Shown here: piece by piece, positions 1 through 36,032 of the stretch
Layout: each line of letters begins with the position of its first letter
Numbering within the stretch: position 1 is the first letter of the stretch
Virus record (IMG/VR): IMGVR_UViG_3300048580_000993
Coordinates: 1 to 36,032 of that record
Source of the DNA: a virus
Length of the DNA: 36,032 nt
Strand: one strand, 5' to 3'
Notes under the pieces: generated by a model
What the model saw: the letters and a program-made list of their open reading frames with translations, nothing else
Databases searched by the model: none
Told to the model about the DNA's origin: nothing
Translations under genes and position numbers: made by a program

Positions 1-861
1 ATCCATGAAAGCTTCATCGCTGAAGAAGATTTGGATGACGAATTATCTGATGACGAAGTTATGGATGACGATTCCATTGACGACGCAGAAGGTGAAGTTG
101 AAGACGAATTAGTTGACGATGGTGACATGGGCGACGAAGACATGGACTCGGATATGGATGCTGATATGGACGCAGACATGGACGGCGAAGAAGGCGAAGT
201 TGAACTTGAAGATCGTGTTGAAGACCTTGAGTCACAATTAGAAAAACTTCAAGCAGAATTTGACGAATTATCAGCAGTAGAAGACGAAGAACATGAAGAA
301 ATGGGTCTCGATGGCGACTTTGGTGACGAAGACGAAGCTGTAGAAGGCGACGACGAAGAAGTTGAAGACGAAGAAGCAGCAGAAGACGACGGTGAAGAAG
401 TTGAAGACGAAGCAGCAGAAGGCGAAGAAGAAGGCGACGATGATCTTGAAGAATCTATTTCTTGGGATGACGACGATTTTTTGTCCCTCGGTGAATCAGC
501 ATACGAAGACTTGCAAAAAGTTAACGTAACAATGTCACAAGGTGAAATTGGCACTGGTTCAAAAGTTGCTGGCGAACAAGCTTCCCCAGTAGTAAGTCGT
601 GCTCCAGGCGAACGTGCAGGTGGTAAGGCTGTTGAAGTAAAGTCAACAAACCACACTGGTTATGATCGTGAAAAAGCCCCATCTTCAAAAGAAGGTACAG
701 GTGCAGCAAGCCCACGTAACGTTCGTTCAACAGCAACAGCTGGCAACGAAAAAGTTACAAAAGGTGGAAATTCAACACTCAATTCAACAAAAGGTTTCGG
801 TGAAGAAGGTAAAACTTCCCCAATCGGTTCCCGTGAAATGCGTGGCAAAGGAAAAATCTAA
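1..861 (+). CDS. Acidic prohead core / internal head protein (5' partial)
   Basis: The frame is open from base 1 and reads as coding before the first possible start (a TTG at 31), so the true start lies just outside the window. The product is extremely rich in Asp and Glu up to about residue 150, with a short coiled-coil stretch (around ELEDRVEDLESQLEKLQ), then a less acidic Ser/Thr/Gly/Lys-rich tail. It lies directly upstream of a gp21-type protease, as the acidic core genes 67/68 do in T4, so a role in the prohead core is inferred from position and composition. The visible N-terminus contains FIAE followed by E, which matches the (L/I)xE cleavage motif of gp21 proteases and resembles the FIAE of T4 internal-protein leaders. 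A second candidate site is LGE before SAYED. There is no sequence match strong enough to name it gp67 or gp68. Confidence 0.7.
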   Translation: MHESFIAEEDLDDELSDDEVMDDDSIDDAEGEVEDELVDDGDMGDEDMDSDMDADMDADMDGEEGEVELEDRVEDLESQLEKLQAEFDELSAVEDEEHEEMGLDGDFGDEDEAVEGDDEEVEDEEAAEDDGEEVEDEAAEGEEEGDDDLEESISWDDDDFLSLGESAYEDLQKVNVTMSQGEIGTGSKVAGEQASPVVSRAPGERAGGKAVEVKSTNHTGYDREKAPSSKEGTGAASPRNVRSTATAGNEKVTKGGNSTLNSTKGFGEEGKTSPIGSREMRGKGKI

Positions 862-873
862 TAGGAGTTAATT

Positions 874-1500
874 ATGTTTTTAGTTGAAAAATTATATTCT
901 AAAGATGCAAACATTACAGTAACTGAATCTTTGAATGAAGCTACAGGGAAGAAAGACCTTTATTTAGAAGGTATATTCATCCAAGGTGATGTACGCAATG
1001 AAAATAAGAGAGTATATCCAACCAGCGAAATTAAAAATGCTGTAAAACAAATTAATGATCAAATAGAGAACGGCCTCACTGTTTGGGGTGAGGCCGATCA
1101 TCCTGAAGAATTACAAATAAATATTGACCGTGTTTCCCACATGATCACGGAAATGCGAATGAACGGCAATGATGGTATTGGTAAATTAAAAATTATTGAT
1201 ACTCCAATGGGTCGTATTATTCGTACAATGATTGAAGCAGGAGGGAAACTTGGTGTTTCCAGTCGTGGTTCAGGAAATGTGGACGAAAGAGGAAATGTTT
1301 CCGATTTCGAAATCATTACAGTAGATATAGTTGCAAGACCTTCCGCTCCAAATGCATACCCAAAACCAATTTACGAAGCATTTAATTGGAAAAAAGGCAA
1401 CGAAGTCGAAAAATTGGCAAAAGCCATTAAAGATGATCCATCTGCAAAAGAAGGGCTAAACACCCTAATTATGGAGTGGATTGGTAAAATTAATTCATAA
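874..1500 (+). CDS. 21: Prohead core protease, T4 gp21-like
   Basis: This is a serine protease of the herpesvirus-assemblin-like fold (T4 gp21 family) that digests scaffold and trims head proteins inside the prohead before packaging. The 208 residues match the usual length (T4 about 212). Visible signatures are His76 in GEADHPE, the Ser pair at 129-130 in GVSSRGSG, and TVDIVARPSAP around residues 149-159. Which Ser is the nucleophile is inferred from the family. Its own N-terminus contains LNE (residues 20-22), a possible self-cleavage site. The start is well supported by TAGGAG eight bases upstream. It sits between the acidic core gene and the scaffold gene, in T4 order. Confidence 0.92.
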   Translation: MFLVEKLYSKDANITVTESLNEATGKKDLYLEGIFIQGDVRNENKRVYPTSEIKNAVKQINDQIENGLTVWGEADHPEELQINIDRVSHMITEMRMNGNDGIGKLKIIDTPMGRIIRTMIEAGGKLGVSSRGSGNVDERGNVSDFEIITVDIVARPSAPNAYPKPIYEAFNWKKGNEVEKLAKAIKDDPSAKEGLNTLIMEWIGKINS

Positions 1501-1520
1501 GAATAAAGGAGAGAACCGAC

Positions 1521-2936
1521 ATGAGTAAACTCTGGGAAGAGCTAATTGAATCAGGAGTCATAAACGAACAGGTTCAAAAAGCATTGGTACAGAAGCTTGA
1601 AGAAGCCAAGTCCGAAACTCGTAAACTCGTAGAGAACGAAGTTCGTGCTGAACTCACTTCACGTTTTGAAAAAGACAAAGGGGAACTCGTCAGTGCTATT
1701 GACAAATTCCTCAACGAGGCAATCACAAAGGAATTAACAGAATTCCAACAAGATCGTCTCGCAGTAAAAGCTCAAAAGGTTCGTCTTGAAAAAGCCATTA
1801 AAGAAGCTCGTAGCGAATACAAAGCAAAAATCAATGAACATACACGATTGATGCAAGAATTCATCATGAAACAATTGCGTACAGAATTGAGTGAATTTGC
1901 TGGTGATCGTAAAGCTATTGCGGAACAACGTGTTAAATTGTCCCGTGCTATTTTGGAAGCTCGTAGAACATATGAAACAAAATTGAAAGAACACACAAAA
2001 GTTCTTAATAATTTCGTTCTCACAAAACTCAACGAAGAAGTTACAGAATTCGCACAAGACAAGAAAGAATTGACTGTTCAACAAAAACAAACAGCCAAGA
2101 AATTACGTGAACATCGCATTGCATTGCAAAACCAATTCGCAAGTAGAACAAAAATGCTTGAATCATTCGTCCTTGGACAACTTAAAAAAGAAATTAAAGA
2201 ATTTAAGGAAGACAAAGATGCATTGGTTGAACAACGTGTAAAACTTACAAGCCAATACAAACAAGAATTAGCTGAAACAAAACAAAAATTTGTTAAACAT
2301 GCAGCTAAGATTGTTGAAAGCACTTTACAAACACAATTGCGTAAAGAAATGGAACAATTCAGAGACGATATCAAAGTGGCTAGAGAAAACCACTTCGGAC
2401 GTAAAATATTCGAAGCATTCTCAGCTGAATTTATGACTTCATATTTAGCAGAAGGCACAAAAGTAAAACAAGTTACTAAAAAACTTGAAGAAGCCCAAGC
2501 ACAAATTGAAGCCACAAAGAAACGTTTAGACGAATCTTTAAAAGCTAAAGAATTGACTGAACGTAAAATTAAAATATCAGAAGACAAAGCACAACGTGCA
2601 GAAATCTTGAATAACCTTTTGTCTCCATTAAAAAGAGATAAAAAGGAAATGATGGCAAACTTGCTTGAAAGTGTAAAAACTGAACAATTAAAGAATGCCT
2701 ATAATAAATATCTTCCTCATGTATTGAACGAAGGTAGCAACAGCAAGTCCTTTACCGGTCGTGCTAATTTAAATGAAAGTCGTTCTGGTCAACCAGCACA
2801 ACGCCAAACAAGTAAAATTGTAGAAGCCACAGGCAATAGACCAAATAGACTATCTGAATCAGCACAAGCTGAAATTGAACCCACAGCCGAAGACAAAGAA
2901 TTAGCAGATATTCTTTTCTTAGCCGGCCGTAAATAA
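1521..2936 (+). CDS. 22: Prohead scaffold protein, T4 gp22-like, with internal repeats
   Basis: This is the major scaffolding core protein around which the prohead shell assembles; it is later degraded by the gp21 protease. The 471 residues are almost wholly charged alpha-helix and coiled coil. Residues of about 55-310 form five consecutive repeats of about 51 residues, each opening like xxxFxLxxLxxExxEFxxD and ending near an EH or KH element. T4 gp22 is much shorter (about 270 residues), so repeat gain explains the length. The C-terminal 65 residues are non-helical and contain LNE (417-419), IVE (433-435) and LSE (444-446), each fitting the (L/I)xE gp21 cleavage rule. The start has AAGGAG upstream. 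Position between protease and capsid genes matches T4. Confidence 0.88.
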   Translation: MSKLWEELIESGVINEQVQKALVQKLEEAKSETRKLVENEVRAELTSRFEKDKGELVSAIDKFLNEAITKELTEFQQDRLAVKAQKVRLEKAIKEARSEYKAKINEHTRLMQEFIMKQLRTELSEFAGDRKAIAEQRVKLSRAILEARRTYETKLKEHTKVLNNFVLTKLNEEVTEFAQDKKELTVQQKQTAKKLREHRIALQNQFASRTKMLESFVLGQLKKEIKEFKEDKDALVEQRVKLTSQYKQELAETKQKFVKHAAKIVESTLQTQLRKEMEQFRDDIKVARENHFGRKIFEAFSAEFMTSYLAEGTKVKQVTKKLEEAQAQIEATKKRLDESLKAKELTERKIKISEDKAQRAEILNNLLSPLKRDKKEMMANLLESVKTEQLKNAYNKYLPHVLNEGSNSKSFTGRANLNESRSGQPAQRQTSKIVEATGNRPNRLSESAQAEIEPTAEDKELADILFLAGRK

Positions 2937-2956
2937 TTAAAAGGAGTAATTTTAAA

Positions 2957-4171
2957 ATGAGTAAACTTTTCGAAAGTCATTGGAAAGCCGTTAAAACAGA
3001 ACTTTGCAAAGGTAAAGACCTTGAAACCAATATGGACGGCACAGCAAATCCAAATAAAAAGAAAATAATGGAAACATTATTAGACAATACACGTGCAGAT
3101 TTAATGCGTCGTAACTTGACAGAAACTGCAACAGCAGGTTCAACATCATCAGGTAACGTTGCTACATTAAATAAAGTAATTCTTCCAGTCATTCGTCGTG
3201 TTATGCCAACAGTTATCGCTAACGAAATTATCGGCGTACAACCAATGACAGGTCCAGTTGCACAAATTCACACCCTTCGTGTTCGTTACAGCGACAACGC
3301 TTCTGGCGTAACACCAGGTACTGAAGCATTATCTCCATTCCAAATCGCTCTTGGATATGCAGGTAACAACAGCACAACCCTTCCAGCAGCAGCACCAACA
3401 GCTACTCTTGAAGGTCGTCCAGGTAACCGTTTGAGCATCCAAATCTTGAAAGAAGTCGTTGAAGCTAAGACACGTAAATTAGCAGCACGTTGGACTTTTG
3501 AAGCAGCACAAGATGCACAAGCACAACAAGGTATCGATATCGAAGCAGAAATCATGGCAGCTCTTGCACAAGAAATCACTGCAGAAATCGACCAAGAAAT
3601 CTTGGCAAGCCTTATTCGTCTTCCAGGCACCCCAACAGCAGTATACAACCAAGCTAACGTTTCCGGTCAAGCCGTATTCGTTGGTGACGAACATGCTGCA
3701 TTGGCTGTTTTGATCAATCGTCAAGCAAACTTGATCGCTGCACGTACACGTCGTGGCGCAGGTAACTGGGCAGTTGTATCCCCAACAGCATTAACCATCC
3801 TTCAAAGTGCAACAACATCAGCATTCGCACGTACTACAGAAGGCGTTTTCGAAGCACCAACAAACACAAAGTTTGCAGGTACTTTGAACAATTCCATGCG
3901 TATTTACGTCAATCAATATGCTTCTGATGACACACCAGTATTGGTTGGTTACAAAGGTCAAGGCGAAATCGACGCAGCAGCTTATTATTGCCCATATGTG
4001 CCATTAACAAGCAGTGGTGTTGTTATCGACCCAGAAACATTCGAACCAGTAGTTAGCTTCATGACTCGTTATGGCTACCTCGAATTAACCAACACAAGCT
4101 CATCTTTGGGCAACAGTGCTGATTATCTCGGTTTGATTGGAATCGATACTTCACACTTGAAGTTTCTTTGA
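2957..4171 (+). CDS. 23: Major capsid protein, T4 gp23-like (HK97 fold)
   Basis: This protein forms the capsid hexamers. It has 404 residues, shorter than T4 gp23 (521). The N-terminal region is charged and removable: the motif NLTE followed by TATAGSTSSG gives a gp21-type cleavage after Glu56, in the place of T4 Glu65. Family-typical features are PVIRRVMPTVIANEIIGVQP around residues 74-93, the Ala/Glu-rich spine helix with KTRKLAARWTFEAAQD, and the closing DYLGLIGIDTSHLKF. Codons are the most GC-rich and optimised of the neighbourhood (many GCA, GGT, CGT), as expected of a highly expressed gene. It is the last gene of the head cassette and is followed by a strong terminator. AAAGGAG lies before the start. 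Confidence 0.93.
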   Translation: MSKLFESHWKAVKTELCKGKDLETNMDGTANPNKKKIMETLLDNTRADLMRRNLTETATAGSTSSGNVATLNKVILPVIRRVMPTVIANEIIGVQPMTGPVAQIHTLRVRYSDNASGVTPGTEALSPFQIALGYAGNNSTTLPAAAPTATLEGRPGNRLSIQILKEVVEAKTRKLAARWTFEAAQDAQAQQGIDIEAEIMAALAQEITAEIDQEILASLIRLPGTPTAVYNQANVSGQAVFVGDEHAALAVLINRQANLIAARTRRGAGNWAVVSPTALTILQSATTSAFARTTEGVFEAPTNTKFAGTLNNSMRIYVNQYASDDTPVLVGYKGQGEIDAAAYYCPYVPLTSSGVVIDPETFEPVVSFMTRYGYLELTNTSSSLGNSADYLGLIGIDTSHLKFL

Positions 4172-4193
4172 TTTTATCTTAGAAATAACAAAG

Positions 4194-4221
4194 AAAAGGG
4201 TACCTTCGGGTACCCTTTTTT
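4194..4221 (+). terminator. Rho-independent terminator after the capsid gene
   Basis: The sequence AAAAGGGTACC, loop TTCG, GGTACCCTTTTT forms a perfect stem capped by a stable UUCG tetraloop and followed by a T tract. It lies 23 bases after the gp23 stop codon and closes the head operon. Confidence 0.93.
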
Positions 4222-4234
4222 ATTACTTGAATTA

Positions 4235-4242
4235 TATAAATA
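4235..4242 (+). promoter_or_regulatory. Putative late promoter (TATAAATA)
   Basis: The octamer TATAAATA is identical to the T4 late promoter core and lies 20 bases before the homing endonuclease start, just after the capsid terminator. The surrounding run is AT-only, so a chance match is possible. Confidence 0.45.
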
Positions 4243-4261
4243 TATATACTATAATGACCAA

Positions 4262-5869
4262 ATGGAAAATAGTATGTTAATTGAAATAAAAAAATTCATT
4301 GAAAAAACTAAACCAGATGGGTTAGTCACAAGACTAAAATCCAACCAATTATATTGGGCTGAAATAGAACAATATAGCCAAAATATTAAAACAACCAATC
4401 ATTCAGAAAAAATATATCTTTATATCAATCAAACAACACAACCAAAATGCCAATGTGGAAATGATGTTAAATTTGTCTCTATAGTCAAGGGATATAACAC
4501 TTTTTGTAAAAGCAATTGTCAATATGCTAAATTATCCCAAGTCGCAGCAAGAAAACTTGCAATGCCAAATGGAGTTGGATTAGCTGATCCAAAAACCAAA
4601 GAAAAAGCCATGAATACACTTATGTTAAAACATGGGGTAATAAATCCAAGCCAAATTGAAGAAAATAGAATTAATCTATCAGAAAACAATGGGATGAAAC
4701 GTCCAGAAGTTGTTGAACAGTTGCGAAAATCTGCAATGGAATATGGGGTAGACTGGCATTCCAAACGCCAAGATGTTAGGGATAAAATGAAATCCACTAC
4801 AATGGAAATTTATGGTGTTGAAAACATCGCCCAAAAAAACATCAGTAAAGAAACATTGAAAATTTTGAACGACAAACCAAAAATGGAAGAATTATTTAAT
4901 AATAAATCCATCGCTGAAATATCCACAGAACTGCAAGTGTGTGATACTACAATTTTGAAATACCTTCGGATAAATGGTATAAGGGAAAAGTTCCAAAACA
5001 CACCTGAAAAACAATTGATTGAAATATTATCATCATTTGGTTTTAACCCAATCAGTAGAAGTAGGAAAATAATCCCACCATTTGAAATAGACATTTTCAT
5101 CCCTGAAAAAAACCTCGCTATAGAATTTTGTGGATTGTACTGGCATGGTGAAAAGGGCATCAATGGTTATGATAAATCCTACCATTTAAATAAAATGACT
5201 TTATGCAACGAAAAAAATATCCGCCTTATAACCATTTTTGAAGATGAATGGCTGAATAATAGGGAAATTTGTATATCCAGACTCAAGCATATTTTGGGGA
5301 TCGCTACTAAAGGTGTAGGGGCACGAAAGCTAAAAATCACCAAAATCACCATTGAACAATCCAAACCATTTATCATATCCAATCACATCCAAGGTTATGC
5401 CAACGCCACTATCAATTATGGTGCATTCTTGGGGGAAGAAATGGTGGCTGTGATGACTTTTAACAAACAACGAAAATCTCTTGGGTATAAGGGTGAAAAC
5501 TTTGAAATGATTCGTTTTTGCACTTTAGGAAATTTCCCGGGAGTTGGTGGAAAAATGTTTAAAACATTTTTGAAAGACCAGTCCCCACTTGAGGTGATTT
5601 CATTCTGTGACTTACGATGGGGCACTGGAAATCTTTACCGACAGTTGGGGTTCGTCTTTGAAAAGAATACTAAACCAGGATATTGGTATTTTGGTGGGAA
5701 AGATAAATATCGTCGTGTTCATCGTTGGATGTTCAGAAAATCTGAAATAGTGTCCAAATACAATGGTGATCCGGAAAAATCAGAATGGGAAAATATGCAA
5801 ACGATGGGATATGATCGTATCTGGGATTGCGGGCATGGAAAATGGGTATATAGAAATGATAATTTGTAG
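4262..5869 (+). CDS. Homing endonuclease with Vsr-like (EDxHD / PD-(D/E)XK) nuclease domain
   Basis: This is a free-standing mobile endonuclease. The N-terminus has a small Cys cluster (KCQCG, FCKSNC, about residues 59-85) typical of a DNA-binding zinc element. Two helix-turn-type repeats with a YGV(E/D)N-like signature follow at about 105-200, then a helix-turn-helix (IAEISTELQVCDTTILKYL, about 217-236). The nuclease core runs from about 245 to 345: FEIDIFIPEKNLAIEFCGLYWHGE, split by the conserved D-x-D and E-F-C/L-Y-W-H positions, then YHLNKM and LITIFEDEW. The C-terminal 170 residues resemble the conserved tail of phage Hef-like endonucleases. It follows the capsid gene directly, a favoured place for homing genes. 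There is no clear ribosome site at the ATG; ATG 4274 is an alternative. The gene ends in TAG, overlapped by the next gene. Confidence 0.85.
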   Translation: MENSMLIEIKKFIEKTKPDGLVTRLKSNQLYWAEIEQYSQNIKTTNHSEKIYLYINQTTQPKCQCGNDVKFVSIVKGYNTFCKSNCQYAKLSQVAARKLAMPNGVGLADPKTKEKAMNTLMLKHGVINPSQIEENRINLSENNGMKRPEVVEQLRKSAMEYGVDWHSKRQDVRDKMKSTTMEIYGVENIAQKNISKETLKILNDKPKMEELFNNKSIAEISTELQVCDTTILKYLRINGIREKFQNTPEKQLIEILSSFGFNPISRSRKIIPPFEIDIFIPEKNLAIEFCGLYWHGEKGINGYDKSYHLNKMTLCNEKNIRLITIFEDEWLNNREICISRLKHILGIATKGVGARKLKITKITIEQSKPFIISNHIQGYANATINYGAFLGEEMVAVMTFNKQRKSLGYKGENFEMIRFCTLGNFPGVGGKMFKTFLKDQSPLEVISFCDLRWGTGNLYRQLGFVFEKNTKPGYWYFGGKDKYRRVHRWMFRKSEIVSKYNGDPEKSEWENMQTMGYDRIWDCGHGKWVYRNDNL

Positions 5870-6025
5870 TTGTCTTGGAATTAAAGAATTAGAATTTAGG
5901 GAAACAATCAAGGAAACAAAATCCCTTAAAAAACGCTTGAAAAATTTGGCGTCACAGAGTTATTATGTGGATGTTGTCAAGAAGACTTTTTGAAAATATT
6001 GAAAGAAATAAAGGAGAATAAATAA
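5856..6025 (+). pseudogene. BFD-like [2Fe-2S] protein, interrupted by a -1 frameshift in a poly-A run
   Basis: The ATG at 5856, inside the end of the homing endonuclease, starts MIICSCLGIKELEF. At the six A bases 5928-5933 the reading must drop back one base to continue as TLEKFGVTELLCGCCQEDF and end at the TAA at 6023-6025. Joined this way, the protein has Cys4, Cys6, Cys38 and Cys41. That is exactly the C-x-C...C-x2-C spacing of bacterioferritin-associated ferredoxin (Bfd), a 2Fe-2S protein that helps release iron from bacterioferritin. The restored stop overlaps the next start (TAATG), and the AAGGAG inside the tail serves that next gene, so the shifted frame is the real one. Without the shift the product loses the second Cys pair and ends at 5993. 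A missing A (true mutation or homopolymer error) explains it best; the A run is not a canonical slippery heptamer in this frame. Confidence 0.75.
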
Positions 6026-6372
6026 TGGAACATGAAAAAATATTTAGAGATGCCTTGTTAGAACAACAATTTGACCAACGTTATCATTTGCAACATATTT
6101 TTAAATTATATCAAGAAATTGGGGTGGTTCGTGTTTTTCCTGCAACAACGAGTCAGTCACCATTTAGTGTTGGTAGACATTTTATTGGTCCATATAATTT
6201 TTTTCAAAATTCAATATATAAAAAAACACTAACAATCGTTTTGAATAAAGCTGGGATGATAATTGATGTAAGATTTGGTGATTGGGAAAATGGTTGGGTT
6301 ATACCAAACATAGGTTTCAGACGAGATGGAATCCAAGTTACTGATGTAGATATAAAATTGGAGGTGTTGTAA
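6025..6372 (+). CDS. Hypothetical phage protein
   Basis: The 115-residue protein has no family that I recognise. It has a polar helical N-terminus (MEHEKIFRDALLEQQFDQRY) and then an apparent beta-rich part with RVFPATTSQSPFSVGRHFIG and FGDWENGWVIPNIGFRRDG. It has no signal peptide or membrane segment. AAGGAG lies upstream with good spacing. The ATG overlaps the stop of the BFD-like frame by one base and the next gene starts one base after this stop, so the three genes form one translation unit. Confidence 0.7.
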   Translation: MEHEKIFRDALLEQQFDQRYHLQHIFKLYQEIGVVRVFPATTSQSPFSVGRHFIGPYNFFQNSIYKKTLTIVLNKAGMIIDVRFGDWENGWVIPNIGFRRDGIQVTDVDIKLEVL

Positions 6373-6373
6373 A

Positions 6374-6685
6374 ATGGACCCTTATACATATGGTGATTCT
6401 GAAGCCGCGAAAACTTTGGCTAAAATATTAACTAATTCACCAAAAGATATTAGATATAAAACATCAAGAATGCTTCATCGATATTTCAAGGGTATTAATG
6501 CCATTGTCAATATAAAAGACAAAGAGCTTAGGGTATATTTATTAACCTTATGGCTTGAAGAAAATTTAAAACAAGCTGATTTTTCTCAATTGGAGAACTC
6601 AGAACAATTCCCTAAAACCTATATTAAAAACGTAATCCATATGAAACATGCCATGGCTATCAAAGGTGAAATTAGAAAAAAATAA
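6374..6685 (+). CDS. Hypothetical phage protein
   Basis: This is a small, soluble, helical protein of 103 residues, basic at its end (KGEIRKK), and not recognised. TTGGAGGT lies before the ATG, inside the end of the previous gene. Its stop codon is part of the bidirectional terminator shared with the convergent metallophosphoesterase gene. Confidence 0.68.
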   Translation: MDPYTYGDSEAAKTLAKILTNSPKDIRYKTSRMLHRYFKGINAIVNIKDKELRVYLLTLWLEENLKQADFSQLENSEQFPKTYIKNVIHMKHAMAIKGEIRKK

Positions 6686-6701
6686 GGGGATTTCTCCCCT
6701 T
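6684..6701. terminator. Bidirectional terminator between convergent genes
   Basis: AAGGGGA, loop TTTC, TCCCCTT forms a perfect 7-base stem that overlaps the stop codons of the two converging genes (6374-6685 and 6700-7452). A-rich and T-containing flanks are present on both sides, but the T tract is weak in the plus direction. Confidence 0.7.
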
Positions 6702-7452
6702 AAATTTCCACAACAAAGTTTGGGTTAAACGTTGGGTTAACATCCACCCCAATATACCCTTGAGGGTTACACACCACCCGAGTATCACCAATCATATAAT
6801 CGGAACTATTATGGTTATGACCATGCACCCAAAGGGCAATATCATTATAAAGCATAACGTTTTCCAACCGACTGGCATAAGCAGGTGTTAGTGGGTCATT
6901 TAGATACTGTTCAGCCACAGACAATTCAGACGGGGCATGATGGGACACTACCACAGTCTTACCATCAAAAGGCTTCGCAAGTTCATCCATTAGCCACATT
7001 TTGGACAACTGATGCTCGATCCGAATATCCCGAGCCAAAATTTTGCGATACCCCTGTTCAGGACCAGTCCTGATTTTTTTGAAATCATTTAGATTCTGCT
7101 GGGCATGGTATTCAGCCAAAGGACCATTTCCGTACAACTCATAGTCTGTCCAACAAACAGTTACTAAAAATCTCACATCATCAATAATAAAAGTTTTATT
7201 GTTTCCAAAATATACATTGGAACCTTTGGTCATTTCTGTGGCTTTTTTATCCAAAGAATGAAGTTTTCCGCCATAATATTCATGGTTACCAAAACAATAA
7301 ATTGTTGGTTTGTTTGTTGTAAGTGCGAATTTTACACCACTGAGTTTGGTACCAATATCACCAGCAAGAACCACCACATCACAATTTTGATTTATTGGAT
7401 GGGGATAGCTACTAAATTCTGTGTGAAGGTCAGATAAAATTAAAAGTTTCAT
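6700..7452 (-). CDS. Calcineurin-like metallophosphoesterase
   Basis: This is a 250-residue phosphoesterase of the calcineurin-like superfamily with all metal-binding blocks in order: D8-x-H10 (LSDLH), GDIG (Asp32), GNHE (Asn56-His57), VSHHAPS, and the closing GHNH. The superfamily includes phosphodiesterases, nucleotidases and protein phosphatases. The substrate cannot be read from sequence, although the compact single-domain layout is like small bacterial and phage phosphodiesterases. There is no signal peptide, so it acts in the cytosol. The gene is transcribed alone on the minus strand, converging on the 6374 gene. The ribosome site is weak. Confidence 0.88.
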   Translation of the reverse strand: MKLLILSDLHTEFSSYPHPINQNCDVVVLAGDIGTKLSGVKFALTTNKPTIYCFGNHEYYGGKLHSLDKKATEMTKGSNVYFGNNKTFIIDDVRFLVTVCWTDYELYGNGPLAEYHAQQNLNDFKKIRTGPEQGYRKILARDIRIEHQLSKMWLMDELAKPFDGKTVVVSHHAPSELSVAEQYLNDPLTPAYASRLENVMLYNDIALWVHGHNHNSSDYMIGDTRVVCNPQGYIGVDVNPTFNPNFVVEI

Positions 7453-7480
7453 TATTTTTTATCCATTTTGTGAATTAAAT

Positions 7481-7488
7481 GATAAATA
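7481..7488 (+). promoter_or_regulatory. Putative late promoter (GATAAATA)
   Basis: AATGATAAATA lies 61 bases before the GIY-YIG gene, immediately followed by a hairpin leader. It is the same octamer seen before several other genes in the window. Confidence 0.6.
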
Positions 7489-7490
7489 GA

Positions 7491-7522
7491 TGTGGTTCGC
7501 GAGATAGCAGTCTCCAACCACA
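7491..7522 (+). promoter_or_regulatory. Leader hairpin before the GIY-YIG gene
   Basis: TGTGGTT (7491-7497) pairs with AACCACA (7516-7522), and inside it GAGA (7501-7504) pairs with TCTC (7511-7514). The hairpin starts just after the late-type promoter and ends 10 bases before the AAGGGAGGT ribosome site. It would lie at or near the mRNA 5' end and may stabilise the message. Confidence 0.5.
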
Positions 7523-7548
7523 CTAACACCCAAGGGAGGTATCAGCTT

Positions 7549-8385
7549 ATGAAACATTATACTTATTTAATAACTAATTGTCAAGAAGAAAAATGTTATA
7601 TAGGAGTTAGGTCTTGTGAATGTGACCCAATAGATGATATAGGAAAGAAATATTTTTCATCATCGTCAGATAAAAATTTTAAAAAAGATCAAAAAAACAA
7701 CCCACAAAATTATCAATATCAAGTTTTGGAGTTATTTGAAACTAAAAATGAAGCATTGTTGTCTGAAATAGATTTACATGAATATTTTGATGTTGGTAGA
7801 AATATAAAGTTTTATAATTGTGCAAAACAAAAAGCTACAGGATTTTGTTCTGCAGGAGTTTCCTATTCAAAGGATAGAAAAATGAAAGTATCAGACCAAA
7901 AAATTTATACATTTATTCATGATGCATATTATGGTATTAGGGTTTGTACAAGATTTGAATTAATGGAAGAATTTCCGAATTTAACATTTAATGGTGTTCA
8001 TCGTATTATTTCTCAAAAATATAGGGATAAAACACATCAAGGTTGGAGATTAGATACAACTGTTTTGGAATATAAAAAATGTAAATATTTAATTGAAAAG
8101 AATGGTGAACAAATGATAGTTAATCAACAACAAGTTGAAATTTATAAAAATTATGGGTGGGCAGATCTTGGTCCATTTGACAATAAAGTATTATTTCAAG
8201 AAATAAACTATATGGAAATTATTACACCAAATAATGAAGTTATTTTATGTCATAATAGGAATTTTAAAAAGACTTGTAAAGATTTGGGGTTACCACTTCA
8301 GTCAATGTATGATTTATTAAAAAGAGGGTGTATAGGTTTAAGAGGAAAGGTTAAAGGTTTTAAAATATCTAAAAAGGATAAATAA
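7549..8385 (+). CDS. GIY-YIG homing endonuclease (Seg-like)
   Basis: The 278-residue protein opens with a GIY-YIG-type nuclease core: YTYLIT, then CYIGVRS (the YIG element with the following Arg), and a downstream Glu in ALLSEIDLHEYF leading to the NCAKQKATGF end. Two C-terminal segments look like DNA-binding repeats of the NUMOD/IENR type: one around FNGVHRIISQ...HQGWRLD and one at the very end (FKKTCKDLGLPLQSMYDLL...GFKI). This layout is that of free-standing phage homing endonucleases. The ATG at 7549 is chosen over a GTG at 7492 because AAGGGAGGT sits nine bases before it and the upstream part is the hairpin leader. Confidence 0.82.
   Translation: MKHYTYLITNCQEEKCYIGVRSCECDPIDDIGKKYFSSSSDKNFKKDQKNNPQNYQYQVLELFETKNEALLSEIDLHEYFDVGRNIKFYNCAKQKATGFCSAGVSYSKDRKMKVSDQKIYTFIHDAYYGIRVCTRFELMEEFPNLTFNGVHRIISQKYRDKTHQGWRLDTTVLEYKKCKYLIEKNGEQMIVNQQQVEIYKNYGWADLGPFDNKVLFQEINYMEIITPNNEVILCHNRNFKKTCKDLGLPLQSMYDLLKRGCIGLRGKVKGFKISKKDK
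8377..8384 (+). promoter_or_regulatory. Putative late promoter (GATAAATA)
   Basis: GATAAATA overlaps the last codons of the GIY-YIG gene and lies 28 bases before the ATG at 8412, the same spacing seen at the other copies. Confidence 0.55.
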
Positions 8386-8411
8386 ATGATAACCAATATT
8401 GTGGGGATAAG

Positions 8412-9425
8412 ATGAGAATAATAGACTTGAATGAGCAGGAATACCCTGACTCGGAAATTTACGGATGGTGGATAACAGACGCTGGGACTGAGATTGAAGT
8501 TTTGGAATACCAAAGTCATAATAAAGTGGCTGCGAAGCTGTTACGTTGTCCTGTTGATGAAGCCACCCAGAAGGCACTATCTATTGGATGGATTTGGACA
8601 ATTTCGATGACGAGCCTTGTGATACTATGTTCGAAGATGCCCAATCGAAGCCAATTGACGACTTTGACGAATTTGGATAGAAAATATTATTTTGAACGTT
8701 ACACCTTAGAGTGCCAAATTGATGCCCCAAAGATGCATCTTTATAAACAAGCGGACTCGTTGAAGGAGGTCATCAACCTCGCCCGACGTTTCTTTAACCA
8801 ACTCCCCCAAGCCAAGCCTCCAATAACGGAAATGCGAATGTCCCCCAAGGAGTTATCCAACGCCAACCCATCCCTATTCCAACTTGGATTTGAGGCTGAG
8901 ATGATTCTTGAAACACCACAACGTTGGGTGGATGATTTATATGAATATGTTAATATTTCAAAAATATATGACTTTGATGATTTGGAAAGAGCTTTTTCAT
9001 TGGATCGCTATTATATGCGAAAAATTCGTGAAAATTATGACAATTGGAGAACTACACAAGCTGATGAATATGCGACTGAAAACGCAGATTATGATGAAGA
9101 TGATGAAGAAGGTAGTGGTGCTTTAACGTTTGATGAATTATTTGATAGTAAATATGAAGAATTAACAGAACATGATTTTATAGAATCAGAAGGTGCAGTG
9201 GATATAGTTGATGATGTTACTACCTTACCAGCTGGTTATGATAAAAATACCAAAACAATTCGTTGCTTGAAAGACCCAGATATGGATGAAGATGATATTA
9301 AAACTGCTATGTTTAATAAATTTTATATGACAGTTGTGAAAGAATTTAATAATAAAGGTTATAATATTGACGTATTTTCAGAATATCACCAAAAAGAAAA
9401 AAAACCCCAAACATTACACTTTTGA
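8412..9425 (+). CDS. N-terminal part of a frameshifted amidoligase-like protein with putative head-targeting leader
   Basis: The 337-residue frame starts MRIIDLNE, a possible gp21-cleaved leader (LNE). A domain with GWW, a central His and GWIW at about residues 18-60 follows; I recall this kind of domain at the N-termini of other phage proteins. Then come a linker, GFEAEM (about residue 158), and a long acidic insert. GFE(A/V)E is the first block of the COOH-NH2 ligase (amidoligase) superfamily. The remaining blocks lie in the +1 frame of the next entry, starting at 9367. The paralogue at 16122-17513 carries the same blocks in one frame, so this gene is split by one extra A in the 8-A run at 9397-9404. 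Residues from bases 8590-8680 are unusually basic and hydrophobic, while another frame there is acidic and coding-like. Confidence 0.65.
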   Translation: MRIIDLNEQEYPDSEIYGWWITDAGTEIEVLEYQSHNKVAAKLLRCPVDEATQKALSIGWIWTISMTSLVILCSKMPNRSQLTTLTNLDRKYYFERYTLECQIDAPKMHLYKQADSLKEVINLARRFFNQLPQAKPPITEMRMSPKELSNANPSLFQLGFEAEMILETPQRWVDDLYEYVNISKIYDFDDLERAFSLDRYYMRKIRENYDNWRTTQADEYATENADYDEDDEEGSGALTFDELFDSKYEELTEHDFIESEGAVDIVDDVTTLPAGYDKNTKTIRCLKDPDMDEDDIKTAMFNKFYMTVVKEFNNKGYNIDVFSEYHQKEKKPQTLHF

Positions 9426-10434
9426 ACCTGATGGATCATTGGATGAAAACCCAAAGAATTATACGTTTGGGCTTGAAATCGTAAGTCCATTGTTCCAAGA
9501 ATATAACCAATTTATAAATGAAGTGGAAAGAATATTTGCCCTTATCAGAAAATATGGGTATACTGATGAAAGTACTGGGTTTCATATTAGTATTAGTTTT
9601 AAAGACCAAAACCAAAAAATTGATTTGGTGAAGTTGATATTATTAGTTGGTGAAAAATATGTTGCGAAATTGTTTGGTAGAGAAACCAATGATTATTGTG
9701 CCCAATTAAAACCAATGATCATCAAACATATTAGTAATATGGAAGATTTTGGTTCAATGAGTTTGGAAAATTATACAGATATGTTAGTAAATTCATTACA
9801 AAAACATAAAGATTATTCAATAAACATATCCCAATTAAAAAATAATGGGAGAATTGAATTTAGAATGCTTGGTGGTGCTGAATATAATGAAAAAATTGAA
9901 TATGTTAAAGAATCCATCAAACGTTTCTTTTATATTCTTCAGATAGCCACCGACCCAGATTTTGAAAGAAAAACATATTTGAAAAAGTTGGGAAATTTGG
10001 TAAGTACTGCTAAAGAACGTAATTATTTTGCTGCAGCTGATGGTAATATTAATAATTTAATAAAAAAACACAATTTGGGTATGTTGATACGTATTAATGA
10101 TGTTTATTTTAATGATATAGCAAAAAAAGCAGTGGTGCATTTAGCACAATCGTTAGAATTTAAAGAAAATAATTATTCTGATAATGAACGTATTTATAAG
10201 AATACTTATACACCAGAATTTATTACAGGAAAAATCAATCAGTATATGTCAAGTATCATATATAATATTATTCATATAGATTTTAAAACAATCCCAGCAC
10301 AGGTAAGAAGATTAAAAGAATTGGTTAAAGAAAATAATATCACCTATAGTGTTTTGGGGAATTATATTAAAGTAGAATTTTTTGACGATAAAAATAATAT
10401 TGAAAAATTAAAATATCTTGGTGTTATTAGATAA
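9367..10434 (+). CDS. C-terminal part of the frameshifted amidoligase-like protein
   Basis: This continues the 8412 gene in the +1 frame. There is no plausible independent start (TTG at 9367 without ribosome site), so it is best read as the second half of one broken gene. It carries the remaining amidoligase blocks: YTFGLEIVSP, then STGFHISISFKD (the HI-N/S block), a KL/LL helix, and GRIEFRMLGG. These align block by block with YGYELVSP, TAGLHINLSFKD and YLEFRVMGG of the paralogue at 16122-17513. Amidoligases join carboxyl and amino groups using ATP. The target here is unknown. It ends by overlapping the stop of the convergent PAS gene by eight bases, with no terminator visible between. Confidence 0.68.
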   Translation: MTYFQNITKKKKNPKHYTFEPDGSLDENPKNYTFGLEIVSPLFQEYNQFINEVERIFALIRKYGYTDESTGFHISISFKDQNQKIDLVKLILLVGEKYVAKLFGRETNDYCAQLKPMIIKHISNMEDFGSMSLENYTDMLVNSLQKHKDYSINISQLKNNGRIEFRMLGGAEYNEKIEYVKESIKRFFYILQIATDPDFERKTYLKKLGNLVSTAKERNYFAAADGNINNLIKKHNLGMLIRINDVYFNDIAKKAVVHLAQSLEFKENNYSDNERIYKNTYTPEFITGKINQYMSSIIYNIIHIDFKTIPAQVRRLKELVKENNITYSVLGNYIKVEFFDDKNNIEKLKYLGVIR

Positions 10435-11755
10435 GTTCTTTAAATGATGATATATCTATAATAGTAGAAATACGCAATGTTTTTGTTTCATATTTTATAT
10501 TCTTACAATCAAAAATCATTTCTTTCTTTGAACCATTTCTTGTTTTGATTACATATTTTTTGATTGTGTTGATATTTTCTTTAAATGCTTTATTATATTC
10601 TTCTTGGAATGTGAACCTATCTTCTTCTTGAATGAATGAAGTAAAATGGTTGCCCTTTAATTCGTTTATTGAAAATCCAAAAATTTTGCACATATATTCG
10701 TTAACATTATGGATTAATCCCTTGTCATCTGTTATCATAATACCCATGATAGAATTTTCAAATAAACTTTGGAAACACAAATGTTCTCTTAAACGTTCTT
10801 TTCTTTCTTTTTCTTCATCAGTGGTATCAATGATGGTACCGACAGTCCAGATTTTTTCTTCACCATCTTCTTCACAGACTTTGATAACATTACAAATGAG
10901 TTTCCCAAACATGATTGATTCTTTTTTGGTAATCCCTTTGAAGGTCATATCCATTGTGATGGAATTATCTTTTAGGCATTCTTTGAATTTTTCTCTAATG
11001 GTGTCTTTGTCTGTTTCCTGAATGATATCATAACAAGTTACGTTGTGTAGAATTTCATCCATTGAATATCCAAAAATCTTACAAAGTGCTGTATTGGCAA
11101 CAATGAATTTTTCTTTTTCAATAATGAACATACCATTATGGGATTGTTCAATAAAATTTCTATACATTGATTCGCTTTTCTTTAATTTATTTTCATCCTT
11201 TTTTCTTGAAGTAATATCCCTGATAATGACAGAAAACAATTTACTATTATCCATTGTGGTGAACGAAGATATTGACAAATTGATTTCAATCCTTGTACCA
11301 TTTTTGTGAATACCTATTGTTTCGTGAATTTTGTGGGTAATATTTTCACTTAATTGTCTTGCCTGTTCCAAATATAGGAAATTTTTTGAAGCATCCAAAA
11401 GAAGGTATTCAAGGGATTTATGTTTTAGTTCTGTCATTTCCCACCCAAACAATGATTCTGTAGAATTATTAGCGAAAATAATTCTACCATTAGAATCGAG
11501 AATAATAACTGCATCATTGATTTGTTGGGAGAACAAAAAAATCTGATTTATAAATGATTGGGTTGAGTCTCTGCGTAAATCTTGGACAATTTCAAACGCA
11601 TGTTTTTTCAACTCCATTGTTGCTTCTTCTAACTCGACATTAGATTGTTCTAATAAACTTGTATCAATGTTTTTAAAAGGGTCGCATAACGTGTTTGCTT
11701 TTACGGTGGTTATGTTTGAATCATCCTCTAATCTGAAAAAGTTTAACCAACTCAT
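10427..11755 (-). CDS. Triple PAS-domain sensor protein without output domain
   Basis: The 442-residue protein has an N-terminal linker with a short helix (about 35-65) and three PAS/PAC units at about 70-190, 200-315 and 325-440. The units show PAS hallmarks: DAVIILDSNGRIIFANNSTE with SLFGW, GMFIIEKEKFIVANTALCKIFGYS, and GIMITDDKGLIHNVNEYMCKIFGFS, each followed by a PAC-like VxxDIT or IIDI end. No kinase, GGDEF, HTH or methyl-acceptor domain follows, so it probably acts by binding a partner or a small ligand. It follows a small membrane protein by one base, and the two form an operon from the promoter at 12066-12073. A membrane-tethered sensing pair is an inference. Confidence 0.85.
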   Translation of the reverse strand: MSWLNFFRLEDDSNITTVKANTLCDPFKNIDTSLLEQSNVELEEATMELKKHAFEIVQDLRRDSTQSFINQIFLFSQQINDAVIILDSNGRIIFANNSTESLFGWEMTELKHKSLEYLLLDASKNFLYLEQARQLSENITHKIHETIGIHKNGTRIEINLSISSFTTMDNSKLFSVIIRDITSRKKDENKLKKSESMYRNFIEQSHNGMFIIEKEKFIVANTALCKIFGYSMDEILHNVTCYDIIQETDKDTIREKFKECLKDNSITMDMTFKGITKKESIMFGKLICNVIKVCEEDGEEKIWTVGTIIDTTDEEKERKERLREHLCFQSLFENSIMGIMITDDKGLIHNVNEYMCKIFGFSINELKGNHFTSFIQEEDRFTFQEEYNKAFKENINTIKKYVIKTRNGSKKEMIFDCKNIKYETKTLRISTIIDISSFKELI

Positions 11756-11756
11756 A

Positions 11757-12035
11757 TTATTGTTTCGCCTTAATTTCGGCCAATACTATTCTGATTTCGT
11801 GAATAGCTTGGGTTGTTAACGAATGTGTGGTATGGGATTTTTCTATAATCTCAATTAATTTTTCATTATATTTTTCTGTTATATTTTGTTGTTCTATTAA
11901 TTGTTTTTGTCTGTCTTGAAACATAAAAACAATGACGTAGATAGCCCCAAGCAATAACGCAATCAAAATTGCGATAATACTTTCTGGACCACCACCAAAT
12001 ATTTTAGTTAATATTGTATTAATTGCCTCGAACAT
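11757..12035 (-). CDS. Small membrane protein with C-terminal coiled coil
   Basis: The 92-residue protein has one clear membrane helix (about residues 17-39, SIIAILIALLLGAIYVIVFM) and a long charged helix after it. The N-terminus is short, with FGGGPES before the helix. It is co-transcribed with the triple-PAS gene, which starts one base after its stop. It could anchor the PAS protein to the membrane. The size and topology would also fit a holin or spanin-like role, but the endolysin gene lies 10 kb away. GTGGGA lies before the ATG. Confidence 0.68.
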   Translation of the reverse strand: MFEAINTILTKIFGGGPESIIAILIALLLGAIYVIVFMFQDRQKQLIEQQNITEKYNEKLIEIIEKSHTTHSLTTQAIHEIRIVLAEIKAKQ

Positions 12036-12065
12036 TTATTATTCCCACAAAACAGTTTCATTATT

Positions 12066-12073
12066 TATTTATC
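12066..12073 (-). promoter_or_regulatory. Putative late promoter (GATAAATA)
   Basis: On the minus strand GATAAATA lies 31 bases before the ATG of the membrane protein gene at 12035 and would drive the membrane-PAS pair. Confidence 0.6.
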
Positions 12074-12112
12074 ATTTTAGTCAAATAGTTAACACCACAG
12101 TTAATTCCAATC

Positions 12113-12140
12113 TTGACATAAAAGATAAATATGTTATAAT
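12113..12140 (+). promoter_or_regulatory. Composite sigma-70-like and late-type promoter
   Basis: A consensus TTGACA (12113-12118), a 16-base spacer and a consensus TATAAT (12135-12140) form a host-type promoter. The spacer itself contains GATAAATA (12124-12131), 30 bases before the ATG at 12161. Both early host polymerase and late phage-modified polymerase could therefore start here. Confidence 0.75.
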
Positions 12141-12160
12141 TAGATTTTTAGGAGAATGAT

Positions 12161-13345
12161 ATGAGACTTATGGATTTGCGAGAAGGTGCAATCAAACTTG
12201 ACACCAAAAACATCATCACCCCTGACATTAAAAAGTTGGCTGGGATGTTTGAAGCTGAAGGCTACCAAATTCGTGTTGTTGGTGGTGCTGTCAGGGATGC
12301 TGTTTTGGGAAAAGAACCAAAAGATATTGATTTGGCAACATCAGCAACTCCTGATGAAATGCTTGCCCTTGGTAGAAAATACAACGTCCATGTTATTGAA
12401 ACAGGGCTTCAGCATGGTACTTTGACCTTCAGAATCAATGGTGAAAATTATGAAGTCACTACCCTTCGTATTGACGTTGCCACAGATGGACGCCATGCAG
12501 AGGTAGAATGGACTCGTGATTTCAAACTTGATGCTGGTCGTCGTGATTTGACTTTTAATGCCCTATCCATGGATATGGCTGGACGAGTGTATGACTATTT
12601 TGGTGGTATTAATGACATTAAAAGTGGAACTGTGAAATTTGTTGGGAACGCTGACAAGAGAATTCAAGAAGATTATCTTAGAGTTTTGCGCTCTCTCCGC
12701 TTCTTTGGAAGGCAGAACAAGCCACAGATGGACCATGATACCCTATTGGCTGTCAAACGCAACGCTGGGGGCTTGCAGGGGATTTCTGGGGAACGTGTGT
12801 GGATGGAAATGTCCAAGATCATCACAGGTGGTCATGTCAAGTATATCCTTGACACGATGCTTGAAACTGGTGTTGCCCAAGCCATCAAATTGCCTGTTAG
12901 GAATACAGCCAAGGTTGCCCATTGTCAGTCCTTCACCAACAATCCCATCACCTTGTTGTCCATTATGGTATTCAACCTTGTGGAATGGGAAACGATTGTC
13001 TCATCATGGAAGCTATCGACACCAGAGCGAGAATTGGGTGCTTGGCTTGTCAAGAATCGTGACACTACCCTTGACACTACCCTTGCGAGGAATATGATCA
13101 TCAATGGTGCCAAGCCAGAATTCGTTGGGGAACTTGCGTCAATCCAGTCAAATAATTCTGTGAAAAAATTTGCCACTACCGCTACAGTCCCAACCTTCCC
13201 TGTTACTGGCAACGACCTTCTTGCTTTGGGAATGAAACCCGGTAAAGAGTTCGGTAATACCCTCCAACGTTTGAAGGCAAGATGGGTTGTATCGCTTGAC
13301 AAAATTCCACTAACTAAAGAACAACTTTTGGGGGAATTGGAATGA
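12161..13345 (+). CDS. CCA-adding / poly(A) polymerase-type nucleotidyltransferase
   Basis: This class II nucleotidyltransferase of 394 residues is of the family that adds CCA to tRNA or A tails to RNA. It shows GGAVRD (41-46), the metal-binding D55-I-D57 in PKDIDLAT, THGTL-like QHGTLTF (the strand-3 block), RRDLTFNALSMD (about 126-137), the YFGG and RVLRSLRF blocks, and the ERVWMEMSKI helix. All catalytic parts are intact. CCA versus poly(A) specificity cannot be told from sequence by eye. The first eight residues, MRLMDLRE, precede the family's normal start and end in the LxE rule of the head protease, so it may be packaged in the head. AGGAG lies before the ATG. The next gene overlaps its stop (ATGA). 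Confidence 0.9.
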   Translation: MRLMDLREGAIKLDTKNIITPDIKKLAGMFEAEGYQIRVVGGAVRDAVLGKEPKDIDLATSATPDEMLALGRKYNVHVIETGLQHGTLTFRINGENYEVTTLRIDVATDGRHAEVEWTRDFKLDAGRRDLTFNALSMDMAGRVYDYFGGINDIKSGTVKFVGNADKRIQEDYLRVLRSLRFFGRQNKPQMDHDTLLAVKRNAGGLQGISGERVWMEMSKIITGGHVKYILDTMLETGVAQAIKLPVRNTAKVAHCQSFTNNPITLLSIMVFNLVEWETIVSSWKLSTPERELGAWLVKNRDTTLDTTLARNMIINGAKPEFVGELASIQSNNSVKKFATTATVPTFPVTGNDLLALGMKPGKEFGNTLQRLKARWVVSLDKIPLTKEQLLGELE

Positions 13346-13557
13346 TAATCACTAACAGGGATGGGCTATCTGTCGCCCAAATGGCATTTATAACCCATCC
13401 TTGGTCTGGTGAAGGCAACCTCCGTATCAAGTATATGGTGGATAACGGAATGTCATTGTCTGATGCTTATGATGTTGAACAAAACCATTGGGATGCAATG
13501 AAAAAAATGTGCGATATGATTAACAATGGTGAAATACCAGCCATAAAAATCCCTTAA
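13342..13557 (+). CDS. Small hypothetical protein
   Basis: The 71-residue soluble protein starts in an ATGA overlap with the nucleotidyltransferase stop and has GGGGGAA upstream, so it is translationally coupled. It has a helical centre (LSDAYDVEQNHWDAMKKMCD) and no recognised family. Confidence 0.68.
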   Translation: MIITNRDGLSVAQMAFITHPWSGEGNLRIKYMVDNGMSLSDAYDVEQNHWDAMKKMCDMINNGEIPAIKIP

Positions 13558-13560
13558 AAT

Positions 13561-13568
13561 GATAAATA
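13561..13568 (+). promoter_or_regulatory. Putative late promoter (GATAAATA)
   Basis: AATGATAAATA follows the stop at 13557 immediately and lies 23 bases before the ATG of the PcfJ-like gene. Confidence 0.6.
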
Positions 13569-13590
13569 AAAGAAAAAAGGAATTTTAATT

Positions 13591-14619
13591 ATGGTGCATT
13601 CAATTAGAGAAACAATAGATTTATTAAATAAAACATTACTATTGGAAGGCAATGTTGCTGGAGCAGATGAACCTTTTAATTTTTATTATTATAACCAAAA
13701 CGAAGAATTGGTTTCTTATGAATTCCCATCGGCTAAAGAATTGGTTCTATGTGGTTGTTCAATGACCAGAGACCCAAAAATTAGACAATGGTTTTCAACA
13801 GTTTTTTTAAATTGGATTAAAAACGAATGTCCAGATTATGAAGAAATGTGTGAAATTGCAGATTTGGAAATCACAGATATTGAATATTGTATCATGCCTA
13901 TTAAAGAATATATTCATGAATTTCTTGCAGATATGATATTTGGTGATTCTGATCCAAGAGTTTTCCCATTTGGGAAAACTCTTAGAGTTTTTCCAAGTAA
14001 GACCCGTTATAGTGACCGTCGTGATGATTATCGTTTTGACAAAGATGTTTTCAATCGTTTACCAGAATGGATGAAAAAACCAGGTGTAAAAATCGCCCCA
14101 TTTATTGAACAATTTATGGACGATCATTTCCCAACCCAAGAAATCGTTGATTGGATGTCCAGTCCAGAGGGAAAGGCACTTGAAAATAAATTCCAAAAAA
14201 TGTCGGTTATTGACGTTGTAAGAAAACAAGCCCAATGGCACAATAGCCCATCAGCATTAAAATCCTTCCAAGAAGTTGAAGGGAAAGACTTTAAAATTAT
14301 TTTTGACTTTGGTGATGGCTACAAAATGGTTCAACTACTCACCCCACTTGCCCTTGATAAAGAAACGAAATGCTTGGGACATTGCGTTGGGAAAGGTGGC
14401 TACGATACAGCGGTTCAAGACGGTTCTGTGACAATTTATTCATTGAGGGACCAAGAAAACAACCCATTAGCCACAATGGATGTTCGTGAAAAATCAGTAA
14501 ATCAGGTCAAGGGAAAACGTAATGGTCCTGTTGATGAAGCAGTCCACAGTCACATTTGGAAATTCATCCTTAGAAACAAGTTAAGGCTTGATAAAGATCA
14601 TTCCAATATTGGTTTGTAA
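13591..14619 (+). CDS. PcfJ-like domain protein
   Basis: The 342-residue protein has a conserved C-terminal block of the PcfJ-like kind (about 245-330): MVQLLTPLALDKETKCLGHC, then VGKGGYDTAV, GSVTIYSLRD, PLATMDVREKSVNQVKGKRN. PcfJ-like domains are common in mobile elements and phages; their activity is unknown. The N-terminal two thirds are helical and not recognised. The beginning holds SIRE (4-7) and LLLE (16-19), both allowing gp21-type cleavage, so packaging in the head is possible but less clear than for its neighbours. AAGGA lies before the ATG. The 3' end overlaps the convergent zinc-finger gene by 22 bases. Confidence 0.75.
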   Translation: MVHSIRETIDLLNKTLLLEGNVAGADEPFNFYYYNQNEELVSYEFPSAKELVLCGCSMTRDPKIRQWFSTVFLNWIKNECPDYEEMCEIADLEITDIEYCIMPIKEYIHEFLADMIFGDSDPRVFPFGKTLRVFPSKTRYSDRRDDYRFDKDVFNRLPEWMKKPGVKIAPFIEQFMDDHFPTQEIVDWMSSPEGKALENKFQKMSVIDVVRKQAQWHNSPSALKSFQEVEGKDFKIIFDFGDGYKMVQLLTPLALDKETKCLGHCVGKGGYDTAVQDGSVTIYSLRDQENNPLATMDVREKSVNQVKGKRNGPVDEAVHSHIWKFILRNKLRLDKDHSNIGL

Positions 14620-14807
14620 TTCGACGCACAGATAGGACCGCAGAACGCATTCAGGGGAATGGTCCCAAAAGCATATGGACGCCAATCTGTAATAGGTGCC
14701 TGCACCTTTCCATCAACATGTCCATAATACAGGGGATAATTATCCCCAGCCTTGATATAGGTTGGGTCTGAAAACTTTTTTCCACAACACTTGCAATCCA
14801 ATGCCAT
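14598..14807 (-). CDS. Small zinc-ribbon-like protein
   Basis: The 69-residue protein has LDCKCCGKKF near the N-terminus and FCGPICASNY near the C-terminus. These two Cys pairs look like one zinc ribbon enclosing a Tyr/Pro-rich loop. Such small treble-clef proteins are frequent in phages and usually bind nucleic acid or protein. Its role here is unknown. GAAAGGA lies before the ATG. It is divergent from the 14879 gene and converges on the PcfJ-like gene. Confidence 0.7.
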   Translation of the reverse strand: MALDCKCCGKKFSDPTYIKAGDNYPLYYGHVDGKVQAPITDWRPYAFGTIPLNAFCGPICASNYKPILE

Positions 14808-14814
14808 TTTTTTC

Positions 14815-14842
14815 TTGTCCTTTCAAAAATCCATGATATTAT
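14815..14842 (+). promoter_or_regulatory. Possible sigma-70-like promoter
   Basis: TTGTCC (14815-14820), 16 bases, then TATTAT (14837-14842) or the overlapping TATAAT (14840-14845) lie in the 71-base gap between divergent genes. They could serve the 14879 gene. The -35 is imperfect. Confidence 0.35.
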
Positions 14843-14878
14843 AATAACAGAATTCACATCTAAAAACAAGGACAAAAT

Positions 14879-15493
14879 ATGGAAATTTTTCAATTGGATG
14901 ATATTGTTCATAATCATCATATAAGAAACTTTATAAAAAAATTACCACCATTGGATTTGGTTAATGGACCATGGGTGGCTGGTGGTGCTGTCAAGAGAAT
15001 GGTTAATAACGAACCATTCAAGGCTGATGTTGACGTTTTCTTTAGTTCAGAAATCCAACGAAAAGAATATTTAGAAAAAATTGAATCGATGTTGATAAGT
15101 AAAAAACTCAAAAAATTCAAAGATTATATCCATACAAAACACACTGCGATGTTTTTCATTGAAGACAAATCAATCCAATGTTTCAACGAATGTTTAGAAG
15201 TCCAACTAATATCCAGACGATATTATTCTACAATCCAAGATATTTTTGCAGATTTTGATTTTTCAATTTGCTGTTTCGCCACAGATGGTGATAATATTCT
15301 CACTACAGAGCAATCGTTGGAAGACTTGGTAAACAAACAATTTTCCCTATCCTCCACCAACAGTGCTTGTAATACCCTTTTTAGGTTGCGAAAATATATG
15401 AAGGGTAACTTCTTGCCAATTCCGGGCACGATTACTAAAATAGTCACCCACCCAGAACAAACCTTTGAAAATAGGAATGCGTTTTATGGATAA
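14879..15493 (+). CDS. Nucleotidyltransferase-fold protein
   Basis: The 204-residue protein shows WVAGGAVKRMV (GGA at 35-37) followed by KADVDVFF (Asp50, Asp52), the active-site signature of the polymerase-beta nucleotidyltransferase fold as found in CCA-adding enzymes and other phage nucleotidyltransferases. The later block FADFDFSICCFA may give the third Asp. It is far shorter than CCA enzymes and lacks their RNA-binding helices, so its substrate is unknown. AAGGA lies before the ATG. The following gene overlaps its last eight bases. Confidence 0.75.
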   Translation: MEIFQLDDIVHNHHIRNFIKKLPPLDLVNGPWVAGGAVKRMVNNEPFKADVDVFFSSEIQRKEYLEKIESMLISKKLKKFKDYIHTKHTAMFFIEDKSIQCFNECLEVQLISRRYYSTIQDIFADFDFSICCFATDGDNILTTEQSLEDLVNKQFSLSSTNSACNTLFRLRKYMKGNFLPIPGTITKIVTHPEQTFENRNAFYG

Positions 15494-16145
15494 ATTAATC
15501 AAAAATGACAATTTTAAAATTTGGATGAAACAAGAAATTCTTCGTAATGTCCTCGCTGGAGGAATGGTGGTTCGTTGTTGTTCATATGATGGGGAAAAAT
15601 ATGCTTTTGTGTTCATCAATGGGATTCCAATTGTATTCGCAGATTTCGTATCGTTTGCCTTGAACGCAGCGTTTGAATATGACCCTATTAAATCAAAACC
15701 CACAGGTGTTATACAAAAATCAATAACTACAATTAGAGAAGCTTTAACTATTGAGCCAGTTGAAAATGAAAATCCATATAGGATAGTGGATAAAAACGAT
15801 ACCATTGAATATAATTTAAAATTGTTGTGGGGAACTTTTGATAATTTGAAAGAAAAGTTAAAAATAATTGATGAAAAACAAATATCAGCGAATTGGGTTA
15901 ATTATCATTATTATTCTGGTATTATGAAAACCCTTGATAATCTTTATAAAGAATACCTAAATCAAGAACGAGATAAGACTGATAATGGAAATAATGGAAC
16001 TGGTGTTAATGCTATACTGAATGCTATACGAAAAAAATCAACAACATCCAAACATGAATTTCATCAACAAATTCTTATCAAATTGGACCAAGAATATGCC
16101 AAGACATTCTACCAACCATATTTAATTGAAGGGAATCCATTTTAA
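15486..16145 (+). CDS. Hypothetical phage protein
   Basis: The 219-residue protein starts MDKLIKND at an ATG within the end of the previous gene (ATGGATAA overlap); AATAGGA nine bases upstream supports this start over the TTG at 15465. An N-terminal beta-like region (GGMVVRCCSYDGEKYAFVFING) is followed by a long helical part with a Gly/Asn-rich break (DNGNNGTGVN). No family is recognised. It is probably translated together with the nucleotidyltransferase. Its end overlaps the convergent amidoligase-like gene by 24 bases. Confidence 0.72.
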   Translation: MDKLIKNDNFKIWMKQEILRNVLAGGMVVRCCSYDGEKYAFVFINGIPIVFADFVSFALNAAFEYDPIKSKPTGVIQKSITTIREALTIEPVENENPYRIVDKNDTIEYNLKLLWGTFDNLKEKLKIIDEKQISANWVNYHYYSGIMKTLDNLYKEYLNQERDKTDNGNNGTGVNAILNAIRKKSTTSKHEFHQQILIKLDQEYAKTFYQPYLIEGNPF

Positions 16146-17513
16146 AAATTCTTGAACCGAAACATCAAAAATTTTGTCATTATAGTGGTGTTTATCTTCA
16201 TCATAATTTTCATCATCGTCAATTTGTTTCATACCAATGGTCCAATAATCCAACACATCTTTTCTTGAAAGTCCAAAATGCTTCCCCATTTGGTAAATCC
16301 ATTTTCTATAGGAGGCATTTTTCACTATCGCCCCACCATTGGAGAAAATATCCAAAAGATTATAGATAGCCCCTTGATAATTTTTAAATTTTAGGCACCC
16401 GAGATAAGACATCGTTTGATAATCTTGGTCTTGATGGTACTGGGCTAAAATGTTTTTGATAGGTATTTCAAACGCTTCTGTATTGGGCAAATCATACTTT
16501 GAATAATACTCCCTATCATCTTCTGATTCCTTATAAGGCAACGCCCCTGCCACCAACTTTGTAAATTTTTTAAAATATTCTTCCTTGTAGAGATTTTCAT
16601 CACTTGCGATTGATAATAATTTGCAAAACCGTCCTATGTTTGCCATAATCTCATCCACCCGTTTCTCATAATCTTCCCCACCCATGACACGGAATTCCAA
16701 ATACCCATAATTCTCCAATTTCGTCAAAGCCACTGTGAAGGACTTACTATGGGAATATTCAGGTCCAGTTTTATAGTGTGATTCTGTTCTATCTTTATAG
16801 TTTTTGACCTTCATTAATTTTTTAGCGATTTTGAATATTTCCATCATACGTTCATTACCTGAAAGCCCATCCAAATCTTTATTCCACTTGACATTAGAGC
16901 GAAGATGTTCTGAAAGCTCTGGTAAAATTAAATTGATATAGTCAATTTTTTGTCCATTATTCCCTTTTATATCATCACGGGCAAATTGCTTTTTCAAATA
17001 CCCTTCCCCTAAAAATAGAACCAATTTTAAAGTATCTATCTTTTTGGTAATTGATGGGTCTTTGAATGAAAGATTGATATGAAGACCTGCTGTACCATTT
17101 GTGTAAAATTCGCTACTTTTATCTATATATTTCAATACCTTGTATAAGTGTTTTAGGTTATCCTTTAGTCCATATGCGGGTGACACTAATTCATATCCAT
17201 AATAGTGGGAATTATTACCAGATGCTTTTTTGACTGAAGGATCACTTGTGATAGTGAACGTTGAATATTTCTTATCATAATGCCCACGAACAAATGATTC
17301 TTCATCATCTTCTCTCATTACAGTTTCACCCAATAACACCTGTAAATCATCTCTTAATTTAATTTCTTCATCTTTCTTTTCCAAATAATCAATTTTACTA
17401 CCAAGGAATTCGACTTCAAAACCCATATTAAATATCTTTGCATATTTGTCCAACCAATTCAGATTTCCAGATGGTGTTTGATTAACTTCAGTTAATATTT
17501 CAAAAATCTTCAT
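16122..17513 (-). CDS. Amidoligase-like (COOH-NH2 ligase superfamily) protein with putative head-targeting leader
   Basis: The 463-residue protein starts MKIFEILTE, a possible gp21-cleavable leader ending in LTE. The amidoligase blocks follow: NMGFEVEFLG (about residue 29), YGYELVSP (about 115), GTAGLHINLSFKD (about 150), the LVLFLGEGYL helix, and GYLEFRVMGGEDYEKRV (about 275). The C-terminal 130 residues are helical and unrecognised. It is a full-length paralogue of the broken 8412-10434 gene. Amidoligases make amide bonds, for example in peptide or cell-wall modification. GAGGAG seven bases upstream fixes the start at 17513. The gene overlaps the end of the upstream 17500 gene by 14 bases, so they form one operon with the neck-like gene. 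Confidence 0.76.
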   Translation of the reverse strand: MKIFEILTEVNQTPSGNLNWLDKYAKIFNMGFEVEFLGSKIDYLEKKDEEIKLRDDLQVLLGETVMREDDEESFVRGHYDKKYSTFTITSDPSVKKASGNNSHYYGYELVSPAYGLKDNLKHLYKVLKYIDKSSEFYTNGTAGLHINLSFKDPSITKKIDTLKLVLFLGEGYLKKQFARDDIKGNNGQKIDYINLILPELSEHLRSNVKWNKDLDGLSGNERMMEIFKIAKKLMKVKNYKDRTESHYKTGPEYSHSKSFTVALTKLENYGYLEFRVMGGEDYEKRVDEIMANIGRFCKLLSIASDENLYKEEYFKKFTKLVAGALPYKESEDDREYYSKYDLPNTEAFEIPIKNILAQYHQDQDYQTMSYLGCLKFKNYQGAIYNLLDIFSNGGAIVKNASYRKWIYQMGKHFGLSRKDVLDYWTIGMKQIDDDENYDEDKHHYNDKIFDVSVQEFLKWIPFN

Positions 17514-18636
17514 CTTCAATCTCCTCATTACTATTTTGGAAATAATAATTCTCTACTTCCATTGTTGGATTTTCAATATCATTATACGTTTCAATGTCAA
17601 GTTTTACCGCTAAAATTTGTAATGCAGGTGATGGATTTTCCAAATGTCCTATAACAAATGGATTTTTAGTTATAGCATAAGATTTTACTTTTTCAGACAT
17701 ATCATCTTGTATTAATTCAGGGTTTGACTTTAATGCAATATAACACAATTCATCTGTTTTCATTTTTTTTGGTATTAACCTAAATAGTTTTGGTACTTCT
17801 GATATTATTTCTTTCAGTAAATTTATGTTTATGTTACTGAAATGACTAAGACAAAATACGTTTGATGTAATTAATTCTTTAACTTGTATGTCTGTTGGTT
17901 TATCAAACCATTGAACGATTTTTGGGTCTTTTTTGACTCTGTGAAGTATATCTTCCCAAGAAAGTGACTTAAAATAATTTTTTTGTTCAACCGCCCATTT
18001 TCCATATTCTGGGTTTTTTGGTGAAATGTTGTGTATTTTTTCTAATATTTTTATAGCTTTGATGGTGAAAAATACCGCTTGGACTGGTTCATTTTCGTGG
18101 ATAATATCGGTAACCTTCCCATCGACAAATCCATTATATCCCAAATCTAAAAATGTTTTAGTCCATTTTTTAATATTACCATCTGCGAACATTCTTGTGA
18201 TATTCCACAATTTTGCACCATAACAAACGTCACTTCCCCATATAGAATTTGCAGCCAAAATAGCATCATTTATCGCAGAAGGTTTCATCCCCAACGCTTT
18301 AATTTTTTTCATAGCAATATCAAATTCAGTTTTTTTCATTTTACCAATATCTGGAACATTGGCTTCAAAAATCCAAATATAAGTCCCATCAGCAGCGAAT
18401 GGTAATGCGGTAACCCCATACCTATCCATCCCATAATATTCCCAGCTTGTCTTTAATGGATAGGAATATATTCCTATTGGGGTATTATAAGGTGTTTGTG
18501 GGTTAATCCCCAATTTGTCAATGGTAGTGAATGAAATATAAACGTTATCCAAATCCTTATACTTGTGAATAATATCTATTGCAGCATATTTTGGTGTATT
18601 ATTTCTTCTATATTCCAATAAATCTATAATTTTCAT
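17500..18636 (-). CDS. Phage protein with C-terminal DUF4116-like repeats and putative head-targeting leader
   Basis: The 378-residue protein starts MKIIDLLE, then YRRNN; LLE fits the gp21 cleavage rule. The N-terminal 200 residues carry VYISFTTIDKLGINPQTPYN, TPIGIYSYPL, LPFAADGTYIWIFEA and a closing GYNGFVDGK...IHENEPVQAVFF. From memory this block recurs in T4-like phages, and its layout is suggestive of an ADP-ribosyltransferase-like fold; I cannot point to a catalytic Arg-Ser-Glu set. The C-terminus has repeats like NPSPALQILAVKLD typical of DUF4116-like helical repeats. The ATG at 18636 overlaps the upstream stop (ATGA) and removes seven spurious residues. It lies in the operon with the neck-like gene and the amidoligase-like gene. 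Confidence 0.7.
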   Translation of the reverse strand: MKIIDLLEYRRNNTPKYAAIDIIHKYKDLDNVYISFTTIDKLGINPQTPYNTPIGIYSYPLKTSWEYYGMDRYGVTALPFAADGTYIWIFEANVPDIGKMKKTEFDIAMKKIKALGMKPSAINDAILAANSIWGSDVCYGAKLWNITRMFADGNIKKWTKTFLDLGYNGFVDGKVTDIIHENEPVQAVFFTIKAIKILEKIHNISPKNPEYGKWAVEQKNYFKSLSWEDILHRVKKDPKIVQWFDKPTDIQVKELITSNVFCLSHFSNININLLKEIISEVPKLFRLIPKKMKTDELCYIALKSNPELIQDDMSEKVKSYAITKNPFVIGHLENPSPALQILAVKLDIETYNDIENPTMEVENYYFQNSNEEIEDEDF

Positions 18637-19700
18637 TCTGTCAGACCATCCATCCAATTTTCTCTACCATCATCATAATCTCGTCTTGTGATAGCTTTTG
18701 ATAACATTTGTTTTTCTGTTTGTTGTTCACCATTTCCAAAAGTGGTGATTGTATCATTGTTGATGAACGTTTCCAAATCCCTGCTTGCGGATTTCCAAGG
18801 GAGATCGAAAATCATATTGACTCGACGCCATCTTGAATTTTGTTTGACGAACAACGTTTCTGGTTGGTATCCAGTGTGCAACACCCAAGTATTATCTGGG
18901 ACATTGGCTGGAAAATGGTCTACGATGACAACTGGATATTTGTTGTTGATGCTTTCAGCATTTGACCCATAAATCCAACGATATTGTGACCCGAACAATG
19001 AATGTTCAGTATCCAACGTATTATAATCTTCATATACCCAATATTGTTCTGTTCTAAAATTGCGTTTTAACACTTGTGCTTCTGCCTGATCCATCCAAGC
19101 ATCATTAATAGCAATATCCTTATCATATTGGGAAAGAGCATTTTTATCCTTAAAAATATCTGCGAATTCTTGGCTATCTGTTATGGGGGATAATTTAACA
19201 GCTAAACAGTGTGAATACCAAGTGGCAGAATATTCTGTCCTTACAACGTCTTGGACAACATAGAATTTATTAACTGCATCTGCGTCTGGGATAGGGTTAA
19301 CCAAATCGTCTCTGAGATTTAGGAATTCCACCACATCACCATTTTGTGGACGACGCCCTATTAAATCCACAGTCATATTTTGGTGCATGGTTAAAAAGAT
19401 AATATCATTTGGGAGATAGATACCATATAGGGTAAGGTCCATCCCTTGTCCTGAATTATCTGGTGGGGTATAGACGGCAGGAATTTCGTAAATATCATCA
19501 TCATATTTCCTGTCGCGATTTTCTAACCATAATGGGTCTTGGATAGCTTGGTCACCTGCATTTGGATCTGTGCCTGAATATAGGAGTTTATGATAGTTGA
19601 CATAAATCCCCCCTATTTTCATTTGTTCTGCAATCGTCCGGTCGATGAAATCAAAGTCTTTGGTTTTCTTACCAGACTGCCATAATCTTAATTTTCCCAT
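18633..19700 (-). CDS. Virion structural protein, probably neck/head-completion (gp14-like)
   Basis: The 355-residue protein has DRTIAEQMKIGGIYVNYHKL, then a block with IGRRPQNGDVVEFLNL and KFYVVQDVVR...YSATWY and ITDSQEFADI. The order of a GIYVNY/VYY-type opening, a GRPQxGD-type block and a closing structural core resembles the T4 gp14 neck protein. It is longer than T4 gp14 (256). I rate the gp14 assignment as probable, not certain; a general virion-protein call is safer. GAGG lies before the ATG, and a GATAAATA promoter lies 29 bases upstream, as expected of a late gene. It leads an operon with the 17500 and 16122 genes. Confidence 0.6.
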   Translation of the reverse strand: MGKLRLWQSGKKTKDFDFIDRTIAEQMKIGGIYVNYHKLLYSGTDPNAGDQAIQDPLWLENRDRKYDDDIYEIPAVYTPPDNSGQGMDLTLYGIYLPNDIIFLTMHQNMTVDLIGRRPQNGDVVEFLNLRDDLVNPIPDADAVNKFYVVQDVVRTEYSATWYSHCLAVKLSPITDSQEFADIFKDKNALSQYDKDIAINDAWMDQAEAQVLKRNFRTEQYWVYEDYNTLDTEHSLFGSQYRWIYGSNAESINNKYPVVIVDHFPANVPDNTWVLHTGYQPETLFVKQNSRWRRVNMIFDLPWKSASRDLETFINNDTITTFGNGEQQTEKQMLSKAITRRDYDDGRENWMDGLTE

Positions 19701-19727
19701 GTAAATCCTCTAAATAACGTTATTATG

Positions 19728-20045
19728 TTATTTATCAAAATCTTCTAATTGTTCCTTGATTAATTTTTTGTCCCAATTGCGCCGACGACGATTTACATAA
19801 CGTTTGGTTTCACGGTCTTTGGGTAAATCATCATCCCATCCTGAAGGCATACCATTAGCCATAAACCCTGCTGACCCCCCACGATAACCTGGATTATAAC
19901 AAGACCCATTGTTGTGATTCCCATCACGGGTATATTTAGACAAATCATATGGGGTATCATCGTACCAATAGTATTGGAAATAGAAACGAGGTTGTTTATT
20001 CCAATACAACATTGTTGGGTGAAGTTTTCTTATAGTTCTGGACAT
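19728..20045 (-). CDS. Small basic hypothetical protein
   Basis: The 105-residue protein is rich in Arg, Lys, Tyr and Trp (FYFQYYWYDDTPYD, RYVNRRRRNWDKK). It contains a Gly/Asn-rich centre and no recognised domain. It may be a minor virion or nucleic-acid-binding protein by composition and by its late-gene neighbourhood, but this is a guess. CAGGAG lies before the ATG, after a leader with two hairpins. Confidence 0.65.
   Translation of the reverse strand: MSRTIRKLHPTMLYWNKQPRFYFQYYWYDDTPYDLSKYTRDGNHNNGSCYNPGYRGGSAGFMANGMPSGWDDDLPKDRETKRYVNRRRRNWDKKLIKEQLEDFDK
19729..19736 (-). promoter_or_regulatory. Putative late promoter (GATAAATA)
   Basis: On the minus strand GATAAATA lies 29 bases before the neck-like gene's ATG at 19700. 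It overlaps the last codons (D-K-stop) of the 19728 gene. Confidence 0.6.
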
Positions 20046-20061
20046 AATTATTCTCCTGAAC

Positions 20062-20097
20062 GAAAAATATAATTATTTTTCGAGTACCAATGTACTT
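20062..20097 (-). promoter_or_regulatory. Two tandem hairpins in the leader of the 19728-20045 gene
   Basis: CGAAAAATA (20062-20070), loop TAAT, TATTTTTCG (20075-20083) is a perfect 9-base stem. Next to it AGTAC (20084-20088), loop CAAT, GTACT (20093-20097) forms a second stem. Both lie between the putative promoter at 20147 and the CAGGAG ribosome site, so they would be part of the minus-strand leader. A T-rich AT stem could also end transcription, but no gene upstream needs it. Confidence 0.45.
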
Positions 20098-20139
20098 ACA
20101 AGAATGGTAGGTGTGTCATGATTAATTTCTCCATAAGAA

Positions 20140-20147
20140 TATTTATC
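20140..20147 (-). promoter_or_regulatory. Possible late promoter (GATAAATA)
   Basis: ATGATAAATATT on the minus strand lies 95 bases before the ATG at 20045. The spacing is longer than usual and the interval contains two hairpins. Confidence 0.45.
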
Positions 20148-20195
20148 ATACTACCAATAAAACTGCTTTTTATCAACCAAAAAAATCAAGAAAAA

Positions 20196-20203
20196 GATAA
20201 ATA
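20196..20203 (+). promoter_or_regulatory. Putative late promoter (GATAAATA)
   Basis: AAAGATAAATAATATATATAA lies 31 bases from the tail-fibre ATG at 20234, with AGAGGA as the ribosome site in between. Confidence 0.65.
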
Positions 20204-20233
20204 ATATATATAATTTTTAAAGAGGAATAAAAA

Positions 20234-22000
20234 ATGGCATTGACTAGAGTTTCATCTAATATGATTAATTATAACAATTCTACTGCTACAAGTTCTGGTG
20301 GTAGTTTGGTATTAAATTTTTCAACGAATGATAATTTTATTGTTACATTAACAGAAAACACTACCTTGGCTAATCCAACTGGATTAAAAGCTGGACAGCG
20401 TGGTAAAATAATAGTGACACAAAATGGTACTGCTGCTAAAACATTATCGTTTGGTAGTTATTGGGTGTGGAGTGGTACTACAACACCAACAGTGTCTACA
20501 ACATTAAATTCCATAAATGTTTTGGATTATTTTGTGATTGATGCAACCCATATTCATTTAGTATTAAATCAAACTGGTGCTATTGGGGGAGGTTCCGGAA
20601 CAGGTGGTTCTGGTACATCAGGTGTTAGTTCTGTGCCAACACCAGGAGCACAATGGTTAGCTACATTAACAGGTACTATTGGACTAGATGCATTTTATTC
20701 TACAGCATCTGATAGTTCTGGTAATATTTTTGCATCGGGGTATTCGCACACCGATGTTACTGCAAATCCATCTGATATACTCGTAGCAAAATATTCAAGT
20801 GCTGGAAGTTTGTCTTGGCAATATAAGTATGCACCTTCTTATGCAAATTCTGATGATTCTGCTGTTTATAGTACTATTGATTCTACTGGAAATTATTATT
20901 TTTCAGCACAAGTTGGGATATATAATGCAAACGGTGCAACCGGTCCAACTATAGTAAAAGTTGACACTAATGGCAATATTTTATGGCAAAAAGAATTAAA
21001 ATACATTGCAAGTCCTGTTGGTGGGCAATTTAATTATCGTGTTCAGGCAATAAAATATCACAATAATTATTTATATTATGTTGGAACAAATCTAAATACA
21101 ACTAAAGAAGAATCTACTTTATTAAAATTGGACCTTAGTGGTAATATAATTTGGCAAAAGAAACTTAATTACACAGGAACTGCAAATGTTGCAAATTCTT
21201 ATCGTGATGTTAATTGTGATTCTTTAGGAAATGTTTATGTCATTCAAGCTTGGTCAGGTGATGGGTATACTAATGGTGCTGGTATTATAAAATATGATTC
21301 GTCTGGTACTATTGTTTGGAAAAAATTCATTAATAATTTGTTTATATCTAATGGTGCTCAAGTTGGTGGGCGTGTATTTGATATTGATTCAACAGATAAT
21401 TTGGTTATATTTGCAAGTAGAACAGGAACTAATCCTTTAGTTTTAATAAAAATAAACAGTGCTGGTTCTATTGTTTGGAAAAAAGATATTTTGTTACCAG
21501 TTCATCCTAGTGCATCTTTTAGTAGTAATGGACAAAGAGGGGTAAATGTAAATAATAATGGGATTTATATTTTTAGTTCTTATAATTCTGTTTCAAGTCA
21601 TAACACTATGGAAGTTACTAAATTAGATTCATCGGGAACAGTGTTGTGGTCTAAAAATTATTATAATCAAACTGATTCAACATCAACTTCTTTATTTGGT
21701 GCTAATTTAAATAACGGTGGTAATATTTTAATGTGTGGTATGACCAAACTTGTTGGTGCAAGTCCAACTTGGGATTCATATTTAATGCAAATAAATGATA
21801 GTACAAGTACAATTGCTGGTACTTTTAATAATATTTCAATTACATCACCGACTGTTACATCTTCTGATAATACTACTTTAACAATTATTGATCATCCAAT
21901 AACTACGTTAGTTGATAGTGCGTCTACTTACACTTGGGCGGATTCATCATTAGTAAAATCGGCAATAACTTTAACATCAGTGTTAACTACAATTTCTTGA
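20234..22000 (+). CDS. Tail fibre / receptor-binding protein with beta-propeller-like repeats
   Basis: The 588-residue protein opens with a short tail-fibre-type domain (about 1-120): MALTRVSSNMINYN, SLVLNFSTNDNFIVTLTENT and LKAGQRGKIIVTQNG, with a W-rich strand. A Gly/Ser linker (GGGSGTGGSGTSGVSS) follows. Residues 140-530 are repeats of about 50 residues with patterns like DSSGNIFASGY, VKVDTNGNILWQKEL, LDLSGNIIWQKKL, INSAGSIVWKKDI and LDSSGTVLWSKNY, typical of a beta-propeller of the PQQ/SBBP kind. These blades probably bind a cell-surface target. The C-terminal 60 residues are Ser/Thr-rich beta strand. No trimerising chaperone domain is visible. It is probably co-transcribed with the 22011 gene and the endolysin. 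Confidence 0.82.
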   Translation: MALTRVSSNMINYNNSTATSSGGSLVLNFSTNDNFIVTLTENTTLANPTGLKAGQRGKIIVTQNGTAAKTLSFGSYWVWSGTTTPTVSTTLNSINVLDYFVIDATHIHLVLNQTGAIGGGSGTGGSGTSGVSSVPTPGAQWLATLTGTIGLDAFYSTASDSSGNIFASGYSHTDVTANPSDILVAKYSSAGSLSWQYKYAPSYANSDDSAVYSTIDSTGNYYFSAQVGIYNANGATGPTIVKVDTNGNILWQKELKYIASPVGGQFNYRVQAIKYHNNYLYYVGTNLNTTKEESTLLKLDLSGNIIWQKKLNYTGTANVANSYRDVNCDSLGNVYVIQAWSGDGYTNGAGIIKYDSSGTIVWKKFINNLFISNGAQVGGRVFDIDSTDNLVIFASRTGTNPLVLIKINSAGSIVWKKDILLPVHPSASFSSNGQRGVNVNNNGIYIFSSYNSVSSHNTMEVTKLDSSGTVLWSKNYYNQTDSTSTSLFGANLNNGGNILMCGMTKLVGASPTWDSYLMQINDSTSTIAGTFNNISITSPTVTSSDNTTLTIIDHPITTLVDSASTYTWADSSLVKSAITLTSVLTTIS

Positions 22001-22010
22001 GGATTTAATT

Positions 22011-22526
22011 ATGACATATTGGATTTATAAAAATAACTTAGATAAATTTTACAAAGATGAAGATGATTTTACGGACGAAAATGGTATTTTATATTCTTCT
22101 TTTCTCTACAAAGGTGATATTAATGGGATGAGGTCAATACCATGCGACCCGCTTCCTGATTTAACATTGGTTAAAATCATAAAACAAAGTGTTCAAATGG
22201 TAGACGAAGAAATAAATGGTGTTACTGTATCTATACCCAAAGTAACCTACACAACAGTTAATCTAAAACCTGAAGAAATACAATATTTTAGTGATAAAAA
22301 ATTAAGAGAAGAAGCATTTGATGAATTGTTAGAGTTAGATAAAGTGTTACCGAGGAGCGTTGAAGATGTTGTTGCAACATATTCATTGGATAAGACTATG
22401 TTACCAACAATTCAGCAAGATAGAATTGCACGAAAAGAAGAATTGAGACAATTAATAAATGATACAGAATATACAACTCGTCCATATATCATTGATTTGA
22501 TAACTGGTAATATAACACTTCAATAA
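22011..22526 (+). CDS. Possible tail-fibre accessory protein
   Basis: The 171-residue protein starts MTYWIYKNNLDKFYKDEDDF, has a beta-rich first half and a helical second half (LREEAFDELLELDKVLP, RIARKEELRQL). Its position eleven bases after the tail fibre, with GAGG before the ATG, suggests a fibre assembly or capping role. No known chaperone family is recognised. It is followed by the endolysin gene. Confidence 0.6.
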   Translation: MTYWIYKNNLDKFYKDEDDFTDENGILYSSFLYKGDINGMRSIPCDPLPDLTLVKIIKQSVQMVDEEINGVTVSIPKVTYTTVNLKPEEIQYFSDKKLREEAFDELLELDKVLPRSVEDVVATYSLDKTMLPTIQQDRIARKEELRQLINDTEYTTRPYIIDLITGNITLQ

Positions 22527-22542
22527 AATTAGGAGAAAAATC

Positions 22543-23082
22543 ATGACAACAAACCCAAAAATTGAAGAAATGCTTAAAACTATAATCGCCCATGAGGGAG
22601 GATATTGCAACGTTCCCGGTGACAAAGGTGGTGCCACAAATTTTGGTGTAACCTTGGCTGTATTGCGTGAATGCCGCAACGACCCATCATTGGATGCAGA
22701 TGACGTAAAGAATATGACTCTTGCAGAAGCCAAAGAAATCTACGCAGAAAAATATTACCATGACCCAAAAATTGATATGGCACCATTAGAACTTCAACCA
22801 CAACTTCTTGATATTGCGGTCAATTCAGGACCAGGTAAAGCCATTAAAATTCTACAGCAAGTTCTTGTAGATTTAGGTAAGAAAGTTGCAGTCGATGGTG
22901 GAATGGGTCCAGCAACTGCTAAAGCAGCCCAAGAAGCTTGTAATGAACACACATGGAAAGTAGTCAATAATAAAATTGCAGAGTCAAGATTGGCATTCTA
23001 TAATAGAATTGTTGAACGTGATCCTGTACAGGCAAAATTTTTGAAAGGATGGACTACAAGAGCCAATAGCTTTAAAGTTTAA
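22543..23082 (+). CDS. Endolysin, glycoside hydrolase family 108 muramidase
   Basis: This 179-residue peptidoglycan hydrolase is of the GH108 family. The N-terminal catalytic domain shows IIAHEGGYCNVPGDKGGATN with Glu18 as the catalytic acid, then FGVTLAVL. The C-terminal part (about 85-179) matches the peptidoglycan-binding domain usually paired with GH108 (LLDIAVNSGPGKAIKILQQ, VDGGMGPATAKAA). There is no signal peptide or N-terminal membrane helix, so release to the periplasm needs a holin. The length is typical. AGGAG lies before the ATG. It is the last gene after tail fibre and accessory gene, and its stop overlaps the convergent 23079 gene. Confidence 0.9.
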   Translation: MTTNPKIEEMLKTIIAHEGGYCNVPGDKGGATNFGVTLAVLRECRNDPSLDADDVKNMTLAEAKEIYAEKYYHDPKIDMAPLELQPQLLDIAVNSGPGKAIKILQQVLVDLGKKVAVDGGMGPATAKAAQEACNEHTWKVVNNKIAESRLAFYNRIVERDPVQAKFLKGWTTRANSFKV

Positions 23083-23327
23083 TATCCAAGCTTTAATCTT
23101 AGTAACATTGCGTCACTTTGAAGGGAAAAATAAAATTGTACAATATTGCTGTGGGGATTTTTGAACCAGTTCCAACGTTTACCTGGTTCCCCCAAAGCTT
23201 TTTTGGCTGATTGGAATAATTCTTTATAACCTGATTTTGTTGGACCATCGAAGTGGACTTCATACATGAACCTTTGTTTTGCAGTTTCGTGTATGATTTT
23301 ATATTTAGTTTTCGTTATCCTAATCAT
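23079..23327 (-). CDS. Small hypothetical protein of the minus-strand cluster
   Basis: The 82-residue protein ends in a strand-helix signature (IVQFYFSLQSDAMLLRLKLGY) comparable with several neighbours that end like xFxxxxDAxxFxLxW. The body reads like a small alpha/beta domain. Its function is unknown. GGAG lies before the ATG, which follows inside the end of the 23320 gene. It is the last gene of a run of overlapping minus-strand genes. Confidence 0.7.
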   Translation of the reverse strand: MIRITKTKYKIIHETAKQRFMYEVHFDGPTKSGYKELFQSAKKALGEPGKRWNWFKNPHSNIVQFYFSLQSDAMLLRLKLGY

Positions 23328-23547
23328 CTATTTTCTCCACCAAGTGCCCCCAAGTCAACTGAAATTTAATTGCATCTTCACTATTTCTAAATGATAATAT
23401 TGATGATGGTAGCGAATTGCTAATACGATTTCCTTGTGACCAGTTTTCATCTATAATATTTTTTCGTAACCAAGAATTAATTTGGTCACACACCTCACCA
23501 TTTATCTTACCACCAAATATCTCAAATGTCACAAGAAATTTATACAT
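23320..23547 (-). CDS. Small hypothetical protein with DAxxFxLxW-type C-terminus
   Basis: The 75-residue protein from ATG 23547 (MYKFLVTFEIFGG), which overlaps the upstream stop in ATGTATAA; the longer TTG start at 23574 has no support. It ends with ILSFRNSEDAIKFQLTWGH, the clearest example of the family signature in this cluster. It ends with TAG. The function is unknown. Confidence 0.7.
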   Translation of the reverse strand: MYKFLVTFEIFGGKINGEVCDQINSWLRKNIIDENWSQGNRISNSLPSSILSFRNSEDAIKFQLTWGHLVEKIDD

Positions 23548-23842
23548 TTGACAATGAAAATAATATGGCGTCAATTGAACTTGACATGCCTAAAAATAAA
23601 CAACGTTCAATTTTATCATCATCACCTCTGCGTTGTCCTATAAACGCTGCAATCAAACCATTTTTTATACTATATAATTTTTCCCAATTAAATAAATTGA
23701 AACAAGTATCTGAATCATAATTTTTTATAAAAATATATTTAAAATCTCTATAATCGCCCTTATCCCCAAGTTGTTCTATTATTGTATATTTTTTCATAAT
23801 TTCGTGGGAAGAGTTTGAAAAGTCTGATTGTCCTAAGCCCAT
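23540..23842 (-). CDS. Small hypothetical protein with DAILF-type C-terminus
   Basis: The ATG at 23842 (MGLGQSDFSN) has GAGG nine bases upstream and a GATAAATA motif 29 bases upstream, so it is preferred to the TTG at 23857. The product is 100 residues and ends CLFLGMSSSIDAILFSLSNV, matching the cluster signature. Its stop overlaps the next start. The function is unknown. Confidence 0.68.
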   Translation of the reverse strand: MGLGQSDFSNSSHEIMKKYTIIEQLGDKGDYRDFKYIFIKNYDSDTCFNLFNWEKLYSIKNGLIAAFIGQRRGDDDKIERCLFLGMSSSIDAILFSLSNV

Positions 23843-23869
23843 GTCAATAATCCTCAAAAAGGTGTATTA

Positions 23870-24349
23870 TTATTTATCAGAATCTGTTCGTTTGGATAAC
23901 TTTATTAAAAGTTGATAATTATTCCAAGCTTCTTTTACAGCTTTGTTTTCTTCGTGTAATTTCTTTTCCCATTCCATTTGTTTTATCCAATCAATGTGTT
24001 CTTTTAACACAGGGTAATTTTTAATATCTCCAACGATTTGATGGTTCGCTTCTGTTTTTACAAAAATGGCATCACATCTTCTACAAACGTGTAAATTATT
24101 AATAATCGCCCCACCATAATTCATTATAGATAACCCTGAATTATGGGCAATTGTTGTATTTGCCCAATTTGAATTGGATAATATTGTTCCTGTAATGGAT
24201 AGTGGTGAAATAGTAGCCATATTGGATAATGATATTTTTTGTGGATGGCTTGTTTTAAAATCTTTTTCTGTTATTCTTGGGATTGGATCGACCCTACAAT
24301 ATGGTTGGTGTCCTTTAAAAGCGCATATTAGTTTGTTTAATAATTTCAT
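23870..24349 (-). CDS. Zinc-ribbon-type hypothetical protein
   Basis: The 159-residue protein opens MKLLNKLICAFKGHQPYC and has a second Cys pair in HVCRRCDAIF (about 88-97). This layout is known from small phage proteins where a C-x-GH motif and a later CxxC bind one zinc. Between them lies a Ser/Asn/Ile-rich segment (about 35-85) that looks like an insertion. The C-terminus is a Lys/Glu/Trp-rich helix. Its ATG overlaps the upstream stop (ATGA). The role is unknown. Confidence 0.7.
   Translation of the reverse strand: MKLLNKLICAFKGHQPYCRVDPIPRITEKDFKTSHPQKISLSNMATISPLSITGTILSNSNWANTTIAHNSGLSIMNYGGAIINNLHVCRRCDAIFVKTEANHQIVGDIKNYPVLKEHIDWIKQMEWEKKLHEENKAVKEAWNNYQLLIKLSKRTDSDK
23871..23878 (-). 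promoter_or_regulatory. Putative late promoter (GATAAATA)
   Basis: On the minus strand GATAAATA overlaps the last codons of the 23870 gene and lies 29 bases before the ATG at 23842, the standard spacing. Confidence 0.5.
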
Positions 24350-24690
24350 TCCATAAGCCCCAATTGTTTCATTTGTTCTTTAAAGGCATAATTTGGATCA
24401 GCCTTTACATGTGTTAATTTAAATAGTATAACATCGATGTTGTTTGGAATCCAAATTATTATTGAATGGTGGTTTTCAATATCATGGCTTATTAATACTT
24501 CAGATAGATTTTTATGACACCATGAAATAATTTCGTCATAACGTTCATTTGATGTTGGGGAAAAACAATAAGCCTTCCCATTAAAAATATGTTTTTTGGA
24601 TGGTTTTGGATTTAAATAATTTAGTGAATCTAAGTCTTCACCTTTTTGTAAAGATAGTCTGTTATAGTTCCAAATATCTCTGTTAGTCAT
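24346..24690 (-). CDS. Small hypothetical protein with family C-terminus
   Basis: The 114-residue protein starts at the ATG at 24690 (MTNRDIWN); GAGG lies just before it and it overlaps the upstream stop. The second half reads as strand, helix, strand with HSIIIWIPNNIDVILFKLTH near the end, again the cluster signature. The function is unknown. Confidence 0.7.
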   Translation of the reverse strand: MTNRDIWNYNRLSLQKGEDLDSLNYLNPKPSKKHIFNGKAYCFSPTSNERYDEIISWCHKNLSEVLISHDIENHHSIIIWIPNNIDVILFKLTHVKADPNYAFKEQMKQLGLME

Positions 24691-25048
24691 CACAATCCTC
24701 TTGATATTTTAATACAAATAATAAACGATCTTCTTTATTTTCAAATAAAATACATTCTTCGCTGTGAATATAATAATTTATATTCTTGAAGTGGATTTTT
24801 AAAAATTCTGTGATTTTGTTTATGTTTTTTGATTTTGGGTTATATTCTGTTGTTGGTATCCAATTTAGATTAGCGCAAGCCCCAATACTAACATAAAGAT
24901 ATGGACGCCATTCATCCCTTTCCAATCGCTCTGATAACCATTCCCCAAATTCAGAAGCATTACAGACAAACCTTTTGTGTAAAAACTCTTGAAAATGGGC
25001 TGACTTGGTGTTTATATTATTTGGGTCAATAAAATCAATATCTCTCAT
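24683..25048 (-). CDS. Small hypothetical protein with family C-terminus
   Basis: The 121-residue protein starts MRDIDFIDPNN and ends CILFENKEDRLLFVLKYQED, matching the signature. A central part with LSERLERDEWRPYLYVSIG may be a helix-strand pair. AAGGAAGG lies before the ATG, and start and upstream stop share a base (TAATG). The function is unknown. Confidence 0.7.
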   Translation of the reverse strand: MRDIDFIDPNNINTKSAHFQEFLHKRFVCNASEFGEWLSERLERDEWRPYLYVSIGACANLNWIPTTEYNPKSKNINKITEFLKIHFKNINYYIHSEECILFENKEDRLLFVLKYQEDCDD

Positions 25049-25455
25049 TATGCCTTCCTTTGTAGAATTGGGGATAAAAAGTCAATTAAAACTTTGTCTT
25101 GTTCTGTTGATACAAATATAACATTATTTTTAAAATCTATATAAAAATAACCAACTGAAAATTCTTTAAAAAGCATATAAAATTTCAACCAATTTTTTTG
25201 GAATGTTTTGTTTTCTTTATCTAAGTTTATTATTTTTACATTGTTTCCTATATTAAATAATTTAAAAAATTTTTCTATTAATCTTATTTTATGTTTTTTG
25301 TGTAGATATACATTCTTTTTATTCCCAAGATAAAAATGGATTGATTTCTTCCAAACAATTTCCCTGCGACAAAATGGGTTAACCAGTTGTGTAATTATGA
25401 CTTGTTTAACTTCTTCATTAGATAATTTATTCCACCAAATATATTTTTCATCCAT
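25048..25455 (-). CDS. Small hypothetical protein with family-like C-terminus
   Basis: The ATG at 25455 (MDEKYIWWNKLSNEE) overlaps the Nudix stop as ATGGATGA and gives 135 residues; the frame extends to a TTG at 25482 without support. The protein is very Lys/Phe/Asn-rich, with NVIFVSTEQDKVLIDFL near the end, a looser form of the cluster signature. The function is unknown. Confidence 0.65.
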   Translation of the reverse strand: MDEKYIWWNKLSNEEVKQVIITQLVNPFCRREIVWKKSIHFYLGNKKNVYLHKKHKIRLIEKFFKLFNIGNNVKIINLDKENKTFQKNWLKFYMLFKEFSVGYFYIDFKNNVIFVSTEQDKVLIDFLSPILQRKA

Positions 25456-25999
25456 TGGTAAATTTAAAAACCTTGTTGACAAAAATGTTATAATTATTTG
25501 TTAATTTGGAAATTTTGTATGATAGGGAATTACGAAATGCAATTGCCTTGCAGATAAGTTCTTTGTGGTTGAAAGCCAAATCCATATCATCAATATCTCT
25601 CATGGTAACAAATTTAATCTCCATTAAATCATCACCAGCTTTCATTGTTGAAATTTGTTTATTGGATAATTCAACTAAAAATAGGTTGTTAATAATGTGC
25701 GCCCTACTATCAGTATTAGGGTTTGAGCTTACACCAAACAACGTTAATTGATCTTTATTAACAACAATATTAGTTTCTTCCATAATTTCTCTAACAGCAG
25801 TATCTTCTACACATTCGCCTTTTTTTACAATAACTCCATCCTCCATAACTTGTGCATCCACAAATCCACCGGGGACAGACCAAAATCCAGCGAAAGCATC
25901 TGCGTTAATGTCTCGCTTGCCAAGTAAAATCTTATCGTTGTAGAACATGAACATTGTGGTTGTCCCAGACACCATTGGGAAACGATAGGTATAGGTCAT
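25448..25999 (-). CDS. Nudix hydrolase
   Basis: The 183-residue protein hydrolyses a nucleoside diphosphate linked to another group, by family. The Nudix box is present, but with an insertion of about ten residues: GGFVD, then an extra stretch, then GECVEDTAVREIMEETNIV, which keeps the catalytic REx2EE core. The N-terminal strand (TTTMFMFYNDKILLGKR) and FWSVPGG are typical. The substrate is unknown; phage Nudix enzymes may clean up dNTP pools, ADP-ribose or NAD-like compounds, or mRNA caps. AAAGGA lies before the ATG and a sigma-70-like promoter precedes it, so it is likely expressed early. Confidence 0.88.
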   Translation of the reverse strand: MTYTYRFPMVSGTTTMFMFYNDKILLGKRDINADAFAGFWSVPGGFVDAQVMEDGVIVKKGECVEDTAVREIMEETNIVVNKDQLTLFGVSSNPNTDSRAHIINNLFLVELSNKQISTMKAGDDLMEIKFVTMRDIDDMDLAFNHKELICKAIAFRNSLSYKISKLTNNYNIFVNKVFKFTNG

Positions 26000-26028
26000 T
26001 TTTCAATCCTTTCATACATTGATTAATC

Positions 26029-26057
26029 ATACTATCACCATTTTTAGGGCTTGTCAA
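26029..26057 (-). promoter_or_regulatory. Sigma-70-like early promoter for the Nudix operon
   Basis: Minus-strand TTGACA (26057-26052), 17 bases, TAGTAT (26034-26029) lies about 30 bases before the Nudix ATG. It has an exact -35 box and optimal spacing. Confidence 0.78.
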
Positions 26058-26554
26058 GAAATTAACAATCCATTTTCTGGCAACGACATTTTAACGAACA
26101 TCAAATCTTTTTTGGTGATATTATCAAAAAAGAAACATAGATTGCAGTCATCATCCAAATATAGGTTTTTTATCATAGTTTCTTTTGAATGTTTTTTGAA
26201 AAAATTATTGCAAGTCATCTTCTTAATCCAATAATATTCTTGTTTAAAAAGTTCTTCTTGTTCAGGTTCAATATAATATTCCCCCAAATGTTTAAAATGT
26301 TTATAATTTTTCACCCAATGCCCTTTTGATGAAAGTTTAATAAAATACAATTCTTTATGAATAGTGTATTGATATTTTTGTTGATTTTGTTCAAACCACC
26401 CCAACAAAGAATCGTCAATAATTTTGGCGAAAGTGTGGTGTTTTAATCTTTGATTTATTTTTCCGTGGAAGGTGTAGAATTCAAAGTTTGTGGGGAAATT
26501 AGTTTCCAGCCAAGTGTCAATATAATTCTCGAAATTTGTGATCCAAAATGCCAT
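26054..26554 (-). CDS. Hypothetical protein with family-like C-terminus
   Basis: The 166-residue protein opens MAFWITNFENYIDTWLETNF and ends CNLCFFFDNITKKDLMFVKMSLPENG, another loose example of the strand-DxxxF-helix ending. The middle is Lys/Tyr/Phe-rich. AGAGGA lies before the ATG. Its 3' end covers the -35 region of the Nudix promoter. The function is unknown. Confidence 0.7.
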   Translation of the reverse strand: MAFWITNFENYIDTWLETNFPTNFEFYTFHGKINQRLKHHTFAKIIDDSLLGWFEQNQQKYQYTIHKELYFIKLSSKGHWVKNYKHFKHLGEYYIEPEQEELFKQEYYWIKKMTCNNFFKKHSKETMIKNLYLDDDCNLCFFFDNITKKDLMFVKMSLPENGLLIS

Positions 26555-26640
26555 TTTATAGTTCCTCTAGTTAGTGAGCCAATATTTTATTAGTTCTGAG
26601 CCAATTTAGGGTTTTGTTGTTCTACCAACACCCTTTATAT

Positions 26641-26648
26641 TATTTATC
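26641..26648 (-). promoter_or_regulatory. Possible late promoter (GATAAATA)
   Basis: Minus-strand GATAAATA lies 87 bases before the ATG at 26554. The gap holds a direct repeat of TGAGCCAATAT/TGAGCCAATTT (near 26575 and 26597) and nothing else recognisable. Confidence 0.45.
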
Positions 26649-26672
26649 AAACAACCCAATAAATGGTAAAAA

Positions 26673-26680
26673 TAATAAAT
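26673..26680 (+). promoter_or_regulatory. Possible late promoter (AATAAATA)
   Basis: AATAATAAATAGATT lies 34 bases before the PAS gene ATG at 26714. It has one mismatch to the window's GATAAATA consensus. It forms a divergent pair with the minus-strand copy at 26641-26648. Confidence 0.45.
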
Positions 26681-26713
26681 AGATTATGATAAAATTTTTA
26701 TGAGGGTATTAAT

Positions 26714-27244
26714 ATGTTTGAAAGATTTTTTAAAAAAAATAAAAAGCCCACTAACCAAGAAAGATACCTTCATTGTCGTGAACCAGAACGTAAAGTCGAT
26801 TGTAAAATTGATCAAAAAGCAGATATATTAATCGCTAAAATTTCAGAAAATAAATTGATGCAAGAACGATTATATGCAACATATAATATGATGAACACTT
26901 TATTGGAAGCAATCCCTGCCCCAATATTTTATAAAGACATTAATGGAAAATATCTTGGGTGTAATAAATATTTCGAAAGATTTATTGGATTATCAAGGGA
27001 CAAAATAATAGGTAGGACTGTGTATGAGATAGCCCCGTTTGAATTGGCTCAAAAATATGAAATAGCTGATAAAGAATTGATGCTTAATGGGACAGCACAA
27101 CGTTACAAGACTGACGTAAAATATGCTAATGGAAAGATGAAAACAGTAATGTTTCATAAAAGTTGTTTTTATGACAACAACGAAAAACTCAAGGGGATAG
27201 TTGGTGTGATGTTGGATATAACAGGCTGGGAGAAAGATGACTAG
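26714..27244 (+). CDS. Single PAS-domain protein
   Basis: The 176-residue protein has a basic N-terminus, a helix (about 30-65) and one PAS domain with PAC end (about 66-173): LLEAIPAPIFYKDINGKYLG, NKYFERFIGLSRDKIIGRTV, VGVMLDITGWEKDD. It closely follows the style of PAS domains of bacterial sensor kinases but has no kinase or other output. The frame ends at TAG (27242-27244). It then stays open for 26 sense codons to a TAA at 27323, in sequence that reads as coding. GAGGG lies before the ATG. Confidence 0.83.
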   Translation: MFERFFKKNKKPTNQERYLHCREPERKVDCKIDQKADILIAKISENKLMQERLYATYNMMNTLLEAIPAPIFYKDINGKYLGCNKYFERFIGLSRDKIIGRTVYEIAPFELAQKYEIADKELMLNGTAQRYKTDVKYANGKMKTVMFHKSCFYDNNEKLKGIVGVMLDITGWEKDD

Positions 27245-27325
27245 CCAACATCACCACCATTAGACATCAATGATATTTCTAATTTAATGTCTGGTTTGGA
27301 TAATAAACGTTACACCAAACGTTAA
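27245..27325 (+). other. In-frame extension after the PAS gene TAG stop
   Basis: The 26 codons PTSPPLDINDISNLMSGL...YTKR follow the TAG in the same frame and end with TAA three bases short of the IF-3 gene end. TAG followed by C is a context known to be leaky. The stretch could be a read-through tail, or the relic of a longer gene truncated by a nonsense mutation. Confidence 0.35.
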
Positions 27326-27327
27326 AT

Positions 27328-27867
27328 TTATTTTTTCTTTAATGGTGCAATGACGATTGTAATCATTCGTTCTTGTTCGTTAGTTTCTTGAATGACTTCA
27401 TGCTCTCCAACTTGCCCAATAAAGTTAGCCATAACATCACGACCAATATCTTTATGGAAACGTTCCCGCCCGGAAAATTTAATCCCAACCTTTACACGAA
27501 ACCCTTTATTGAAAAATTCAAGGGCGTGTTTGACTTTGACTGCAATATCGTGTTTGTCTGTTGCAGGTTTTAACCAAAGTTCTTTAACGACGATCCTACT
27601 TTCTTTTTCTTTTTTCTTGATTTCTTTTTCTTTAATGGTTTGGGAATATTTGAATTTACCATAATCCAAAACCTTACACACTGGTGGAACTGCTTTTTCC
27701 GAAATAAGCACCAAATCCAAACTATAATCAGTTTCAGCGATTGTCAAGGCATCTTCGCTTGACATAATTCCAATTAAATTACCTTCAGGATCGAGGAGCC
27801 TGACTTGTGGGAAATTAATTTGTTCGTTTACCATTGATTCTTGTGTCACTGTGATATTATTCTCCAT
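27328..27867 (-). CDS. infC: Translation initiation factor IF-3
   Basis: The 179 residues match bacterial IF-3 (180 in E. coli), which binds the 30S subunit, checks start codon and initiator tRNA, and keeps subunits apart. The N-domain has VNEQINFPQVRLLDPEGNLIG (family: R-x-NE-xI...VRL-xD-xxG-xxxG) and KYSQTIKEKEIKKKEKE as the lysine-rich linker. The C-domain has VKELWLKPATDKHDIAVKVK, ALEFFNKGFRVKVGIKFSGRE and ERMITIVIAPLKKK. Both domains are complete. There is no ribosome site before the ATG at 27867; GGAG inside the first codons sits six bases before an in-frame ATC (codon 5). It is the last gene of the minus-strand operon after clpX. Confidence 0.93.
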   Translation of the reverse strand: MENNITVTQESMVNEQINFPQVRLLDPEGNLIGIMSSEDALTIAETDYSLDLVLISEKAVPPVCKVLDYGKFKYSQTIKEKEIKKKEKESRIVVKELWLKPATDKHDIAVKVKHALEFFNKGFRVKVGIKFSGRERFHKDIGRDVMANFIGQVGEHEVIQETNEQERMITIVIAPLKKK

Positions 27868-27932
27868 TTAAAGTTTTTGCCCATTTTGAGCCTAATATTA
27901 TTATGCACCATTTCAACATAAAGTCAAATTTT

Positions 27933-29207
27933 TTATGCATCTGTCCCAGAATTTTCTTGTTTATTGTCGTGTATAAAAATTGGTTCTTCTTTATCTGTTA
28001 TGACTTTTTCGGTGATGATGATTTTTGAAACCCCATCATTCTTCAAGTCTGGTAGTCTATATTGTAATTTAGTCAACGTTTTTTCGATAATGGCTCGAAG
28101 ACCACGGGCACCTGTTAAAGCCTTGTCAGCGACCTTCGCAATGGCTAATAGGGCATCATTAACGAACTCAAGCTCCACCCCATCCAATTTGAACAATGCT
28201 TGGAATTGTCTAATAACAGCGTTCTTTGGTTCTGTTAAAATTTGTACCAATTGGTCTTCTGTTAATTCATCCAAAACTGCGATAACTGGAAAACGCCCTA
28301 CAAATTCTGGAATCATACCAAAAGAAATAAAATCTTCTGGTTCGAGCATTTCAAGCATTTTTCCAGAATGTTTTTTTCTATCTTTATCTTCTACAACACT
28401 TTTAATAGATGCCCCAAAACCTATTGAAGATTTTTCATTGGTACGATTTTCCACATATTTTTCAATACCAACGAATGCCCCTGCAGCGAAGAAAAGAATA
28501 TTTTTGGTATCAATGACAATCATTTCTTGTGATGGATTTTTTCTTCCACCATTTGGGGGGACTCGAATTTCAGCCCCTTCAATAATCTTCAAAAGAGCCT
28601 GTTGCACACCTTCACCTGAAACGTCCCTTGTAATGGAAACATTATCGCCTTTTTTAGCTTTTTTATCAATTTCGTCAATGAAGATAATTCCCTTTTGTGC
28701 TTTTTCCACATCATAATCTGCAACTTGGAGCAATCTTGTAAGAATAGATTCCACATCATCACCAACATACCCAGATTCAGTCAACGAAGAAGCTCCGCAA
28801 ATGGTGAAAGGAATATCCAATTTTCTTGCGATTGTTTGGGCTAATAAAGTTTTGCCTGTGCCTGATGAACCACAAACGAAGATGTTGGACTTGCTCATTT
28901 CCACCCCATCAATTTCAGGGTTTTGGATTCGTTTGTAATGGTTATAAACTGCCACAGCGATAGTTTCTTTGGCTGTCCCTTGTCCAATAACATATTGGTC
29001 CATAAATTCTTTTAATTCTCTTGGGGTTGGGATTCTGTTTGGGTCACGAGGTTCATCACTTCCACCAGTATTTTTAAAGATGATATCATAACATAACGCA
29101 ACACATTCATTACAAATCCAAACATCTGGACCAGCAATGATTTTTTTAACTTCAGTTTGGCGCTTCCCACAAAAGGAACATTCGCATAAATGTTTTTCTT
29201 CGCTCAT
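27933..29207 (-). CDS. clpX: ClpX ATP-dependent unfoldase
   Basis: The 424-residue AAA+ unfoldase matches bacterial ClpX (424 in E. coli). The zinc-binding domain has Cys10, Cys13, Cys32 and Cys35. The AAA+ module has Walker A GSSGTGKT (113-120), pore loop GYVGDD (146-151), Walker B FIDEID (176-181), EFVGRFPV with the arginine finger, and sensor-II GARGLRAIIE. The IGF loop that docks ClpX on ClpP is kept (IGFG, 262-265), so it may work with host ClpP. The RKH pore loop of E. coli is RKN here (222-224), which may change substrate choice. AAGGTGA lies before the ATG. It lies between a small gene and IF-3 in one operon. Confidence 0.94.
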   Translation of the reverse strand: MSEEKHLCECSFCGKRQTEVKKIIAGPDVWICNECVALCYDIIFKNTGGSDEPRDPNRIPTPRELKEFMDQYVIGQGTAKETIAVAVYNHYKRIQNPEIDGVEMSKSNIFVCGSSGTGKTLLAQTIARKLDIPFTICGASSLTESGYVGDDVESILTRLLQVADYDVEKAQKGIIFIDEIDKKAKKGDNVSITRDVSGEGVQQALLKIIEGAEIRVPPNGGRKNPSQEMIVIDTKNILFFAAGAFVGIEKYVENRTNEKSSIGFGASIKSVVEDKDRKKHSGKMLEMLEPEDFISFGMIPEFVGRFPVIAVLDELTEDQLVQILTEPKNAVIRQFQALFKLDGVELEFVNDALLAIAKVADKALTGARGLRAIIEKTLTKLQYRLPDLKNDGVSKIIITEKVITDKEEPIFIHDNKQENSGTDA

Positions 29208-29213
29208 TATATA

Positions 29214-29645
29214 TCACCTTTTCAAATAGTTGTTATTAATTAATTTTGAAAATAACCTTATTGGATTATCATCAATAATTTTTTTATTTAAATGCTCAAT
29301 CAATTTTCCATATATATTTATGGAATTAATGGTTGATGCTACCCATATATTTTGTTTTGTCAATAAATTACCTAATATTAAATGTTCTATAGAGTTATTA
29401 TATAAAAATTTATCTGTGATGTAAATAAATATTTCATCCACTAACGAAGAATGTTGCACCACCCATTCATAATTTTTCCCATCTTGGTCATAATAAAAAG
29501 TGCAAGCGAGTGTTTCAAAGTTTGCGTTGGCATATGCCACTATTTCATTTTTCCAATTCATGTCATCATCACCCCATAAAAGTATTTTTGGTTTTCCACC
29601 AAAATATGTTTCTGGTGGGGTGACGAGGGTTATGTTCATATCCAT
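29214..29645 (-). CDS. Hypothetical protein, possibly nucleoside deoxyribosyltransferase-like
   Basis: The 143-residue protein begins MDMNITLVTPPETYFGGKPK and has a Rossmann-like pattern: PKILLWGDDDMNWKNEIVAY, then YEWVVQHSSLVDEIFIYI, then SIEHLILGNLLTKQNIWVAS. The order of W-x-x-E, an aspartate-bearing strand and an S-x-E-x-L helix recalls nucleoside 2-deoxyribosyltransferase-like proteins, but the match is loose. It overlaps the end of the membrane protein gene by ten bases and clpX starts seven bases after it. Confidence 0.6.
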   Translation of the reverse strand: MDMNITLVTPPETYFGGKPKILLWGDDDMNWKNEIVAYANANFETLACTFYYDQDGKNYEWVVQHSSLVDEIFIYITDKFLYNNSIEHLILGNLLTKQNIWVASTINSINIYGKLIEHLNKKIIDDNPIRLFSKLINNNYLKR

Positions 29646-32284
29646 GATCTTGTTTGACCTTTATTTTCTATTGATTCGTTTTGTTCATCCTGTTCAAATT
29701 TTTCTTGAATATCAGGGTCTGCCAAAATATCTTCTACTTCTTGTGTTTCTTCTGTGGTCATATTGTTGATATTTTCCATTAAAATTTCTCTAAATTCGTG
29801 GATAAGTTCTGGATTATTCTTCAACATTGTTTTCAAATCTACTTCCTTCTGTGTAGGTTCTTCAACAGGTTCTGGCTTGGATTGGGTTTGATTTTCTCCA
29901 CCTTGGGGAACCACCCTCCCGAGATCGGATTCTTCATCGTCACTCTCATGGTCTACCAAATCCTTATCATCCCAATCTATAGCATTATCTTGCCTTCCGA
30001 TTTCTTCCCAAGCGACCTTTTCATCTAAATTTTTTGGTTCGACTGGTTCAATTTTTTTAGAATTTTCTTCCACTACACCATTATCGTCTGTTTGGGATTT
30101 CAACGCAGCGTGTGTCATCATTTCTGAAAGTTGCAACCCGAACTTGTTGAATGGTTTTGGCGCTGTGTCAACCTCGTTGACATCCTCAATCAAATCCAAA
30201 TCTTCCCCAAGGGTTTCAATTGACATGTCTTCGATTTCTTCATCTGTCAATTCATCTTCATCGCCATCATCCATCATTGTGACAGTAACATCGTCTTCAT
30301 TTTCTTCAATGGTTGCAGTACTTTCTTCAATTTCTTCAACATCTTCGCTAATAGTTTCTTCAACTACTTCTTCTGAAATGGTTTGTTTGGTTTGTTTTTC
30401 TGCCAACAACTCGTTGAATTTTTGTAATATGGCGGCATCATCAGTTGGATCAATTTCTTGATTTTGTATGCTTTGGTTTATTTGATCGATAATATCATTA
30501 TCATCATCACCTTGAATATCATTTTCGTCAACAACTTGTTGTTCATTTATTTCTTCTTCAATTTGTTCAATTGTATGAAGAGTTTCATCATTTATTGCAT
30601 CTTCTAACGAAGTTTCATCATCAAATCTTGTTTCAATATCAACAACTTCACTTTGAATATTTTTAACTTCGTTGATAATTTGATTTTCAACCTGTGTATC
30701 CTCATTTTCGTCCTGCGTATCGTTGGTGATTTTATTATCCATTGGACTAACATCTTCATCACTGCCAATGTTAATTGTCCCAATATCATTGACAATTCCA
30801 TCAACGTTTTCAAATTCTCTTTCAACTCCTTCTTGAATGTCATCACTTGTTGTGATTGTGTTATTTTCAATAGGTTGTGTATCATTCTTTGTCTCCATTT
30901 GTGTGGTTATTAATGTTGGTTGTTCTGATATAAATTGTTGAATTGGATTATGTTGGGTGACTCTATTTAAACCAACTAAACGTTCCATTTCTTGCATCTC
31001 ACGCAATCTTAGATGTTCTTCTTGGAGGTCATGTTCGCTTGAAGAAATACGTTCTTTAATTTTCATACGTTCAATTTCAAGTTGTTCTTCTTTAAACTTC
31101 CATTCACGATCTTCACGAAGAGCTTCACGTTCTTTTCTGATTTGTTCTTCTTTGGCAGCAAGTTCAAGTTTACTATTATAAATTTCACGTTCAAGTTCTT
31201 CTTTACGCAATAGACGTTCTTGCTCTTCTTTTTCTTTGGCTAATATACGTTCTTTTTCAGCTATATTTTCAAGAATTTTTAATTTTTCAAGTTCAAATTC
31301 TTTTTCTTTCAATGACTTTTCGTGTTCTTCTCGTTGACGTTCAGCTAATAACCTTGCTTGTTCTTCTTGGGCTTGGTTGTATTTTTCCAATTTGATACGG
31401 TTTAGTTCAGCTTCTTCTTGTTCTTCTTTGGTACGTTTGGCTTCAACTGTGCGTTCTTTTACAATTCTTGCCCATTCTACTCTGTGTTTATCAAATGATA
31501 CCAATGCAGCAATAACCAATACAACTGCCACAGGATCGAACACTAACATAATCATAACGATGACGATTCTGATTGCAGTACCTGTGCTAACCTTGGAACC
31601 ATCCTTGTTTGGGAAAATATCATTCCAAAGTTCAGCAACATATTTTACTGGACCCAAGTCAGCATGAACCTCTGAAGCTTTAATTTGGATTTCACTTTTT
31701 TTCATTTCAAGTTCTGAAATTGTTTCTTGGATTTTGATAATTTCTTGGGTGACTTGTGTGATAGTCTCGTCAATTTTGGTACGTTCTTTTCTTTGTTGTT
31801 GGCGCAAATTGGCTGCTGTATTATCATCTCTTGATAATTTGTTGTCAACAATGGTATTCAATTGTGTGGCTTGGACTTTGGCATTAGCGATTTGTTCTTT
31901 TTTTAGGTTTATGATGTCTTGTTGTTGTTTAATTTGATCATCCAATTGGGCTATATTAATTTCAATTTTGGCTAATGGGGCTTCTTGAGCCATGTGTCCC
32001 TTTGACAAAAATCCGAAAATGCCCATTGAAGTGACTAACATTAACACTATAACTGCGGTGGTTAGATAATATTTCAATGCCCTTGGGGAATCATTCCAAT
32101 TATGATGTAACCAAGCTGTAGCTGCTAATTTTGCAAATTCCATACTTGAACCCATTATGACTACAGGTATAAATGCTGCTGCGAATAATGAACTTAAACC
32201 AACCACAGAAAAATATCCAGATACACTGGCTAATAAAATTGCGGTAAAAAGTGCTAATAATCCAAATTTCAAATGACTTGTCAT
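29636..32284 (-). CDS. Membrane protein with long coiled coil and acidic tail
   Basis: The 882-residue protein has three N-terminal membrane helices (about 7-28, 33-56, 73-94), a coiled coil (100-205), a fourth membrane helix (about 236-264, IVIVMIMLVFDPVAVVLVIA), then about 200 residues of Glu/Arg/Lys coiled coil, and finally about 400 acidic, disordered-looking residues. Proteins with this N-terminal design (GSSMEFAKL and GIFGFLS blocks) occur in marine T4-like phages as unnamed membrane proteins. The ATG at 32284 is chosen because GGAGGG lies just before it; the frame opens at a TTG at 32296. It leads the operon with the small gene, clpX and IF-3. A ClpX link is an inference from position. 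Confidence 0.8.
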   Translation of the reverse strand: MTSHLKFGLLALFTAILLASVSGYFSVVGLSSLFAAAFIPVVIMGSSMEFAKLAATAWLHHNWNDSPRALKYYLTTAVIVLMLVTSMGIFGFLSKGHMAQEAPLAKIEINIAQLDDQIKQQQDIINLKKEQIANAKVQATQLNTIVDNKLSRDDNTAANLRQQQRKERTKIDETITQVTQEIIKIQETISELEMKKSEIQIKASEVHADLGPVKYVAELWNDIFPNKDGSKVSTGTAIRIVIVMIMLVFDPVAVVLVIAALVSFDKHRVEWARIVKERTVEAKRTKEEQEEAELNRIKLEKYNQAQEEQARLLAERQREEHEKSLKEKEFELEKLKILENIAEKERILAKEKEEQERLLRKEELEREIYNSKLELAAKEEQIRKEREALREDREWKFKEEQLEIERMKIKERISSSEHDLQEEHLRLREMQEMERLVGLNRVTQHNPIQQFISEQPTLITTQMETKNDTQPIENNTITTSDDIQEGVEREFENVDGIVNDIGTINIGSDEDVSPMDNKITNDTQDENEDTQVENQIINEVKNIQSEVVDIETRFDDETSLEDAINDETLHTIEQIEEEINEQQVVDENDIQGDDDNDIIDQINQSIQNQEIDPTDDAAILQKFNELLAEKQTKQTISEEVVEETISEDVEEIEESTATIEENEDDVTVTMMDDGDEDELTDEEIEDMSIETLGEDLDLIEDVNEVDTAPKPFNKFGLQLSEMMTHAALKSQTDDNGVVEENSKKIEPVEPKNLDEKVAWEEIGRQDNAIDWDDKDLVDHESDDEESDLGRVVPQGGENQTQSKPEPVEEPTQKEVDLKTMLKNNPELIHEFREILMENINNMTTEETQEVEDILADPDIQEKFEQDEQNESIENKGQTRSWI

Positions 32285-32343
32285 TGTTCCCTCCAAAAGT
32301 CCAATTTATATTATAGTGTGAATTGTTGTGGAAATCTATATTA

Positions 32344-32369
32344 AAAAACCACGTATAAACGTGGTTTTT
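32344..32369 (-). terminator. Rho-independent terminator after the 32396-32932 gene
   Basis: AAAAACCACGT, loop ATAA, ACGTGGTTTTT is a perfect 11-base stem. On the minus strand it follows the stop at 32396 and ends in six T residues. It separates this gene from the membrane protein operon. Confidence 0.9.
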
Positions 32370-32395
32370 CATATTTCACACCATAATTTGACTTA

Positions 32396-32932
32396 TTACG
32401 TTAATTGTGTTACTGTTATTTTACTATTAGTTGAAGCTATGGTTGCTGCCAATGCTCCAGCTGTTATTTCTTTGATGCCTGATTGGTCAATATGTGTTGA
32501 TAAAGTTACCTGTGGACCAACTACATAAGATTTAGTCACAACATCTTCAATTAATGCCCTTGCGACCATTCTCTTTAAAGCATCCATCCCAGTTAATTCT
32601 GCGCCGGGTGTTAATTCATCTGCAGTCACCAAACAAGCTGGACGATCAAATGAAATTTTAAATTCCAATGAAGTAGCTGGTGTATCTTGGTCTGCTCCAG
32701 TTGCAACAAAGTCATAAACTTTTGTTGGTGTTGCCACTTCTGATAAAGTCTGTGTTAACTTTAACCAACGTAAATTTGCACGTTTTTTTGTAAAAGCCAA
32801 ATCAATTGTTGAACAAAGTGTTGGGTAATTTTGTGCTGGGGTTGGGTCGATAAAACCGTCTGCTGGTGCAACCCCACCTAAACCTGTGGCATTAATTATA
32901 ATTTTGTAATAAGTTGGTGTAAAGTCATACAT
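32396..32932 (-). CDS. Probable virion protein (unknown family)
   Basis: The 178-residue protein starts MYDFTPTYYKIIINATGLGG; the ATG at 32932 has GAGG upstream and a GATAAATA promoter 31 bases upstream, and replaces the longer frame start at 32947. Composition is Ala/Thr/Val-rich with alternating strands and no Cys cluster or membrane helix. GC-richer optimised codons suggest high expression. Late promoter, own terminator and codon use suggest an abundant structural protein, for example of head decoration or tail, but I recognise no family. Confidence 0.68.
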   Translation of the reverse strand: MYDFTPTYYKIIINATGLGGVAPADGFIDPTPAQNYPTLCSTIDLAFTKKRANLRWLKLTQTLSEVATPTKVYDFVATGADQDTPATSLEFKISFDRPACLVTADELTPGAELTGMDALKRMVARALIEDVVTKSYVVGPQVTLSTHIDQSGIKEITAGALAATIASTNSKITVTQLT

Positions 32933-32962
32933 TTTGATAATCCTCATTAATGTTATTTTATC

Positions 32963-32970
32963 TATTTATC
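32963..32970 (-). promoter_or_regulatory. Putative late promoter (GATAAATA)
   Basis: AATGATAAATAGAT on the minus strand lies 31 bases before the ATG at 32932. With the terminator at 32344-32369 it defines a single-gene late unit. Confidence 0.7.
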
Positions 32971-32991
32971 ATTTTTTTAAAAAATAACATC

Positions 32992-33279
32992 TTATAGGTT
33001 CCAAGTCAACTTAAAATAAAATGCTTGGGGTTTTGTGAGGTATAATCTCATTAGAGTGGCATCATTGTTGGCGTTTCTGTGTGGGGAAATGTATTTTATA
33101 TATTCGTCTGTTGTATTTTCCCATAACGGATTTAGAATATGGAAACACTTATGGGTTTCCAACCAACTGATAAAACCAGAAAATGTTGTTTGGTTATTAT
33201 TAAAAAACGATATTTTTATGGGTATATCATAATCACCCATTTCCATATTTTTCATACGTTTGTAATTTGTCACTACCAT
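32992..33279 (-). CDS. Small hypothetical protein with family C-terminus
   Basis: The 95-residue protein ends MRLYLTKPQAFYFKLTWNL, the same FxLxW-type ending as the 23-26 kb cluster. AGGAGG lies seven bases before the ATG but inside a hairpin with the end of the upstream gene, which suggests coupled translation. The function is unknown. Confidence 0.68.
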   Translation of the reverse strand: MVVTNYKRMKNMEMGDYDIPIKISFFNNNQTTFSGFISWLETHKCFHILNPLWENTTDEYIKYISPHRNANNDATLMRLYLTKPQAFYFKLTWNL

Positions 33280-33286
33280 GATTGAT

Positions 33287-33308
33287 CCTCCTAATACTAT
33301 TTAGGAGG
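33287..33308 (-). promoter_or_regulatory. Hairpin covering the ribosome site of the 32992-33279 gene
   Basis: CCTCCTAA (33287-33294), loop TACTAT, TTAGGAGG (33301-33308) is a perfect 8-base stem. On the minus strand one arm holds the AGGAGG ribosome site of the 33279 start and the other holds the stop codon of the 33301 gene. No T tract follows. Ribosomes finishing the upstream gene would open it. Confidence 0.65.
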
Positions 33309-34686
33309 TTAACCCATCTTCAGGATATTTTGTCCAATCAAAAATAATATCATTGAATTGTTTGATTCTTCTGTGTTTTGTTGATAAGCATTCTAATATA
33401 ATTATGTTATTATTGGTTATTATTTTAATATCATTGTTTTGGAGTTTTATTCTTACTCCCCCATTAATATTTGTTTCATGTGGTGACCAACATCCCATTT
33501 TGATACACCCTGCAGAAGTAAAAAATCTATTACCCATAATATCTTCAAACTCCATTATATTATATCTATTGGTATATTTTTCTGAAATAATTTTTCCACC
33601 TCGCAATTTAGCATATTTGGTTAATTCGTTATAATGACAGTTATTTGTTTTTTGTGATATGAAAAATTTCTTATCCATTTTTGGCCACCCATCACTTCTA
33701 ATGGTGCTGGGCGATCTTTCAAATTTTATTCCAGATGTTATATGTTTCCATTTTAATGGTGAGTTATCTGTTTTATATTCACTGCTTAATAGTTCAAAAC
33801 CATTAGCAATCCCTTCTTCTTTTAATTTATTATAAAATTTCACACAGTGTGCTATATTGGAAAAATCAATCTTGAAATTATCAATATTAATAGTTATATC
33901 TATTGGTAATATTTCTTTAATTGATGATATTATTAGATTTATCAAATGTTTGTCTTCATAAGTGTGTTGTCTTGGTATTGGATCAATTACAATAAGATGT
34001 ATGTTATTTTGTTTACAATATTCTTTTTTAAATTGATCTCTCTCTATTGTTTCTTTATCTATTCTGTGTGTTCTTATGCCCTGATATTCAAAACCAATTT
34101 TATATCTAATATTATTGATTAAAATATTGTCGTTATATCCATCTAATTGTAAGTTTTTATTATTTTCCCTAATTATTATACCATTTGTTAATGGAAATTT
34201 TGCATTGAAATAAAATTCAAAGCACTGTCTTACTATATCTTCAAATAAAAATGATGATTGATAAGGTGACCAATGCCCTTTTCTTAAATGGCTTGGTGTC
34301 ATTTCAAACCTATTATTTTGTTGATCTAATATTATTAATTTTTTAGATGAATGTTCATATTTATCTGAAATTAATACCCCGCCTCTTCTTGTTATTATCT
34401 CGTTAATGTCATTAAAATGTTCTTCTTTTGATTTTCTTATTTGAATTGAATTTTTATAATTCAAATTAAAACCATATTTTTTTAAATGTCCTAATGTTTG
34501 TTGAAAAAAATTTCCGTGTGGGTCTTCCCAATCTAATAAAGTTCTGGTTGAAATATATGTTGTTGATTTGAGTGTATAACCGAATTGCTCGCCATACAAC
34601 CTTATTTTTTCTAAATAATCATTATTTTCTTGTGTTGTTTTCTTTTTTGAAAGACTTTTTGGGAATGGTATTGATTTATTATTCAT
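33301..34686 (-). CDS. Putative PD-(D/E)XK homing endonuclease with flanking repeats
   Basis: The 461-residue protein has four degenerate repeats, two before and two after a central nuclease-like domain. The repeats read like RGG(K/V)(I/L)IS(D/E)KY...GNRF...xxxIxxGxWSP, as in the zinc-ribbon repeats of phage and giant-virus endonucleases but without the Cys residues. The central part (about 150-255) has FEDIVRQCFEFYFNAKFP, LQLDGYND, IGFEYQGIRTHRID and NNIHLIVIDPIP, fitting a PD-(D/E)XK layout with Asp, Glu-x-Gln and a late strand. A homing or Vsr-like role is inferred. AAGGATG lies before the ATG. A structured leader precedes it. Confidence 0.68.
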   Translation of the reverse strand: MNNKSIPFPKSLSKKKTTQENNDYLEKIRLYGEQFGYTLKSTTYISTRTLLDWEDPHGNFFQQTLGHLKKYGFNLNYKNSIQIRKSKEEHFNDINEIITRRGGVLISDKYEHSSKKLIILDQQNNRFEMTPSHLRKGHWSPYQSSFLFEDIVRQCFEFYFNAKFPLTNGIIIRENNKNLQLDGYNDNILINNIRYKIGFEYQGIRTHRIDKETIERDQFKKEYCKQNNIHLIVIDPIPRQHTYEDKHLINLIISSIKEILPIDITINIDNFKIDFSNIAHCVKFYNKLKEEGIANGFELLSSEYKTDNSPLKWKHITSGIKFERSPSTIRSDGWPKMDKKFFISQKTNNCHYNELTKYAKLRGGKIISEKYTNRYNIMEFEDIMGNRFFTSAGCIKMGCWSPHETNINGGVRIKLQNNDIKIITNNNIIILECLSTKHRRIKQFNDIIFDWTKYPEDGLTS

Positions 34687-34732
34687 TTTGTGTCATCCTT
34701 TTAATAAATAAATATTGTAACATTGGGGTCAG

Positions 34733-34780
34733 CTTCAAGTTATCCTGAAGTTATGAAATGAATCGCCAAATTCATTTCAT
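34733..34780 (-). promoter_or_regulatory. Two hairpins in the leader of the 33301-34686 gene
   Basis: ATGAAATGAAT (34753-34763), loop CGCCAA, ATTCATTTCAT (34770-34780) is a perfect 11-base stem. Next to it CTTCA (34733-34737) pairs with TGAAG (34746-34750). No T tract follows on the minus strand, so a leader or stability role is likelier than termination. The 146-base gap 34687-34832 otherwise holds only the possible promoter. Confidence 0.5.
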
Positions 34781-34796
34781 CCCTAATGTTATTATC

Positions 34797-34804
34797 TATT
34801 TATA
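34797..34804 (-). promoter_or_regulatory. Possible late promoter (TATAAATA)
   Basis: Minus-strand TATAAATAGATAATA, identical to the T4 late core, lies 111 bases before the ATG at 34686 with the two hairpins in between. Confidence 0.4.
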
Positions 34805-34832
34805 TTTTTTATATAAAAAGGTGACTTTTTAA

Positions 34833-35282
34833 TTATGGATACCATACACCAAATTCATTAGTGTTGGGGGTTTCAGCGTCAAGGGAAAATACCACACGAT
34901 TGATTGCGTGGTGGGTAAGGCACCGCCGACAACCTTCACATGGCGCGCTCAAGCCAAAAACATTAACGAAATCCTTGGTTTTGGAATCGATACGAAACTT
35001 CTTGATGCGGCACACATAAAGGGTGGTCTTCATATCACGAAGTTCTTCAACATCAAAACGCTTCAGGGCATTATGAACTGCTGAAGTTTCGGCGTGGTTA
35101 AAAATTGCTTCAGAATTTCGCCCCCACTTCGCCTGAAAAGTGGAAGTCTTATTTTGATTGAAACCATACCCGATGATTTCATTGCGATGAACCAAGAAAG
35201 ACGCAACCCTCGCTGAAGCAACTGGTTCCAGATCTTCAGCGAGGCGAGCCAGTCGATTCATATACTTCATATCGCGGTTCAT
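34833..35282 (-). CDS. Cytidine/deoxycytidylate deaminase family protein
   Basis: The 149-residue zinc-dependent deaminase has NHAETSAVHNA (His-Ala-Glu: zinc His and catalytic Glu) and APCEGCRRCL (PCxxC: the two zinc Cys). The spacing between them and length suit a dCMP deaminase, which would convert dCMP to dUMP for dTMP synthesis. CMP or free-nucleoside deaminase, or RNA deaminase, cannot be excluded. The ATG at 35282 is preferred to 35294 because GGAG lies six bases before it. A strong sigma-70-like promoter precedes the gene, so it is expected early, as nucleotide-metabolism genes are. Confidence 0.82.
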   Translation of the reverse strand: MNRDMKYMNRLARLAEDLEPVASARVASFLVHRNEIIGYGFNQNKTSTFQAKWGRNSEAIFNHAETSAVHNALKRFDVEELRDMKTTLYVCRIKKFRIDSKTKDFVNVFGLSAPCEGCRRCLTHHAINRVVFSLDAETPNTNEFGVWYP

Positions 35283-35309
35283 TGTGTTCTCCATTCCTAA
35301 TGTTTATAT

Positions 35310-35337
35310 AGTATAGCAGGATTCAAATTTTTGTCAA
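35310..35337 (-). promoter_or_regulatory. Sigma-70-like early promoter for the deaminase gene
   Basis: Minus-strand TTGACA (35337-35332), 16 bases, TATACT (35315-35310). The 32-base region is nearly identical to the promoter at 35681-35708, including the spacer. Confidence 0.88.
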
Positions 35338-35341
35338 GTGA

Positions 35342-35650
35342 TTAATTCAAATCACCAAGTGCAATTGCCACCCGCACATCAGAGGTATCCTTTCCTTCGG
35401 GAAATTCCTTGACAAGATTGCGTCCCTTATAAAGCTTAATGCGGGGCTTGACATAATTATCTGACTTCGGGGTATACTTAATGCCCTTGAATTTAGTTCC
35501 GTTGAATTCAAACTCAAAATTGTTACCATTTTGGGTCATAGTCACAGACTTACACAGTCGAGAAAGTTCTTTACGTCGCAACATTTCAAGTTCTTCCAAA
35601 CGAGAACGAATGGAAATCATTTCATTGTTAATTTCATGAATCGTTTGCAT
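35342..35650 (-). CDS. Hypothetical early protein with N-terminal coiled coil
   Basis: The 102-residue protein has an N-terminal helix (MQTIHEINNEMISIRSRLEE, to about residue 35) and a basic beta-rich C-terminus (FEFEFNGTKFKGIKY, PRIKLYKGRNLVKEF). It is not recognised. It has its own consensus early promoter, identical in type to that of the deaminase gene. GGGG lies before the ATG. The promoter of the deaminase gene begins five bases after its stop. Confidence 0.7.
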   Translation of the reverse strand: MQTIHEINNEMISIRSRLEELEMLRRKELSRLCKSVTMTQNGNNFEFEFNGTKFKGIKYTPKSDNYVKPRIKLYKGRNLVKEFPEGKDTSDVRVAIALGDLN

Positions 35651-35680
35651 AATCGCTACCCCATTTGTTTAACTGTAAAT

Positions 35681-35708
35681 AGTATAGCAGGATTTAAATT
35701 TTTGTCAA
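35681..35708 (-). promoter_or_regulatory. Sigma-70-like early promoter for the 35342-35650 gene
   Basis: Minus-strand TTGACA (35708-35703), 16 bases, TATACT (35686-35681), about 30 bases before the ATG at 35650. It is a near copy of the 35310-35337 promoter. Confidence 0.88.
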
Positions 35709-35711
35709 GCG

Positions 35712-36032
35712 TTAAAGCCCATATTTTTTGATAAATTTTTGGGTTAATTTGTTCACTTTATTTTTGGCTTCTTGGCTAATGGGTTCAAATTCAACATTCC
35801 CTTTTGACCACACAGAAACATACCCTTCATCATCCCCCAATGGTGGTCCCAACACCTTATCTGAAAGCCATTTTTGGTGAAAAATCATTGCTTTATTGAT
35901 ATCATTTTTGTTTAAATGGTGAAATATTCGTTGGAAAAGTTTCTTTTCAGCGTCTTCTGTCCTTGGATCGAGAATATCCCCACAATAACGCTTATAACCT
36001 TCCACTAAAGGGTTTTTGAAAAACTTATTCAT
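35712..36032 (-). CDS. Hypothetical protein (possibly 5' partial at window edge)
   Basis: The frame starts with an ATG formed by the last three bases of the window, so the real start could lie outside. The visible 106 residues are helical and basic (DAEKKLFQRIFHHLNKNDIN, KVNKLTQKFIKKYGL) with a short acidic turn (PPLGDDEGYVSVW). No family is recognised. It is followed directly by the early promoter of the next gene. Confidence 0.65.
   Translation of the reverse strand: MNKFFKNPLVEGYKRYCGDILDPRTEDAEKKLFQRIFHHLNKNDINKAMIFHQKWLSDKVLGPPLGDDEGYVSVWSKGNVEFEPISQEAKNKVNKLTQKFIKKYGL

What the first reader, a model, noticed from the sequence alone, without database searches (positions are those of the whole stretch)
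23079..26554. A family of small proteins sharing a strand-DA-xxF-x-L-x-W ending
Products of the genes at 23320, 23540, 24346, 24683 and 32992 end with a hydrophobic strand, a polar turn, then D(A/V/R)xxxF or AFYF and a final L/K-x-hydrophobic pair, such as SEDAIKFQLTWG, SIDAILFSLSNV and QAFYFKLTW. Those at 23079, 25048 and 26054 show looser forms. All are on the minus strand and most overlap each other. The pattern suggests a paralogous family expanded by duplication, with variable N-terminal parts joined to a common ending.
Basis: seen in the sequence. Interest (0 to 1): 0.6.

Follow-up and report, generated by a model that had tools for sequence, protein, structure and literature searches.

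The report
Hyper-duplicated small protein family in jumbo phages
The shared ending is real: it is part of an undescribed small protein domain found in dozens of copies per genome in some giant phages, and in some relatives it is fused to a copied piece of the phage's own shell protein that bacterial defence systems are known to sense.

Summary
The ending is real and is not chance. A profile built only from external phage proteins, with the window left out, ranks 23320, 23079, 24346, 24683 and 32992 as the top five of all window ORFs. Four are significant: 16-35 bits, against a best of 9.7 for 3,960 shuffles. 32992 is borderline; 23540, 25048 and 26054 are not supported. The common part is a ~70-residue domain, not only an ending: strand, helix with a 95% conserved W, two strands, then helix A-x-x-F-K-L-x-W. 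AlphaFold2 gives a ferredoxin-like fold (pLDDT 82.5 and 87.3). Pfam and PHROGs have no model of it. It is under purifying selection (median dN/dS 0.15, 81 pairs) and hugely expanded in jumbo phages related to the window's: up to 77 copies in one 417-kb contig, 42-51 in Sinorhizobium phage Phosso. Unexpectedly, eight relatives join this domain to one segment of the phage's own gp23-like major capsid protein, in both orders. Where testable, that segment evolves more slowly than the domain. It lies in the first quarter of gp23, the part that holds the Gol peptide. Function is unproven. I favour a protein-binding scaffold for host takeover or counter-defence; some members look like capsid decoys.

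The parts
23320..23574 (-). Best family member in the window; helix signature DAIKFQLTW at about 23350-23376
   Evidence: Profile 28-35 bits; AF2 pLDDT 82.5, strands and helices E11-16 H26-39 E45-51 E56-62 H65-75. No Shine-Dalgarno seen at the TTG start.
24346..24693 (-). Family member (EIISWCHKN ... IDVILFKLT); likely start ATG 24690
   Evidence: 3.6e-5, rising to 30.6 bits; AGGA upstream
24683..25048 (-). Family member (DRLLFVLKY), with a weak partial first domain at residues 13-48
   Evidence: 5.8e-4, rising to 27.6 bits; two stretches
23079..23327 (-). Divergent family member (FYFSLQSDAMLLRLKLG)
   Evidence: 2e-5; 16.4 bits; GGAG upstream of the ATG
32992..33279 (-). Probable member away from the cluster (FISWLE ... 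AFYFKLTW)
   Evidence: Profile E 0.019-0.13; phmmer E 0.0028
23540..23857 (-). Unproven: ending resembles the family (DAILFSLSN) but the profile does not support it; likely start ATG 23842
   Evidence: E 3.8; phmmer 0.069; AGGA before ATG 23842
25048..25482 (-).
26054..26554 (-).
3161..3289 (+). Segment of this phage's own major capsid gene (MCP residues 69-111) whose relatives occur fused to the family domain in related phages; no such fusion is in the window
   Evidence: window check

Best explanation
These genes encode a phage-specific family of small one-domain proteins with a ferredoxin-like beta-alpha-beta-beta-alpha fold, multiplied by duplication in a clade of jumbo phages. Shown: the family, its purifying selection, its copy numbers and its absence from the libraries. 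Predicted: the fold. Inferred: the proteins act by binding other proteins. The second helix (A-M-L-F-K-L-x-W) is hydrophobic almost all round, which suits a surface packed on both sides, so I take it as a common docking or pairing face while the rest of the domain diversifies to hit many host or defence targets. In some relatives the domain carries a copied segment of the major capsid protein, which would let it occupy factors that recognise nascent capsid protein (EF-Tu or chaperones, or capsid-sensing defences of the Lit, CmdTAC or CapRel kind).
For: External profile finds the window members. 544 members in 120 phage DNA stretches. 25-77 copies in contigs above 350 kb, 42-51 in Phosso, 3 in PA5oct, 6 in Atu_ph07. 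dN/dS median 0.147, none above 1 in 81 pairs. Fold: two AF2 models. Signature frequencies W 95%, F 94%, K 69%, L 95%. MCP segment fused after the domain in five orthologs and before it in three other proteins. In the five orthologs dN is lower in the MCP part (0.21-0.43) than in the domain part (0.49-1.13). Capsid proteins are known defence triggers (PMC9712102, PMC11618068, PMC3014915).
Against: No partner, expression or phenotype data. No MCP segment in the window's own members. Some high-copy contigs with a full MCP (67 and 50 copies) show no second MCP segment. Two AF2 models only, with no coordinates to test burial. The fold is common and matches nothing specifically.
Confidence: 0.42

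Rival explanations
1. RNA-binding proteins: the beta-alpha-beta-beta-alpha order and the strand-D-A-helix resemble an RRM, so the family could bind phage or host transcripts through the sheet.
For: Fold order; RRM chains among middling structural matches, Z 6-7.
Against: No Pfam RRM match at E up to 1. Structural Z is within the background range. The strand's conserved F sits at the spacing of RRM core residues, and the RNA-stacking positions are not conserved aromatics (inference columns).
Confidence: 0.15
2. Capsid-assembly helpers or internal head proteins: members interact with the phage's own capsid or scaffold.
For: MCP segments in relatives, one protease segment.
Against: Only a small minority carry them; none of the three PA5oct members is flagged as detected by mass spectrometry; members sit among small non-structural genes.
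Confidence: 0.12
3. Adaptors for the phage-encoded Clp proteases: a common docking helix plus variable substrate-binding parts.
For: ClpX in the window (27933-29207); PA5oct members lie just after clpP; Atu_ph07 encodes seven Clp-family proteins (PMC6102473).
Against: CBB and RaK2, of the same MCP clade, lack the family; proximity to clp genes was not tested across genomes.
Confidence: 0.08
4. Capsid segments are passive by-products of illegitimate recombination with the capsid gene, with no function of their own.
For: Short and rare; the segment also occurs with unrelated partners (Phosso, G005, G008).
Against: The same ~43-residue segment recurs, in both orders, and is more constrained than the attached domain in five orthologs.
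Confidence: 0.15

Closest known systems
Ferredoxin-like superfold (ACT domains, RRM, designed ferredoxins)
   Same: Order and packing of strands and helices; Z up to 7.5
   Different: No Foldseek match at E <= 0.001; no Pfam, PHROG or sequence link; Z within the range the tool calls common
Paralogous expansions in jumbo phages, e.g. ~35 zinc-ribbon copies in Bacillus phage G (PMC7824862)
   Same: One small domain multiplied in one giant genome
   Different: Unrelated domain; more copies here (up to 77); spread over many phages
Gol peptide of T4 gp23 (activates Lit through EF-Tu; PMC3014915)
   Same: The copied capsid segment maps to gp23 residues ~89-131 of T4-type phage RB32, in the first quarter of gp23 that holds the 29-residue Gol
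   Different: Here it sits in a separate small protein; exact Gol boundaries were not checked in a primary paper; no EF-Tu binding shown
Uncharacterized proteins of Agrobacterium phage Atu_ph07, Sinorhizobium phage Phosso and Pseudomonas phage PA5oct
   Same: Members of the family
   Different: Annotated only as hypothetical; never grouped as a family in what I could search

Membership tests
The new A-x-x-F-K-L-x-W domain family (window members) | Significant match to a profile built without the window | tested here: met
   23320, 23079, 24346, 24683; 32992 borderline; 23540, 25048, 26054 not met
The new A-x-x-F-K-L-x-W domain family (window members) | Predicted beta-alpha-beta-beta-alpha fold ending in the signature helix | tested here: met
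   23320 only; relative L117
RRM RNA-binding domain | Match to the RRM profiles | tested here: not met
   No RRM hit among Pfam families at E up to 1
RRM RNA-binding domain | RNA binding | not testable with these tools
   Needs binding assays
Any Pfam or PHROG family | Significant profile match | tested here: not met
   Best PHROG E 0.0074, best Pfam E 0.022
Gol-like capsid mimic | Segment homologous to gp23 ~89-131 in a separate small protein | tested here: met
   In relatives: ten contigs plus Phosso; in the window's own small proteins not met
Gol-like capsid mimic | Binds EF-Tu or a capsid sensor | not testable with these tools
   Needs pull-down
Virion protein | Found in particles by mass spectrometry | tested here: inconclusive
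   PA5oct EST35_0247, 0274 and 0275 carry no ESI-MS/MS flag; small proteins are easily missed

The most novel reading that the evidence does not exclude
Some giant phages encode small two-part proteins that display a copy of the conserved Gol-region segment of their own major capsid protein on this domain. They would be decoys that bind the host factor or defence sensor that waits for nascent capsid protein, so that infection is not detected or translation is not shut down; the rest of the hyper-expanded family would be an arsenal of similar binders for other targets.
Probability: 0.25. Interest if true: 0.9.

Novelty: new variant of a known kind. Interest (0 to 1): 0.68.

Why it matters
An undescribed domain makes up roughly 6-10% of the genes of some giant phages and has no entry in the protein libraries, so it is a sizeable piece of phage dark matter that one profile now organises. 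Its recurrent fusion to the capsid segment gives a concrete, testable link to capsid-sensing immunity, where escape by mutating the essential capsid gene is hard.

Tried and rejected
tblastn of two window members against named phages and a back-translation scan found nothing: the proteins are too divergent. Pfam and PHROGs gave nothing. PDB and viral fold searches gave no match at E <= 0.001. The idea that members generally carry pieces of any phage protein was tested in three genomes and rejected; MCP stands out, together with longer proteins that share the ending itself. Weaker MCP similarities at other positions (194-224, 319-358) exceed shuffles in number (13 against a mean of 1.35) but are mostly not significant singly. 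One query was by mistake a fusion of a window fragment and a relative; nothing rests on it. No literature mention of the motif.

Full report
OBSERVATION. The window is a whole 36-kb virus record, a fragment. Its gp23-like major capsid protein (MCP, 2957-4171) is 82% identical to that of Sinorhizobium phage Phosso and 60-69% to those of Atu_ph07, PA5oct and RaK2, all jumbo phages; SCTP-2 is at 59%.

IS THE ENDING MORE THAN CHANCE? In the far larger bacterial genome collection it gave 20 stretches, of which three are real members, all in Alphaproteobacteria. In the viral stretches the motif lies in ORFs mostly of 60-130 residues, most often one to three residues before the stop. A profile from 100 of these, with no window sequence, put 23320, 23079, 24346, 24683 and 32992 first among the window's ORFs. 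Iterated, it finds 544 members in the same 120 stretches. With the final profile four window ORFs score 16.4-34.6 bits; 3,960 shuffled ORFs reach at most 9.7. 32992 is borderline, and 23540, 25048 and 26054 are not supported. One caution: an antisense ORF at 2290-2436 scores 8.8 bits, above 32992 in that last table.

WHAT IT IS. The conserved unit is about 70 residues: a strand, a helix with Trp (95%), a second strand that usually starts with an aromatic, a third strand with Phe (85%), and a helix A(80%)-M-L-F(94%)-K(69%)-L(95%)-x-W (the W is invariant where aligned, but the alignment is ragged there). AlphaFold2 gives that order for window 23320 (pLDDT 82.5, pTM 0.67) and for relative L117 (87.3, 0.75). 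PDB matches are the ferredoxin-like superfold at Z up to 7.5, a level the tool calls common. Viral matches are uncharacterized proteins of Atu_ph07 and uncultured phages. Pfam and PHROGs have no model. Close pairs have median dN/dS 0.147, none above 1, so the genes are real and constrained.

DISTRIBUTION. Counts at E <= 0.001: 77 in a 417-kb contig, 67, 64, 58 and 50 in four others, 42 in Phosso, 5 in Atu_ph07. At E <= 0.01: 51 in Phosso, 6 in Atu_ph07, 3 in PA5oct, none in RaK2, CBB, Vibrio 2.275.O or SCTP-2. Ten other named phages, including T4, phiKZ and phage G, have none. Copies often lie in tandem runs (e.g. Phosso 3-14, 95-100, 113-117 and 348-349 kb), as in the window.

CAPSID SEGMENTS. 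Looking for fusions, I found members that carry pieces of the phage's own MCP. Against controls, 13 of 526 members reach 23 bits with MCP, against 1.35 on average and 4 at most for 40 shuffles. The Phosso MCP alone gives 9, against at most 4 for 52 other Phosso proteins of similar length. One segment is beyond doubt: MCP residues about 69-111. A second, short copy of it occurs in 10 of 21 contigs examined, plus Phosso. In five contigs (G001, G004, G007, G009, G011) it follows the domain in orthologous proteins; in three (G002, G017, G018) it precedes the domain; in G005, G008 and Phosso it sits in a small protein without a detectable domain. Two opposite orders mean at least two joinings (inference). 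In the five orthologs nonsynonymous divergence is lower in the segment (0.21-0.43) than in the domain part (0.49-1.13). Recurrence in separate records argues against assembly artefact. Among 2,462 named phage records with this segment there are only 15 extra places, and in the 60 best rows Phosso alone has two. The window's own small proteins have none.

MEANING. The segment maps to residues about 89-131 of gp23 of the T4-type phage RB32. A review places the 29-residue Gol peptide in the first quarter of gp23, in its most conserved region, and says that it binds EF-Tu and thereby activates the Lit protease (PMC3014915). I did not verify Gol's exact residues in a primary source. CmdTAC also senses T4 gp23 (PMC11618068), and CapRel senses another phage's capsid protein (PMC9712102). 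A small protein that displays this segment could therefore act as a decoy, or as a regulator of capsid folding. Neither is shown.

MECHANISM. Shown: family, selection, expansion, fusions. Predicted: fold. Inferred: protein-protein binding. The last helix has Ala, Met, Leu, Phe, Leu and Trp on nearly all sides, which suggests that it is covered both by the sheet and by a partner or a second copy. A common docking face with diversifying remainder suits an arsenal against many host targets. RNA binding, Clp adaptors and capsid assembly remain open at lower odds.

VERDICT.

Noticed in passing
L224:774-1376, L226:685-1206, L225:718-1197, L190:2421-2897, L227:1047-1493: Orthologous small proteins with the family domain followed by MCP residues ~69-111; the capsid part is the more conserved part.
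   Followed up: partly
L003:3162-3632, L231:646-1089, L229:1007-1453: The same MCP segment placed before the domain instead of after it.
   Followed up: partly
L118:1747-2289: Family member preceded by a 17-18-residue piece of the gp21-like prohead protease (VKLGVSSRGSGKVNDSG, 82% identical over 17 to the protease of contig G004).
   Followed up: no
L053, L071, L083, L102, L105, L023, L080, L044, L003:6111-6545, L004:1250-1678: Members whose N-terminal part resembles MCP 194-224 (EIDxEIL helix); similarities are weak singly but recur.
   Followed up: partly
L094:2578-2982: A similar EID-type segment appears inserted inside the domain, between its second and third strands.
   Followed up: no
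window 23870-24349; L167:2175-2855 and L167:3329-3844 (Phosso): A possible second shared ending of small proteins (NxxVKEAWNNYQLLIKL type), also on the Phosso protein with the MCP segment; a regular-expression count found only three examples in the held data.
   Followed up: partly
L136:783-2484 (Allosphingosinicella): A bacterial chromosomal member next to a GNAT-like gene, flanked by a Sir2-like gene and a partial second copy of its start.
   Followed up: no
Phosso L178:4675-5685 (336 aa); G004 L201:1432-3036 (534 aa): Longer proteins that carry the same ending (NDALMFRLSY, SSALMFKLSY).
   Followed up: no
window 24683-25048: Weak second copy of the first half of the domain at residues 13-48, perhaps an internal duplication.
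   Followed up: no
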